Assembly (NCBI GenBank): GCA_012976225.1
Contig: JAAVVG010000009.1
Location: 62,001-126,000, forward strand
From: Golubevia sp. BC0850
Lineage: Eukaryota; Basidiomycota; Exobasidiomycetes; Golubeviales; Golubeviaceae
Length of the DNA: 64,000 bases
Direction: 5' to 3'
Position numbers and translations under genes: made by a program. Positions within the stretch are counted from its first letter, which is position 1, and every line of letters starts with the position of its first letter. The notes under the pieces were generated by a model that was not told the DNA's origin, did not search any database, and worked only from the letters and a program-made list of their open reading frames with translations. Positions 1 to 64,000 of the stretch are shown here, piece after piece.

Positions 1-2326
1 GTGGCTCCAGCTACCGCCGATCCAATCGCTCCTCCAAGTTTTGTGAAGAGAGCTAGTAGTGAGATAGTGACTGCCAAGTCGGCACTGAGAAAAGGAGAGC
101 AAAGACAGGGTCAACGAGAACTTCTTGAGATGGTCCTATCCTTTCAAGTTGAACTCACTGAGGGACTGAAGCTTGAGAAGCAACCCTAGAACCAACAACA
201 CTAAGACTCCCCCCAGCGTAGATGCAGACTTGAGTTGCGATGAGGTTGAAAGTAGTAGCTTTGTCACCTCTTGCATAGAGAGTTAAAGCCATTCCTCCTA
301 ATCGTAAGAAGAGACCGGAAAGCTGAAGCATCTTATACCGATGAGTGTATCTTAGCCATAAGCCTGCACAGATTCCACAAGAAGATAGAACGATGGTCGA
401 TAAGTTTTGGAATCTTCCCCACTCAGTCGAAGTCCATTCTGTGATGACGAAAGTGTAAGAAGAGTAATAGATGGCTCTCATGTTTCCAGAAGCGAAGTAG
501 AAGATGTCGATGACACAAGCTAGAATGAAGCTGGAATTGGGAAGGAAGGGTGGGAGAGGTCAGCTGATTTGGGGGAATGAGAAAGAGCTCGACTGAACTC
601 ACGTCTTGTTCTTCAAGATTCTAGTCGGCATCAGCTTGCAAGGAGCGAACTTGATCTCATAAAAGATGAAGAACAAGAAAAGTAACGGTCCCATGATTAA
701 CATTCCTAGCATATCTCCATTCTCCCATCCGTCTTTAGCATTAGGAGCTAGAGAGAAAGGTAAGAAGATTAAAGAAAAAGAAGTTCCCAGAAGGATCAAT
801 CCAATCAAGTCCATCTCAACGGCATATCGTCTAATCAGATCAAACCATCCAACCTTCTTGATACCCGACCTACCAGCCATTTCTCTCATCCTTCTCTCAT
901 AAGGACTAGCGGCGAAGGAAGTTTCTCCCTTCTTAGCGGCTAATTTATCGGCCTTAAACAGAATAACAATAGCAGGTAAAACGAGCATGGGAATGATGAT
1001 GACGAACATTCCATAACCTAATCTCCAAGCATCTTTATCAATTAACTTTCCAGCTATATTGGCTCCTACGAAGGAAAAGACCAGATTTGGAGCCGCTGTC
1101 AGGGCATGCATAAAGCCTCTCCATTCTAAAGGTGATAGATCCGCAACTATGATATCTGAAACCAGAGCCAGACCTGCTTCTCCAACCGTTGCTATCACTC
1201 TACCAGCTGAGAACTGAAAGATTGTGGCTGAGAAGGTGATTAGGAGATATCCGATTACGTAGAGAGAGAGGACGAAGGAATAGGCATGTTGTCGACTTGA
1301 GATGTCACAGATCTTGGCTATGAAAGGTTTGAAGACAGCAGCTGAAGATTTGAAGGAGGGTTTGCTGAGGTTAGCAATGCGCTTTCGATTCGAAGGACTC
1401 ACTAGTCAAAACAGACTCACTGATGATGCTTTCAGCTACCGAAACGGCAGCTATGAGAGAGTGCCGCTTGAAAGAGGCGAGAGCAAATGGAAGAAATAGA
1501 GAAGTAGTAGACATGTCCAGGGTGAAAGCGAACACGACACCTGAGAAAGAAAGAGGTGAGTGAGATGAGGTCAGAACTTTGGCTCAGGAGGCGAGGCACC
1601 GACCGTCTCTTCTCCCTTCTATCGCTCTTTGATGAGGCTCAAACGAGCAGCACCATGGCGGAGATGGTTGGAGCTTGCTTCACAGAGAAGAAGGACTCTT
1701 CTGTCTTGAGATTGAAGTGAGGAGCGACTTGCCTCCACTGACCAAACACACCAACACTTGACATCAGATGACTCACCAGCGATAGCACCATACAGAGTCC
1801 AAACAGCCATCCTGTTATTGCCAAATGTTCTATAGAGAGCTTCTATCTTAGCTACTCCGGCCTGCTGAGCCTGTCTCTGCTCTTCCAAAGCTCCATTGTC
1901 ATCCCCTTCTCCATCCTCATCATCATCCTCTTCTCCCTCTCCCCGTCGCTCATAATCAACTCCATCAGCATCATAGTTTCCAAGTAGCCTCCTTCCTTCG
2001 GATCTACCCATACTGTTGTGAGGAGTAGCTTGATAACTGTTCATACTTGATCTCCTAAAATGTTGAATTGACTCTACGTCAAAGTCTATGTCTTCTTCTC
2101 TGTAATGAGCTGACAGTCTATGAGGTCTTCCCATCGATTCTGAAGATGAATGTGAATGTATGTGATTGATGTTCTCTGAACTTGAAAGTCGATTGGATCT
2201 TAAGGAAGCGACTGATGACTTTGGAGTCAATAGAACTGATCGATTAGGGTTCAGGTTGGCGGAAGAGGAGGAAGAAGGATTGAGAGTACGTCTGTCTGCA
2301 GGAGACAGAGACCGAGGTCGACTCAT
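1..2326 (-). CDS. SIT/ARN-type siderophore-iron MFS transporter (C-terminus beyond window)
   Basis: Plasma- or endosomal-membrane importer of ferric siderophores, major facilitator superfamily. Proposed exons on the minus strand: 2326-1777, 1540-1421, 1341-603, 530-159 and 84-1, all in phase. The first about 180 residues are cytosolic, Ser-rich and acidic and end in a family-typical linker, VAKIEALYRTFG. The membrane part starts with FTLDMSTTSLFLPFA; then come AVFKPFIAKICDISSR and GRVIATVGEAGLALVSDI, as in the ARN/SIT family. The last visible exon contains the family motif SVPHADLAV followed by GGAIGSAVAGA. The gene runs off the left edge, so the last transmembrane segments are missing. The intron between 1420 and 1342 is the least certain, because a nearer acceptor would break the frame. 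The family is clear; the exact siderophore cannot be read from sequence. Confidence 0.9.
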
Positions 2327-2800
2327 GATTCAAGTCTGCCTATTTGTAGTAGACTGTGAAGTTGAGGTGTGTAGGGAAGATGGATAGATCCGGATCAGTA
2401 GGGTGTGATGATCGATAGTGCGCCAGCTCCTCCGACTTCAAACTGAATGAGAGGTCAGAATCGATTTTGAGGCAACCCTTTGAATCTAGTAAATTATTTA
2501 AAGTATTGGTTCTTGGGTCCAGAAATCCAGATTTTGAAGGAAGGAATCTTCCTTCCGAGGAGCGAAGCTCTGAGATCTGAGGTTGTATGAAGTTTTTTTT
2601 TTCCTTTCCTCCCACCATATACTATACTCTGAATCTTTCCCTTGCTTCCTTCATCTGCTCATTTCCCAGCTTGAATACTTCCTCAAGAGTTCTCAAGACC
2701 TTCAGAAGTAGCACCCGTTTTCTATTCTCCCTCTTCAAGACCCAGATCTCTCCTTTGAGGCTTTAACCCCTCTCCCCTTCTCCCTTATCTACCGATTGAA

Positions 2801-4110
2801 ATGATTGCGCTCAACAGTACGGAAAACCTTTCAGTGGCACCAGCGTATGTACTATGCAGGTTCAAAGTTCCGAGTAGCTCTCGACACTGACGTCTCATGC
2901 TTTATCCCTTGCTCTATACCTCAAAGGCCCTGGACTCTCCAAGCAGAATCGTGGCTGTTCTTAGGCTACCACTCAAATTCTCAAATCCATCAGATTCAAT
3001 CCGAGCCTCTGAAAAGTCAAGAAAACCTTGTCCTCTCCGCCAATGCCAGAATCGAACAAGCAGCGGGTCTTTTCCCGGGAAGCTATCACCCTTTGGAGGA
3101 CCTTCCGGATGTTCTCAGAGTCGGCGAGAAACCTGAAAGGCTGAAAAGAGATCAATTCGAAGGAGGCCTGTGTGGTTGGATCTTGTTTAGGTTAGTGATT
3201 GGGTCAACAGGAAATGAAGAGCTTGGTGAGGCCTATTGCAACATCCCTCAGCTGTGCTAACATCATAGCTGTCTTATTTGTTTTGTCTTCGCCAGGTACT
3301 CGGAGTCTCCAGTCGGTCCATACGACGAAGTGAGTCCAGCTATGATGTCACCTTTGAGATTTGAAAGTGCATATCCAGCTTCCCACAAAAGCGAAGCTTT
3401 GCCTCTGCTCTACGCCTCAAGACTGATCTCTTTTGCACCTTCAATGACTATCTCCATGTCATCAGCTGATCTACGTAGCCGGCTCTTTCGAGTCTCCAGA
3501 AACCTCTACCACCGGTCTTCGCATCACTAACATCGTCGTCTCCTCGGAAGCATCAACTCTTTCAGGAAGATCAAATTGGAATATCCCAAAACACCTGGCT
3601 GAGTTCAAGTGGTCCGATCCAGTGTATTCAGAGAACTTTTCCGAACCTCAAAGCCTAGAGGTCTTTCATCCGGCAGCTTCACCTTTGAACTCTACCGACC
3701 CATTCTTCTCAACAAGTTTTGAACCCACTCTTTCTACAATCATTCCTCCAATTATCTCTTCAATCATCCCTTCCTTTCCATTGAATACCAAATTTCCCAT
3801 CTTGGAAGAGCTCTTCAACCTGATTCAACCAAATTTACTTCCATCAGGACTTTATGCAAATCAGACTTTCAAAAGGATTCAAGTTGGCACGGAGGATGGA
3901 GTTTATAGAGCTACTGCTCCTACTTTCAAAGGATCTTTCGAGCTGGCTTCTTCGAGTCCTAACTTGAGAAAAGAGGGAAAAGATGCAAGCTATGGAGATG
4001 GGAGAAGTTTCCCAGTTGGGTCAAACATGTTGGGAGTTGGTGTTCATTTCAAGCATGTTGAAGTGGAGTTTCCACTGAGCGAAGAGTATGCTGTGGGAGG
4101 GAAGAAGTGA
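2801..4110 (+). CDS. acetoacetate-decarboxylase-like protein, fungal type
   Basis: Exons 2801-2844, 2927-3190, 3296-3329 and 3466-4110 join in frame to 328 residues. Motifs in order: PWTLQAESWLFLGYH, then GGLCGWILFRYSESPVGPYDE, then LIYVAGSFESPETSTTGLRI, then SNWNIPKHLAEFKWSDP. That order is typical of fungal proteins of the acetoacetate-decarboxylase superfamily, which share the fold but often have no proven reaction. I did not find an obvious equivalent of the bacterial catalytic lysine, so decarboxylase activity is not assured. The 34-nt third exon is unusually small but is fixed by the YSESPVGPYDE motif. The gene stands alone, convergent with nothing and divergent from the transporter to its left. 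Substrate unknown. Confidence 0.82.
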
Positions 4111-4627
4111 GGCCATGCGGTTCAAGAAGTTGTTGGGTGTCAGTGAATACCTCAGAAGGAAGATCTCAGAAAAGCCGATTTAGGAGAAAAAGGTGAAGCC
4201 TGATGTTACCATGAAAGAACATTCCACGAAGTATTATATTCCACATTGTCCGCCGTTGTATTCCACTCCTGATTGATAGAGATCAATGCATCGCTCTCGC
4301 GAGCCTCCTGAGAACAGGAGAACTGAAAAGGCGAGCGGTGAGATAGGAGAAGTGGTTCTTACTCCAGAAGTACTTGCCGTTTGCATTGCCCTACACATGA
4401 AATTCGAGGCAATAGAAACATTTCAAAGGCATTTGTTCACTGCCTGGCCTTCCAGCCTTTCCTCCCGAGCCCAATCCAGAGTGGCTTTCTCGAGATTCCG
4501 AACGATCGACGAGATGCGATTAAATTTTGGATTCTTCTCGCGACTTCCAGCGTTTTCTTTTCGTTCTTTCAACACCATCCTCATCTACACTCCTTCTTCA
4601 TCTACAAGAGCAAGGATGGATGGCTAG

Positions 4628-5488
4628 GCAGACGTTCTTCAAGCCCTCAATCCTCTATTTGACTCCGCATCTTTCTACCTTCAAGGACTAAAAATCATAG
4701 TAGAGGTGGTTCAAATTACTCTCCCGTGTTTCAAATCGAGAGAACGCAAGACAGAAGAATGGAACGCTCTCTCGGATGGGACCTTCGATCTCCGACACCA
4801 ACCTCTGGCCAAACCATCAGTCTCGACGCGTACATTTGGAATCAGATTTGGATCTTCTGTATAGTTCAACGCTCAGAAAGAGGATCTCAATGGGAAAAGA
4901 GAAGTTCAACTCTCGAAGTCGAAATGCCGTTTCCCACCACCATTCTTCGAAGAAGACGGAGGCAAAGACGAGAAACTGTCATCAGGACGCTTGCTACGAG
5001 AGCGAGTCGAATGGGATTTTTGAAGCTGTTTCGGAATTACCGTCGGTTTTCACAAACAGAGATCAGATGTGAGGAACTGGCAGGAGATGGTGAACGTGAA
5101 GTTGGGCTTGTCCCACTTCCTACGCTCTCCTTCCTCAAAGTTGGTTCAGTCAACCAACCATCCTCCGGAACCTCAACTCCTCCTCTCTCCTCCGATGATG
5201 GAGCGGTCTATGACTGGGACTTGGACTGTTCTTGCTCAAGATCTCCTCGTCCAAGTGAGCTCACGAAGCAGATCCACTCTGAGGTCCAAGCTCAAGACGT
5301 TTTCGGTAGCGTAGTACATATCGTCTAAGACCCAAGCTCGCGAAGACGTCGAGGACTTCCTTGAGGTGATTGTCGTTGAAAGATGGGATGTTGGAAAGAT
5401 GAAGGTGGGAATGCAGAAGTTTCAGGGAGAGCGGGAGAGGACCAAAGAGCCAATTAGACCTCAACAGCTCTACTATGGTTCAAAGTGA
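4628..5488 (+). pseudogene. decayed open reading frame, family not recognised
   Basis: One frame runs for 286 codons from 4628 to the TGA at 5486 with only three internal stops, at 4862, 5021 and 5312; a random frame of this length should hold about a dozen. The text between the stops has protein-like composition, for example ADVLQALNPLFDSASFYL, STRTFGIRFGSS and RNWQEMVNVKLGLSHFL. An upstream open stretch (about 4381-4620) with FLEIPNDRRDAIKFW may be an earlier exon, since a TAG acceptor lies at 4625-4627. No splice pair I could find removes the internal stops in phase. I read it as a decayed host gene, possibly one of the lineage-specific F-box or BTB-like families, but I do not recognise the family. 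It could still be a real gene whose introns I missed. Confidence 0.35.
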
Positions 5489-7159
5489 AGAGTCGAAGAG
5501 TCAAGGAGAGAGAGAGAGAGAGAGAGAATTACCTCTCACGGAAGAAGTAAAAGGAACCTGAAAGAAAATCTAGGATCACCTCCAACGAAAACGGAATGGA
5601 AAGGAGGAACTAAACTGGAACCATCAACGTGGATCGATCCAGCCAAGGAAGGACAACGCGAAGATCAAGACTGAAAGCCAAAAAATCCAAAACAGAAATC
5701 AAAGAGAATGGGAACCAAAACCACAACCAAAAAATCAAGGATAAAAACCGCTTCGACGCTAGACGAATACGCAGGTCGCTTCCCCTACTGGGTCGAAGGA
5801 CTGCTACCTTTTCGTAGTTCCTCGGAACAATCATCAAGGTGGAAACTCAAGCTCCCTCGGAGACGTCTTCTGTGTTGGACCCAGCCGGCCTGCGGTCCTC
5901 CAGACAGACGTCCTAGAGAGCTTCTCATACCCTTTTCCACCTCATCAACTCTCATTCTCTTTCATACCACTCTGTTTTCGACCAAGACCAAAACATTCTG
6001 CTCTGCACATCTTCAACTCTTCCTTGTCCATCTATTCAAGCGATCACTAGCTTCTGCAGGTGCCCACAACGTTCCAGAAATCAAATTTCAACGTGATCCT
6101 TCCGGCTTCCTTTCTTCAAGTTCCTCAATGCTAAACTTCTCGACTATTCTCTTCAACTGTTTTGCTCTCAACTCCGCATACTCTACTCGGGAACCAAACT
6201 CCAGCTGCTCTCACTTGCAGTAATTTCATCTTCTCCACCGAACTCGCAAGACCTCGAATCCCTGTTCAACGTCCAGTGATCTCGCGGAAAGAGAATCTCT
6301 CATCAAGTTCCTGCCAATTCCGTCAAAAGAAATCTTTCTCGTTCCCGTATTTTTGTTATGTTCCATTTTTTTGTCCCTTTTTTCTTTTCCCTCTTTTCCC
6401 CTTCTGTCCGCGCAACCTTCATAAGTCCTATTCACCCTTCTGTTCTTCGACTTCATGTTTTTGTTCTTCGCCTAATTTCGTCCCAGCTACTCTCTCTTAA
6501 TGGACACTCTCCCCTTCTAATCTTTTTTCGTTGCTGCTTCTCTTCAATAATCGGACATTCTACCACTACTTTATTTCATGTTCTTGCTAATATTCACTCT
6601 TTCTGTTCGGGCATTTCCCATTTGTACCTCGCCTGCGTTCTTTGAATCTCATCATTCCTTTCGCCGCCTCTCGCTTTTGCTTCTGTTTGTTGTGTCTCAT
6701 ACTGGCCTTTCAGACTAAGTCTTAGAGATGGGTACCAGTCAATTGTATGCCATTCCAGACTTCACAAATGTCTCAACCTGCTTCGTTATGAACATCCCGC
6801 TGTCCTTTCTTGCCAAACTGTTGACCCCCCCCCCTTTGTCTCGCTCGAGATTAGTCACCAAAGAGGTTCAACAATCCAAAACAGATCATTGCTTAGTAGG
6901 CGACTGAACCAAAACGATCTACTTTCTTTTTGCTACTTTCTTTCCATCTCATCGTTAGAGAACGAAGGGATTCACAAGACGCTGACGATCAGAGGAGTTT
7001 TCTTCGAAGAACTCGTAGGATGATCCTCCGTCAGCAAGCAGATGAAAAGGGTGAAATTAGAATGAACGAATGAGAAGCTCTAAAAGTACAAGATTACCAG
7101 ACTGCATTCATTAATGAAACAAAAAAGACGAGAAACCAAAGAAGGCCCCCATCCCCCAC
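5489..7159 (+). other. gene-poor, pyrimidine-rich stretch
   Basis: No reading frame here shows convincing coding character. The plus strand is rich in C/T from about 5900 to 6700, and there is a run of nine C residues near 6827. A 171-codon frame at 5708-6223 looks like chance: its composition is Ser/Leu/Pro from pyrimidine tracts, with no domain. I see no tRNA or rRNA. It may hold long untranslated leaders or a non-coding transcript, which sequence alone cannot show. Confidence 0.5.
5505..5527. repeat. GA dinucleotide microsatellite
   Basis: About eleven GA units in a row just downstream of the decayed frame. Simple slippage repeat with no further signal. Confidence 0.9.
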
Positions 7160-8834
7160 TTAACCGACTTTTCTAGCTCCCCTAACAGCAGCACCCAAAC
7201 AGGTCAACATGAACTGTTCTCTCCTTGGAACCTTGAACTGACTTTTAAGTTCACTATCTTCCATTTGATAATCCATCCCATCCTCTTCCACTTCCTCCTC
7301 CTCCTCTTGAATTTCCACCTTTCTATCATCATCAATTTCCTTAACCTTAAAAACGACCCCAAGTACTTCTTTCAAATCTCTCAGCATGGTAATACTCTGT
7401 TTAGTTAATCTACCAAGAAGAACTCTACCAACATCTTCCGGACCACAAGCCATTAACAAAAGTACCATAGATTGATGACTTCTATCAATACAACCACCCA
7501 AACTCAAATTTTCCAATAAAATCTTAACAGCTTTATTAGCAACGTTTTCAGGAGTGTTTTTTTCTACATCAAAGTCTTTTGAACCTTGAGGTTGAGAAAC
7601 GAAAGAACCAGAATGAATAGCACCAGTGGTTGAAACAGTTAATAAAGATAAAGAGTAACCACTTGATTTTCCACCATCTTCACCTCTATAGAGATCACTG
7701 AAAACGTATAAATCTGGTATATATCGATTTAAAATTCTACGAGTTTCATCAACCATTCGATTTGACATTTGAGGTGAAACTCTGGTGGCAGCTGCTACTC
7801 CTCTGATTTTTTTGATCCTTCCTGGTGCTACGAAATCTAGAGATCGAAGTAAACCTCCTCCTCCTGAAGAACCTCCTGAACCGGAAACTGGAAGTAATGG
7901 ACAACGGAAAAAAATTGAACCTCCTCCTAAAGGTGCTGAACCTCTTGAGAGAATTCGAAGTTCTAGAGATGAGGCTAAGGATGAAGACGGAGGGAGGAAG
8001 AGCTGGAGAGTTGGGAGAGTTATCGTTCGGAGGATATCGACCTGGATGGGAGAGTAAGAAAAGAGAAAGCTGGGTAAGTGAATTGAACGCTGTTAAAAAG
8101 CTTGGAAAGAAATGAGAAGGTTAAAGCTTCTCACGATTTCCTCTCGAGGTTCACTTTCGACATCGACCGAGATCAGTTTTCCTGGTGATCAGAACACATC
8201 TTACTGTTGAAAGAAGATGCTTCTCCTGAGGTTCTCGAGAGGGGGAGAGAGGCTTCTCTTACTCCAGGCCTCTCCTCCATTTGGATCCAAGCTTCAAGCT
8301 CCTCCTTCCTTCAAGCTGTCTTTCGATTCCGAGATACGAGGTCTTTCCAACTCACCCCAAGGTCACCCTGACCAGTTGTAATGCCCTTCAAAGTGATGGC
8401 CATTTCCTTCTTTGCAAAAGGAGCCAAAGGAATCAACCATTCCAAAAAGTAACCCACGGGCCTAGAAGTTCCACATTCGTGATTCACAGTTCCACCAGAA
8501 ATGGTTCCAGGCTTGAAGAGGATTGAGGTACCTGTGTTTTGAAAATGGAAAGAGAGAAAAAGGATTGTAAGGTCTCTCTTCTCTTACCTGTTCTCCATCC
8601 AAAGCAGTTCTTTTACTGACCAGTGTAACCAATTTCTACAGTTGTACCATTTGTGCACTTTTCCAACAATCTAAGGAAACCAGCTTCGAAATCTCTTAGA
8701 CCTGGATGTTGATGATCTGGTCTGATCCCATCAATTCGAACAGGTCGAGATGACAGAAGTGATAAAATTAATCGAGGTCGGAAAGATTCATGTCCTGTGA
8801 ATCGCAGAAGTCGAGAATCTCCCGCTGATGGCAT
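7160..8834 (-). CDS. RCL1: RNA 3'-terminal phosphate cyclase-like protein, 18S rRNA processing
   Basis: Exons 8834-8621, 8531-8356 and 8041-7160 give 423 residues. Rcl1 is the U3-snoRNP-associated endonuclease/scaffold of the small-subunit processome in the nucleolus; it partners with the GTPase Bms1 and is tied to cleavage at site A2. The N-terminus has RFTGHESFRPRLILSLLSSR and GLRDFEAGFLRLLEK, followed by GTISGGTVNHECGTSRPVGY, RGSAPLGGGSIFFRCP, RIKKIRGVA and RVSPQMSNRMVDETR. These match Rcl1 rather than the catalytic cyclases. The C-terminal tail carries an acidic loop of Glu residues near 7290-7310. Intron 1 uses a GTCAGT donor (8620), a weak variant also seen in the ECM4 gene here. Intron 2 is long, about 314 nt. 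The gene is divergent from the membrane protein at 9040. Confidence 0.95.
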
Positions 8835-8857
8835 AAAAGTAGAAGTTGGCTTGGATG

Positions 8858-8923
8858 ATAGAATAGGATAGAACAGAATAGGATAGAATAGAGTGGAGTA
8901 GAGTGGAGTAGAGTAGAGTAGAG
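8858..8923. repeat. GAATA/GAGTA pentamer tandem repeat in shared promoter
   Basis: Degenerate pentamers (GATAGAATAG, GAGTGGAGTA, GAGTAGAGTA) fill most of the space between the divergent RCL1 start at 8834 and the membrane-protein start at 9040. Probably a microsatellite; its place in the shared promoter means length changes could alter expression of both genes. Confidence 0.8.
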
Positions 8924-9039
8924 AGCGGTGGTGGGAATTGGGAAAAGATGGAAACTTCCTTCTCCCCCTTCCCCTTCACCTTTGTTTACTACTGCCACTG
9001 CCTTCTAATGCTTCTAAAGAGGTAGCTAAAGCTTTAGAG

Positions 9040-10053
9040 ATGGATCCAATTGCTTCAACTTCCGCCTCAACTCTAACCTCAACCTCGACCTCAACTCCAA
9101 CCCCAACCCCAACCACTTCTTCCAGCATCTCAATTCCAACCACTCCATCCTCCACAACTCTCTCGCCTTCTTCAAGTCCTCATAAATCTCGAAGATCTAT
9201 CGCAAGAGCTTCAGGACTCGGAATTAGGATAGGCTCAAAGGACTGGGGAACCGATTTGGAGCAACAGCGACAACAGCAGCAGCAATCAGGTGGAGAATCA
9301 TTACCTCTAAAGGAAAGGAAAGCTAAAGCTGGACGAGAAAGGGCTGGTTCTAGAAGCACTCAGGGTGGCTCAGTAATAGGAGATGATAACACCACTCTAT
9401 TCGTTGAGAGAGAGGAGCTAGGATTGAAATCACAGACGCAGCAGCAGCCAAGTGCAGGTACAGGGACTCTGATAGGGTCAAGCTCAAATCTGAAGGATGT
9501 CAAACCTCAGTCATCAACTCTAGAATCAATAGAATACCTCTCTGATTCTGATTCTGATTTGGAAGTCAAACATCTCAACTTCACTTCTCCCTCAATGTCA
9601 AACCATCGATCTCCTAATGCTCCTCCTCGATCCTCAGCTCATCTACTAGTACACTCAAGATCTGCACCCCCTTTTGAATCTCAAACTGCTGGAGAAAATC
9701 TCGTCATGTGGGTTTCTATAGGTTTGGTCACTGCTCTTACTGTGGTGGCTGTGTTGATTAGCATAGATGTTATAGATTGGCCTGGAGATGGAATTGGTCT
9801 GAATAGAAGAACAATTGAACCTCGATGGAAGGATTTAGGTTTGGGATTGGAAGCTGAGAGCTTGGTTTTCATTAGAAAGGGATCCAAGAGAAAAGATGAG
9901 AAGGAAGTGGATTTAAGGCGGAGGGAGAAAGTTGGCCAAAATAAACGACGACGACGAGAGATTCGACTCCTTAAAGATCAAGAGAGAGAAGGGAGGGGAT
10001 TGTCATTAGTTACATTTTTGAAGACGAGGGAAACTTCAAAAATGGTAGATTGA
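9040..10053 (+). CDS. hypothetical single-span membrane protein, Ser/Thr-rich
   Basis: Intronless frame of 337 residues from the first in-frame ATG at 9040. The open frame extends upstream to 8938 but without ATG. Residues 1-60 are an almost pure Ser/Thr/Pro tract; then come a Gln run, an acidic SDSDSDLE segment and a single hydrophobic span, MWVSIGLVTALTVVAVLISI (near residue 223), followed by a strongly basic tail with RRRRE. There is no signal peptide, so it is probably a type II or tail-proximal anchored protein with a cytosolic Ser-rich domain. I do not recognise the family. Codon use and the lack of stops over 1 kb support a real gene. Confidence 0.7.
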   Translation: MDPIASTSASTLTSTSTSTPTPTPTTSSSISIPTTPSSTTLSPSSSPHKSRRSIARASGLGIRIGSKDWGTDLEQQRQQQQQSGGESLPLKERKAKAGRERAGSRSTQGGSVIGDDNTTLFVEREELGLKSQTQQQPSAGTGTLIGSSSNLKDVKPQSSTLESIEYLSDSDSDLEVKHLNFTSPSMSNHRSPNAPPRSSAHLLVHSRSAPPFESQTAGENLVMWVSIGLVTALTVVAVLISIDVIDWPGDGIGLNRRTIEPRWKDLGLGLEAESLVFIRKGSKRKDEKEVDLRRREKVGQNKRRRREIRLLKDQEREGRGLSLVTFLKTRETSKMVD

Positions 10054-10669
10054 AAGACAAAATGAAGAGCTTAACTTAAAGATATACCTCAACTTTCCCC
10101 CTCAAAACTCAGATTTAAATCGATTTTAATGAAATCCTTTCAAAACTCCTGTGTATCAACTTCTTTTGATTTGTGACCTCACTCCATCATTTGTTCATAT
10201 CTTCTTCAACTCATTGCTCCTTCAATCAATTCCTATTTGCAGAGTGTCCATTTCGATTTCCACGCTAGGGAAAAGAAGTTGGATCTTCCTTCTTGGGTCA
10301 CTTCTCGTTGATTTCCAGCACTGCTTTTTTACTGATTTGATTACGCTGGAACAAAAAGAGAAAAAAAAGGGAGAGAACGATAGCTTGGGAACCTATTTAA
10401 CTGGTGGGCGTCAAGAATTGGGAAGTTTCGAGACGAGATGGGGGAATTGGAATGGAGGGTTTTCGAGCAAAAGAGAAAGGTTTGGAGGAGAGCGTGTTAT
10501 GGGACTAGTAAGGTGAAACGAGAGAAAGAAGTAGTGTACAAAAGGAGGTTGAAAGGAAGAAGGGAGGCTTATATCGTGAAAGAAGAAGGGGATAGAGAGT
10601 AACAACTCAAGAGTCAACTTTGTGCTCAACTCTCAAAGGTAAGACCTCCTTGTGACCTCAAAGTCTTGT
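10054..10669. other. intergenic, 3' ends of two convergent genes
   Basis: Space between the ends of the plus-strand membrane protein and minus-strand ATG8. AT-rich and A/G-rich runs, nothing coding that I can support; probably both 3' untranslated regions. Confidence 0.5.
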
Positions 10670-12181
10670 TCACGCTTCAATTCCAAAGGTGTTTTCTCCG
10701 GAGTAGCTGAAAAGTTGAGTGTTGGAAGAGGAAAGAAAGGTCAACAAGGGATTGGAACATGAAGATCAAAAAGGTCGTCTCTCAATTCTTCAGGTCAGTT
10801 TGATATACTCACCTAACGTATAAGAATCCATCTTCATCTCTGTGTTCTTCGTAGATCGCGCTCATTAGAGCTGCAGTGGCAGGTAAGACTTCATCTACAA
10901 AAATAAAGATGGCTTTCTCTGGAGCTAGTTTGATACGCTTGCGAATGACGTAGACAAATTGTCCTACTGTTAGATCCTGTTGGAGATAGTTAGAAGAGAT
11001 GAATTTGGAAGATCAGAAACCAGATCGAAGATGGAATCAAGGATTTCAAAAGCATTCAAATCGACATCTGAAAGACCCAACCAAGTTCAGTATTCATCTT
11101 TACCCAGAAATGGCTCTACATCATCAAATCTCTCGAGATCAATCAAAATTCTCATTCAACCAAAGTCTCATTTCTGCTGGTAAGCTCCGGTCAGTTCTTC
11201 CCTTCTTTTGCCTTTCCCTGAAAGAAACTATCTCTCCTCTCATGCCAACTGATCGACCAATTGTTTCTCGACCTCAATCTATAAAGACACTAACCGATGG
11301 TACTAGGTACTTCTTCTTGTCGATCGTAGGAATATCCGTTCTGTCCGCTTTCTCACAGATGACCTAGGGAGGAGGGTCAGGAGGGAGGAAAAGGAAGGGA
11401 AGGGTCAGACATAGTTGGGTAAAGCTGGGCAAGGCAGCGGAAGCGACCTCAAAAGATCTCAGCTATTTATGAATGCCTCGTTTGGAATACGCAGGAAGAT
11501 CTCGATGTCTCTTATGATCTAAAGGTGTCAGTGGCTCGACTTTTTGAGTGGCCTCTGGACTGGACCCAACTTCACTCCTCCCCGCTCAGTAGATGTTCTC
11601 TGAAACCCTCAGATGAAAGTTCCAATGTGAACAACTCAGTCCGACTTTCTATACCCTAACCAAGATCTTCCGTTTCATCTCAACCTTCTTTGAGAGTTGG
11701 GAACTGATGCGGAAACTGCGCAACCGAACCGACTCAACTCAATCTCTCTTTCAAGATGATTAGCAGATCTAAGAGACTCTTGATTTCGTTGATCATGGTC
11801 ACTGAAATTCAATTTGAGTACTGCTTCAACTTCTGCACTACTGTCTTCACCAGCGTCTGAGATCAAGGCGACCCGGATTGGCAGTCAAAGGGGAGTAGAG
11901 ATGGCTGGGCTGGTACTCACTGGGATACGATCTGGGTACTTGGTTCTGATACGCTCAGCTTCTGCTTTACGTTTCTCTGTAGAATTGAAATGAGCAAGAG
12001 AGGAGAGGAACGCGAAGGAGAGAGGAGGGAGTCAGCAGGGGACTTGGGGGTGTTGTTGTTGAGCGATGATAAGGAGAGAGATGAGCAGATTGAGCCAGTT
12101 GAAGGAACATGGTAGAATGATTGAGAGGATTTATTCGATTGACTAACCGAAAGGATGTTCATCTTTAAATTTGGAGCGCAT
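10670..12181 (-). CDS. ATG8: ubiquitin-like autophagy protein Atg8
   Basis: Five exons, 12181-12148, 11976-11921, 11363-11295, 10976-10813 and 10706-10670, join in phase to 119 residues. Atg8 is conjugated to phosphatidylethanolamine on growing autophagosome membranes by Atg7, Atg3 and Atg12-Atg5, and it recruits cargo receptors. Visible hallmarks: [11 protein letters not shown] at the start, [39 protein letters not shown], and the C-terminus YSGENTFG. Gly116 is followed by Ile-Glu-Ala, so Atg4 must trim three residues before lipidation. No other gene in the window is as densely split for its size; one intron of 557 nt (11364-11920) is unusually long for this genome. It is head-to-head with TRAPPC13, 122 bp apart. 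Confidence 0.97.
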
Positions 12182-12303
12182 CTTGATGATTGGTTCAGGA
12201 GTAAGGGTAACTGGGTAAGGTTGAGGATGGTAGGTTTGGGAGGAGAGAGAGAGAGAGCCAGAGAAACAACCGCTTTCAACCATTCATCAACCATTTAGAG
12301 GAA
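12182..12303. promoter_or_regulatory. shared divergent promoter of ATG8 and TRAPPC13
   Basis: Only 122 bp separate the two start codons, so both core promoters and both leaders must lie here. The stretch holds a GA/GAGA run (12240-12256) and no TATA box. A purine tract of this kind is common in fungal bidirectional promoters. Shared control is inferred from distance, not shown. Confidence 0.6.
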
Positions 12304-15300
12304 ATGTCATATTTATCTAACCAGACCTATAATCATGGTCATGGTCATGGTCATGGTCATGGTGATCCTCAAGCATCTAATCAACCCTCAATCGATTCTG
12401 GTAATCACAACCTGTCGCTCAAGGTGATGAGAATCTCTGCACCTTCTCTTTCAACTTTTGATCGTCCTTACTTTGAATCCAACTCGAATTCTACATCTAA
12501 TCAGCCATCTACTTCAAATCTACTTTTGACATCTCTTCCAACTGCACCAACTGCAACTGCAACCTCAATTGCCAGCCTCGATCCTAGCTCTTCCAGTCTT
12601 CAAGCCCAAGCTCAATCGATTCAGCTAGCAAAGACAGACGATAAGCTCACTCAAGCTAGAGAGGCCCTCCATCAAGCCTCAAGATCAGAGACTCTAGCAA
12701 ATGATAAATTCAGAGCTGGCAGTGGGAGCGGGAATGGTGGAATTGGGAAAGCAGAGATGGGGTCCTCCATCTCGACTGGAAGAGATTGGAACATCAGCGA
12801 CACTCTCGTCTTGCCTAGTTCTTTTGGCACAATCTGTGAGTTGAAATCGAGTTCTACTGTTAGAATTTCACATCTAGGAAGCGCAAGGGGCTGAACTTGG
12901 AAGCAGAATTGTCTCATCAGCAAGGGAGACAATTCAAGAGACTAGCTCGATTCTTCTTCTCACCTCCTCTCTCTTTCTCTCTCTCTCCTTGTCTCTATCA
13001 GTCCTCGGAGAAACCTTCTCAGTCTATCTTTGCTTAAACAATGAGTCGAGTTCCGACGTGGCCAATGCAAACCTACGGATAGAGATGCAAGTCGGTGATA
13101 CAGTTGCTCAAGCTCAAGCTCAACCGAATCAACAGCAACCTCGTCCAAATCAACCCATCAAAACTTTGATCGGAAGCATATCTTCTTCTTCAAGTTCCAT
13201 CCGAGCATCTGGTTCATCGAGCCAAGGTTTGACGGAAGCCAGGCCTGAGAATGATCTCAATCTCTCTCTGCTATCGCCATCTTCGAAACTAGAAACGACA
13301 GTCAAACACGAGATGAAAGAACTCGGTCCACACGTTCTTGTTTGTAGCGTCTCCTATCTAGCAAGAGTGGTAGATCAAAGTGGACAGGAACAATGGGTGG
13401 AGAGAGACTTCAGGAAGTGAGTATTGCAATGAAGAAAAGGAACCCCGATCCTTGCCCTTCCACTTGTCGCCCCACGGGCTGAACCAATTTTCCTTGGCTC
13501 TTCTACAGATACTACAAGTTTTCTGTTCCGACCTCTCCCCTGGCAGTTCGTACCAGAGCTACCTCTCAACGATCACCCAACGCTCTCCTTTCGCCTCAAG
13601 CTTCCTTAAGAGATCGAATCTTCCTAGACGTCTCTATGCAGAATGTAGGAGGACGACCGCTGGTTCTGGAGGGAGTCAATCTTTTAGCTGAAGATGGGTG
13701 GTGCTGGAGAAGTGTAGACAGACCAAAGATCGGTAGCAAAGAGCAACCAGAAGGAGAAGAAATCCTCTCTTCCAACATGAACAAATCCGATCTATGGAAT
13801 GGAACCTCTGAATACTTACTTCCAGACGATACGCGACAGCTACTGTTTATCATGTATCCTCTATCCAAGGATCCGGTCAAACCCATTCCTCCTCTACCTC
13901 TGGGACTGGGTGGCATCAATTCACAAACGAATCAACCTTCTCAACATCAATTCGGAAATCCTTCCAAACCGTCTCTACCTAGGATTCCTACTACTCAGCA
14001 AGCCGCTACGCCTCTAGCTACGATAAGCATTCCTTTAGGGAAACTGGATATCGCTTGGAGAACTGGGATGGGAGAGGTCGGAAGATTGCAAACCAGCACT
14101 TTGAATCGAAGAAAGCCATTCATTCCTCCTGTTGCGTGCCAGTCGGATTCCAACTCATCGAACGAAGTCTCTCAATTCGGTCAATCTATCAGACGCAATC
14201 CATCTCCTAGTCAACCTTTCAGAGCCCAGAGACAGCCTTCGAACCTTGGACCCTCAACAACACCTCTGCAAGCCCCACCACCTCTACCGAAGGATTCTCC
14301 AGCAGCCAGCAATCTTCCTCCTCCACTTTTAGAAGCCGATTTGGCTCTCATCGAGACGCCGGAGGAATTTGAATGCTCTATTGAGAAGCCATTCGACCTT
14401 GGCTTCCAGGTTTGGATCAGAGATCTAAGTCTCCTCAATCAGAAATCCACTTTTGGTCCAAGTCGAAGGCCTTCTGCTACGAACTCGGTGAGGAGAGCCA
14501 GCACATCAGACACGGTCGTTTCTAACGGAACGGCAGCAACTGAGTCTTCGGATGATTCAGACGATGATCGACCTCTGAGCGAAATCGCTTCTCCCAGAAT
14601 GTCGCTCAGAGGGCTGGATTCTAGAACCAATTCTCCAGATAGAAGATTCTCCACTGCTTCCAATAGCTCCAACGCCGCCACAAACCCTTACTTCCTCGGA
14701 TCTGCTCTCAGTTCGATTAGTAACGGAGTCAACAACAGAAAAAGGAAGCTGTTCGTGGCAGCTCAATTCCTCTCGAATCATCCTGATCTCAAATCATCCA
14801 GTGATCCTTCCACTCAAGACGCCCGACCAGAACTCAGTCTCGTAACGAGTCCTACATCGTTAGGACCTGGACTTTCTCGTGCAAGTACGATCGGTGGGGG
14901 TAGAATCAATACTCCTTTGAGAGACCATCGAGATCCAAAGCCTCTCTCAAGAAGTTCCACCTCAGATCGAGAAGCTCCAAGAGGGAATGGGTCCAATTCT
15001 CCTGCTCCTTATGCCATCAGGTCTAGTACCGATTCCTCTCGAACCAAGTCACCTCCGACAGCTCTTCCAACCTCCTATCAAGTCAGACAACCATCCAATA
15101 GCAGACCATCCACTCCGACTCAATCTCTTACAACTCAGATGGAAGGCTTAAGATCTCAAGCCACAAGTCCCAATCCAATACCCCCTCCTCCACCTCCAAA
15201 GAATTCTTTTTCTCTAGGTCTAGGTCCCAGTCATTTGATCTCACAACCTCAAGTGAACTCTAATCCTCTCACTGACGTTAGCAATCAAATTTTGCCACCT

Positions 15301-15678
15301 CCATTCTTCGATCCTACCAAGGCTGCCAATGTAGCTCCGACAGGATCAGTTCTACCAAGTGAACACATAGTTCATCTAGGGACAAGTCTCATCAAATTGG
15401 ATCCAGTCCTCCTTTCCAGCCAAGCCGAAGGGAAAGCAGGAGGGCTCGGAATTGGAGAAGGCAAGGTAGAGTTCAAGAGCTCTTATCTTCCAATCGGAAA
15501 GGGGATGGCCAAGTTAGGAGGATTGAGGATCATGCTACTTGGATGGAAGGATATGATATCTGGTAGTGCAGAAGAGGACTCTATTGAGAAGTTTCAAGAG
15601 GAGAAAGGAGTTGAATGGCTCAGGCAACCTATCGTTCTTCGAGAGTGGGAAACTTTGGCCGAGATGTGGGTGGGTTGA
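12304..15678 (+). CDS. TRAPPC13: TRAPP complex subunit 13 (DUF974 family), expanded
   Basis: Exons 12304-12835, 13002-13416 and 13509-15678 give 1038 residues; animal TRAPPC13 is about 420. Conserved pieces: KVMRISAPSLSTFDRPYF near residues 40-58, LPSSFGTIFLGETFSVYLCL across the first intron, HEMKELGPHVLVCSVSYL, then YYKFSVPTSPLAVRTR and DVSMQNVGGRPLVLEGVNLL. This order is that of the DUF974/TRAPPC13 family, an adaptor of the TRAPPIII Rab-activating complex in membrane traffic and autophagy. Between the core and a conserved-looking C-terminal part (IGKGMAKLGGLRIMLLGWKD) sit several hundred residues of Ser/Pro-rich disordered sequence, including a five-proline run. The N-terminus carries a His-Gly repeat. 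Family call firm; role of the long inserts unknown. Confidence 0.9.
12334..12363 (+). repeat. in-frame CATGGT hexamer repeat coding His-Gly
   Basis: Five perfect hexamers, coding five His-Gly pairs near the TRAPPC13 N-terminus. Expansion or contraction stays in frame; a possible weak metal-binding tract. Confidence 0.95.
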
Positions 15679-15976
15679 AATGTAGCTGGATCTTTGTATT
15701 TCATTCGCATTGTATTCATATCCAATAGACAGTATTTTGTGATTGTGAGACGAGATGTCTGCTGAGAGCTTATCAGTTTGAAGGGGCCAATTACTATCTC
15801 TCTCGCTTCTCCCACACTCTCATCGACATCTAGAGTATCATCTTACTCGAAGAAAAACCAACTCTATTCTCAACTTTCATACTTTCCATTGATCATCTCA
15901 ACACCTCTGAGATCTCGATCGTCTCTACTCCTTCAACTCGGAGCGCAGTCCGTAACTCCTAACCCCTCTGATTGCG

Positions 15977-18900
15977 ATGACCTCAATCTCAACGTACGCC
16001 TCAAGATTTCTGTCCTTAGCAACCAACAACAACTCAAATTCAGAATACGATGAGGATTCAGATCCACTGTTTCGATCTCATCTAGATGATCAACATCCCA
16101 ACGATGCATCCTTATCCAGCTCAGATGGTCTACCTTCAATCAACCCTTCAAACAACAACCAACCTTCCAAAAACCCACCCGGCTCAAACTCTCTAGCTGG
16201 AATGAGTAGATATAGCTCATATGGAGCCTATGGAGGTGGCAATGGTGGCTATTCTATCTATGCTAATCAGTCCGCAAGTAGAAAAGGCGGGAGAATGGAA
16301 GCGTCTACCAGAGGTGGAATGATAGGTATGGGTGAGAGTATAAGAGAAATAGATGATGATGATGACGTTGATTTATGGAGGAATGAGAGGAGGAACCTTA
16401 GTTCCGGGAGAGGCAGAGTTGGACTGGATGATAGCTATGATGAGGATGAGATCACTGATGATGATCGTGGAAAGAGCGGGACTCGAAAGGGAAAGGGAAT
16501 TTCAACTGCTTCCACCTCTTCTATTACTTCAGATGGCAATGGGAATGGGAACGTAGATCCTTTTCTGGCGGATCCTGAAGATGACCATCAGAGAGGGGGT
16601 TCATCGAGTAGAAAGCATCGATCAAAGTCTAAATCTAAATCTCATCTAACAGAATCAAAACTGAAGATTAAAGAAGGAAAGAAATCGATGAAGAAAGGGT
16701 GGTTAGCTCACGGAGATGTTGAGTCCTCTGTCATTTCTGAAGAAGGTCAGAGCTCTCGACCTAACAACAACACTGTCTTTGATTCGGTAGCTGAAAGTGA
16801 GGCCATAGATGGAGAAACTTCAATATCTGCAAACGAAGAAAGAGGCAGATCTAATTACTCTGTTTACGAAGATGATAGTGGAAGTGAAACTTCGAGAGAT
16901 GATCTCATGTCAAACAACAAGTCTAATCTAAGAAACAAAGGCAAAGGTAGAGCAACTTCCTCACATCAAGAAGATGCAACTGTCTCAATAGCACTGTCTC
17001 CAAATCAATCAAGGACAGGTCGAGGGAGAGGGAGAGCTAGATCCTCTTCGACTACTTCTTCCATTTCTTCATCTTCCGATTCTTCTGAAGGCCTTAACAA
17101 CGTTGGAGCTAAATCTCTTCTACAACTCGACCCTTACAGTCTTCCTCCAATACCTTCAGGAGACAGTTGGGCTCCTTGGCCTTGGTATCTCTTCCGATTA
17201 CCAGAATTCATTCGAAATGCTTTAGATGATAGAATATGGGAAAGAAATCGAGAGAGAGATGAAGAATGGGGTCAAGAGAATAGGAACAGGAATGGAAGGA
17301 GGAGAGGACAAGAATTTGATGAAGAGGAAAACGGAATCAAACCTCCTGCTTGGACAGAATGGAATGATAGACAAGCTGTCGTAGCCTTCTCGATTGCTAT
17401 CTTGAGCGTCTTCGTTGTCGGAGGAGCTGGAGGACTCGGAGCCAAGGTGATTAGGATCGTTCATGGTGTTCTCTGCAGAATCAAATCCGAAGAAACTGAC
17501 TTTCATCCTTTTCTCCTCGACAGTCTACTCCGCCTCCAACCTCTTCTCCCTCAGTCCCGGCACCTTCTTCGCCGTACCTTTCTCTCTTTCACTCGGTTCC
17601 ACTTCTGTTCCTTCTGACTCTACTCTCGTTGTCCGCTGGAGCTGTTCAGTTCTTGCTCTTGAGAGCGCTCAGAACTCTACCAGCTAGAATAGGCGCCAGA
17701 GTTTTGTCCGGGGTCCTGATCGCCCTGCCTATCACACTCGCTTTGGGATGGGCCTGGGCATTTGGAGGTAGCTTTTGGGACGACGAAGAGAGTCGAGTTG
17801 GGGGTGGTTGGAGCACTACAGGGTGAGTACTCAAGGGAGGAAAGTCTTACTGGTCCTGGCAGTTCCACTGACAATCTGCTCCTCCTTGTCCTCTCTTTTC
17901 TCAGGCTTCGAATAGGATCCCTAGTTCCTCTTGTTTTGGCGATCATCTTCTCTCGAATGCTCTACTCCCAAAGAAAATCTCTATCAAGGTCGCTTTCAGT
18001 TCTAGAACTCTCTTCAAGAATTATCTCTCTTCACCCTTCCTTGCTTTTCCTTTCTTTTTCGATGCTAGGAGGTTTCCTTCTACTTTCAATCCCACTTCTC
18101 ACAATCTTCGCAAGATTGTTCCTGAACGGACATTTCGCAAAGCTACACTCTAAAGAAAGGAACGGAAATATCGAATGGGTTTGGGAAACTGATCTCTTAG
18201 CTCGATGGATGGCCTACGTGACGTTCTTAACTTGGATCTGGATCTGGTCAATTGGCAGAGGGATAATGAGAGTCACAATCTCAGGAGTGGTTTCTCATTG
18301 GTATTATGAGAAAGGAGGCAATTTCACATCCCAGGAAGGTTTAGAGCCCAAGATTCAAACAGTTGAAGGAGAGGGAGAAGATGGTTCAAACTTAAGCGAA
18401 TCTGTGTTCCCTGGAATGATGGGGAATTCAGCTTCTGAAATTGGACCTTCCGCTCCTCCTGGCGCTTGGGATCCTCCAAAGTCTAGATCTCAAAATCCTT
18501 ACGAGCTTGAAACTTCCAACTCCTCAATTTCTTCAATCGATTTAGTCAGGTCTAACTTTTTGAGAGCTACTGGAACTTCTTTGGGAACTATCATCCAATC
18601 TTCGTTTCTCTTAACTCTTTCTTACATTCTATTAATAATCTCTTCGGTAGCTAGAAGGCTGGCAAGATTGCTCATCACACCGGGAACTCCAGCTTTCTTG
18701 AGCCCTCTGTTACATTTCGCAACTCTTTTAGCTGGTCTTAGTGCAATTGTTAAAGGTGTTAGTGAATATGGGTTGGTTTATACTGGAGTTACTGGGGAAA
18801 ATTGGACGAAATCTACAAAAGTCGCTGGAGTTGTTACTGGGAGGTTTGGGAGAAAAGGGGCTTTGGATGGTGAGTTCTCGCTCTCCTCATCTCTTCTAGT

Positions 18901-19479
18901 CTTGCAATCCATTCATCTGACTATCTTCCTTCTCTTCACCTTTTTTGCTCTCTTGATCTACAGGTCTGATCATTCATTCGCTACTCTCCTTATCTTCCCT
19001 GTCACTGTCGTTTTTGACTGGTATCGCTGGATTTCTCTATGCTGCTCACAACCTTCATACCCCTTCGGATGCTCCTCTCATCGGTTTAGTATGCGGAATC
19101 ATTCCTTGGTGGGTCTTGAGAATGTGTGGTGATGTGATCGGAAATGCGTGAGTATTGCTTTACCAAAAGCTAAAATGATCTAGCTTCCGGCAAACCAAGT
19201 GTTCCCTTTCTAATTTCATTCTCTCGTTTGCGATCGGCTCAACTTCACGAATCTTGCCTTTCATGACTTTCTCTCTTTCCATCTTGGAATCCCTGCAGCG
19301 CCGACACTCTCTACCTCTGCCACGCCTTGGATCTAGCATTGGACGACCCTCAAGCTTTGAATGAGGCTTCGACTTCTCTGGATCAAAGTCAAGTAGAAGG
19401 AGATCAAAAGAGGAATGGGGGAAATCAGAAAGAAGTGAGAGAAGCCTTTGGAGGTCAAGCTTCTGGGTTACCTTTCTGA
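15977..19479 (+). CDS. choline-transporter-like protein (CTL/PNS1 family)
   Basis: Exons 15977-17446, 17524-17822, 17905-18869, 18964-19147 and 19299-19479 close in phase to 1032 residues. CTL proteins are multi-span solute carriers of the plasma or organelle membrane; human CTL1 carries choline, while yeast Pns1 has no clear substrate. The first about 465 residues are hydrophilic, with Asp, Ser and Lys/Arg-Ser clusters. The first span is VVAFSIAILSVFVVGGAGGL. Family signatures: GIMRVTISGVVSHWYYEKGG, ATGTSLGTIIQSSFLLTLSY (matching the CTL 'SFGSICFGSL' region), SEYGLVYTGVTGENWTKS and, at the end, GDVIGNAADTLYLCHALDL. The first intron boundary (17447-17523) rests mainly on phase. Family confident; substrate not determinable. 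Confidence 0.88.
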
Positions 19480-19918
19480 GGCGAGATTCCTTCTGGGTCC
19501 ATTTCGAGCTCATCATAGTACTTTCAATCTACAATTTGTTCAAAGTGAAACTGAATTCTGATGAATGAGTACGAAGTCATACCAGAAGCTTGACGGGAAG
19601 TAAAGAGAGAAACTGCGAGAGAACATCTCAGGAGGTAACGCGAGCTTGGGGTCGATGAATTTTTTACCAGTCATGTCGTGGAAGTCGTCGTTCCCTTGTA
19701 TTTTGTAGATCGATCGATCGATCGATCTCAGAAAGTGGAATCTGTAGAAGAAAGGCGGAGAGAAGAGAAGTGTGGGTCAAATTAACGAGAGCCTTCGAAG
19801 TTCAATTTGTGAACTCTGCTTTTAAGAATCGCAATTTGGCTGACACTTGTCTTTGAAACAAAGTCTAAAGAATCTTAACTTGATGAACGGCAATGTTAAG
19901 GAAGAAAGAGAGAGAGAA
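19480..19918. other. intergenic between CTL and MTG2 genes
   Basis: No coding frame I can support. Holds the 3' end of the CTL gene, a GATC-type tetramer repeat, and the 5' region of MTG2. Confidence 0.5.
19708..19728. repeat. ATCG tetranucleotide microsatellite
   Basis: About five tandem ATCG units in the CTL-MTG2 intergenic region. The unit is self-complementary, so the tract could form a small cruciform or hairpin. Confidence 0.85.
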
Positions 19919-22645
19919 ATGTCGCGAGATGCGAGAAGAACTGCTTTTGCCTCTCGCTATGTCCCTTTCCTTCCTCCTTCCCTCCAGATCAACCCTTTCA
20001 TGATTCTAAGCCATTCAAATGTGGCTCATTTGACAAGACAATTATCACAAGCTTCCACTAAATCGACGCTTCGAAGGAGGGACTCAAGAGTCTTCAATCT
20101 TCCAATCTGCTCCTTCTCTACTGCTACCCCCCTTCCATTGTTCAGCGAAGCTCGAAATCGAGGCAGGACTTCTTCTAATCACAACAAGCTCAATGCTTCC
20201 AAGAAGGTAGAAGATAAGGATTATGAGGAGGAACTCTCAAAGAGAGAACTGAAAAGAGATGAGGAGAAAGCCAAGAGAAAGGCTGCTTACTTTAGGAACT
20301 CGAAGGTGAGTGAAGATAAGAGATGATCTTAGGCACTGAGAGAGCTGGTGGCCAAAAATTAGAGGCAAATGAAGAGACAGGGCAGGGCAGACAGAGATGC
20401 TGAAGGTTCAAAGAGGGCTTGAGGCACCTCAAGCTGGCTTTCTTTCAAGCAGTTGAGTGCTTCGCTTCTATCCAAGGCAGAGTCATTGAAATCAACCCGA
20501 TTGTGGGAAGGAACATTCATCTTCGAGTCAAGACCAGCTCGGTGTTTCTCGAAGGAGAAGAAGTTGAAGCTCTCGCCACTTTCTTCCACCTGCCGTCATT
20601 GTCTCTAGGAACTCACCCCTCTTCTCCTATCTAGACCGCTTCTGATGTCAAGGTTCCATAACTGGGCTCTGCTTGCCGAGCTTCCTCCTTCGCATCTCTC
20701 TAACAGACCCGTTCCTATCTCTCCATCTCTCTCCCAGGCTCCCCTCTTCGTAGACTCTCTTCTCTTACTCCTACGAGCCGGTTCAGGAGGAGATGGGTGC
20801 TCATCCTTCGCTCGAGCAAAGTACATTCCCTATGGACCCGCTTCAGGAGGTCACGGAGGAAAAGGAGGTGACATCTACATCAAAGCAGTCAATGGTTTAA
20901 GTTCACTTTCCAAACTTGGTTCTGGTGGAATTGGAAGCACAAGCGCCTCTAGTTCTATTTCCACAAGTGGTATGGGAACTTCAGGAACCATCAAATCAGA
21001 AACTGGAAGTGGTGGAACAGGAAGTTTCAGAGATGGTAAAAAAGGAAAGGATAGGATTATAGAAGTTCCAGTCGGAACGATCGTTAGAGTTTATAAAGCT
21101 CAAATCTGGGATTGGAATCAAGAAGAATGGGAGGAAAATATTATGAGGAAGGAGTATGAAGATGACTTGATTGCGAAGTTGAAGAATTCGAGGAAAGAAG
21201 AGGTCGTTGAGGATGAAAATGACGAGAATGATGAGGAAGAGGAAGAAAGTTATGGGGATGAGAAAGTTAAAGCAGAAGAATTGGATGAAGAGTTAGATGA
21301 AGAAGCTGCTAAGTTAAGAAATCAGAGAGACTTAGTTTGGAGACATTATCCTAGAGGTGGACCTTCGGCTGAAGAACAAGAAGCGGAAGATAGCTATAGA
21401 AGAAATGAATTCAGGATTGCTGAGGAGAGATTAGGATTGGCTTTAAGAAGAGAGAGAAGAGAAGAACAGAATAAGATCAAGGAATTGTATAAAGAGAGGA
21501 AAAGGTCGGCAAATGAAATGGGAAGTAGCGGGAATGAATGGAACAGAGAGCTGGAACACAAGGATCAGAATGATGGATTTTGGCTTAGCGAAGAGGAAGA
21601 AGGAAAATCGACTTTGGATCAACAGATGGAAGAAATCGAAACTCAAGAAGTCGAAACACCTGAAGAGCCACTATTCACCATCGACTTCAACACGCCAACT
21701 CCGTCAACTTCTTCCGGTCATCTACTTCTCTCTGGAGGCTCCGGAGGATATGGAAATCCTTACTTCTTGACCTCTCTCAATCGGTCTCCCAAATTCGCTA
21801 CTAAAGGACAAAGAGGAGGTCTTCTACGGATCCATCTGGAACTCAAAGTTCCAGCTGACGTTGGATTCGTTGGTTTACCGAATGTCGGGAAGAGCTCTTT
21901 ACTTCAATCGATGAGTGGTGCCGACGAGAAAGGAGCCAAGACTGGTAACTTCAATTTCACTACTCTGAACCCTAACGTTGGAGTTGTTAGATTCGATGAG
22001 AAGGAGAGGTTGAAGGGAACTGGCAAGGGTAGAATCGGCGGAAGAGTCGAAAGAGAGAAAGAAATGGAATTTGAAAGGAATAGAATTAAAGGTGAAAATG
22101 AAAATGAAAGCTCAACGTCGACGATAGAAGAAGGAACAGAAACCTCAAGACTGACTCTGTTGGATCTACCAGGTTTATTACCAGGAGCATCAAAAGACGT
22201 TGGTTTAGGTCATTCTTTCTTAAGACATGCAGAACGCTGTCCACTTTTGATTTACGTTGTTGATGTTTCTTCCTCAAATCCTGAACCTTGGAAAGATGTT
22301 CAGGTTCTTAAGGATGAATTGGAAGAATACAAGTCCGGTTTAAGTAAGAGAGCTATGATCGTAGTTGCTAACAAAGCTGATGCTTTAGGTCCGAGTTTAG
22401 GATTGGAGGAGAAATGGTTGAGAGAGAATGGGAAGACTAAAGAAGACCTGGGTGGAGGTGCAGAAGAGGAGGCGAAGAGATTAAGTCAGAAAGAAGCAAA
22501 GGAGAAGATGGAAATTCTGAAGAGGAAAGTTGAGGAAATTCATGGGAAAGAATTGTTGGTGGTTCCGGTTTCTGCTATGTGGAGATTGGGAGTGGAGAAT
22601 CTGGCTAGGAAGTTAAAGGACTTGGTAAAAGTTCAACAAGTTTGA
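19919..22645 (+). CDS. MTG2: mitochondrial Obg-family GTPase, ribosome assembly
   Basis: Mtg2 helps mature the mitochondrial large ribosomal subunit at the inner membrane. The main exon, ending at 22645, has the Obg glycine-rich start FVDSLLLLLRAGSGGDG and GGHGGKGGDIYIKA. It then has the GTPase motifs: G1 GLPNVGKSS (about 21872), G3 DLPGLLPGA (about 22163), G4 NKAD (about 22370) and a final VPVSAM. A first exon 19919-20305 codes an Arg-rich, acid-poor N-terminus that fits a mitochondrial presequence. One in-phase join is 19919-20305, 20609-20652, 20707-22645 (789 residues), but the small middle exon is provisional; an acceptor at 20731-20734 is an alternative. The Obg fold is split by a large acidic, Glu-rich insert (about 21060-21700). 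The upstream ATG at 19883 is also in frame. Confidence 0.88.
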
Positions 22646-23089
22646 GAAAGAGAGGGTAGGACCGGGGGAAAAGGATGAAAGGAAAGGGAAGCTAAATTGT
22701 AGACTTTTTCTCTTAGAACGTCCAATTTCTTTCTCAGTCGCATTGTAGCATAATTGCATCTTGTATTCTATCACCACTCCATCTTCTCTCATTCATACAA
22801 ACCTAGGGTTGGAGCAATTCGACGCCGAGCAGCACCGAACCAGTATTGCGTCGGCCTCGCGGCGCCTATGGGGGATTGAGCAAGACTACGAACTTGTATT
22901 CTTGACGAACCACACAACAAAGATGGATTCTAGTATCTTCCCTCGATGACCCAGAAAACCGACAGATCAAGCCAAAGCAAGGAGATTCCTAGAATCGATT
23001 GGCATGAAAGTCGAACGACCCGGCTACATCGAAATGTTCATACCTTACGGAGAGAATGGTTGGAGGAGGAGTTCAATGGACTTGATAAT
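22646..23089. other. intergenic, possible 5' part of the F-box-like gene
   Basis: A short GC-rich patch (about 22815-22875) stands out from its surroundings. An open frame with an ATG at 22946 runs into the F-box-like gene and could be its true start, but its first 45 codons show no conserved feature. Confidence 0.4.
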
Positions 23090-24787
23090 ATGCCTCACGA
23101 GGTGGTTGAGCAAATCACTCAATCCATTCAAAGTTGGACAGACATTCGAGGAGATGAGAAAGCAAGATTCAATGCAAGAGCATAAGTAAGCTAAGCTTTT
23201 TTTGTTGTGTTTGCTCGGCAGCTCATTCTCATGAAACCTTCTCTCCTTCCTCTTCCGCACAGATCAAGGGTCAAGGCTCTCAGAGCTCTATCATGTGCTA
23301 GTAAGAAGATGTACGATACATGGTGAGTCAGGAGAGTCAAGCGAGACAAGATCTCAGTGGATCGCTCTGACACTAATTGTTCATGTATCATCATCGGCAG
23401 GGTTTCTACCTTGTTAGAGAACGTCACAATCTCATTCATGATATACTTATCATTCTGCTTTCTTTTAGAAAGAAATACCGAAAGATATGGACCAATGGTC
23501 AGACGTCTACATCTCAGATATCCAGATGGAGTTGGCAAAGATGAATTTAAGAAGGAACAAGTCGATTTTCCCCCCATTCTACTTTCCCTCAACCTAACCA
23601 TTCGACCGTCAACTTTGAAGGAGGAACGCAAGTCATTAACGAGCTAGTTCTGAGAAGACTCACCAGATTAGAGACCCTCATTATTGAACATCAGGTCTAC
23701 ATCCCTCGTTTTCTTTCCAGGAAGGATGGGAAGATTTCACCCTTACCCTTCTTTAGTAACTCTCTCAAAAGGATTTATGTGGTCCAATTCGACGATTCTA
23801 CAGTTACTCTGTCCGCCCGAAACGTCGTCTGGATGTTGACCTTCTGCAACTCTCTTTCTGAAGCCGCTTTAGGATTCGATGTCTCTATTGATGATTTTGA
23901 GTTCATGGAGGAACATCAGGATGCTTCTAAAGGTATTTGTAACGTCAAGGAATTATCGTTGAGATTGAGGTTTCATTTCGATCCAGAAAATAGAAAGACT
24001 TATTGGTGGATGCCTGGAGAGTCGAAGAAGACGTGGTTGGGTGGTAACGAGAAGTCTCAGGTCGGTAGTTATTAAGGTGATAACGAGGTTCTGGGGAAAG
24101 GAAAAGAAATATCGATACAGTCGTCTGCTCTCTTCGGAATCAGAGCTTCTCAGACTCAGAGCCCGGTTCTTTCTGACGCTTCTCTTCTTCTCTCTTCCTC
24201 CCCTTTTTTCTTCTTCTTCAATCTCAGGCGATTTGGATAATTCCATCTGCCACAAAACAGTTGAGAGAGTTAGAAGTCTGCTTTCAGATGGTTCCACCAC
24301 ATCACAGTAGGTAATCTCCTTCTAATCCGCTCTTTTGTTCGACGAGATTCAGTAGGCTAACATAACCACTTCTCCTTTCTGCGTAGACGACGAGTCACGC
24401 TGTAACGCTGCTTGTATTCATGGTCTCGAAAGCTCATTTGAGACGCTAAAAGTTGCTAGAATGATTTACCTAGGAGGTGATCCACACCTTCCGCTCACTT
24501 CCTTCGTCGATTATGGGAATTTCAAAGCCTTGAGAATATTACAATTGGAGTTAAATAACCCCTTGTGGTTGAACGAGAAGAAAGATATCATGAAAGGTTC
24601 TTCAGTTGCAATCATCCATCTTTGCTTTTATAATTCCGATACTTCCTTGCCTAAGAATTTTCACACTTTTGAAGAAGTCGTCGTCATTGGCAAACTTCCA
24701 GATTCTGGCACGTTCTCAAACGTCAAAGAAGTTGTGGTACCCAGATATCCAACTAATAGAAGTGGAAGTGCCACTGACAAGCCGTGA
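23090..24787 (+). CDS. F-box/LRR-like protein gene, frame appears broken
   Basis: The opening reads MPHEVVEQITQSIQSW, F-box-like, and is followed by an exon (23263-23322) with RVKALRALSCASKKMYDTW, also F-box-like. Later exons are 23401-24060, 24228-24306 and 24387-24787; they contain ELVLRRLTRLETLIIEHQ, AIWIIPSATKQLRELEVCF and GLESSFETLKVARMIYLGG, the spaced Leu pattern of fungal F-box/LRR proteins. Two spots do not join in frame: the first exon meets the second in the wrong phase, with a TAA just before the GTAAGC donor at 23188. The frame also shifts near the six-C run around 23571. Either this is a decaying family member or those are sequence errors. Such proteins usually link Skp1-Cullin ubiquitin ligases to targets; the target is unknown. 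Confidence 0.5.
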
Positions 24788-25820
24788 CTGCAGAAGTAGC
24801 TCTAGAGGGACTGGAACTCTCTTGAGTGGATAGTTACGTTTCAGGGGCTCTCCTTGGTGATGGAATGCTGAATGGAAAGAGGGGCTGGAAGTCAGCCTTC
24901 AGTAGCTCTCGTGACTTCCTTACTGACCCCCTCTGTCAAAGATTTCTCTTGTACATTCGGTTCTATCCGATCTGGAAGGAGAAGAGAAAGGAATTGGAAA
25001 CGAATGACGCAATTAGAAGTGGTTGTGTCAGCTCGAGGAAGATCGAATCGGGGGCAAGTGGTGAGTAGAATTCTCGTTTCGTTGTAGCTTTTCAAGATCG
25101 AAGACTTGGTGCTGGATTCTTTTGAATTTCGAAACTTCTTTCTCTGCTGTTCTCTCTAGTCGGTGACTCGAGAAGCATGTCTTGCACTCGTTGGATTTCA
25201 CCCCCTTAGATTCGTGGTCTCAAGCTCGCTCAACATTGGATGACTTATGATTACGTGACTGTATGACTTCTGCAGGGTGCAGAGTCCCCAAAGGAAGTTT
25301 CTTTTTTTCTCCGGAAATGTCTCTATCACGCTTATTTATTTCACAATAGATTTTGTAAACTCATCCAGTCATTGGGCTATCTTCGCCAAATCGTCTCAGA
25401 GGTGTGGCGCTTCATTCTCAACAAGCTTCGGTATGAGCTCTCTTGTCTTCTCAGGCTTCCAGTCTGGTATTCTGAGCTGCGAGCGTCGAGCTAACATACG
25501 AGTCTCTGATGGCTCTCGAGAGCCAGTGTTTTGACCTCAGACTACAGGCGCAAGACGATAGTTCGAAACAAATGACAATGAACTGAAAGGATGGTATTTA
25601 GTAGAGTCGGGGGTGAATCGCGGTTGTGGGTGATGGGGTGAATAAGGGGATGAAACGATGACTGGTATTGAGGAGAATGAGACAAGATGACAAAGATACA
25701 GTAGGGGAGAAGAGATACTAGAAAGAGAAAAGAAAATCCCAAGAGGAAAGAAATAAGAAGAAAACGAAAGGGTGATAGAGGTTGGGAGAGAAGCCAACCG
25801 ATCCTTGCAGAAAGAGATCT
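24788..25820. other. gene-free stretch
   Basis: Several frames of 60-90 codons exist on both strands but none has conserved motifs, good composition or plausible splice partners. I see nothing I can support here beyond the 3' ends of the flanking convergent genes. Confidence 0.5.
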
Positions 25821-26474
25821 TTATTTTGGGCAGGTATGGTGACAGTATCCTTGAGATGAGTGTAGCTCGATGTAAGATGGATCATCTTGACCTCCAAAGT
25901 TGCTTAAATCGGAGAGAGGTTAGAGGCGACGTCAGTACAAGGTTAGAGTAAGAGCATCGACGCACTGATCTACTCACTTGAAGCTAGAGTCTTTGAGGCA
26001 TTTGCTGAACAGAGCGCAAGTCAAGTTACCTTTGACATACTTCTTTTGAACTTCAGGAGTTAAATCGGTTGGGATTTTACCTTTAGGGTATAGATCTTGA
26101 TATAGGTTGGCGAAGACACATCCCTTGACTGCGTTACAAGCCGCTTTACATTGTCTGACTTGGTGTGGTCCTTCTTTAATAAGCTTGTAAGTGAGGTAGC
26201 TTGGATCCGAGGCCGCTGCTCCGTGTCTTACTCCTGTGTAAACTCCAGTTTTTGGGATAGCGGTGAAGCAATCCTGAGTCTGAATGTGTGGGCAAGATGG
26301 AAAGAAGAAAAGAGAGTGAGTGGAGCTCGAGATCTTGTTCACAGTGTGAAACAAAACACTCACCTGCTCCCAAGAGGGTGAACATGTAGAAGGGGCCAGA
26401 TGAGGCATTGGAGAAGCCGAGACTAGAAGAGCTAATTGAAGAAAGGAGATTGAAGCGACTAGGAAGTTAACCAT
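25821..26474 (-). CDS. small secreted cysteine-rich protein (NFGGQ type)
   Basis: Exons 26474-26364, 26273-25978 and 25902-25821 join to 162 residues. The N-terminus, MVNFLVASISFLQLALLVSA, is a signal peptide with cleavage likely before SP. The mature part has CKAACNAVKGCVFANLYQD, then LTCALFSKC and NFGGQ, ending in GYCHHTCPK. This cysteine and FGGQ layout is known from uncharacterised secreted basidiomycete proteins, so an extracellular or wall role is likely, with disulfides expected; the function is not known. A TATA box lies 137 nt upstream of the ATG on the minus strand. Neighbours give no clue. Confidence 0.85.
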
Positions 26475-26605
26475 GTTGAGAGAGTTTGTTGAATAGAGGT
26501 AGACCGGTAGAGAGAAGAGAGAGAAAAGAGAGAGAGAGAGGAAAGAGTGAGAAGATGAGGTTTGTGAGGAGAAAGCACAAAGAGATCTTCGAATTCTCTC
26601 CTCTC

Positions 26606-26617
26606 TTTATACCTTTT
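26606..26617 (-). promoter_or_regulatory. TATA element of the secreted-protein gene at 26474
   Basis: Reads AAAAGGTATAAA on the minus strand, with the TATA 137 nt upstream of the start codon. The same 12 bases occur upstream of the two other secreted-protein genes in the window. Confidence 0.7.
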
Positions 26618-27824
26618 TCCCACACCCCTTAAATCCATCTTGTAACACTTCCAGCGTGGTCAGGAACAAAGTATCGCGTTGTTCTTGACCGAGATCGACG
26701 GGACCTTCCAAGTCTGGAACATTTCTCCTTGTTCCCCATCCCCTCTCTTTCCCAAATCCCACCCCCTTTCACTTATCACGAGATCCTCGATGTTATCCTG
26801 GGTATTTCCGTCTTCAGACAAATCTGGATTTTTCTTCTTGTTAAAGTGCCCAAAGAAAGGTGTGAGGTCGAAAGTTCCGAATTCAAACTCAGCAAAAGTC
26901 AACAAACAAAAGATCTGGAACCGTTGTAAGAAGCGAAATGGCCTAGATCCCAAACTCCCAATCCAGATCGAATTTTTCCTGCTCCATCCCCTCTCTCTTC
27001 TTCTTCTTTCCTTTTGCGTAACTCTCCTGAAGGAATTTCAGCTTTTCAACAAGACACCACTTCGGGTGAGTCTGCTTTGAAAGCGTTTCGTTTGTCGTTA
27101 CACTCGCCATGGTCCAATGCCATTGACACGTCGCGCGTGGCCTCCCCTCAGTCTGACCTCAAACACATTCTTCCCAATCGAATAGCAAAGTCAAATCGCG
27201 AGACCTTGAGGAGGGTGAAGAGCGCCAGCAGAACGTCCCGGGATGCCTTGAGTCCGGTCCTTTGCTAACACCTTCACATTGCCTCCTTCGGGAACGCCAT
27301 CTGAATATCTCCCTTGCTGAAAATGTCAGCATGGAAGCTGTATAGATGCAGCTGCGATGAGTGAAAGAAGGGGTCGAACGCTTCTCTTGGATGGGGCCAA
27401 CACTTTCGCCATTTTTGCCACCCAAACAACCTTCCTTATCTTCTGGATGAGGAAAGAGAACAAGATCAATAAAGATAGATTAAACTGAGAACAAACGGGA
27501 AGAGGGAGGAGAGGGGAACGTGAACACCGAACTGAAACTCTCGACTTTCTTCTTCCGGAATCTGTGCTTGCCGTCCTGACTATCATGTACCTCCCTCCCC
27601 TTTCCTTCCTCTTCCCTTCCTTTCTTTGGACAGATGTTGGTCAAACAGACTTTGAGATCTCTTCACAAAGCTCACTTTTAGCGTTTAGGTATTCAGGCGT
27701 TTGATTTCTGTCAAACAAAATAATTTTAATTCTCCTAAGACAGAAATACGACAAGAACGAGACACGATTATGCCGAAATCCTTCTCAATTTCCAAACAAG
27801 GCAATAAGTTCATTCCACTTGAGT
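26618..27824. other. gene-free stretch
   Basis: Frames at 26679-27080 (plus) and 27159-27586 (minus) are the longest, but they lack motifs and have compositions expected from the C/T-rich base content. I see no tRNA-like clover-leaf. Reported as empty apart from the upstream region of one gene and the 3' region of the other. Confidence 0.45.
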
Positions 27825-28805
27825 TTAAGCCTTGAAGTTGTCCTTGAAGAAAGCAACAGCGTTAGAAAGAGAAGTCTTGTAGGCAGCTTCGGTGTCTGGT
27901 TGAGATAGATCTGGTCTTGATCCATGACCGTGGACGCTGTGATTTGGAAAAGGCAGAAGGAGAAGAATAGGACGTCAGAAATGATATCCAACGAGAGCAG
28001 AAAAGTTGATTTGTCCTCATTTCATACTTACGTTCCAGGGAAAGTTTGACTCCTCTCATCCAACTTTCCATTCTCCTTCAAAGTTTTGACCCAAGTGTCC
28101 TTAACTTCACCAGAGAACATAGGATCCAATTCACTCATATTCAAAAGAACCTTGCTCTTAACTTGACCAGCTTCTTCAGGACTCAACATGGCAGGATGAT
28201 GAATAGCAACAGGAGCCAAACCTTGAATAGCAGCGGTAGCAGCTAGTCTTCCACCATAACAATAACCTGCAATTCCAACTGGTCCGTCCTTGAAGACCTC
28301 ATCAAAGACTTTTTGTAGGAGTGGGAAGGTGTGATCTGGGGAATGATCTCTTCCAACCCATTCTCCCATGGCAGCCATATTCTTGTCTTGAACATCTTGA
28401 GATGGTGGACCTTCGGCCGAATGTTTTGGTAAGAAGAAATCGGAGGGTTTGATGGGGTCTCCTAGGAAAAGATCTGGAACTATGACGCGGTAACCTGATT
28501 CGGAAGCCATTTGGTCGGCGGTAATCTGAGGGATGAGGTGGAGGAGTGGGGAACACAGAATAAGGATACACAGGAAGGAGAGAGAAGCTTGGATTGAAGG
28601 CGGGTCTTGGAGCATGAAATGTTGAAAGGCTTACCTTTGGGTTATCGATTCCTAATCCGAAGATGTCAGTACAGATGATGATCGTTCCTTTCTGAGTACC
28701 ATCTTTAACGTAACAACCAACTCCAGCGATGTCTTGTTGGGAACCGGTTGGTTTACCTGGGATCTCGTTGAGAGTGGTACAGTGCTTGCAGAATGGAGCT
28801 GACAT
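27825..28805 (-). CDS. dienelactone hydrolase family protein
   Basis: Exons 28805-28635, 28525-28032 and 27936-27825 give 258 residues, the usual length for the family. It is an alpha/beta hydrolase that in bacteria opens dienelactone in chlorocatechol breakdown; many fungal members have unknown substrates. The catalytic triad is visible: the nucleophile Cys146 in GIAGYCYGGRLA, Asp191 in NMSELDPMF and His224 in VHGHGSRP. The N-terminus has KPTGSQQDIAGVGCYVK, typical of the fungal branch. No targeting signal is seen, so it is probably cytosolic. The gene is divergent from ATP11, with about 370 bp between starts. Confidence 0.93.
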
Positions 28806-29175
28806 CTTGAGTGAAGGAAGGAAGAGTGGAGAAAAGGAAGAGTGGAGAAAAGGAAGAGTGGAGAAAAGGAAGAGAGGAGAAGAAAGACGAAAGGTTAGAG
28901 AAGATGGAAAGAGATGAGATCAGGAGAGGGTAACAGAGTGACTCACTATGAATGGGAAATAATTGTAGTGTAGTTTAGAATCTAGTTGATGTTTGAGTGA
29001 ATGTTAGGGCAAGAAGAACGAACGAAGGAAGGAAGTTCTTAAATACTTTTCAGCTGGTGGAGGGTCAAATCAGCTCGAACGGGATTTGATCATGTGAAAT
29101 CCTCTTCCCTTTCTCTCTCCCTCTCAATCTCCTCTATCTCCTCTTTCTCTAGCCAATCTCAATCCAACAGCAAGA

Positions 29176-31191
29176 ATGATTTCAAGTAGACTGCGACTGA
29201 ATCCCTTCAGAAGCAACTCATCTCTGCTATCGACTCCCATAAGTGCCTCAAACCTGCTTCGAGGCGCAAGTAGAGCTTCAGCCAGTCGATACTATGCCTC
29301 TATACCAGATTCTTCGCTAGAAGAAGTTTTGGATCACAATCAATCACAATCTCAAGGACTCTCACCAGCTCAGAGAGCAGCTCAAGCCAACGCAGCGCCT
29401 CAATTGAGCAAAGCTGTAGTTGAAATGAAGAGGGAGAGAAAACTGGCTCAATACGCTAACACTTTGAAGGTGAAGGCTCTCCAGTGAGTAAGAAGTTTGG
29501 AATGTGTGATCAAAAGCAATACCTCATTGGGTTAGAATGGAATAGTCGAAGAGAGTTGAATGAGAGGGTAGAGCTAGCAAAGGAGGAAAAGTGAAGCTTC
29601 CAGAAGAAAGATGGCTGTTTTTGATCTCCTTGCTCTTTTGTAGCTCTGTTTATCTACGGAATTTGGATCTCAGGTACGGTTCAGATAGAAAAAGTAGTCT
29701 GGGAATAGTCGAGCTGGGGAAGGACAAGAGAGGAGAAGGCTGAGGGAATGATTGAGTCTTCTGAGAAGTTCTTATTCCTCAACTTTTCTTTTGATGACGA
29801 CCGACCGATCAAGAGCTGGAAATCGGAACGCATCATACTTCGGAGAAAAAGAGGGAGACTAAGCTCTCAAACCCGCATCGGATCCTCAAATCAATCTCCA
29901 TTCCAACTCAAACCTTCCAACCTCTCTCTCCACCCTTTCGCGTGTCTTCAGAGAAGGTTACTCCTCAGTAGAAGAATTCAAACAAGCCAAACTAGACCAA
30001 CTTGCAAAGCTGAAAGCTGAAACTCAAGAAGCTCAAAGTCAAGCTCGAGCTGCTGCTGCTTCCTCAGCCTCAACTGATGCTACTTCTTCTTCAACTTCAA
30101 GCTTAGAATCAGAAACTGTCTCAGAGACACTGGAAGAACGAGATTCGCGGGTGATGGGAGAAATTAGAAGAAGAGCTGAGAAGGAAGCGAAGAGGAAATT
30201 GGAGAGTGGTCAATTGGGAAGTGGACCTGGGGGAAAGAGTCCGGTGAAGGTGAGTGGATTATGGTCTAGCGCTGCTAGCTTTCGATTTGAGGATGCAGCA
30301 GAATGTCTGTCTTGAGAGTTGGAAAGTTTTGAGCTGAATTATCAATCTCCTTCTCGTCTCCTCTACTAGCCTCTCTCCGAAATCCTGGACATCTCCAAGT
30401 TCGCTTCTGAATCATCAACCAAAATCACAGAATTGTGGACTGGATATCATACTATGAAAAACAAATTATCAGCTGTCATCCCAGCTGATACCTATCGATC
30501 TTTGGTTTCAAATGCTCAAAGGTATCCTCAATTCGTACTACCTTTAGGCAGGAAAGTAATTGATGGAGATGAAAAAGAGAGAAAAAACTTAACAGAAGAA
30601 CAGATTAAAGAAAAACAAGGTTTCGAAATGCAATTCTTAGAATGGGCTTTCTTGCCTATTCCACCTACAGTTCAAATTCCAGAATCTTCAAAAAGTATTA
30701 GTCCAAGAATCCCGAAGCCCTCAACAGTTTTATTCACTCCTCTAGCAGAATACAAGCTTCGACAAACTTTTGCTCAACCTTTGTTAATCTTGACTCATTA
30801 CGTAGACCTGATTGAATCTCACGGAATAGTTCTAATGAGAGGAGATATCACTGGATCTGATGACGATCATTCATCTCCTCCTTCTTCAACTCTTGCGATT
30901 CAAGAAGCTATCAATCAAGGTAAAAGTCAAGAAGAAATTGAGGAGCTACAGAAACCAATTCAGAGTCAAGGTAGAATCGGAATGAAAGAAGCTCAAATTT
31001 TGACAATGATGTTACAAAGGTTTTATGTCGATAGTCTTAGTGGCATGGATAAATTGAAGGAGAAAAGTGAAAGTGGAAAAGTGATGGGAGTTGGGAATGA
31101 TGAGATTAGAGGGAAATTATTGAAGGACTTTCATGAGGATCCGGGAAGTTTTGATGTTGAGGTTTTGATTAAGGCTGCTTATATGCTTTGA
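29176..31191 (+). CDS. ATP11: mitochondrial F1-ATPase assembly chaperone Atp11
   Basis: Exons 29176-29483, 29952-30249 and 30370-31191 join to 475 residues. Atp11 binds free beta subunits of F1-ATPase in the mitochondrial matrix and keeps them soluble until assembly. The N-terminus (MISSRLRLNPFRSNSS, RASASRYYAS) is Arg/Ser-rich without acids, a mitochondrial presequence. The core starts at PLSEILDISKFASES and ITELWTGYH. It goes on with FVLPLGRKV, FLEWAFLPIPPTV and a long LLILTHYVDLIESHGIVLMRGDIT, ending at AQILTMMLQRFYVD, all in Atp11 order. A coiled-coil-like, Gln/Ala-rich stretch in exon 2 and an extra C-terminal tail make it longer than yeast Atp11. Intron 1, about 470 nt, is long. Confidence 0.93.
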
Positions 31192-31771
31192 GATTAGACC
31201 ATGCATTTGATTCTCAATTCATTCAGTTCTATAGATTCTTCAATTCTATAGATTTAAAGCCTTCATGCAATTCAGAGTGAATAGAGTGACGTGACGAAAA
31301 GGTGAGACAGGAAGGGATCTTCTGCCTTGGTGCTATCCCTTCCAAATTAAATCTGAAGTTCTCCAGAGCTTGGTTTGGTGCTCTCAGAAAGGATTATGAG
31401 ATTCTCAAGACTTTGTACGTGAACTGGTCAGAGGTGAGAGAAATGAGATCGACATCAGGCAGTGGATAGCAGCGTTCAAAGTCAAAAGTTCCGAATGTCA
31501 ACTCCTGTTGACTCCTTTCGGAATTTTTGCTTTACAGCCACACTCGTAAGTTGTAATTGGCACAGCCAGCGGAACGCAATGACTTCGCACTGCTTTTCCA
31601 ACTTCCAGAGCTACTGAGTCTCTGATAGGCGAGGTAAGGGAAACGTCGTGTTCCTTCAGATCACCTCTCTTTCAGATCCATCTCTACTGAGACTATACAG
31701 TACCGAGTACTCTCAAGATCTCAATGGTTTGGCCCTCAAGGTGATAAGAGCACGATTTGATTGCTTCAGTC
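31192..31771. other. intergenic
   Basis: No coding frame I can support. An imperfect inverted pair around GTCAAC/GTTGAC near 31497-31512 is short and may be chance. Confidence 0.4.
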
Positions 31772-31783
31772 AAAAGGTATAAA
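31772..31783 (+). promoter_or_regulatory. TATA element of the secreted-protein gene at 31862
   Basis: AAAAGGTATAAA, with the TATA 84 nt upstream of the ATG at 31862. Identical over 12 bases to the elements of the other two secreted-protein genes. Confidence 0.7.
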
Positions 31784-31861
31784 AAGGAGTTCGTCTCGAC
31801 TTTCTCTTTCCCTTTTCTGCAATCCACCATTCAATATTCAATAATCATCCCTCGTCTCAAA

Positions 31862-32770
31862 ATGATCTTCACAATCTCTTTCACATCTCTTCTATCTTTT
31901 GGACTTCTGATGAGTTCCTTTTCTGAAGCCTCACCGTTGACAGCAAGACAACCTTCGGTGGTCAGAAGTAGCCGTTTCAGCACTTACCCTGTCCCACACA
32001 CCCTGCTTGTAAGAAGCGACAGTTGAGCTTCTTGAGTTTCCAACAAGTCAAGGGGGCTACTCTTTCAAACTAATCTGCTTTGCTTTTGATGCAGACTTCT
32101 ATCCCGTCAATCAGGAGGCACGTGTGCGCCGGAACAGGATACGTGTCCTAACAATGCTGGTTGTTGGATGAGTACTTTGACAGCACTTTTCGAAGTTTGA
32201 CCTGCTGGAACTTGGAAGCAATCAAGTAGAACTGAACATCTTTTTTGCGATCTGAACAGGAGGCCTTGTATGTCTGCTATGTCGACCCCCTTGGCGACCT
32301 TGGCTGTTGTCGTGAGTCTCAAGTCGTTTTTTCAGAAAGTGCAGCCTGATAAGAGACATCTGTTTTTCAAACCAATAAACGTTTCTCCGGTCTCCTCACG
32401 GGTTGGGTACTAATCGAACTCTCTACTGATCTGGACTCTCCTTACCACACCCACTCCAATCAGCTGTACTCAAGGTTTTAATGGAACTTTAGGCCCAGGT
32501 GGCGACGCAAACACATTATCTCAAGTTACCAGCAGCGCCTTGGCTACTAATGGCTTACCATGTCCTTCGGTTCAAACCTCGACCTTGACAAGCACCAGCT
32601 TCTACACTCCCCAAAGTTCTCCTTCAACTGGTCAATCCTCTTTGAGCTCTTCAGCCTTTCAAACTCCCTCACCAAGCAACGATGCCAGCGGGGCTGCCGG
32701 ATCCGCTTTCGGTTCCCTGTTGCCACTGACTTTTACCATCTTGCTTGGAGCCGGATTGGCCTGGATCTAA
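31862..32770 (+). CDS. secreted, probably GPI-anchored cysteine-containing protein
   Basis: The start MIFTISFTSLLSFGLLMSSF is a signal peptide ending near SEASP. An internal exon contains GGTCAPEQDTCPNNAGCW, a Cys-rich knot-like segment. The last exon begins near 32464 with CTQGFNGTLGPGGD, passes through a Ser/Thr-rich stalk and ends in SLLPLTFTILLGAGLAWI. That hydrophobic end preceded by small residues (GAAGSAFG) is the pattern of a GPI-attachment signal. The exon joins in the middle (31970-32463) are uncertain: one in-phase path uses 31972 to 32115, 32170 to about 32260 and 32310 to 32464. Extracellular wall protein is likely; the family is not recognised. Confidence 0.65.
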
Positions 32771-33201
32771 ATCCCTTTTCTTTGAGGTTCGATTCTTTTG
32801 CATGAACGATAATGATCTTCTACCTGAGGCATGAACATTCTTAACGCCTCCTTTACCCCTAGTTTTCGACCTTCCCATTTCTTACGAATACTTTCTTCCT
32901 TCGCCTTCCTGTTCCGGTCCCCCTTTTTGGTTTTGAATGGCAATCTTCTTCCCATCTTTGCCGTGGCTGAAGAATGTCTGAAAGATTCAAGTGATTCGCA
33001 TCCACCTTCAATGGTTCACGCTGTTCACAAAGAAAGACAAAGCGATGCATCATCAAGATATCTTTGTTTCGGAGACCAGAAAAATAGAGCAAGAGTGAAG
33101 AAAGGGCGTTGAAAGACGAAAGAGAGAACGAAGAGCCCGTTACTTGCATGAGGAGAGGAGACAAGATGAATACCAAAACAGAAGCAAGATCTTTCTAGAT
33201 C
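32771..33201. other. intergenic between two convergent genes
   Basis: 3' ends of the secreted-protein and ECM4 genes. Open frames here (for example 32831-33112) are chance frames without motifs. Confidence 0.5.
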
Positions 33202-34878
33202 TTAAGCATCGAGTGGCTTGATAGGAGGGGTAGGCCCATCTGGAATCTGTTAGCGGGAGAGAACAGGAAAAGGAGTCAGTGCTAGATTCCACCTCAAGAG
33301 TAACAAGAGAGGAAAAAACCTACAATTCTAGTTGGATTGACTTGAGGGTGACTTTGGTAGTAATGAGCTTTGATGGAATCAAAACGAGTGGTGTCTTTGA
33401 AGGCGGGATAATTCCAGTAAAGGTTTCTAACCCATTTATGAATGTGAGGATATCCTTCACGAATTGTAGCGTGGTTGCATTTGAAGTGACCTACGTAGAC
33501 TGGATCGAAACGAATGATTGTTCTGTTTCACAAGAGAGAATGAAGAAAGAAGGGAGTCAACCGACAGTGAAATTTCTCAGTTGACAACCATCTAGACCTT
33601 ACTCACGTGAACAATCTGATGTCAGTTTCGTTCATCTCCCTCCCCAACAAGTACTTTCTACCATCTTTCAACAACGCTTCGACTCTATCAAGAGCTTTGA
33701 AAAGAGGTTTGACGTTACTTTCGTAAGCTTCTTGAGTGGTAGCGAATCCAGACTTGTAAACTCCGTTGTTGATCTCGTTGTATACCCATTCGTTCAATTC
33801 ATCAATTTCTTTGCGGTTTGATTCTGGGTAGTAGGTGACTCCTTGTTGATCGGAAGGCAGGAACTCATCGAAACAGTCTGTTAAGAGGGATGAGAAAGGG
33901 TTCGTCAGATGGGCAGAGTAAAGAGCATAGCATGGGAGATGGAGACTCACTGTTCATGATACGAATAATTTCAGAGGATTCGTCTGAGTTTGGTAGGAGA
34001 GAAAGGAGATCAGCTTGAGAACGTGGGAGCGAGAAAGAGAGATAAGATTCCAACTCACTGTTCACGATGGTACGTAGTTTCTTGTCCCAGATAACTGGGA
34101 CTGTGCACCTTGCACTGTAGCCCTGTTGGAATGAGATCAAACAAGAGACCCGAAAGATAGCAGAAAGAGAGAGGGGGTGGTTAGACACAAAGCACTAGCA
34201 TTCAGTCAGAACCTAGCTGCATCTTCGAAGAGCTCCCTCGATAAGCTCTTCGCTTCCACGCTTCTCAAATCTGACAAATTGGTTAGTTACATTTGCCTCA
34301 GGCCCAATAGGAGGCTTCAGATGCCTCTTCAGCTCCCGCAACCTTGCCCGATCCTCCTCTCATCTCCACCCAGATTATATACTCACAGGTTCAGCCTCGT
34401 TATAGAAGTCTCTAATGCGAATCTTGTCCTCAGACCCTTCAACAGTATTTCCAGTTCCAGGAACTCCCAAACCTTTCAATTCTTCAGTATCATAAGGGGG
34501 GAAAGTCCAACCTTCTGGGCCAAGCAAAGAGTCAACTGAAGAGTAGGGTAGAAGACCCTCGACCTTGTCCATTCCTTTGAGTTGACGAACGATTAGAGCT
34601 CTGTGAGCCCAAGGGCAAGCATAAGCTACGATCAAATGGTAACGACCTTGTGAAGGAGAGGAGAGGGTACGGAGATTAGAATCAGCATGAAGATGTTTAG
34701 AAACTCCACTCCAGCACTGAGAAATATGCTACTGACCAATCTCTGGCTCAAACTTTCCACCTTTCTTGATTTCATCTCTGAAAGAAGAAACTTGTCTTTT
34801 GAATTGACCATCATTTGAAGCCCATTTGGTTGAACCATCCTTGTGAGAATGAGCTGGAGCTGAAGAAGAGGAAGACAT
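33202..34878 (-). CDS. ECM4: glutathionyl-hydroquinone reductase (omega/xi-class GST)
   Basis: Seven exons, 34878-34737, 34646-34387, 34122-34059, 33983-33951, 33877-33607, 33522-33324 and 33246-33202, join in phase to 337 residues. The enzyme uses glutathione to reduce glutathionyl-hydroquinones and related adducts. Key features: [18 protein letters not shown] at the start, the catalytic Cys58 in [21 protein letters not shown] and [11 protein letters not shown]. Then come FDEFLP and a C-terminal [20 protein letters not shown] with LYWNYPAF, a family hallmark. In-frame ATGs at 34980 and 35100 would add an N-terminus (MIFNLLRNKSISIP) that could be a mitochondrial signal, so a second, targeted form is possible. 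Intron 1 uses the weak GTCAGT donor. Divergent from the gene at 35119. Confidence 0.95.
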
Positions 34879-35118
34879 GTTGCTGATTGAACCGAGATGA
34901 TTCTTGACGGATTGAAGTCGAGCGCTTGAAGTTGAAGTTGGAATTGAAATCGATTTGTTTCTGAGCAAATTAAAGATCATCAATTGGGGTTCTTGGTAAA
35001 AAGCTAAAGTTCGAGAGCTTCTCAGGAAGATCTTTCCGGCGATTCGCCGAGGACATCCTCTCTCCACTTTGCTTGCCTTGAATTCCTTCTTCTCTAACAT
35101 TCACTCCTCATCTCGAAA

Positions 35119-36448
35119 ATGACTTCAATGAACCCAATCTGGTCGAGACTCATCCGTTTCACAGCGAACGAAGATTCTGGTACGATCCCTCATTATGGTG
35201 AACCAATCGATTCAGCTTTGGACGTAGGTCAAGCTTTTCTAAAAGGTCAAAAGATCCAGGTCAAATTATTGAATGGTGATCCTTTCGATTCTCGTTCTAA
35301 CTTCTCTGGAGTCGAACTGACTGTGAAGAAACTCCTTTCTCCTTTGGATAGGACTCAAGTTGGAACCATTAGAGCTCTGGGGGCGAACTACGTCCAGCCC
35401 AATCAGAACGAAGTTGAGGCAAAGAAGAACAGACCTAAAATCCCTATCCTTTTGTGAGTATCTCAGATCCAGACTTATCAAATCCCCACTATTCTCATGT
35501 TCTCTAGGATCTCAAGAGGAGTCCTAAGAGAAGTAGAGAAGCATTGAAGCAGTGACTCATTGAGTCTCGTCGAACCCCGTCAGAGTAGAGGTCCCCGACT
35601 GAATTCCTCCCTCTCTTCATGATTCTTATTCAGCTACAAACCTCTGACTACTCTAGCGAACCCTCAAGATCCAATCTACATTCCGGAGATCGCCCAACAG
35701 GGAGGAGATCAATCTGATTATGAGGTCGAGTTGGTGAGCATCCCTTCGTTGTCTTCCACTCATTCGCAAGGCTTTTCAACCTGTCCAGAACAAGTTCCAG
35801 CTTCTGAGTGTCCAATTTTTTCTCTCTTCTTACTATCACTACAGGTCGTCATCTTGTCTCAAAACTGTCGAAACATCTCCGAATCAGAAGCTCCTTCCCA
35901 CATTCTAGGCTACTCCCTCTCAAATGACGTATCTGCACGTAGAGACATGTTCGCAGTACCTCAATGGGGTTTAGGGAAATCTTTTGACAACTGGTTCCCA
36001 ATGGGTCCATGTATCGTCTCTCCTAAGATGCTTGGAGATCCAGAAAACGTTCAACTAAGGACAGTATTAAATGGGAAGGAGATGCAAAATGACAGCACTA
36101 AAAAACATCTATGGAAGATTTACGAAACGATCTCTAGGTTGAGTCAGGGAACGACTCTGGAAAGAGGGAGTGTGATCAGCATGTGAGTTGTGAGAGAGAA
36201 AAGAGTGGAGGTTTTTGATTGTCACTTGTCACCTTCTGACCTCCTATTTTGACCTGCTTCCTTCATTATTATTTTTCTTCTCTTTCTTCTCTCTCAGGGG
36301 AACTCCACCTTTTGAGGGATTCAAACGTGATCCTCAAGTCTTCTTAAAAGACGGAGACGTCGTAGAGTGTTCAGGTAGCAATGGACTTGGAACTTTGATC
36401 AACCACGTCGTTGAAGAAGGGAAAAATGGAAGGAAGTCTAAGCTTTAG
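35119..36448 (+). CDS. fumarylacetoacetase-family hydrolase
   Basis: Exons 35119-35453, 35634-35733, 35845-36182 and 36298-36448 join to 307 residues, the size of FAHD1/FAHD2-type proteins rather than full fumarylacetoacetase. The fold binds a divalent metal and cleaves or decarboxylates beta-keto acids such as fumarylpyruvate, acylpyruvates or oxaloacetate. Conserved pieces: RALGANYVQPNQNE, YEVELVVVILSQNCRNI, LGYSLSNDVSARRDMF, GKSFDNWFPMGPCIV, and GTPPFEGFKRDPQVFLKDGD near the end. Metal-binding acids are expected in YEVEL and NDVSAR. The normal 'GKS.D...PMGP' segment is intact. The gene shares a short promoter with ECM4. Exact substrate not known. Confidence 0.93.
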
Positions 36449-36808
36449 ACTTTTTCAAATTCAAAAAGAAACTGGACACATCATTCAGGCTGCGTTCACC
36501 CAAATTGCATTTGCCACCCGTTCTTTCTCTCCCTTTTTACAATTTACTTTGCTCCTTCTCGCTTTTTCTTTCAAATGCTTCCATTCGAAAAAAAAATTCT
36601 CTATGATGCATGATAGTTGAAATTGGTTTGAATCACTGAGAAGCTCGAAGATCGGTATACCTGCGTTGCCACTTGATCACAGATTGAGTTTGCCGAAGAC
36701 CTCATGCATGCCCACCAACTTTCGTGTCTCTTTTCTTCCTCACAATATCTCACGCCTCACTGTTCTACATGGTCTTCCAAGTTTTACAATCCTTGACTGC
36801 CAAAGACA
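36449..36808. other. intergenic
   Basis: T-rich and A-rich runs (a nine-A tract near 36589-36597) and no coding frame that I can support. Confidence 0.45.
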
Positions 36809-37339
36809 ATGACTGAGCGTGAGTCAAGATCTTTTAAACTACAGCGACGCTGGTGAATCCCAACTGAATGATTCATCCCCCTCTTCTTTCTTTCTCCGTC
36901 TACTCCTTCTTTCACTTTCAGCTTCAAACCGAGACGAGATTTTTCAACATAAAAAAAGAGTCGCTTCTCTAGAAGGCTCCATGAAAGAGGTTAAGAAGCT
37001 TTAAACGAGCTCTCGCTCTCTTCCAACTCCAACAAACCCCCAACCGAACCAACCTCCAAGGCTGTTCAGTATGCTTCGATTCTCATCCTTGCTCTGATAT
37101 TCTCACCAGGTTCACTCTCCTGTTACATCTTGCTCAGTAGTCATGCTCGAGATTTGGGTGGGCCTCGCTGGCATCCACTTTTCCGTCTAATGGTTGGGGC
37201 TGATACACCTTTTGGTAGGAATGTTTGGATAGGTTTGACTTTCATGTCGGGTTTCACTTTACTTTGGGGTTCTGTCTGTTTGATTCTGTGGCTTTTTGCT
37301 AAGGCTTTAAGCTTTCAATACAGAGTTCAAGTGATTTGA
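36809..37339 (+). CDS. small two-span membrane protein, tandem paralogue 1
   Basis: Exons 36809-36818, 36922-36989 and 37061-37339 give 118 residues. The first exon is only 10 nt (phase 1), exactly as in the paralogue downstream. The protein has a charged N-terminus, NRDEIFQHKKRVASLEGSM. Two hydrophobic spans follow, YASILILALIFSPGSLSCYI and IGLTFMSGFTLLWGSVCLIL, separated by a loop with RDLGGPRWHPLF. The second intron (36990-37060) uses GTTAAG and AACCTCCAAG; its interior is open in the frame of the downstream exon and resembles the paralogue's coding sequence. Another acceptor at 37069 would remove three residues. Without that intron the frame is broken, so the copy could also be a pseudogene. 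Family not recognised. Confidence 0.6.
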
Positions 37340-37610
37340 ATTCCGAGGGGGTGTTGGAGAGCCCAGAGTCGCACCCTTTCCTAAGTTGTATGAATTGTAA
37401 TAATACTCATATTTGCCTTCTCAGTGATAATGATTGACTACTACCCTGAAAGTACTCCCAATACAAAGTCTTATTCCAGGGGTCAGGTGACGGTGCGAGC
37501 GTCTCTTTTGATTAAAGGCAGTGTAAAGCTGTGAAGGATGCTGCCTAATCGAACCGTCTTTGTCTCTTCCTTCCAACCACACCCGTCTTCAAACCCGAAT
37601 CTTTTGGATC

Positions 37611-38102
37611 ATGTCTAAAAGTGAGTCACTTGAAAGCTCACACAAGAGAGAGAGCACTGTGAACTGACGACTTCGAACCCACTCTCCTGCAGCCGAAGAA
37701 ACTCTCTCAAAAATTCGAAAGCGCCTAGAAGAGGCTCTGGAGGAGGTCGAAAAGCTTCAACCTGAAATGACAAAGTCTCTTTCCAACGAGAATCAGAAAG
37801 GCGGAGATCCAGCTAAGAACGAGCCATCCAAAACAAAAGAGACCTCAGTCCTTCTTCGGACCATCTCGCTAGTTCTGCTCTCTCTACTCTTCCTTCCAGG
37901 TTTTATGACCCTCTGGGCTACATTCAGTGCGGGACCTCACGATGCTCGCTATCATCCAATCGCAGCTTGGATGCCAGGATTCGAGGGAGGTGGAATGGGC
38001 ATGACAACTTGGTTCTTTTTGGGATTCCTTTCCTTCATAGCAATTCTGTTTGGGTCCACAAGTGCAGTTCTGGCTTTAATAATGACAGCTTTTGACAATT
38101 AA
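37611..38102 (+). CDS. small two-span membrane protein, tandem paralogue 2
   Basis: Exons 37611-37620 and 37693-38102 join to 139 residues. The N-terminal part, KIRKRLEEALEEVEKLQPEM, is a clear amphipathic coiled coil. Then come a polar linker and two spans (ISLVLLSLLFLPGFMTLWAT and FFLGFLSFIAILFGSTSAVL), with a Gly-rich loop containing HDARYHPIAAWMPGF between them. It matches the upstream gene in its 10-nt first exon, linker, span order and loop (ARY-HP versus PRWHP), so the two arose by tandem duplication. No signal peptide. The family and function are unknown to me; a small membrane adaptor held by coiled-coil pairing is one possibility. Confidence 0.75.
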
Positions 38103-38548
38103 CAAGACTCACTGCTGACTTTATGTAGGCGAAGATGTGTGCAACTTTAAACTAAATCATACTTGACGCTGTCTGCCTGTGGCTCCCTCTTTGCAGACTC
38201 CCTTTTAAAACTCTTTGACTCTTACCTAGCTCATACGAGAACCGATCATAATTCATGCCCCCTTTTCGAAAATAAATGAAGCTTCAGAGCTTCAAAGCGC
38301 GTTTGGAAAACACGTCTCTCTTCGCGGAAGCTTTCTTCTCCCTTTCTTCTCGAACCACTCATCCCCACCTTCTTTGACATCTTCCTCTTAATTCGGAGAG
38401 AGTCAACATCATCAACACCTCAACCATACCAGGATCATCGGCCTCGTAAAGCAAGCGGCTCCCTTTTCATCATCTCATCATCATCTTTCCACGCGCCACT
38501 CTCTTACCCGCACTTTCAACCTTCCTCCCCCGCGTCTCGAATCCTCAG
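38103..38548. other. intergenic / 5' leader of the 1878-residue gene
   Basis: No coding frame that I can support. The right end, CT-rich, probably carries the transcription start and first non-coding exon of the gene at 38789. Confidence 0.45.
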
Positions 38549-38786
38549 GTGAGTTGACACGAACACAGATGGAATAGACAAGGGTATCGGACAGGTTCTC
38601 AAAATCGCAAGCTGCTTATCACGGGAGGTAGAGAAGCAAAGAGCTATCTCTCGAACGCGTTATGTCCTATCCTCATGTCATGAGGTGGCATACGTCCTCT
38701 CCCTTTGCTCAGTGAATGTAAAAACTAACATCTTTAATTTCTTGTACATTCCTCCCTCCATCCCGCTCTCCCTTCTCGTCTCTCAG
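38549..38786 (+). other. probable intron in the 5' untranslated leader
   Basis: A strong donor, CTCAG followed by GTGAGT at 38549, and a strong acceptor, CGTCTCTCAG ending at 38786, flank 238 nt just two bases before the ATG at 38789. Leader introns of this kind are common in basidiomycetes and often raise expression. Needs transcript data. Confidence 0.55.
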
Positions 38787-38788
38787 AC

Positions 38789-41700
38789 ATGAGTGGCGTT
38801 GTTCAACGCACCCCCACCAAATCTTCCTTCTCTAGAAATGGCAATGAAGAGAATCAAGCTCATCCTCCAACTCCATCTTCAGCTACTTCAAAGTTGACTT
38901 CTCCACCAACCTCCTCATCTTCTTCGTTCAAGAGGCAACGTCTCGCCACCTCGGACCTGAGTGAACTCTCTGATGAAGATTCACCTCCCAAGCCAACGCG
39001 CAACAAAGGTCCTCAAACCACTTCATCCTCAACCTTCTCAAACGTCTCCAAATTCTCTAGACTTCGGATGGATAGTGCCAGGAGCAATCCAACTCAATTC
39101 GGTTCCGATGGTATCATGATGGCGGTGGATGAACAGGACGACGGAGAGGTGGGAGGTCAGCATCGAGGAGGGGGAGGGTTTGGAGATCAGCAAGATCCAG
39201 CAAGAAGAGGGAAAGGGAAAGAGAGAGAAGTTGGGACATTAAACTCTTTTCTAAATGTCAATGGACCGATCTTGAGAGGAAGGTCGTTGACTCCGAATAG
39301 AGTGGAAGGAGGAGGAGGGTTCACCAACTCCTCAGATGAGGAGGAGGATGCTGCCAATGCTTCCATTTCCTTCCCTCTTTTCTCAGACACCCCCAGAAGA
39401 GGGATCAGAGATAGAAGAGCGCCTTCCAGGATCTCTCCCTCCCAATCTTCTAAACCTAACACCTCAATCAAACTCAAGACCGGTCTCCCATCCTCAACTC
39501 GCACCAGAGGCGCAGCGGATCAGACTTCCTTCAGTGATCAAACCAACTCAAACTTCAACACACTTCCCAAGAAATCCTCATCTTCAAATCCTACGTTCCG
39601 ACCCATCTCCAACAAGCCTCTCAGACCGGATCTGGTTCCTGTGGTCGAGATCCCTCCCTGGAGACTTAGAAAGAGGTTCGAAAGAGTCAAGTCCTCACAA
39701 GAACGAGACGACGCAGTTGGTGGAATTGAGAGCTCTTCTGGACATTCAGGAGAAACCAGCGAGAAGGACGAGTGGGCTAAGGCAAGACAACGGAAAGGAA
39801 AGGGGAAAGGAAAGGGGAAAGGAAAGGTCTCCTCTTCAAAGCCAAAGCCAGACTACGTTCCTCTTCCACCACCCAAGCCGCTGGAGGAAATGTCACTCAG
39901 AGAAAAGTACACATTCGAAGCTCAAGCAGAACGTCACAAGCAGGATTTCGATGCAGAGCACAGGGGCTCTGATTCCGATTCTTTCTCCGACCCAAGCAGC
40001 GATGACTTCGAGAACGACAATCTTCTACCCGCTCTCAGCTTTGACGTTCTAGCTTCCATCAAGAAAAAGAAGTTCTCATCTCCAAAGAAGTCAAGCCGCA
40101 AATCATCCTTCCTCAACGGCTCCCAGTCTTCGTCAGGAGACGAAGAATCTTCTCGGATAGCAGGAAGATCCTCTCCTACCTCTGATGACGCCGACAAGGT
40201 CTTGGGAGGTCACTTCAACAGTTGGGGAGCAACAGATTCCACCAGTAGGATCAGGAAGAAACGAGACCTCTTCGATCCAAGTACCGTCTCCAAGACCTCA
40301 ATCAGTGCCCCGAAGAAAGCTATTCGTACCGCTGCCAACTCGGTCCAAAAGAAAACTTCTCAAATCGCCAAGCTTCTAAAAGAGAAGAAAATGATGGAAG
40401 CAAAGGGTCTCGGAGGAGGAATCGCTGATTGGGATCGAATCAGCAAGGAAATCGAAGGACTCGAAGAAGACGTCAGGCTACCAGATCAAGTTGGAAGCGA
40501 TGCGACAGAATCAGAAAACGGAGAACTCAGGGAAGAAGAAAGGGAGGCAATCGTCGGAAATGCAGAAGAGCTGAATCTGTGGGGAAATCTCGATCCAAAT
40601 CGAACAATTCTAACTCTCGCTACCCCTCGACTTGGAGATGGAGACGAATGGGGCTCAGATTCAGAGTCTGATGACAACGATCCGAAATCTGAAGTTCAAG
40701 CTCATCAAGGTTTCAGCAAGAGCGCAACTCCTGCTCTCCTCAAGCTTCACGAGTCTTCTCCTGTCTCTCCTCCTTCTTCCTCACCCGGCAGCGAAGAGCC
40801 GGATAGGATGGATCTGGATGTAGAGAGCGGAGCCGATACCAGTTGGACCGACATCAGTCCTTCTGGAAGAAATCAGCAGCTGAAAGCCAACTCCTCGAGT
40901 CGTCTTCCAATCACTACGGATTCGAACAAGGAGGGAGGAAAGGATCTCTCTCCAGATCGTCGTCTCTCAATTCTCTCCAAATTCCTGGACTCCGAAGCTG
41001 AGTCTCCCACCACCAAAAAGGCTGGAAAGTCTTCTCGCAAAGCTTCGAAACAAGTCGACGATGTTGGTGGCGAAGGAGCAGCAGCAAATTCCAAGAACGA
41101 GAAACAGTTGATGATGGGCATGCTAGCCAAAGGCAAAGAAGATGCTCTCGAATCAAATCAAGACGAAGTTAAGGTTGGAAGTCACTTCTGGGGACGGAAG
41201 AAGACTGAGTACTGGCCATCTCTGGATCTAGAGCTGACTTCTTCGGACGCCGAGGTCTCTAAGCATCAGAAAGCTTTCAAGATCTTGAAGGAAACGCTGG
41301 ATCTCAAGAATGAAGCCAAGCTCGCTGCTCTTCTTGAAGGCGGTATTTTGGAACCAATCCTCAATTCCCTCGATCTCGTCTCTGGAGAAGCCGCTTCCAC
41401 AGCTCAGAATTTGTGCAGGATCTTAACTCTCCTTTCAGATCTCTCAATCCACTCCTGCTCGCAGACTCTATCTCTGCACGCCTCAAAGGTCCTCAAGTCT
41501 TCAATCATTCCAAGACTTGCATCATCGCCCCCAACTTCAGCTGTGGTGAATCAGCTGCGGTCGAGCTTCAGGCTAGACAGAGTCATTGCAGATGCGCTGG
41601 TACGCCTCGGAGCTAGGAAAAGGGCTGTCGCTTCTTGCTTGACAGGAGACGCGCCTCCTGAAGACCTCAACTCGCAGGTGAAGGAAATCAGGAAGCTTCT

Positions 41701-44598
41701 TCCACAGGTCGAGAGCCTGGACGACGACGTTCGAGGGAGGTCAAAGTTCTCTCCCGTTTTCAGAGGATTGAGCGAGAGAAAGAGAAAGCTGAGAAACTTG
41801 CTAGAGGTTGTGGGAATTTTCGTAAAGTGAGTTCAGACCCAATCGAGCTTTGAGCTTCCGCAATCGATGAGACCGACCATTTGTTTCTTTGGTTTTCGTT
41901 CCTTTCCCAGTGGATTCCCCTCTCTGTTGGCCTCTTCTCACAACCTGTTCATGCTAGTGGTCCAAGTTTCCACCTCAATCCGGGACACAAATCAAGCCAG
42001 CTCTGTTCCTCACTCCCTACCGGTTCACACGTCCAACTCTCATTTCGATCTCCTCAACCTCCTCGAAAGAGTCCTCTCTGGACTATTAAGTTCTGAACCG
42101 GAGAGTCGAGATGCGGTTCTCTGCGGCAGACTTCTTAGAATGCTGGAGGAAGGAGGTAACGACGGCAAAGGTTTGAAACTTTCAGCTAAACTCTCGTTGC
42201 TGACTTCTTTGCCTAGCTCTGATAAGAGAGCGAGAGCTATCAATCGATGGATTGCTTGGAGGAGTCTCTTGGGTTCGGTGAACTCGGAGAAAGGAGGGAA
42301 GCAAGTGGGGATGGACATAGATGGAGAAGAATCCCAGAAAGAGAATCTCGATCTTCACGAGGTGAGTAATCAATCGCTTGCCCAACCTTTTGCCAAAGAA
42401 AGCTTTTTCGACTGACACTACTCTCTTGCTTTTGATCACATCTTCTCCAGCTATCGTCTTATTCTTCCCTCGTACCCTCACTTACCTCATTACCGGAGCT
42501 CATTCAGAACGCGAAAGGACCGTTCGCCATTCGACCAAAGACAGACTACCAAGAACTGCTCAGCGCAGCTGTCTTGATTCGGATCATCTTCTCTGATTTG
42601 GCTCTTCAAATCTGTGATCCTAGCGTTCTCGATTCTGTTGGAGCCAAGGATCTTTCGATCCAATCGAATAGCATTCAAGATCGAGTGACCAACGCCAAAC
42701 GTGTCAAGCCTTCAAGACTCGGAGCGGTTCCAAGCGGGTTCTTCATCTGTCTCCAGCCATTCCTTCCACCTGTCACTATTCAATCGACAACATCTTCAAA
42801 CGCTAGAGTGGCTTCGGTTCGAAAGGTGGAACAATGTTTAAGTCTAGTCTACGGAAAGATTCACGATGGAAAGGGAGCTCATCTGAATAGAACTATGGCT
42901 AAGGACACTATGAAGAGAGTTCAGCTGAGCATTAAGTATCAGCTGGATAGTATCACTGTCAATAAAAGGCAAGGTCAAGTGGAAGGAGAGGCAGGGAACA
43001 CTTCAATCGACGACTTCTTCTCAAAGAAGGAGTCTGAAGATGCACCAGCTGATCCGAATCTACAAGGTGATCAGATACAAGGAGTCGGGCAGCAGGAGAA
43101 GAATCAAGACAACTCATCAAGCTCGGGGCAGGACCCAAGTCAAATGGCTTCTTCGTCGACGATGTTCTCGAGGGAGAGCACCGCTGCCTCTCCGACTGGA
43201 ACAACCGCTAGACCTCGTCCTCGTCCTCGTCCTAAGCCGAAAGCTGCCGCCTCTACAATCTTAACTCCCAAGCAGCCTTCTTCCGATGCCTCTTCACAGC
43301 CTCCTACGGAAGCTCAAGTTCAAGCTGCCGATCAGCAGCCCAGTGCTCCACCTCCTGCTCCTGCCACTCGAACAAGTCCAAGGAAAGCTCAGGCAGCGTC
43401 TCGCATCATGTCGATAATCTCTTCTCATCCGACCAAAGCATCTCTGCTAGGATTCTCGTCCTTCGCGTCTGGGTCAAGCGCTACTCCTGCCCGCTCCTCT
43501 TCCAACAGAGCAGGAAGTGCAGAGACTCCCATCGATCTTTCGGAAAGCCCTCCGCTTCCAGTGGCGGCTCCAGAGAGACCCACAGCTCAAACTTCGGAGA
43601 CTCCTAGCAGAGCTTTCAAAGGTAGAGGACTCTCGTCAGCTCCAATCGATCTCTCTTCTCCCGGACCCGATGGGAAGGTCGACTCCTCTGAGGGAGATAG
43701 CAGCGTCATCTTCGTCTCCATGTCGAGCCCGAGGAAAGAGTTTCGCGCTCCTGTCGCCAACTGTCAGGCAAGGACTGCTGGCCACGCTTCTTCGTCAACG
43801 ACGATGGACGTAGACTCTGGAACGTCGAAAGCCAAGCCACCTCCATCGTCGATCCTAGCCAGTCGCAAGAAAGCGATCGATCCCGTGGTCTTCTACAACT
43901 CACCCAAGAAAATAAATCCTCCAGTTGCCTCTGGGCCTCAGCGAAGCTCTCAACCTCAAACAGGCAGAGCTACCTCTACCAACCCTCTCAATTCTTCTCC
44001 CTTCAAGACTGCAAATTCTCCAGTCGTTTCTTCCTCTCGCCAAGTCTCCGAGACTCTGGGACGGAGTCTCACTCCTCCTGCTCGAAAGAAGAACCCTTTC
44101 AGATCAAACTCAATCAAAAATGAGGGTTCAGATCAGGATCGAGATCAAGACCAAGATCAACCTTTGAGCTCTCCTACTCCCGCAGTCCGCTCTAGTGGCG
44201 CCGCTTCCTTCAGCTCGATGAAATCCGGTCCAGTAGGGGCGGCAGCAGCTCGAACTTCCTCCAACAATGGAACGCAGCTGAGTCGACCAAGTAGCTCACA
44301 GTCGAGCAATCGATCCAGCTCTTACCAGTCACCTGCCAAATCTGCCGCCGAAGGCCCCAGCTCTTCTCCGCCCTCTGGATCTTTGACAAGATTGTCTCAA
44401 GGATCTACCAGTTCTCAGAAGGGAGGAGCAGGAGGAGGTCAAGCTCCAAAGCAGCCAGCTACTCCTTCTTCAAGTCAACAGAGGGCGAACTCTGGGACTC
44501 CAGGAAGTGGCTCTCCGGCAGGAGTAACCAAGAAAAAAGGGAAGGACACGCTGGCGAAAGGTCAGAACTCTTTGACGAACTACTTTGGAAAGATGTGA
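38789..44598 (+). CDS. 1878-residue disordered protein with SIM-like and PCNA-binding (PIP-like) motifs
   Basis: Exons 38789-41826, 41911-42361 and 42451-44598 join in phase. The N-terminal about 800 residues are Ser/Pro/Lys-rich and acidic, with many SP/TP sites. A compact part follows, from SHFWGRKKTEYWPSLDLEL (about 41180) to about 42960. It looks all-helical and repeat-like, with LLEGGILEPILNSLDLVSGE, LRRMLEEGG-type helices and LSAAVLIRIIFSDLALQICD. The C-terminal third is disordered and has three hydrophobic, acid-flanked cores like SUMO-interacting motifs (TPIDLSESP, APIDLSSPG, SSVIFVSMSS). It ends with Q-N-S-L-T-N-Y-F-G-K-M, which fits the PCNA-interacting consensus at residues 1868-1875. 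A second, weaker version, NTSIDDFF, is at residues 1346-1353. A nuclear, replication- or repair-linked role is inferred; I do not recognise the family. Confidence 0.8.
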
Positions 44599-44897
44599 GG
44601 TGGAGGGGGAAGAGGAGAAGGGAGGGGGATACTCGGTTTCGCATTCATTGTTTCGGCTTCTTTCAATTTCGAGTTCGCTCCTTGTTATACTATCATTTTC
44701 ATTTCGCTGCCAACTGATTCTTTTGCTTCTTTTCATCTGGTCTTGTGGCAATTCTGACTTGGGATCTTGAGAGGACTTTTGCTTTCGCCGTTTGTTCCCC
44801 GCAGTCCTCTTGTCCTCAATCTCTTTTTCCTTCCTTCTCTGCACCTCTTTCCTCTTCCTTCCAACTCATCCCTTTTCCCAAGGTCTCCAAACCCATC
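44599..44897. other. intergenic
   Basis: About 300 bp between same-strand genes, T/C-rich toward the acetoacetyl-CoA synthetase start as in many fungal promoters. No other feature seen. Confidence 0.4.
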
Positions 44898-47586
44898 ATG
44901 GCGCAACATGAACTGGTCTGGTCACCAACTTCGCCAGAGACAAGCTCAATGTTTCAATTCTTGAATTTCGTCGAAAAGAAACATTTCGTCACTCTCAACA
45001 ATTACAAGTCACTCTGGGAATGGAGTGTGGAAAGGAGTAACCTCGGGAAGTTTTGGGATTGTGTTTGGGACTTCACTGGGACTGTTGGCGAGAAAGGAGA
45101 GGCAGAGGTGAGTGATAAGAGATGAGATGGATAGAGGAAGTTGGAAAGATGAGAGAGTAGAGAAGGTTGCTACAAAGAAAGGAGGCAGAAACAGCAAGAT
45201 AGTGCAGAATTTCAAAGACAGTTCAATCTCCCAGCATCTTTTTGAAGGGTGGGAGAGCTCCAAGCTCACCTAACACCTCCATCTCTTTCCTGTCCTCTCG
45301 CAGCCAATCGCAGCAGACGCTCCCATCTACCCTCCTCCTCTTTGGTTCCCTGAAGCAAAACTGAACTTTGCAGAGAATCTCTTACGTCACAGAGCCTCTA
45401 CTCAGACTGCCTTGATCGAGACGTTGGAGACAGTGCCAGGTGCAGATCCTTCCCAAGACAGCTATTCAACTTCTAGAATCAGCTACCAAGAGCTCTACAC
45501 CCAGGTTTCCTGGGCGGTTCATGCCCTTAAAGCCACAGGGGTCGTGGCAAATGACATCGTAGCCAGCTATTCTTCAAATGGAATTGGAAACTTCGTAGCA
45601 TTCTTAGCCGCCTCCGCCTTGGGAGCCATCTGGGTGTCTGCTGCGAGTGACTTTGCTCCTTCAGGCACTCTGGAAAGGCTCAGAATCGTTAGACCTAAAG
45701 TCCTATTCGGAGTCAACGCTGTGAGGTACAATGCAAAAGTACACGATCACACCAGCAAGATGAGAGAAGTGATCAAAGGGCTGAAGGAAGACGAGAGCAA
45801 TGGTCTTTTGGAAGGAAAACAGAAATTGGAAACAGTTGTCTTAATCGACTTCGTCAAGGGTATCAAGAAGGAGAATCATGAAGAGCAGAAGGATTGGATT
45901 AATTGGGAAGATTTCTTGCAGACTGGCAGAGGGATTGGAGAAAAGAAGGGAGACAAGGTGGGCGATGAGAAGATTGAATTTGAGAGATTGGGATTCAACC
46001 ATCCTCTTTGGATCCTGTTCTCCAGCGGAACTACTGGTGAGTGCTTCACCGATAGCTGTGAATTATTTCGAATAAACAATGCCGCAGCTGTGAGTGATGC
46101 TTTTCGGCTGACGGTCTGCCTCCATCTCCTCACTCTTAGGAACGCCTAAGGCTATCACTCATCGCTCTGGAGGAATGCTTCTTCAGCTATCTAAGGAGCA
46201 CATCATTCATGGCGGCATGACCTCTTCAGACGTCTTCTTCCAGTATACAAGCACCGGCTGGATGATGATGAGTGAGTATGCTTCTTCCCAATTTCAAGTG
46301 TTTGCCTTGGTCACTTGCTGATCGCTTCTCACTTCTTGCCTCCACTTTTTCTCAGACTTCCTTCAAGCTGGATTGGTAGCTGGAGCAACTCTACTTCTCT
46401 ATGATGGTTCTCCTCTACGACCGCCTCAAGTTCTCTGGGATTTAGCAGCAAGAGAGCACGTCACCACTTTCGGAACCTCAGCCGCGTATCTCGCTGCCTT
46501 GGAGAAGTCAGGTTACAAGCCTATCGATCATCATCGAGACTTGAAGGTTCGACAAGTGCTCTCAACGGGATCTCCTCTACGAGCCGAACTCTATCCTTTC
46601 ATCTTACAAGCCATCGGAAAGGACGTTCTTATCGGATCGATCACTGGAGGAACTGACATCTGCTCGTTGTTCGCTGGACACAATGTCGCACTACCAGTCT
46701 ATGCTGGAGAAATCCAATGTCGGAATCTGGGAATGGACGTCGATGCTTTCGACGAGAGCGGAAAGAGTGTAGGAGTAGGAGGAGTCGGAGAACTGGTGTG
46801 CAAATCTCCCTTCCCTTGCCAACCACTTTCTTTCTGGGGTCAAGACCAGCAGAGATACAAGGACGCCTACTATACTCAGATGCCTGGAGTTTGGTATCAC
46901 GGAGATCATGTCATGCTGACTTCAAGTGGGGGAATCGTGATGCTTGGAAGATCGTGAGTAGAAGGAGGAGAAAGGGGACATCTAGTAAAATGCAAGCACA
47001 ACGAAGTCGATTTTGTCTGAACTCGCATTCTTCTTCTCCAAAATACATCTCTTCCGTCAGAGACGGTGTCATCAATGCCGGAGGAATCAGGTTCGGCTCG
47101 GCTGAGATCTACTCTTGCTTTGAATCCGCTGCTGTTTCCGACAATTCACTTCTCTCGAAGATCGACGACTCACTGGTGGTATCTTTGAAGACTCCACAAG
47201 GGGATGACGAAGTTGCTGTCATTTTCTTGGTGGTTCAAGATGGAGATGTCGACTGGAGCGAGTTGGTGAAACTTGTCGCAAAGACGATCCGAGATAAAAG
47301 AAGCGCTCGACACGTCCCTAGATTTGCTAAAAAGGTGAAAGAGATCCCTAAGACGCTGAATGGAAAGAAGGTGGAAGTGCCAGTAAAGAAGAGTGAGTCT
47401 TCTTTCTGTTCGAGGCGTTGATTCGGTCTCGACAGGCTGACGTTTTATTCTCTCCTCCTTATAGTCATCAATGGAGCATCTGTTTCTTCTATCAATCGAG
47501 CTACTCTACAGAACCCAGATTCTCTGGGCGAATATGTCACTCTAGGAGAGGAGCTCAGAAAAGAACTGGCCTCTTCAGAAAAGTGA
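44898..47586 (+). CDS. acetoacetyl-CoA synthetase
   Basis: Exons 44898-45107, 45304-46036, 46140-46271, 46356-46953, 47061-47392 and 47465-47586 give 708 residues, close to the usual 650-700. The cytosolic enzyme activates acetoacetate with ATP and CoA, feeding it into sterol or fatty-acid synthesis. It belongs to the ANL adenylating family: the N-terminal WSVERSNLGKFWDCVWDF and LNFAENLL, the P-loop LFSSGTTGTPKAITHRSGG, YTSTGWMMMNFLQAGLVAGA, SITGGTDICSLFAG, WYHGDHVM, DGVINAGGIRFGSAEIY, and PKTLNGKKVEVPVKK with the catalytic lysine near the end. The tail GEYVTLGEELRKEL is also family-typical. An inserted Lys/Glu-rich loop lies before the P-loop. Confident call. Confidence 0.95.
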
Positions 47587-48504
47587 TTAGCTCTTCTCTT
47601 CCTTGTATCTCTATCTTCTTCCCGAACTCTGTGAAACCTCAATCCCAAGTCTTAAAACTCTGGTGTGTTTTTCTGTAGCGATCGGATTGGACAGGGCTTG
47701 GCACAACTGACGGACTTGTGATCTGAAGCCGATCATCGTTGACAGACTGTCAGCCTTCAAGAAGGTGAAAACTGGAACTGTTGTAAGCAGAAATTCAGGA
47801 TTCAGTACCTGGAATAGCGGGGAAATAGAGCGTTAGAAAGGACAAAATCGGGAATAGCAAATAAAGGGGAAGGGGCATGAAGTCGAGAAAGAGCGGAGAC
47901 AAGACAAGGACAAAAAGAAAGGCAGGGGAACGACAAGGAAAATATATCCAACAGGAGCAAAAGAGGATTACTTCTTCATATAATTTATCAGACCCGCGAT
48001 CCTTCCTACCGTCCTTCCATCCAACGACTCGTCCAGAATATCTCAGGCAACGAATCTGGTGGGGAAGAAAGAAACTAAGACCGTTTTCCTCCATTCATTT
48101 CCTCCATCAGAAGAAACATCTTCTCTTCCATCCTGTTTCTTCCCGGTCTTTTTTTTTTTCGTCTGAGTGTTCTGATTTTCTTTTGTGATGAATTGTTCTC
48201 ATCACACGATTTTTTAAGTTTGGTTCTAATGATTTAAACTTATGAACACGTTTCAGTCTGAACGGCAATAATCAGGGAAGACTTCTTCTGACAGAAATGT
48301 GAGACTTTGAGGCTTACGATTCGAAAAGAATAGTTGGGATCCTTTCTTTGATAATAAAGCATAATTACTTGATCCGAAACTCGTTCTGTTTGTTCTTCAT
48401 CTAATTTTTTTTTTCTTTTTCTTTTTTCTCTTGAGTTTGATAATAAAGTCTTCATCCATTTCCTCCGAAACAAGCCGTTCTTCCTTCCACTTTAAACAAT
48501 CCGA
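47587..48504. other. gene-free stretch between convergent genes
   Basis: Holds the 3' regions of acetoacetyl-CoA synthetase and of the NRP1-like gene. T-rich runs (48140-48180 and 48400-48430) and short AT-rich tracts; no coding frame I can support. Confidence 0.5.
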
Positions 48505-51500
48505 TCAATTTCCAACCTCATTTGATTTATTTCCATCCTTCGCATCCTTACTAATGGTACTCTGTATCTTTCCATCAATTCCTAAATTCCAAGGAGCGGC
48601 ACCGAAAATAGAGACCTCCTCTTTCTCGATTGGAGAAGCCGACAGAGTGCCCCTGAGATCACCAGATCCAGATGATGAGGTAGAAATTGAGCTTCTGGTT
48701 CCGATTGGACTGAGGTAGTTCTCGATCCTTCTTTTGTCACCTGCTCCCACGATAGATGATGAAGGAGTTGAAGAGCTCCAAATGAAAGTACTCTTGGATG
48801 GTGACGAAGAGGTCGAATCCTTCGAAATCGCATCGTAAATTGAAGGAGGAGCTGAACTCAACTTTGGTAGCGAAGAAGAAGATCCCGGTTGAGGTAGAGA
48901 GTGAGTAGAGTTTTGAACTGAAGGTGAGTTCGAGTAGAAAGAGTTTGATGGATTGAGATTGTTGCTCTGACTACCGAGTTGACTACCACTTCCATATTGT
49001 CTTTGCATGTTCGTAGATTGAAATCTCGAAATGTTGTTGTTCGGAGCATAGATCGAAGCTTCAGACCCATTGGCATTTCCGTTTACGTTTCCTAAACCTA
49101 AGCCACCGTTTCCACCTCCAATCTCAAAACCTCCATAGCTTCCGTTACTTAGATTTGAGCTGGTGCTCAAAAAGCTGTTTCTCTGAGAGCTTTGGCTAGT
49201 GACCCTTGGCGAACCTCCGTTGCCAATGTTCAAAGCCTTTGAGAATGAATCTTCGAAGCTGTTACTTCTCAAAGAGTTTGCTGAAGTCCCTGAAGCGCTT
49301 CCAGAGGTGTTGGTAGCGATTGGAGAGAAGAATGCATTGTCTCCAGAGCTAGATTGACTGGTTGAGATTGGAGAATCTGAGAATCCGGCGTAAGAGTTTG
49401 AGCCATTTTGGTTAAAAGGTGAAAGGAGAGATTGATTCTGTTGATTTGGAGGTTGAGGTAAAGGTTGCTGTTGAATTTGACCTTGGCTTTGAGAAGGCGG
49501 GCTCCTTGCGTCTGGTCCTCTCTCTGGCTTGGTTGTCAGTTTGGCTAGTTGAGATGGAGTTGGATCGACTCCTGCAGCTAGTTGAGCAGCTAGCAAAGCT
49601 CCATCTAGGAAGCGAAGGAAGAAAGAGAACGTAAAAGATAAGTAAGTCTTCGGCACAAAGGGCTTTTGGATCGCAGGTTCGTACACTCACCAGTGAATGA
49701 AGCAGATACAGCTTCATCAGAAAAAGGGAAGCATCTCATGCAAACCTTTCTACGTCTCCAATTCTGATAAAGAACGCAAAGAAATGAGAAAGCTCGCTGG
49801 AGTCAGAGAAGAAAAAGGGGTGACCTTCGCGCGTCAAAGTTCTAAACTCACCACAAAGCCACAACTACTACAGACCCAGTCACCAGGCTGTATGCACATC
49901 GGACCTGCGTTCCCAGTATTGACAATAGGAGGTCTCTCATTCGATCTACCATCTCTAGGATCTCCCAACGAAGGATTAACTCCAGGTCCAATCCCCACTC
50001 CAATAGCTGAAAGTTGAAGTGCTGTTGCCAAAGCTTCTCTACTGTTGTTTGAACCGTTGGGAGATTGGCTCTGAGTTGGAGGAGTATGCACTTGAGGAAG
50101 AGGAGTCAAAGATGTATGAGAAGGATAAGGATAGTTTTGCTGTTGTTGACCTGAAGGAAATGGAAGATGGTTTGTTTGAGGAGGTTGAGAAGCCCAACTG
50201 TGCGAGCTTCTGTCATTGGTGCTGCCACCTTGTGAGGTTGGTTGACGAGAATCAACGGAAGGTGGAGGGTTGGAAGATAGGTTTCCGTTTCCATTTGAAG
50301 GATTTGGCCAGAAAGTTGGGTAGTAGTTACCTGAAGCATCCACTTCGACCGATTTGAGATTTGGGTTTCCAGTTGCGCCTCCGCTTCCGTTCGTGAATCC
50401 TTGCTGTGAAGCAAGCGAAGCCGCTCTTTCTTCAGGAGTGTAATCGTAAGAAGTTCTCTCAGCAAAGTACTTTTCTCTAGCATTGAAATTGGAGCTTGAA
50501 TTCGAACCGTTGGTAGGATTAGGATTGAAGCTTTGAGACAAGCTAGGAAGTGAATTGTAACTTTGGACTGGATGAACCTGATTTTGAGTAAGAGGTTGAC
50601 TCGAGAAACTAGGAGCAGAGTTGCTTGACTTCATTCCACCCGGAAGTGAATTGAACAGATTAGGTCCATTAGTATTGTTAGGGTTCGATGAAGGAAATCT
50701 CTGCCCCGGACTCAAAGGTCCACCCAAGTTACCATTCATTCCAGAGAATTCATTCAGAGCTGGATTGATATCTTTGTTGTTCTTGTTGAAACCATTCCCA
50801 CTTGCGTTCAAGTTCCCGCCGTTTCCATTGTTCAAACCACCTCCATTACCAAGATTTCCAACTCCAAAGACTCCTCCCAAGTTCATGAACATCTTTCTCT
50901 GTCTCTCTCTCTCTTCTTCCATTTTCTTCTTTTTCTCTCTATCTTCGTTCGAATAAGGAGCATTCAACCATTGATTCGCTTGAGGAAAAGTCAAAGGAGA
51001 ATTTGGAATTGAAGAATTAGTGACCGGAGATTTGAAAGAAGCTAGAGGAGATTTAACTGGACTTTGAGAAGTAGGTATGTTTGGAGGTTGAAGGTGAACT
51101 AAGTTTGCTTGACTCGACATGAGTTGAGACTGAACTTGTTCTTCTCTCATGCTAGGAGATGGATAAGGGAACGGCAAATTTCTTCCATTTCCTCCTAGAT
51201 TTGGATCAGTTAAAGATCTTCTGATTCCATCATTGTTCCCACCAAATCCATTCTGATTCATACCAAAGTTAGGAGGAGGTAGAGAATTTGAATTCGACCA
51301 TTGACTACCTTGAGCTTGGACTGGAGGTTGAAAATTAGGGTTCATTCCACCATTTTGAGCTGTCGGTCCAAAACCATTTCCAAATCCAAAGTTTTGGCCT
51401 CCTTGATTCCCACTTTGATTTTGATTCTTCAAAAAGTTGCTAATCAATTGAGATTGGGTTTGAGATTGACCGTTAAAATCTCTGAATAGCCCATTCCCAT

Positions 51501-52822
51501 CAGCTCCGACCACACTTCCATTTCCACTCCCAATAGATCCAGAAGCATTCCAACTACTAGGATTAGCGACTCCTTGATTACTCCAACTTCCCAATCTCCC
51601 ATCCTGAGGAGATCGTGAGATGCCGTCGAAACCCAAAGAGTTGGAAGGTTGAGAAGGATTGGACCTTGAAACTTGAGGAGAGATAGTAGTTTGAGGAGAA
51701 AATGAAGCTTGACTTGAGAAAGAGTTTGTAGGGGATGTTCTGGGATTGGCGTTGATGTCTAATCTGGTGTCTGGGAAGGGGTAGGGCTTTGGAGCTGTAC
51801 AGGCCATACAGAAGGAAGACTTTCCCAGATTCCTGTAAGCTAAAGAGAAAATCGAACGAAACAGAGAGTTTGGGTGTCAGAAGGGGAAGCGCGGATGGAA
51901 GAGGGCAAGAGAGATGGGTGTAGATAACTCACAGCAAGTTGAAGAACCGCAGATCCAGTCTGATAGTGAGAGGTTTGGGAGAAGGATCCAGGAGATCAGA
52001 AACCTAAAGACCATTCCAACAACAGAAAGTGGCATCTCAGGAGAGAGAGTCTTCCTTCGGACCTGATCCGAGAAGAGGCTTCATGTCATCACCTCTTCAA
52101 CTTCTCAAGACCCTTCTTTCAGCTTTTACTCTCTCTCCACCTTCCTGCTCTCTTCTCCAAAGCATTCAAATACATTTTTAAGTCGCTTCTTCATCAAACT
52201 TTAGCTTCACCAGACCTTCTTCGAACCGAAACTCACCACCTCTCTGACCTTGACTTGCAGGTGTCATCCTGGCGGCACCTCCCATCCCCTCCCCACCAAC
52301 GTGTTCTCCCGGAATCTGAGTATAACCGTTTGCTCCTTGAACCAAGTTGAGCATGTTAGGATTAGAAGAAGACTTGTCGTTTGAAGAGGAGAAAAAACTT
52401 TGAGTCTCTGATTTCACAGCTTTGTGAGACCAAGTAGGTCGAAGTTCTACAATTTCGTGATCTTGCTCATCTTTCTCTTCACCCTCTTGATTCTCATTCT
52501 CTTTTCCATCAGAGCTTGAATTTGGATTTGAGTCCCCATTTGAAGTTGGATTGACTGGATTGGATGATTTGGTTGTAGGAACGAAAGTAGTCGAATTGTA
52601 AAACTTGGAAGTGATTGGAGAAGTAGTTTTTGAAGACGAAGTGTTAGTGATAGTAGGAGAAAGAGAAGGATGGTCTGAATCCGAGGGTTGGCGATTGAGA
52701 CTAAAAACTGAATTGAGTTGATGTTGCTGAGCTTGTTCAAGTTTCTCGATCACTTGATGATGAGACTGAATAGTAGAAGATGAAGAATCATTCTCATCAA
52801 CCTCTACAGAATTAGATGTCAT
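48505..52822 (-). CDS. Asn-rich protein with two RanBP2-type zinc fingers (NRP1-like)
   Basis: Exons 52822-52237, 51959-51933, 51839-49852, 49763-49691 and 49604-48505 join in phase to 1257 residues. Finger 1: D196-W-I-C then C204, C215 and C218 (GDWICGSSTC, GKSSFCMAC). Finger 2: W859-V-C861, C864, C875, C878, with NWRRRKVCMRC. Fingers of this class bind single-stranded RNA. Between them lie about 640 residues rich in Asn, Gly, Gln and Ser, with a short charged helix, DREKKKKMEEERERQRKMF. After finger 2, a 365-residue Asn/Ser tail follows. Yeast Nrp1, an RNA-binding stress-granule protein, has the same finger-plus-Asn-rich plan, but I see no RRM here, so it may be a relative rather than an orthologue. 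Finger 1 is spread over three exons, one only 27 nt. Confidence 0.85.
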
Positions 52823-53951
52823 CTTCTCTCGACTATGTATGGTCTTCTGACCTTCAAGGTGCTACCGTGTATTCGCACCGATTGAGGCTTGAAGACAAAC
52901 TTGAATGCAAGGAATTGAAAATGACTTGATGGTTTCCAGTTGCAACTGACGACGAGGAACGGGTAACGAACACCTTTCAATTCTCTTTCGAAAAGAGAGA
53001 GGACGGGGAAAAGGAGGAGGAGGAAAGAAAGAGGGGAAAGTGAAATTTGAAGCTCAATGAAAAGGCATCTCTTAACCCACGCTAGATCCCTTCAAATGTG
53101 AGTTTGGTCCTAGAGTTTTACTCTATTATCTCCTTTCCAAATGAAACAACACGATACAAGAAGATGATAAAACTTCTAATTTGAATGCCGATGACGTTTC
53201 TAGACCGGTTCGTGCACAACGATCACTGGGAACGAGCCCCATCTTCAACCATCTCACGGATCTCATCCACTCATCCCAACTTCACTTCGAGATTTCGCTG
53301 ACCTAATCTCGCATGACTATCCAGAAAATCAGATTAAAGTTGAAATCCCGATTCATCTGACCTTTACACTGCTGTTTCTCTTTTACCTAAGCAAATTGCA
53401 TCTGTTGACTTCTGTTTTGACTTTTGAGGCCCAGGTTTGAGTGCATCCGAAGGAGGCTCGCTCGTCGCAGGAGGAAGAAGAGGGGACCATGCGAGATTTG
53501 GTGGAAGCTCATGCACTCATGGCAGACGAGTGGACTCAAGATGTACTCTCAGTGATAAGTTCTGCATCTTGGCTAAATTTGAGAGAGATGCTTGGTACAG
53601 AACGATTTAAGCGCAAGTCAGAAAGATTCAAGATCAAGCTCGACCATCGGAGATTCGAGGCGAGACTTAGTTGCTGTGTTCACGTTGGCTCCTTTCCTTG
53701 ACTAGTTAGATGTATCAGATTGTAAGATTGCGTAGATTAAACAAGACCGATGGAAAGCATGGTGAACTGAATGATGGGTATAGTAGATAGATAAAGAAAA
53801 AGAAACGACACAAATAGACGAAAAGAAACGGAAAGAGAGAATAGGAAAAGGACGAAGAAAGTAGATGGGCGAAACTCATCCTCGATCGCATGTCGTTCTT
53901 CTATTACCTTCAATCCCTTAGAGACACTGTCAATGAACTAAGGTCTGATAA
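52823..53951. other. gene-poor stretch with one doubtful small frame
   Basis: Upstream region of the NRP1-like gene and 3' region of MVP1. A 71-codon frame from the ATG at 53489 to 53701 (MRDLVEAHALMADEWTQD at its start) has mildly protein-like composition but no homology I recognise, so I do not call it a gene. A short A/G-rich tract runs at 52990-53040. Confidence 0.4.
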
Positions 53952-56487
53952 TCAGAACACCCTTTCAACCATCCCCTTAATCTCCCGTTCATCGTCTATA
54001 AACCCCTTCCAAACTTCATCGACTCCTCTGCATTTGATTTTGATCCAATCCATTTCTTTCAAAATGATAGTCTTGATGTGTTCTCTCCTATTTAAAAGTA
54101 TAGAGATCTGTTTCCTATCACTTTCGATTCCTTGAAGAAGTCTATGAGATTCCGGATCTGAAATCGTATTCGAGGTGTTTGAAAGTTGAGTCAACCTTCG
54201 TTGAGTTAAATCGATTCTCTTTCTTAAAGATTCGATTGAATCAGTGGATAGTTTTTGATGTCTAGAAATTAGGGACTGGAAGGATTGAAGTAGGTCTAGT
54301 TGATACTGAGAGGAGGAAAAAGGAGGGGAAGAGAGAGAGAGAGAGAGAGACAGAGACAGAGAGATGAGAAAGGAGACCTTTAGTAGTCAAGCTTCGAGAT
54401 TCGAAGTCATCATAAAGGAAGATGTTTCAGATCGATTGCATGCAAAGATTCAAGAGATGCTCACCTTCAAACCCTCCAACGTGTTCCCTTCCAACCTCCC
54501 ACCTCTAACCTCCCAAACCCCACCCAATCCTTCACTCAACCCTCCAATCTTCTTATTCCAATTGTCCACTTCAACTTCATCTCTTCCCCACCCTTCTCCC
54601 TTCCCTTCAACTTCTTCCAATCCTCTCAGCCCAAATCCTAACCTCCTAAATTCCCCTCCAAGCTTCTCAACCCCTTCTGCAATTTTCATCAAGCTATCAA
54701 CAACTCCCTTGAATTTCTCGCTAACTCCATCAACACAAAAACTGAATCTCCTAAACTTTTCATCAAAGTCTTGAGGGATCAGCATTTTGTCTTCTGGACT
54801 TAGAATCGCGGATTCTAATAATGATTCCTCTATTTCTGATAGGATTGGATTTGGTTGGATTTCAGCTTGTGAAATTCTCCATTCAGAAAGTAATGATTTT
54901 TCGGTAAAGAAAACTTTCAAAAAGGCATCTTTTTTTAAAACCTCATGATTTTCCAAGATTTCTAAATATCTTATCAAACCTTTTCTTCTTTGTTCATTGA
55001 ATAGCTTTTGATTTTTTAACAAATCATTTTCACCTGTCACAGAGGTGGATAAACTATTCGTTAAAGCTCCTGGGAGATAATCATCCAATCCTCCCAAATT
55101 CAAATTGATCCCAATTCTCTTAGGAGGTAAAGTGGGAACCAACCTAAAAGGATAACGTTTTAACAAAACCTCATGTAAGAAAACGAAATCTGAATATCTA
55201 CGATTAAGAACTTTTGAATTCCGTTTATGAGAGATAAGAGTATAGGTGTTATGTTTGAAGAATGGGATTGAACCTTGTTGTTGAGTTGAGAGAGTTAGAG
55301 TTAAAGAGGGGTTTAGGTGTGAAGTTTGAAGAGTTGTGGATGATGAATTGGAGCTGGTAGATGGAAAAGAAAATTCTTCCGAAATCTTATTTGAAGAAGT
55401 GTGAGGATCTTGAGGATAGAAAGTTGAAGAGGAAATCATGGTGGAGGAAGAAGTTGGAAGACCGTTTGAACCTGATTTTGGTTTTGAAAATTGAGTGGGC
55501 TGGGATTGTGGGGAATTGTTTGGGTTATGAGTACTATTACCCCATGGATCTGTGATGCTTGATTCTGAATTTTTGATGGCTCTGGATCGAGGGAGCGTCG
55601 AGTAATTTGAAGGTTGTGATTGAGGTTGGAGGGAAAGGTTTGGGATTGGTGTTGTTGAAGATGGATTTGAGAGTAGAGATTTTGCTAACGTTAGATTTAA
55701 AGCTATAGATGAAACAGAAAAGAGAAAAAAGGAAATTAATTTCTGATTTGACAGGAGAAAAGGCCTTGAATCTGCGCTCCCCTGCAGAGGGCTTTTGGCT
55801 CTTACCTTGTTGGGTTTCAGCTTGCGATACCAATATAAGAGCTAGATTGAAATCAGTTCTATTGAGTTGAGAACTCGGACTTGTGGAACCGATGATCTGA
55901 TAAAAAGAAGCGGTGGTTGACAAAGTCAATGAGTTCTGTGAGCTTCTGTCCAATTTCTCCAGCATTAGCTGTGGGGTTCCTTCCCAGCTAAGCCAAACTT
56001 GGTTCTGATAGCATACTCTAAAGCTCAAAGGAAGACCTTTCCATTATCCGCTGACATCTGCTTGCGGAGGTTGCCCCTAATCAGCTTCCCCTATCCCACT
56101 TCAACCCCTTCCTCTCCCCTCTCCCTCCGTTTTTACATAGCTACTCACCTCTTGAATCACATCATCATCTAACCCAGATCTCTTTAGTAGCTGCTCCAAC
56201 TGACTCCTCTCAATCTCATGCCCATTCTTTGAGACCATCTCCCACGCAGCGTCATAAATCTGGGGTAGCTTCGACGTCGAGGTTCCATTCAAGGCTGAAT
56301 TTGGAGAATTTGAAGCCCAAGTGGTAGGTCTTGGTTTGATGGAATTGATAGTAGGAGGAGTTGGATCGAAGGAATCGTCGTTTGAGGTGGTGGTGGTAGT
56401 CCAGGGAGATGGATCATCTGCTAATTGAGATAACATTCCTCCGGCTGAGGAGGATGCTAACGATCGAGGTTGATCAAATCGTGACAT
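53952..56487 (-). CDS. MVP1: sorting nexin Mvp1 (SNX8-like), PX-BAR
   Basis: Exons 56487-56149, 55896-55806, 55702-54465 and 54305-53952 give 673 residues. Mvp1 acts at endosomes, where it binds phosphatidylinositol 3-phosphate and drives retrograde membrane carriers. The N-terminus has an EH-like segment, YDAAWEMVSKNGHEIERSQL, then IIGSTSPSSQLNRTDFNLAL. The PX domain follows, with RRYSDFVFLHEVLLKRYP at residues 311 onward and LVPTLPPKR, where the first Arg of RRYSDF and the PPK loop bind the lipid. After it come KGLIRYLEILENHEVL and a long helical C-terminal region, including RHQKLSTDSIESLRKRIDL, that would form the BAR domain. The gene is head-to-head with the FHA gene, 220 bp apart. Confident call. 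Confidence 0.93.
54331..54360. repeat. GA microsatellite in an MVP1 intron
   Basis: Perfect GA units followed by degenerate GACA units, inside the last MVP1 intron (54306-54464). On the sense strand this is a pyrimidine tract next to the acceptor and probably helps splicing. Confidence 0.85.
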
Positions 56488-56707
56488 GAAAAGAATAATT
56501 AGAGATTAGAGGTTGAAGGATGGAGGAGAGCAAAGGAAGGCTAAGTGAGGTGACTTGGGCAGAGGATAAGCTTTTCGTCAGGCAACAGTTCAAAACCTAT
56601 CAAAAACGTGATCACGTGCAAGAACGCGACTATTCTCGGTTTCCTCTCCTTCTGACCCATCGCATCAAGCATCCATCAAGTTAAACATCAAGTAAAACCT
56701 TTCTCCA

Positions 56708-59700
56708 ATGATTTCTTCAATCCGAAGATCTTTGAGTGGAACGTTGGTGAAATCATCATCGCAATCCTCTTCATCTCCTTCAAAGATTCAAACACAACCT
56801 CAAGAGCCAACACCAACACCAACACCAAAATCCTCAATGGTGTACGCCACTCTAATCCTTCAAGATTCTAATGGAAATGTTTTGGAAAGATTCCCTTTGC
56901 TGGATAGAGTCACCGTTTTCGGAAGGTGAGTAAGAGCGTGAGAGGTTGGTGTTGGATGCCAATGGGAATGTTGGATCCAGACAACAGAAGGAACAAGTAG
57001 CATCTAATCGTAATGGCAACTTCGTTTCCTTGTGGTTCAGATCTTCAAAAGCAGACGTTCGAATCGTAACAACATCAGTCTCGAGAATCCAATGCAAAAT
57101 CCATTTCAATCCTGGTGGTTCAGAGGTGAGTTTTATCCATCCACCCTCTCTCCTCTCTTCTGTCACCTAACCATTTACATTCTCAAATATGTTCTATTCT
57201 TTTGAACTCCTTCAGCCAACTCTCGAAATTCTAGGATCCAGAGGAGCTCTCCTCAATTCTATCTACACTCCACCACTTTCCGACACCTGTTCAGGTCTTT
57301 ACCCACTCCACGAATCAGACGTTCTAAGCATCGAAAACAGACATTTCAGATTAAGCTTACCCTGCACGAATTCAAACATTCAGGTGAATCAAGAAGTTGG
57401 AGGAGAAGGTGGAGTGATGATAGACACACCAGCAAAGAATGGTGGTGGTAGGAGAAGGATTAGAATGAGTTTGGTTAGGAATGCAAAGATCGAAACTCCT
57501 TCTAAGCTAATTGAAGGAAGGGGAAAGTGTGCAAGAAGAAGTTCTGTGAAGCCTAGGAACGAGATGGTAGAAGAGGAGGGAGGAGACGTTGAGATGAGGC
57601 AAGTAGAGGAAGAGGCGCAAGAGGATGATGGGGATATGATTATCATGGAGGAATTAGATGATGATGATGAAGAAGAAGAAATCATTAAGGCAGAAGGATT
57701 GGTTGAAGAAGAACCTCAACAACAACAAGAACTTCTAGTCTCAACTCCTTCTCCATCTCCTTCAAAATCTATCGATTCCCCTTCTAAATCCAAATCCAAA
57801 TCTGCATCTGCATCAAAGAAAGCACGTAGATCTTCTGGATTCTTTGGAAGAGCTGGAGTCAAATCTGCCGGTGGAGAAATTAAGAAGATTAATGGAGATT
57901 TCTATGGAGAAGAGATTAATGGTTCAAATTCAAATTCAAATTCATCTCCTTCATCATCTCCTACGAAAGTATTAGGAGAGAATAATTTCAACGATGCTAG
58001 TTCCCCTTCGAAGCAGAAGAAATCATTAAATCCCTTCGGTTCTTGTTCAGATGACGATTTCAAAATTCCAAGACTTCCTTCAAATAATCAAACTCCACCA
58101 GTTTCTCCTTCCAAAAATCAATTCTTACCAACTCCTACTAGGCCACTTCAACATTCTCCATCCAAAAATCGTAGAGTCAGTTTGAGAACTGATTTCCTTG
58201 TTAGGAGAACTGAAGAATTTCAAGAAGAGAGAGAAAGAGAATTGGAAGAAAGGAAAAGATTGGAGGAAGAGATGAATAGAAAGGATAAGGAAGAATGGGA
58301 AGAGAGACAAAGAGCTAGAGAGATGAAAAAAGTTGATGAAGATCAAGATGAGAAACTTATGGAAGGAATGGATATCGATATGGACATCGACGAAGATAAA
58401 GAAGATGAAGATGAAATTGAGAAATCTTTAAGTTTCAGTTTAGGTGAAGATGACGAGAACGGAATGGATTTAGATAACTCTTCTCCGCTTGGAAGTTCTC
58501 CTTTATCTCCTCCTAATAGTTCTCCAGTTCAACATCAAAGTTTCACAGCCTCTTTAGGAGCTTTCTTAACTCCTCAACCCCCAAAACTGAAGATCATCAA
58601 AGGAGGTAGGAAAAGTACTGGAAGAATTAAGAAGATCAGTTTGGGAGGTAGAAAGTCTTCTGGTGACCATTGGATCACAAGTTTCGGAAGAGGAGGAATG
58701 ACTAGAACCAAATCTGCTCCAGATGGTTTGTTAGCTTCTCCTCAAAACAACGGAAACGGTTCGATCTTAGGACAAGACGAAGAAGAGATCCATGGAGATG
58801 GCGAAACCAGTAGAGCTTTAGATGCTCTTTGCGAAGAAGCTGAAGGTCATGAAACTGATGAGGAGGAGATAGAGCAAGACGTTCAAGATCAAGCCCAATT
58901 GACTGAAAGTCCTGAGGAATCCGATTCTTTCTCAATCCCTCCACCACCTTCACCTTCTACTTCTACGATTTTACCAATCTCAACTCCTGGCCCAGCTTCT
59001 AGATCAAGCATTTCGGTCAAAGCTTCAAGTTCTTTAAAGAAAGCTGGTAGAAGATCTTCAACTTCTTTCTATGCTTCCAAAGAAAGTTCAAGTCCTGATA
59101 GAAATTCAAAGAGTGGAATGTTGAAAGATGATGCTTTGGCGGCTTTGAAACATGTTCTTTATTCTAGTGCTGTTGGAAATGAAAACAAGGTCGAAGAACA
59201 ACCTCAAGTAGAAGAGACACGATCCAAAGTAGAAGAAGTAGAAGAAGCTCCAAAATACGGAGGATTGAGGGAAATGATGAGAAACGTTCCAGGATCTCAA
59301 GAATTACTTTCATTGGCTAATAGTCCTAAGAAGAAAGGCCACTCTAAGGGATCAAAAAGTCCAGCAACTCCAGATATGAGAGATCTCAAACATTTCTTGA
59401 AAGAACCCGTCAATCAATCGACTCCATCAATGGAAGGTTTAAGAGATTCATTGAATTTGACTTCTTCTCCTGCTATGCAAGTCGATGTTAACGTGAGACA
59501 ACTTCAAGTTCCTTCTACTCCAATCATTGAATCACATTCTAAACCTAGAAAGTCAGTTAGAGAACAACAATTTGAAACTCCAGATCTAAGTTTCTTGAAG
59601 CACGTTTTCGCTCTACCTCCAAAGGTCGTTGAAGCTGATTCAAATCTAAAGAACGTTAGAGATTTATTTGAAGCTCATAGAGAAGAGTTGACTTCTTTGA

Positions 59701-61427
59701 CTCCTGTTAAAGAGAGACAAGATGATTTGAAGAAACTGTTGAATACTTCTGGAGCTAAAAGGGTCATTATCAAGGCCGCTACTGGAGCTTTGAATGCTGA
59801 AACGGTCAAAGAAAGTCCTATGCCTTCTCCGTCTCTGTCACCTATGCCTTCTCCTTATCCTTCTCAAGCTGAGAACTCTGATTTCAAGACTCCTGAAATC
59901 CCAAAGGCTTTGATCAGTTCCTCTCCAATCAAACCTTCAGTTGAACAAGAAAATTCTCCTCTACCTAAATTGAAGACTTCTGAAGGGAAAGGTAGAGTTT
60001 CTCTAAAACCAAGGAAATCTTTAGGTGAATCTTTGGCTGGTAGACTTGGTAGGACACCTTTGAATCCTCCTCCTTCTCCTCCAGTAGAGGTTTCTGACAA
60101 GGATAAGGTGATGAAGAAGAAGATCTCAAGGAATGCTTTGGATTCAAGTTCAAGTTCTCCTTTCAAAAATACTCCTTCAAAACCCAGGAAATCGTCGAAG
60201 GTTAAGAGCAATGAATCTACTCCTCGAAGCGAATTGAAAGTCGTGGAACATGAACCAGCTCAGAAGGAGTCTTCCTCTTCTCCTTCGAAGAAAGCTTCAA
60301 GACGCAAGAGTAGTAGAAACTCATTGGTTGGAGGAAAGGATTCTGAACTTCCTGTTTCTCAATCTAAGGACGTTCAAGGTCAAGTTGAACCGGAGATTGT
60401 AGTTGAAGAAGTCAAGGAAGCTGAGGTAGAAAGGCAAGTTCAAGATCAAGATTCAGTTTCAGAAGCACCTACTGAAGTCGAAATCGAAGCCGAGAAGAAA
60501 TCTAAGCCAAGTCGTAGACCTAAAAGAGAAGCGGCGTTGATGGCTACTTCTTCAATCGCTGCTCTTTCTTCTTCTCCAGCTCCTTTCGCTACTTCTTCAT
60601 CTCGTTCAAAGAAATCTCAACCTGAAGTCATTATTTTTATTCCATCAAAAGGAAATGGAAAGATGTCTGTCGAAGAAGACGAGGAAGCACAGCAGGAAGC
60701 TTTAGACGAGCCTTCTTCACCAACTCCAAAAGCTAGAACGTCAAGGAAAGCGGCTAAGGCTACTTCATCTTCTCCTTCGAAGAGATCTCAAGTCAAATCA
60801 AGCTCTAGTCGATCAAGGAAGGCTAAGGTTGAAGTTGAAGAGGTAGAAGATGCTCAACCTGAAGAAGAGCTTGGAGAGGAAGTCGAACCAAAGAAGGTTG
60901 CTTCCAAAGGTAGATCGAGATCTAAGTCTTCAAAGAAAGATCAAGAAGTAGAAGAGGAAGAGAACTCTTCGGATCTGGAAAACGAAGCTCAAGCTGTGGA
61001 GGAAGAAGCTACTGCTTCAAGGAAAGGTAGAGCCACTAGATCAAAGTCTTCCACTATCAAGAAGAGAACTGCCACCAAGAAGCAGCTAGAAGAGAATGAA
61101 GATCAAGAAACAGAAATCGAGCCTTCTTCGGAGGTGGCTGAATCAACCACTTCAACTAGGTCTAAACGAAGTCTCAAATCATCCAAATCTAATCCTTCAC
61201 TGTCTTCTTCGGTCTCTAGCAGAGGTACAACATCAAGATCGAAGAAGGTTGAGGAGAAGGCAGAGGAAGAGCAGAACGAGGAAGAAGAAGTGCCTGTAGT
61301 CAAGACGAAAGCTTCAAGTACTAGAACTCGAGCCAAAACTACCAAGTCCAGTGCAGCTGAAGAAGACGTTGATTTGGACGCCCCAGTCGCTACTAGAGCT
61401 ACCAGGAGTAGAGCTGCTAAACGTTGA
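56708..61427 (+). CDS. 1504-residue FHA-domain protein, Ki-67-like
   Basis: Exons 56708-56925, 57041-57125 and 57216-61427 join in frame. The FHA domain spans about residues 46-160: ATLILQDSNGNVLERFPL, V-F-G-R73, DVRIVTTSVSRIQCKIHF, then GALLN and SIENRHFRLSL, with the Gly-Arg, Ser-Arg and His/Asn positions that bind phosphothreonine. Beyond it the protein is very Ser/Lys/Glu-rich, with a coiled-coil block at about 58200-58350 (EEFQEERERELEERKRLEEE) and long acidic tracts. Residues about 738-950 carry repeated short helices: ALKHVLYS, GLREMM, TPDMRDLKHFL (residue 819), TPSMEGLRDSL and TPDLSFLKHVF. These resemble the D-L-x-x-h-K-E-L-F core of Ki-67 repeats. A chromosome-coating or nucleolar role is inferred. 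The C-terminus is Lys/Arg/Ser-rich. Confidence 0.85.
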
Positions 61428-61761
61428 GAAGGAAGTGCCTTTTTGTTTTGCCAAAATTTATACCCAGTCTCTCTTGCCCCCTCTCTCGCATTTTGTAAAA
61501 CATTTCTCGTTTTGTATTCGCGATTCCTGTTTTCCCCCATCTCGCTTTCTGACTTTACTGATCTCTCTTCTGGACTAATTTTATTGAACTTCTTGTTTTC
61601 GAATCTACTCTTATCTCATGTTGACAATCTGTTTTTTATTTTCTGATATGGTTTGAAGGCTTACCTTTTTGTTTAATGAGTGCTTCTGACTACTGATCAG
61701 ATCTAGTCTTGTTCCAGGCGCTTCAGTTATATTAACAATCCTACCTCCATGCTCAGTTCAA
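61428..61761. other. intergenic
   Basis: 3' region of the FHA gene, T-rich with several TTTT runs. No separate feature seen. Confidence 0.45.
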
Positions 61762-62118
61762 GTGAATACCCTTTTGTTGGATATCTCTTCGGACACCTCG
61801 ATATCTTCTGCCATCTCTCATCTGAGTTCGGCTTGTCCGCGTCTTGACGTCTTGATTCAAAACGCCGGAGTTGCCACCCCTGTTTTCAAGAAGGACACAG
61901 TGAAAATGTTTACAAAGACCGAAGGTACCAGCTTGGATGATCTGATAGAGATTTTTAAAACTGGTGTCGCAGGCGTTGTGGAGCTGACCAATGGAGTTTT
62001 GCCTTTGATGAAAGAGAGTGGCACAGCTAGAATCGTCAATGGCGAGATCAACACGAGAGCGGAAGAAATTCATGGGAATTCTCGGTTTCCTGTCCTCATG
62101 TTACTTCTCTCACTGTAG
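61762..62118 (+). pseudogene. short-chain dehydrogenase/reductase remnant
   Basis: The frame has no ATG (it opens at a GTG) but reads LLLDISSDTSISSAISHL, CPRLDVLIQNAGVATP and LDDLIEIFKTGVAGVVELTN, then GVLPLMKESGTARIVN. These match the central part of fungal short-chain dehydrogenases, where the NNAG motif is here QNAG. The N-terminal TGxxxGIG nucleotide-binding segment is absent upstream, and the catalytic Tyr-x-x-x-Lys segment is not found downstream in a plausible exon. It is therefore probably a truncated pseudogene. Small introns bridging to missing exons cannot be fully excluded. Confidence 0.55.
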
Positions 62119-62667
62119 TTCTTTTACCTCAGGAATCGGAGGAACACATGCCTTTAGAAATCGCTGACGGGAATACTTTGGTAGGAGGCATGATTCATGA
62201 AGTGTCTCGACATCTAGGTGATAAGGAGACACCACTCTTTATTATAGGAATCGAGTCTCTGAATCAGCACAGCGTGCGCTGCAACATTGAAGAGAAAGAA
62301 GGGAGAGAAACAGAAGGGAGGGGGGGCGAGGTCAAGGTGTTGTGAATCTGTCTCACGAGCGACACTTCGCATGCGTTCGTTCACGGCTCACGCTGTCATT
62401 TTTAAACTTCACACACTCTTGTCCTTTTCTTCTTCTTCTCTCCATCTTTGCTTACTTCTCTTTCTTTGATTCTCCGTCAGCATCTCTCCCGTCTGTTTCT
62501 CAAGGCTAGGTTAACAGCTCTTCCTTCCATCGTTTGTCTTGGATCAAGGGGCCGCCTTCCTCTGTACTTTGCACTCAACCAAAGAGGGACACAAAAGAGA
62601 TCGAAGTGGCCGAGACCCGAGGACTTTGCATTAAGATAGAAAAAGGTACGAAACGGGGCTCAACACT
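62119..62667. other. intergenic after the dehydrogenase remnant
   Basis: May include further decayed dehydrogenase sequence (the frame at 62148-62345 is open but unrecognisable) and the 3' region of the secreted-protein gene. Nothing I can support. Confidence 0.4.
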
Positions 62668-63566
62668 CTAGGCAAGCATAAAATCGACAGAAGAATCTCC
62701 GTGTTGACCATCCGTGATCTCTGGAGAGCCAGCCTTTAATTTCAAAGCTTGGTGGTTGACGTAACTGCGATCGATGTAAGTTGGATGTTGCTTCTGATTT
62801 TCACCTAGTCTGGTGGAAGTGAAGACGATGTATGGGCTTTTACTGCCTCCTCTACGATGGAGCTGGAAAGTTTGTTGCTGCTGTTGAGAATTCTCGGCGT
62901 GGCTACAGACAGATGATACGAAAACCTGGTCCGGGGTGTCAACAGACCCTGTTTCTGATCAGGGTGAAAAGGGATCAGTAGAAGCGGTGAAACTAGTCAG
63001 CATCGTTGATGTGAAGAGAACATGCCTCTCCTTTCCCCCTTCCTCTCGGATTTTCAACTCACTGGTCTGCAAACACAGTCCGTTCTTGGTGTCTCCGGTT
63101 TGCTTGAGGTATCCATAAGTGCCGTTGCTCTTGTCTGTTCCCATATAGGTGGACTTGCATGCAATGAATTCAAACTTGGTGGCGTTCTGAGCGGTGTAGA
63201 CTGAGAGCAGACAATGTGAAAAGACGTGAGTACTTCCATCTTCTCTACCTCTACGGCCCCTTGAATTTAATCCTCTCAAAACTATGTTCGAGGTCAAGCC
63301 CACTCACCTGCACCATTATCTCCCAGGTGAACGAGAACCTGGTCGACGTTACCATCACTGCCAGTGGTAGTGGCAGAGCCGAGTCCATAGTAGTAATCTT
63401 CGTAAGTGGATTTGCCAACTCTTACATTCACGGTTGGAAATCCTGTAGCGACTGGAGTGTCGTCGCAAGTGATGTAAGTGGTACCTTTGTCCCGCTTCTC
63501 GATTGGAGAGGCAGAGATGGCAAGAGCCATAGAGAGAATGATGGATAGAGCGGAGAAGGCTTGCAT
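62668..63566 (-). CDS. secreted protein, family not recognised
   Basis: Exons 63566-63308, 63200-63063 and 62954-62668 join in phase to 227 residues. MQAFSALSIILSMALAISAS is a signal peptide, followed by PIEKRDKG, where Lys-Arg could be a Kex2 processing site. The mature part has TYITCDDTPVATGFP, DNVDQVL-like text (GNVDQVLVHLGDNGA), KFEFIACKSTYMG, GDTKNGLCLQTK and VSSVCSHAENS followed by a Gln run. The four spaced Cys suggest two disulfides and an extracellular fold. In-frame ATGs upstream (to 63650) would spoil the signal peptide and lie next to the TATA box, so I take 63566 as the start. Function unknown. Confidence 0.75.
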
Positions 63567-63667
63567 CGTTGTCGCTTGCTTGAAGATGAGAGATGAGATG
63601 AAGAGACAAAAGAAAGAGAAGATTGAGAAGATGGGGAATGAAGACATCATCTTTTGGAATCTCGGTA

Positions 63668-63679
63668 TTTATACCTTTT
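63668..63679 (-). promoter_or_regulatory. TATA element of the secreted-protein gene at 63566
   Basis: Reads AAAAGGTATAAA on the minus strand, with the TATA 107 nt upstream of the start codon; third copy of the element shared by secreted-protein genes in this window. Confidence 0.7.
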
Positions 63680-64000
63680 CGAGGTGGAGATCGTCGATTG
63701 AGCTCCGTGTTCGTTTCCAAGCAATTCCGAGAAGGGGAAGAATGCATTCGAGCAACCGCATTTACCGCAGGATGAAATGAGGTCGGAAATCCACTTCCGT
63801 CATGCTCATGACCGCAAGTCCGCAAGACTCCAGGAGAGGAGAAACGCGGTGAAGAGTCGAAGACTCCGATTAAGATGCCATTCCCTCTCTCTCGCCTTCC
63901 TCCAATCTTCATTCACTACTAGTCTGAGTTGTCTGTGGAACGGTCAAGCAAGGTGAGCGGCGAACCAGTACTCTCACTAAGAGGAGTCTTCTACGTTCGC
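63680..64000. other. right-edge intergenic sequence
   Basis: Upstream region of the minus-strand secreted-protein gene. Open frames here are chance frames, and no feature is supported before the edge. Confidence 0.4.

What the first reader, a model, noticed from the sequence alone, without database searches (positions are those of the whole stretch)
38789..44598. Large unrecognised protein combining SUMO-interacting-like cores with a C-terminal PCNA-binding motif
The last 11 residues contain Q-x-x-L-x-x-Y-F, the PIP-box pattern, exactly at the C-terminus, as in several replication and repair factors. A weaker N-x-x-I-x-x-F-F lies at residues 1346-1353. Between them sit three acid-flanked hydrophobic cores (PIDLS twice, VIFVS once) of the kind that bind SUMO. 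The SIM-plus-PIP combination is known from factors that read SUMO-modified PCNA, such as Srs2 and Elg1, yet I see no helicase or AAA domain here. A helical repeat-like core lies in the middle. This could be an undescribed fungal PCNA/SUMO adaptor, and is my best candidate for something new in the window.
Basis: partly seen in the sequence, partly recalled or inferred. Interest (0 to 1): 0.75.

Follow-up and report, generated by a model that had tools for sequence, protein, structure and literature searches.

The report
Unassigned protein with PCNA-docking-type tail
An unfamiliar large gene, probably fungal, ends in a convincing docking peptide for the DNA-replication clamp PCNA, but its SUMO-binding signals are weak, its core matched no known family here, and conservation could not be tested.

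Summary
A three-exon gene (38789-41826, 41911-42361, 42451-44598, +) encodes 1,878 aa. It ends QNSLTNYFGKM, a canonical PIP box three residues before the stop. NTSIDDFF lies at 1346-1353, PIDLS at 1523 and 1561, VIFVS at 1582.

The C-terminal PIP is unlikely by chance: 5.5e-5 to 1.9e-4 per 16-residue tail. Of 376 stop-to-stop ORFs in the window, only this one has a strict PIP in its last 16 residues. It resembles the C-terminal PIP of a fungal PolD3 crystallised on PCNA (passages).

The SUMO claim is weaker. Only VIFV fits the strict hhXh consensus. PIDLS has two aliphatic residues and also equals the PXDLS CtBP motif. Residues 805-1345 match no Pfam family above its cutoff and no PDB chain convincingly. 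Single-sequence AlphaFold gives helices but no usable fold.

Best reading: a PCNA client scaffold without a recognised enzyme domain, possibly CDK-regulated. Reading of SUMO-PCNA is possible but unproven. Moderate interest.

The parts
38789..41826 (+). exon 1 (residues 1-1012 plus two bases); residues 1-805 Ser-rich and poor in hydrophobics, then start of the helical core
   Evidence: uninterrupted 1,030-codon frame; first ATG of the frame at 38789; composition
41827..41910 (+). intron 1, 84 nt, GTGAGT...TTTCCCAG, contains an in-frame TGA
   Evidence: sequence and frame restoration
41911..42361 (+). exon 2 (helical core, residues 1013-1163)
   Evidence: splice model keeps one frame
42362..42450 (+). 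intron 2, 89 nt, GTGAGT...CTTCTCCAG
   Evidence: sequence and frame restoration
42451..44598 (+). exon 3 (residues 1164-1878 and TGA): end of helical core, then 533-residue Ser/Pro/Ala-rich tail
41201..42996 (+). helical core, about residues 805-1345 (both introns inside), no family recognised
   Evidence: Leu-rich block; only helices in single-sequence AlphaFold models, mean pLDDT 42.9 and 36.8; no Pfam match above cutoff, PDB best E 0.31 and none for the last segment
42997..43020 (+). weak PIP-like motif NTSIDDFF (residues 1346-1353), followed by SKK; also fits an FF-type Rev1-binding pattern (pattern recalled; not above chance)
43528..43542 (+). PIDLS, first copy (residues 1523-1527): partial SIM core or PXDLS motif
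43642..43656 (+). PIDLS, second copy (residues 1561-1565); 3 of 5 codons differ from copy 1, all synonymously
43705..43719 (+). VIFVS (residues 1582-1586): SIM-like core fitting hhXh, single acidic residues upstream
   Evidence: consensus
44563..44586 (+). canonical PIP box QNSLTNYF (residues 1868-1875), three residues before the stop, Lys-rich upstream flank
   Evidence: comparison with a fungal PolD3

Best explanation
The gene encodes a scaffold, probably nuclear and without a recognised enzyme domain, that is a client of the PCNA sliding clamp. Proposed working: the extreme C-terminal PIP box docks in the PCNA pocket, and the 533-residue tail acts as a flexible tether. The helical core (about 805-1345) carries or holds the cargo, and NTSIDDFF beside the core may add a second, weaker contact. 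The SIM-like cores may favour SUMO-modified PCNA or neighbours. CDK-type sites in both flanking regions would tie the protein to the cell cycle. Shown here: gene model, motifs, non-random placement of the PIP, lack of a recognised catalytic domain. Inferred: nuclear location, PCNA binding, tether and scaffold roles, CDK control. Most speculative: SUMO reading.
For: Strict PIP three residues before the stop: tail chance 5.5e-5 to 1.9e-4, 1 of 376 ORF tails in the window. Same layout as the C. thermophilum PolD3 C-terminus: its last eleven residues QGSIMSWFAKK and QNSLTNYFGKM here share Q, S, F and K in register (4 of 11), and the F is followed by three residues in both; that peptide binds PCNA canonically, Kd about 43 uM (PMC10787639, passages). 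Lysine-rich flank KKKGKDTLAKG. [ST]P.[KR] sites: 6 in residues 1-805 (1.8 expected), 0 in the core (0.5) and 7 in the tail (2.0), P 0.0095 and 0.0025 for the two flanks. No Pfam match above cutoff, no Walker A, no C..C. Only helices in both low-confidence models.
Against: No orthologue seen, so no conservation. PIP-like peptides can bind proteins other than PCNA (title of Boehm and Washington 2016, seen only as a reference-list entry). The motif was picked by a reader scanning a whole window. SIM evidence is near chance except PIDLS x2. The models are too poor to name a fold. Codon usage supports the frame only weakly: the true frame beats both shifted frames in 13 of 19 blocks of 100 codons; the gene scores -0.07 against 0.06 for the reference set, its GC3 is 0.48 against 0.36, and the last 41 codons score -0.14, no better than intron 1 (-0.13). 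The two PIP peptides matched no PDB chain, though such short queries rarely do.
Confidence: 0.5

Rival explanations
1. The motifs are partly coincidental. The protein is a large nuclear or chromatin protein whose tail peptides serve other partners, for example PXDLS peptides for a CtBP-like dehydrogenase or FF-type peptides for Rev1.
For: PIDLS matches PXDLS exactly (motif in PMC6303947, passage); the tail is long and Ser/Pro-rich, which makes short motifs cheap; the loose PIP pattern occurs 68 times in the window's 376 ORFs.
Against: The C-terminal strict PIP is the only one among 376 ORF tails. The passages seen place CtBP in vertebrates and arthropods, with a plant sister clade. The FF pattern for Rev1, as I recalled it, is not above chance (1 in the tail, 0.17 expected, P 0.15), and the Mlh1-type pattern as recalled is absent.
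Confidence: 0.2
2. The core is a diverged member of a known replication, repair or cohesion family with a helical domain (WAPL, Mms22/Mus7, Sld3, Rif1 or similar), too far from the profiles to be recognised.
For: Large disordered flanks, CDK-site enrichment and a helical core are common in such factors (recalled).
Against: No such Pfam family was listed up to E = 10 for the exon 1 protein, the exon 3 protein, the spliced core or four overlapping core pieces (HMMER's filters drop most matches above about 0.1). The best of four weak hits is EAD8, E = 0.013, 16.6 bits against a cutoff of 27.
Confidence: 0.15
3. It is a fungal Smc5/6-loader subunit of the Nse5/Nse6 (SIMC1/SLF1/SLF2) type: the helical solenoid pairs with a partner and brings Smc5/6 to SUMO- and PCNA-marked forks.
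For: Human precedent for the same parts on helical proteins without an enzyme domain: SIMC1 has tandem SIMs in a disordered arm, SLF2 is drawn with a PCNA-interacting APIM, and standard searches failed to find SIMC1's relatives in yeast (PMC9708086, passages). The core (about 540 residues) is of the size of the regions given there (SIMC1 468-858, SLF2 635-1173).
Against: No convincing sequence match in the PDB up to E = 10, which should include yeast Nse5/6 (entry 7SDE is named; its presence in the searched copy was not checked). No APIM here. In SIMC1 the SIM-bearing arm is N-terminal; here the SIM-like cores and the PIP lie C-terminal to the core. The model is too poor to compare folds. A review of Nse5/6 (PMC13167486, word search) has no mention of PCNA or PIP.
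Confidence: 0.1

Closest known systems
PolD3 / Pol32 / Cdc27 C-terminal PIP (Chaetomium thermophilum PolD3)
   Same: Canonical PIP at the extreme C-terminus, three residues from the end; there, as described for human p66 in the same paper, after a long flexible region.
   Different: C. thermophilum PolD3 is 451 aa, this protein 1,878 aa; no Pfam family, PolD3 included, matched above cutoff.
Srs2 C-terminus (PIP plus SIM)
   Same: PIP-type and SIM-type motifs in the C-terminal part.
   Different: Srs2 is a helicase with an atypical PIP (Qxxh, no FF) and both motifs inside residues 1107-1174 (passages). Here the PIP is complete, the SIM-like cores lie 282-345 residues before it, and no helicase was recognised.
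Elg1 (ATAD5)
   Same: Three SIM-type cores and a PIP in one protein (passage).
   Different: Elg1 resembles the large RFC subunit and its SIMs are N-terminal; no AAA or RFC match here.
SIMC1 / SLF2 (Nse5/6-like)
   Same: Helical proteins with disordered arms bearing SIMs (SIMC1) or a PCNA motif (SLF2) (passages).
   Different: Motifs split between two proteins; APIM rather than PIP; arm on the other side; no sequence relation detected.

Membership tests
PIP-box PCNA-binding proteins | Q-x-x-h-x-x-a-a motif in a flexible region | tested here: met
   QNSLTNYF at 1868-1875, Ser/Pro-rich tail; flexibility inferred from composition
PIP-box PCNA-binding proteins | motif conserved in orthologues | not testable with these tools
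   no fungal collection; viral and prokaryotic scans confirmed no relative
PIP-box PCNA-binding proteins | physical binding to PCNA | not testable with these tools
   needs an experiment
SIM-containing SUMO readers | hhXh or hXhh aliphatic core, often beside acidic or phospho-Ser residues | tested here: inconclusive
   1 of 3 cores (VIFV) fits; PIDLS does not strictly; acidic-pair pattern 0 found (consensus)
Srs2/PARI family | UvrD-type helicase domain | tested here: not met
   no Pfam match above cutoff, no Walker A
Elg1/ATAD5 | RFC/AAA domain | tested here: not met
   no Pfam match above cutoff, no Walker A
SUMO-targeted ubiquitin ligases | multiple SIMs plus RING | tested here: not met
   no C..C found, no Pfam match above cutoff
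Nse5/Nse6/SLF2/SIMC1 | Nse5- or Nse6-like helical solenoid | tested here: inconclusive
   helical only; pLDDT 42.9; Foldseek 0 of 103 matches at E <= 0.001
PolD3/Pol32 | N-terminal PolD3 domain | tested here: not met
   exon 1 protein, 1,013 aa: 0 Pfam families up to E = 10

The most novel reading that the evidence does not exclude
An undescribed fungal protein family: an adaptor without an enzyme domain that reads SUMO-modified PCNA by a C-terminal PIP plus a cluster of three SIM-like cores, and recruits a helical-core cargo such as Smc5/6 to replication forks.
Probability: 0.14. Interest if true: 0.7.

Novelty: new member of a known kind. Interest (0 to 1): 0.38.

Why it matters
If the PIP is functional, a whole unassigned protein joins the PCNA clients. 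If the SUMO part also holds, SUMO-PCNA reading would exist without a helicase or clamp-unloader, which would bear on what fungi use beside Srs2 and Elg1. The claim is cheap to test: one peptide, one clamp, one orthologue alignment.

Tried and rejected
Rejected: that the C-terminal PIP depends on a doubtful exon end. A donor-like GTGAGG overlaps the stop (44595-44600); were it used, the PIP octamer (44563-44586) would still be in the protein, only no longer terminal.

Rejected: that the two PIDLS are a recent DNA duplication; 3 of 5 codons differ synonymously and the flanks differ.

Rejected as chance: EAD8 E = 0.013 (16.6 bits, cutoff 27), Sec63 Brl E = 0.12, I-HmuI NUMOD-like E = 0.57, CCDC138 coiled coil E = 0.19; five PDB hits with E 0.31-1.3; Foldseek matches, best E 0.91 (50 of 103 shown).

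Led nowhere: PDB search with the two PIP peptides (none) and with the last core segment (none); structure of the exon 3 core (pLDDT 36.8; no fold search was made with it); literature searches for a described protein of this kind. No title among the papers listed describes one, but the lists were cut at 10, 8, 8 and 8 of 20, 99, 144 and 17 papers, and text search cannot find a protein by its sequence. Species and phylum were not identified.
Full report
What is there. Exons 38789-41826, 41911-42361 and 42451-44598 on the + strand join through two short introns (84 and 89 nt, GTGAGT donors, CAG acceptors) into an open frame of 1,878 codons and a TGA. Three parts are visible from composition: residues 1-805, 16% Ser and poor in hydrophobics; about 806-1345, 15% Leu; and 1346-1878, 21% Ser and 12% Pro. 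Codon usage is a weak support: the frame beats both shifted frames in 13 of 19 blocks of 100 codons, but the gene differs from the reference genes of the window (score -0.07 against 0.06, GC3 0.48 against 0.36) and its last 41 codons score no better than intron 1. The case for the gene rests on the two long open frames and the frame-restoring introns.

The PIP box. QNSLTNYF sits at 1868-1875 and is followed only by GKM. A canonical PIP in a random 16-residue tail has probability 1.9e-4, 5.5e-5 or 7e-5 depending on the composition used. As a control for selection, 376 stop-to-stop ORFs of at least 60 aa in the window were scanned: 2 strict PIPs in 41,764 residues, and 1 ORF with a strict PIP in its last 16 residues, this one. 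The closest described parallel found is the C-terminus of Chaetomium thermophilum PolD3, GKGGQGSIMSWFAKK, crystallised on PCNA in canonical mode with a Kd of 43 uM (PMC10787639, passages). Both end three residues after the last Phe of the motif. The weaker NTSIDDFF at 1346-1353 lacks Gln; a passage in PMC10127746 says that some PCNA binders such as Rad30 have hxxFF without Q, so it may act, but the loose pattern is common (68 hits in the 376 ORFs).

The SUMO-interacting cores. PMC8616421 (passages) gives the core as hXhh or hhXh with aliphatic h, often with acidic or phospho-Ser flanks. VIFV fits. PIDL does not strictly: it has two aliphatic residues (a looser consensus allowing Pro at the first place is recalled, not from a call). 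In the tail, hhXh occurs once against 0.34 expected (P 0.29), hXhh not at all against 0.36, and a looser second type twice against 0.29 (P 0.027); in the whole protein a similar loose type occurs twice against 0.84 (P 0.20), and hhXh near an acidic pair occurs nowhere (0.87 expected). PIDL[ST] twice is never reached in 2,000 within-segment shuffles, but the pattern was chosen after the fact. The two copies differ by synonymous changes in 3 of 5 codons with unlike flanks, which speaks for a kept peptide rather than a recent duplication. PIDLS also equals PXDLS, the CtBP-binding consensus (PMC6303947, passages); those passages place CtBP in vertebrates and arthropods, so this reading is not favoured in a fungus, nor excluded.

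Other regulation. Full CDK-type sites [ST]P.[KR] number 13 against 4.3 expected, 6 and 7 in the two flanking regions and none in the core; P 0.0095 and 0.0025 with shuffles inside each segment. No APIM motif and no excess of SQ/TQ sites (16 against 18.5 expected) were found.

The core. No Pfam family was listed for the exon 1 protein, the exon 3 protein or the spliced core, and four core pieces gave four hits below their cutoffs. PDB sequences gave five hits, best E 0.31, for the core and none for its last segment. AlphaFold without an alignment gives only helices, with mean pLDDT 42.9 for residues 805-1163 (28 intron residues included) and 36.8 for 1164-1345. Self-comparison shows no internal repeat above shuffles. 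So 'helical' has weak support and 'repeat' is not shown.

Relatives. No genome is held for the window. Scans of viral contigs with the core, the exon 1 protein and the exon 3 protein, and of prokaryotic contigs with the exon 1-2 core, matched 3, 3, 25 and 39 stretches by short patterns and confirmed none as a relative. These collections are not expected to hold fungi, so this says little. Conservation, which would decide the matter, is untested.

Mechanism. I take it as a PCNA client scaffold: the tail docks by its C-terminal PIP, the helical core carries the function, CDK sites in the arms regulate it, and SUMO may add selectivity. Motifs and their placement are shown; binding, location and regulation are inferred. 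The nearest mechanistic precedents are PolD3 for the tail and SIMC1/SLF2 for helical proteins with SIM and PCNA motifs (PMC9708086, passages). Defining domains of the Srs2, Elg1, STUbL and PolD3 families were tested and not met; membership in the Nse5/6 type is open, with no positive sequence evidence.

Surroundings. On the 5' side lie an unassigned ORF (37668-38102; one Pfam hit below cutoff) and a fumarylacetoacetate-hydrolase family ORF (35623-36186); on the 3' side lies an AMP-binding enzyme (45274 onward). None points to a function for this gene.

Noticed in passing
20609-22645 +: An Obg-type GTPase ORF (GTP1_OBG and MMR_HSR1) whose G domain starts only at residue 417 of the ORF, with a long, visibly acidic stretch before it.
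   Followed up: no
57171-61427 +: A 1,418-codon open frame, visibly rich in Lys, Glu and Ser, with no Pfam match up to E = 0.01.
   Followed up: no
44595-44600 +: A splice-donor-like GTGAGG overlaps the stop codon of the gene; if used it would extend the tail past the PIP box.
   Followed up: partly
54450-55841 -: A PX-domain ORF (E = 1.3e-14), sorting-nexin-like.
   Followed up: no
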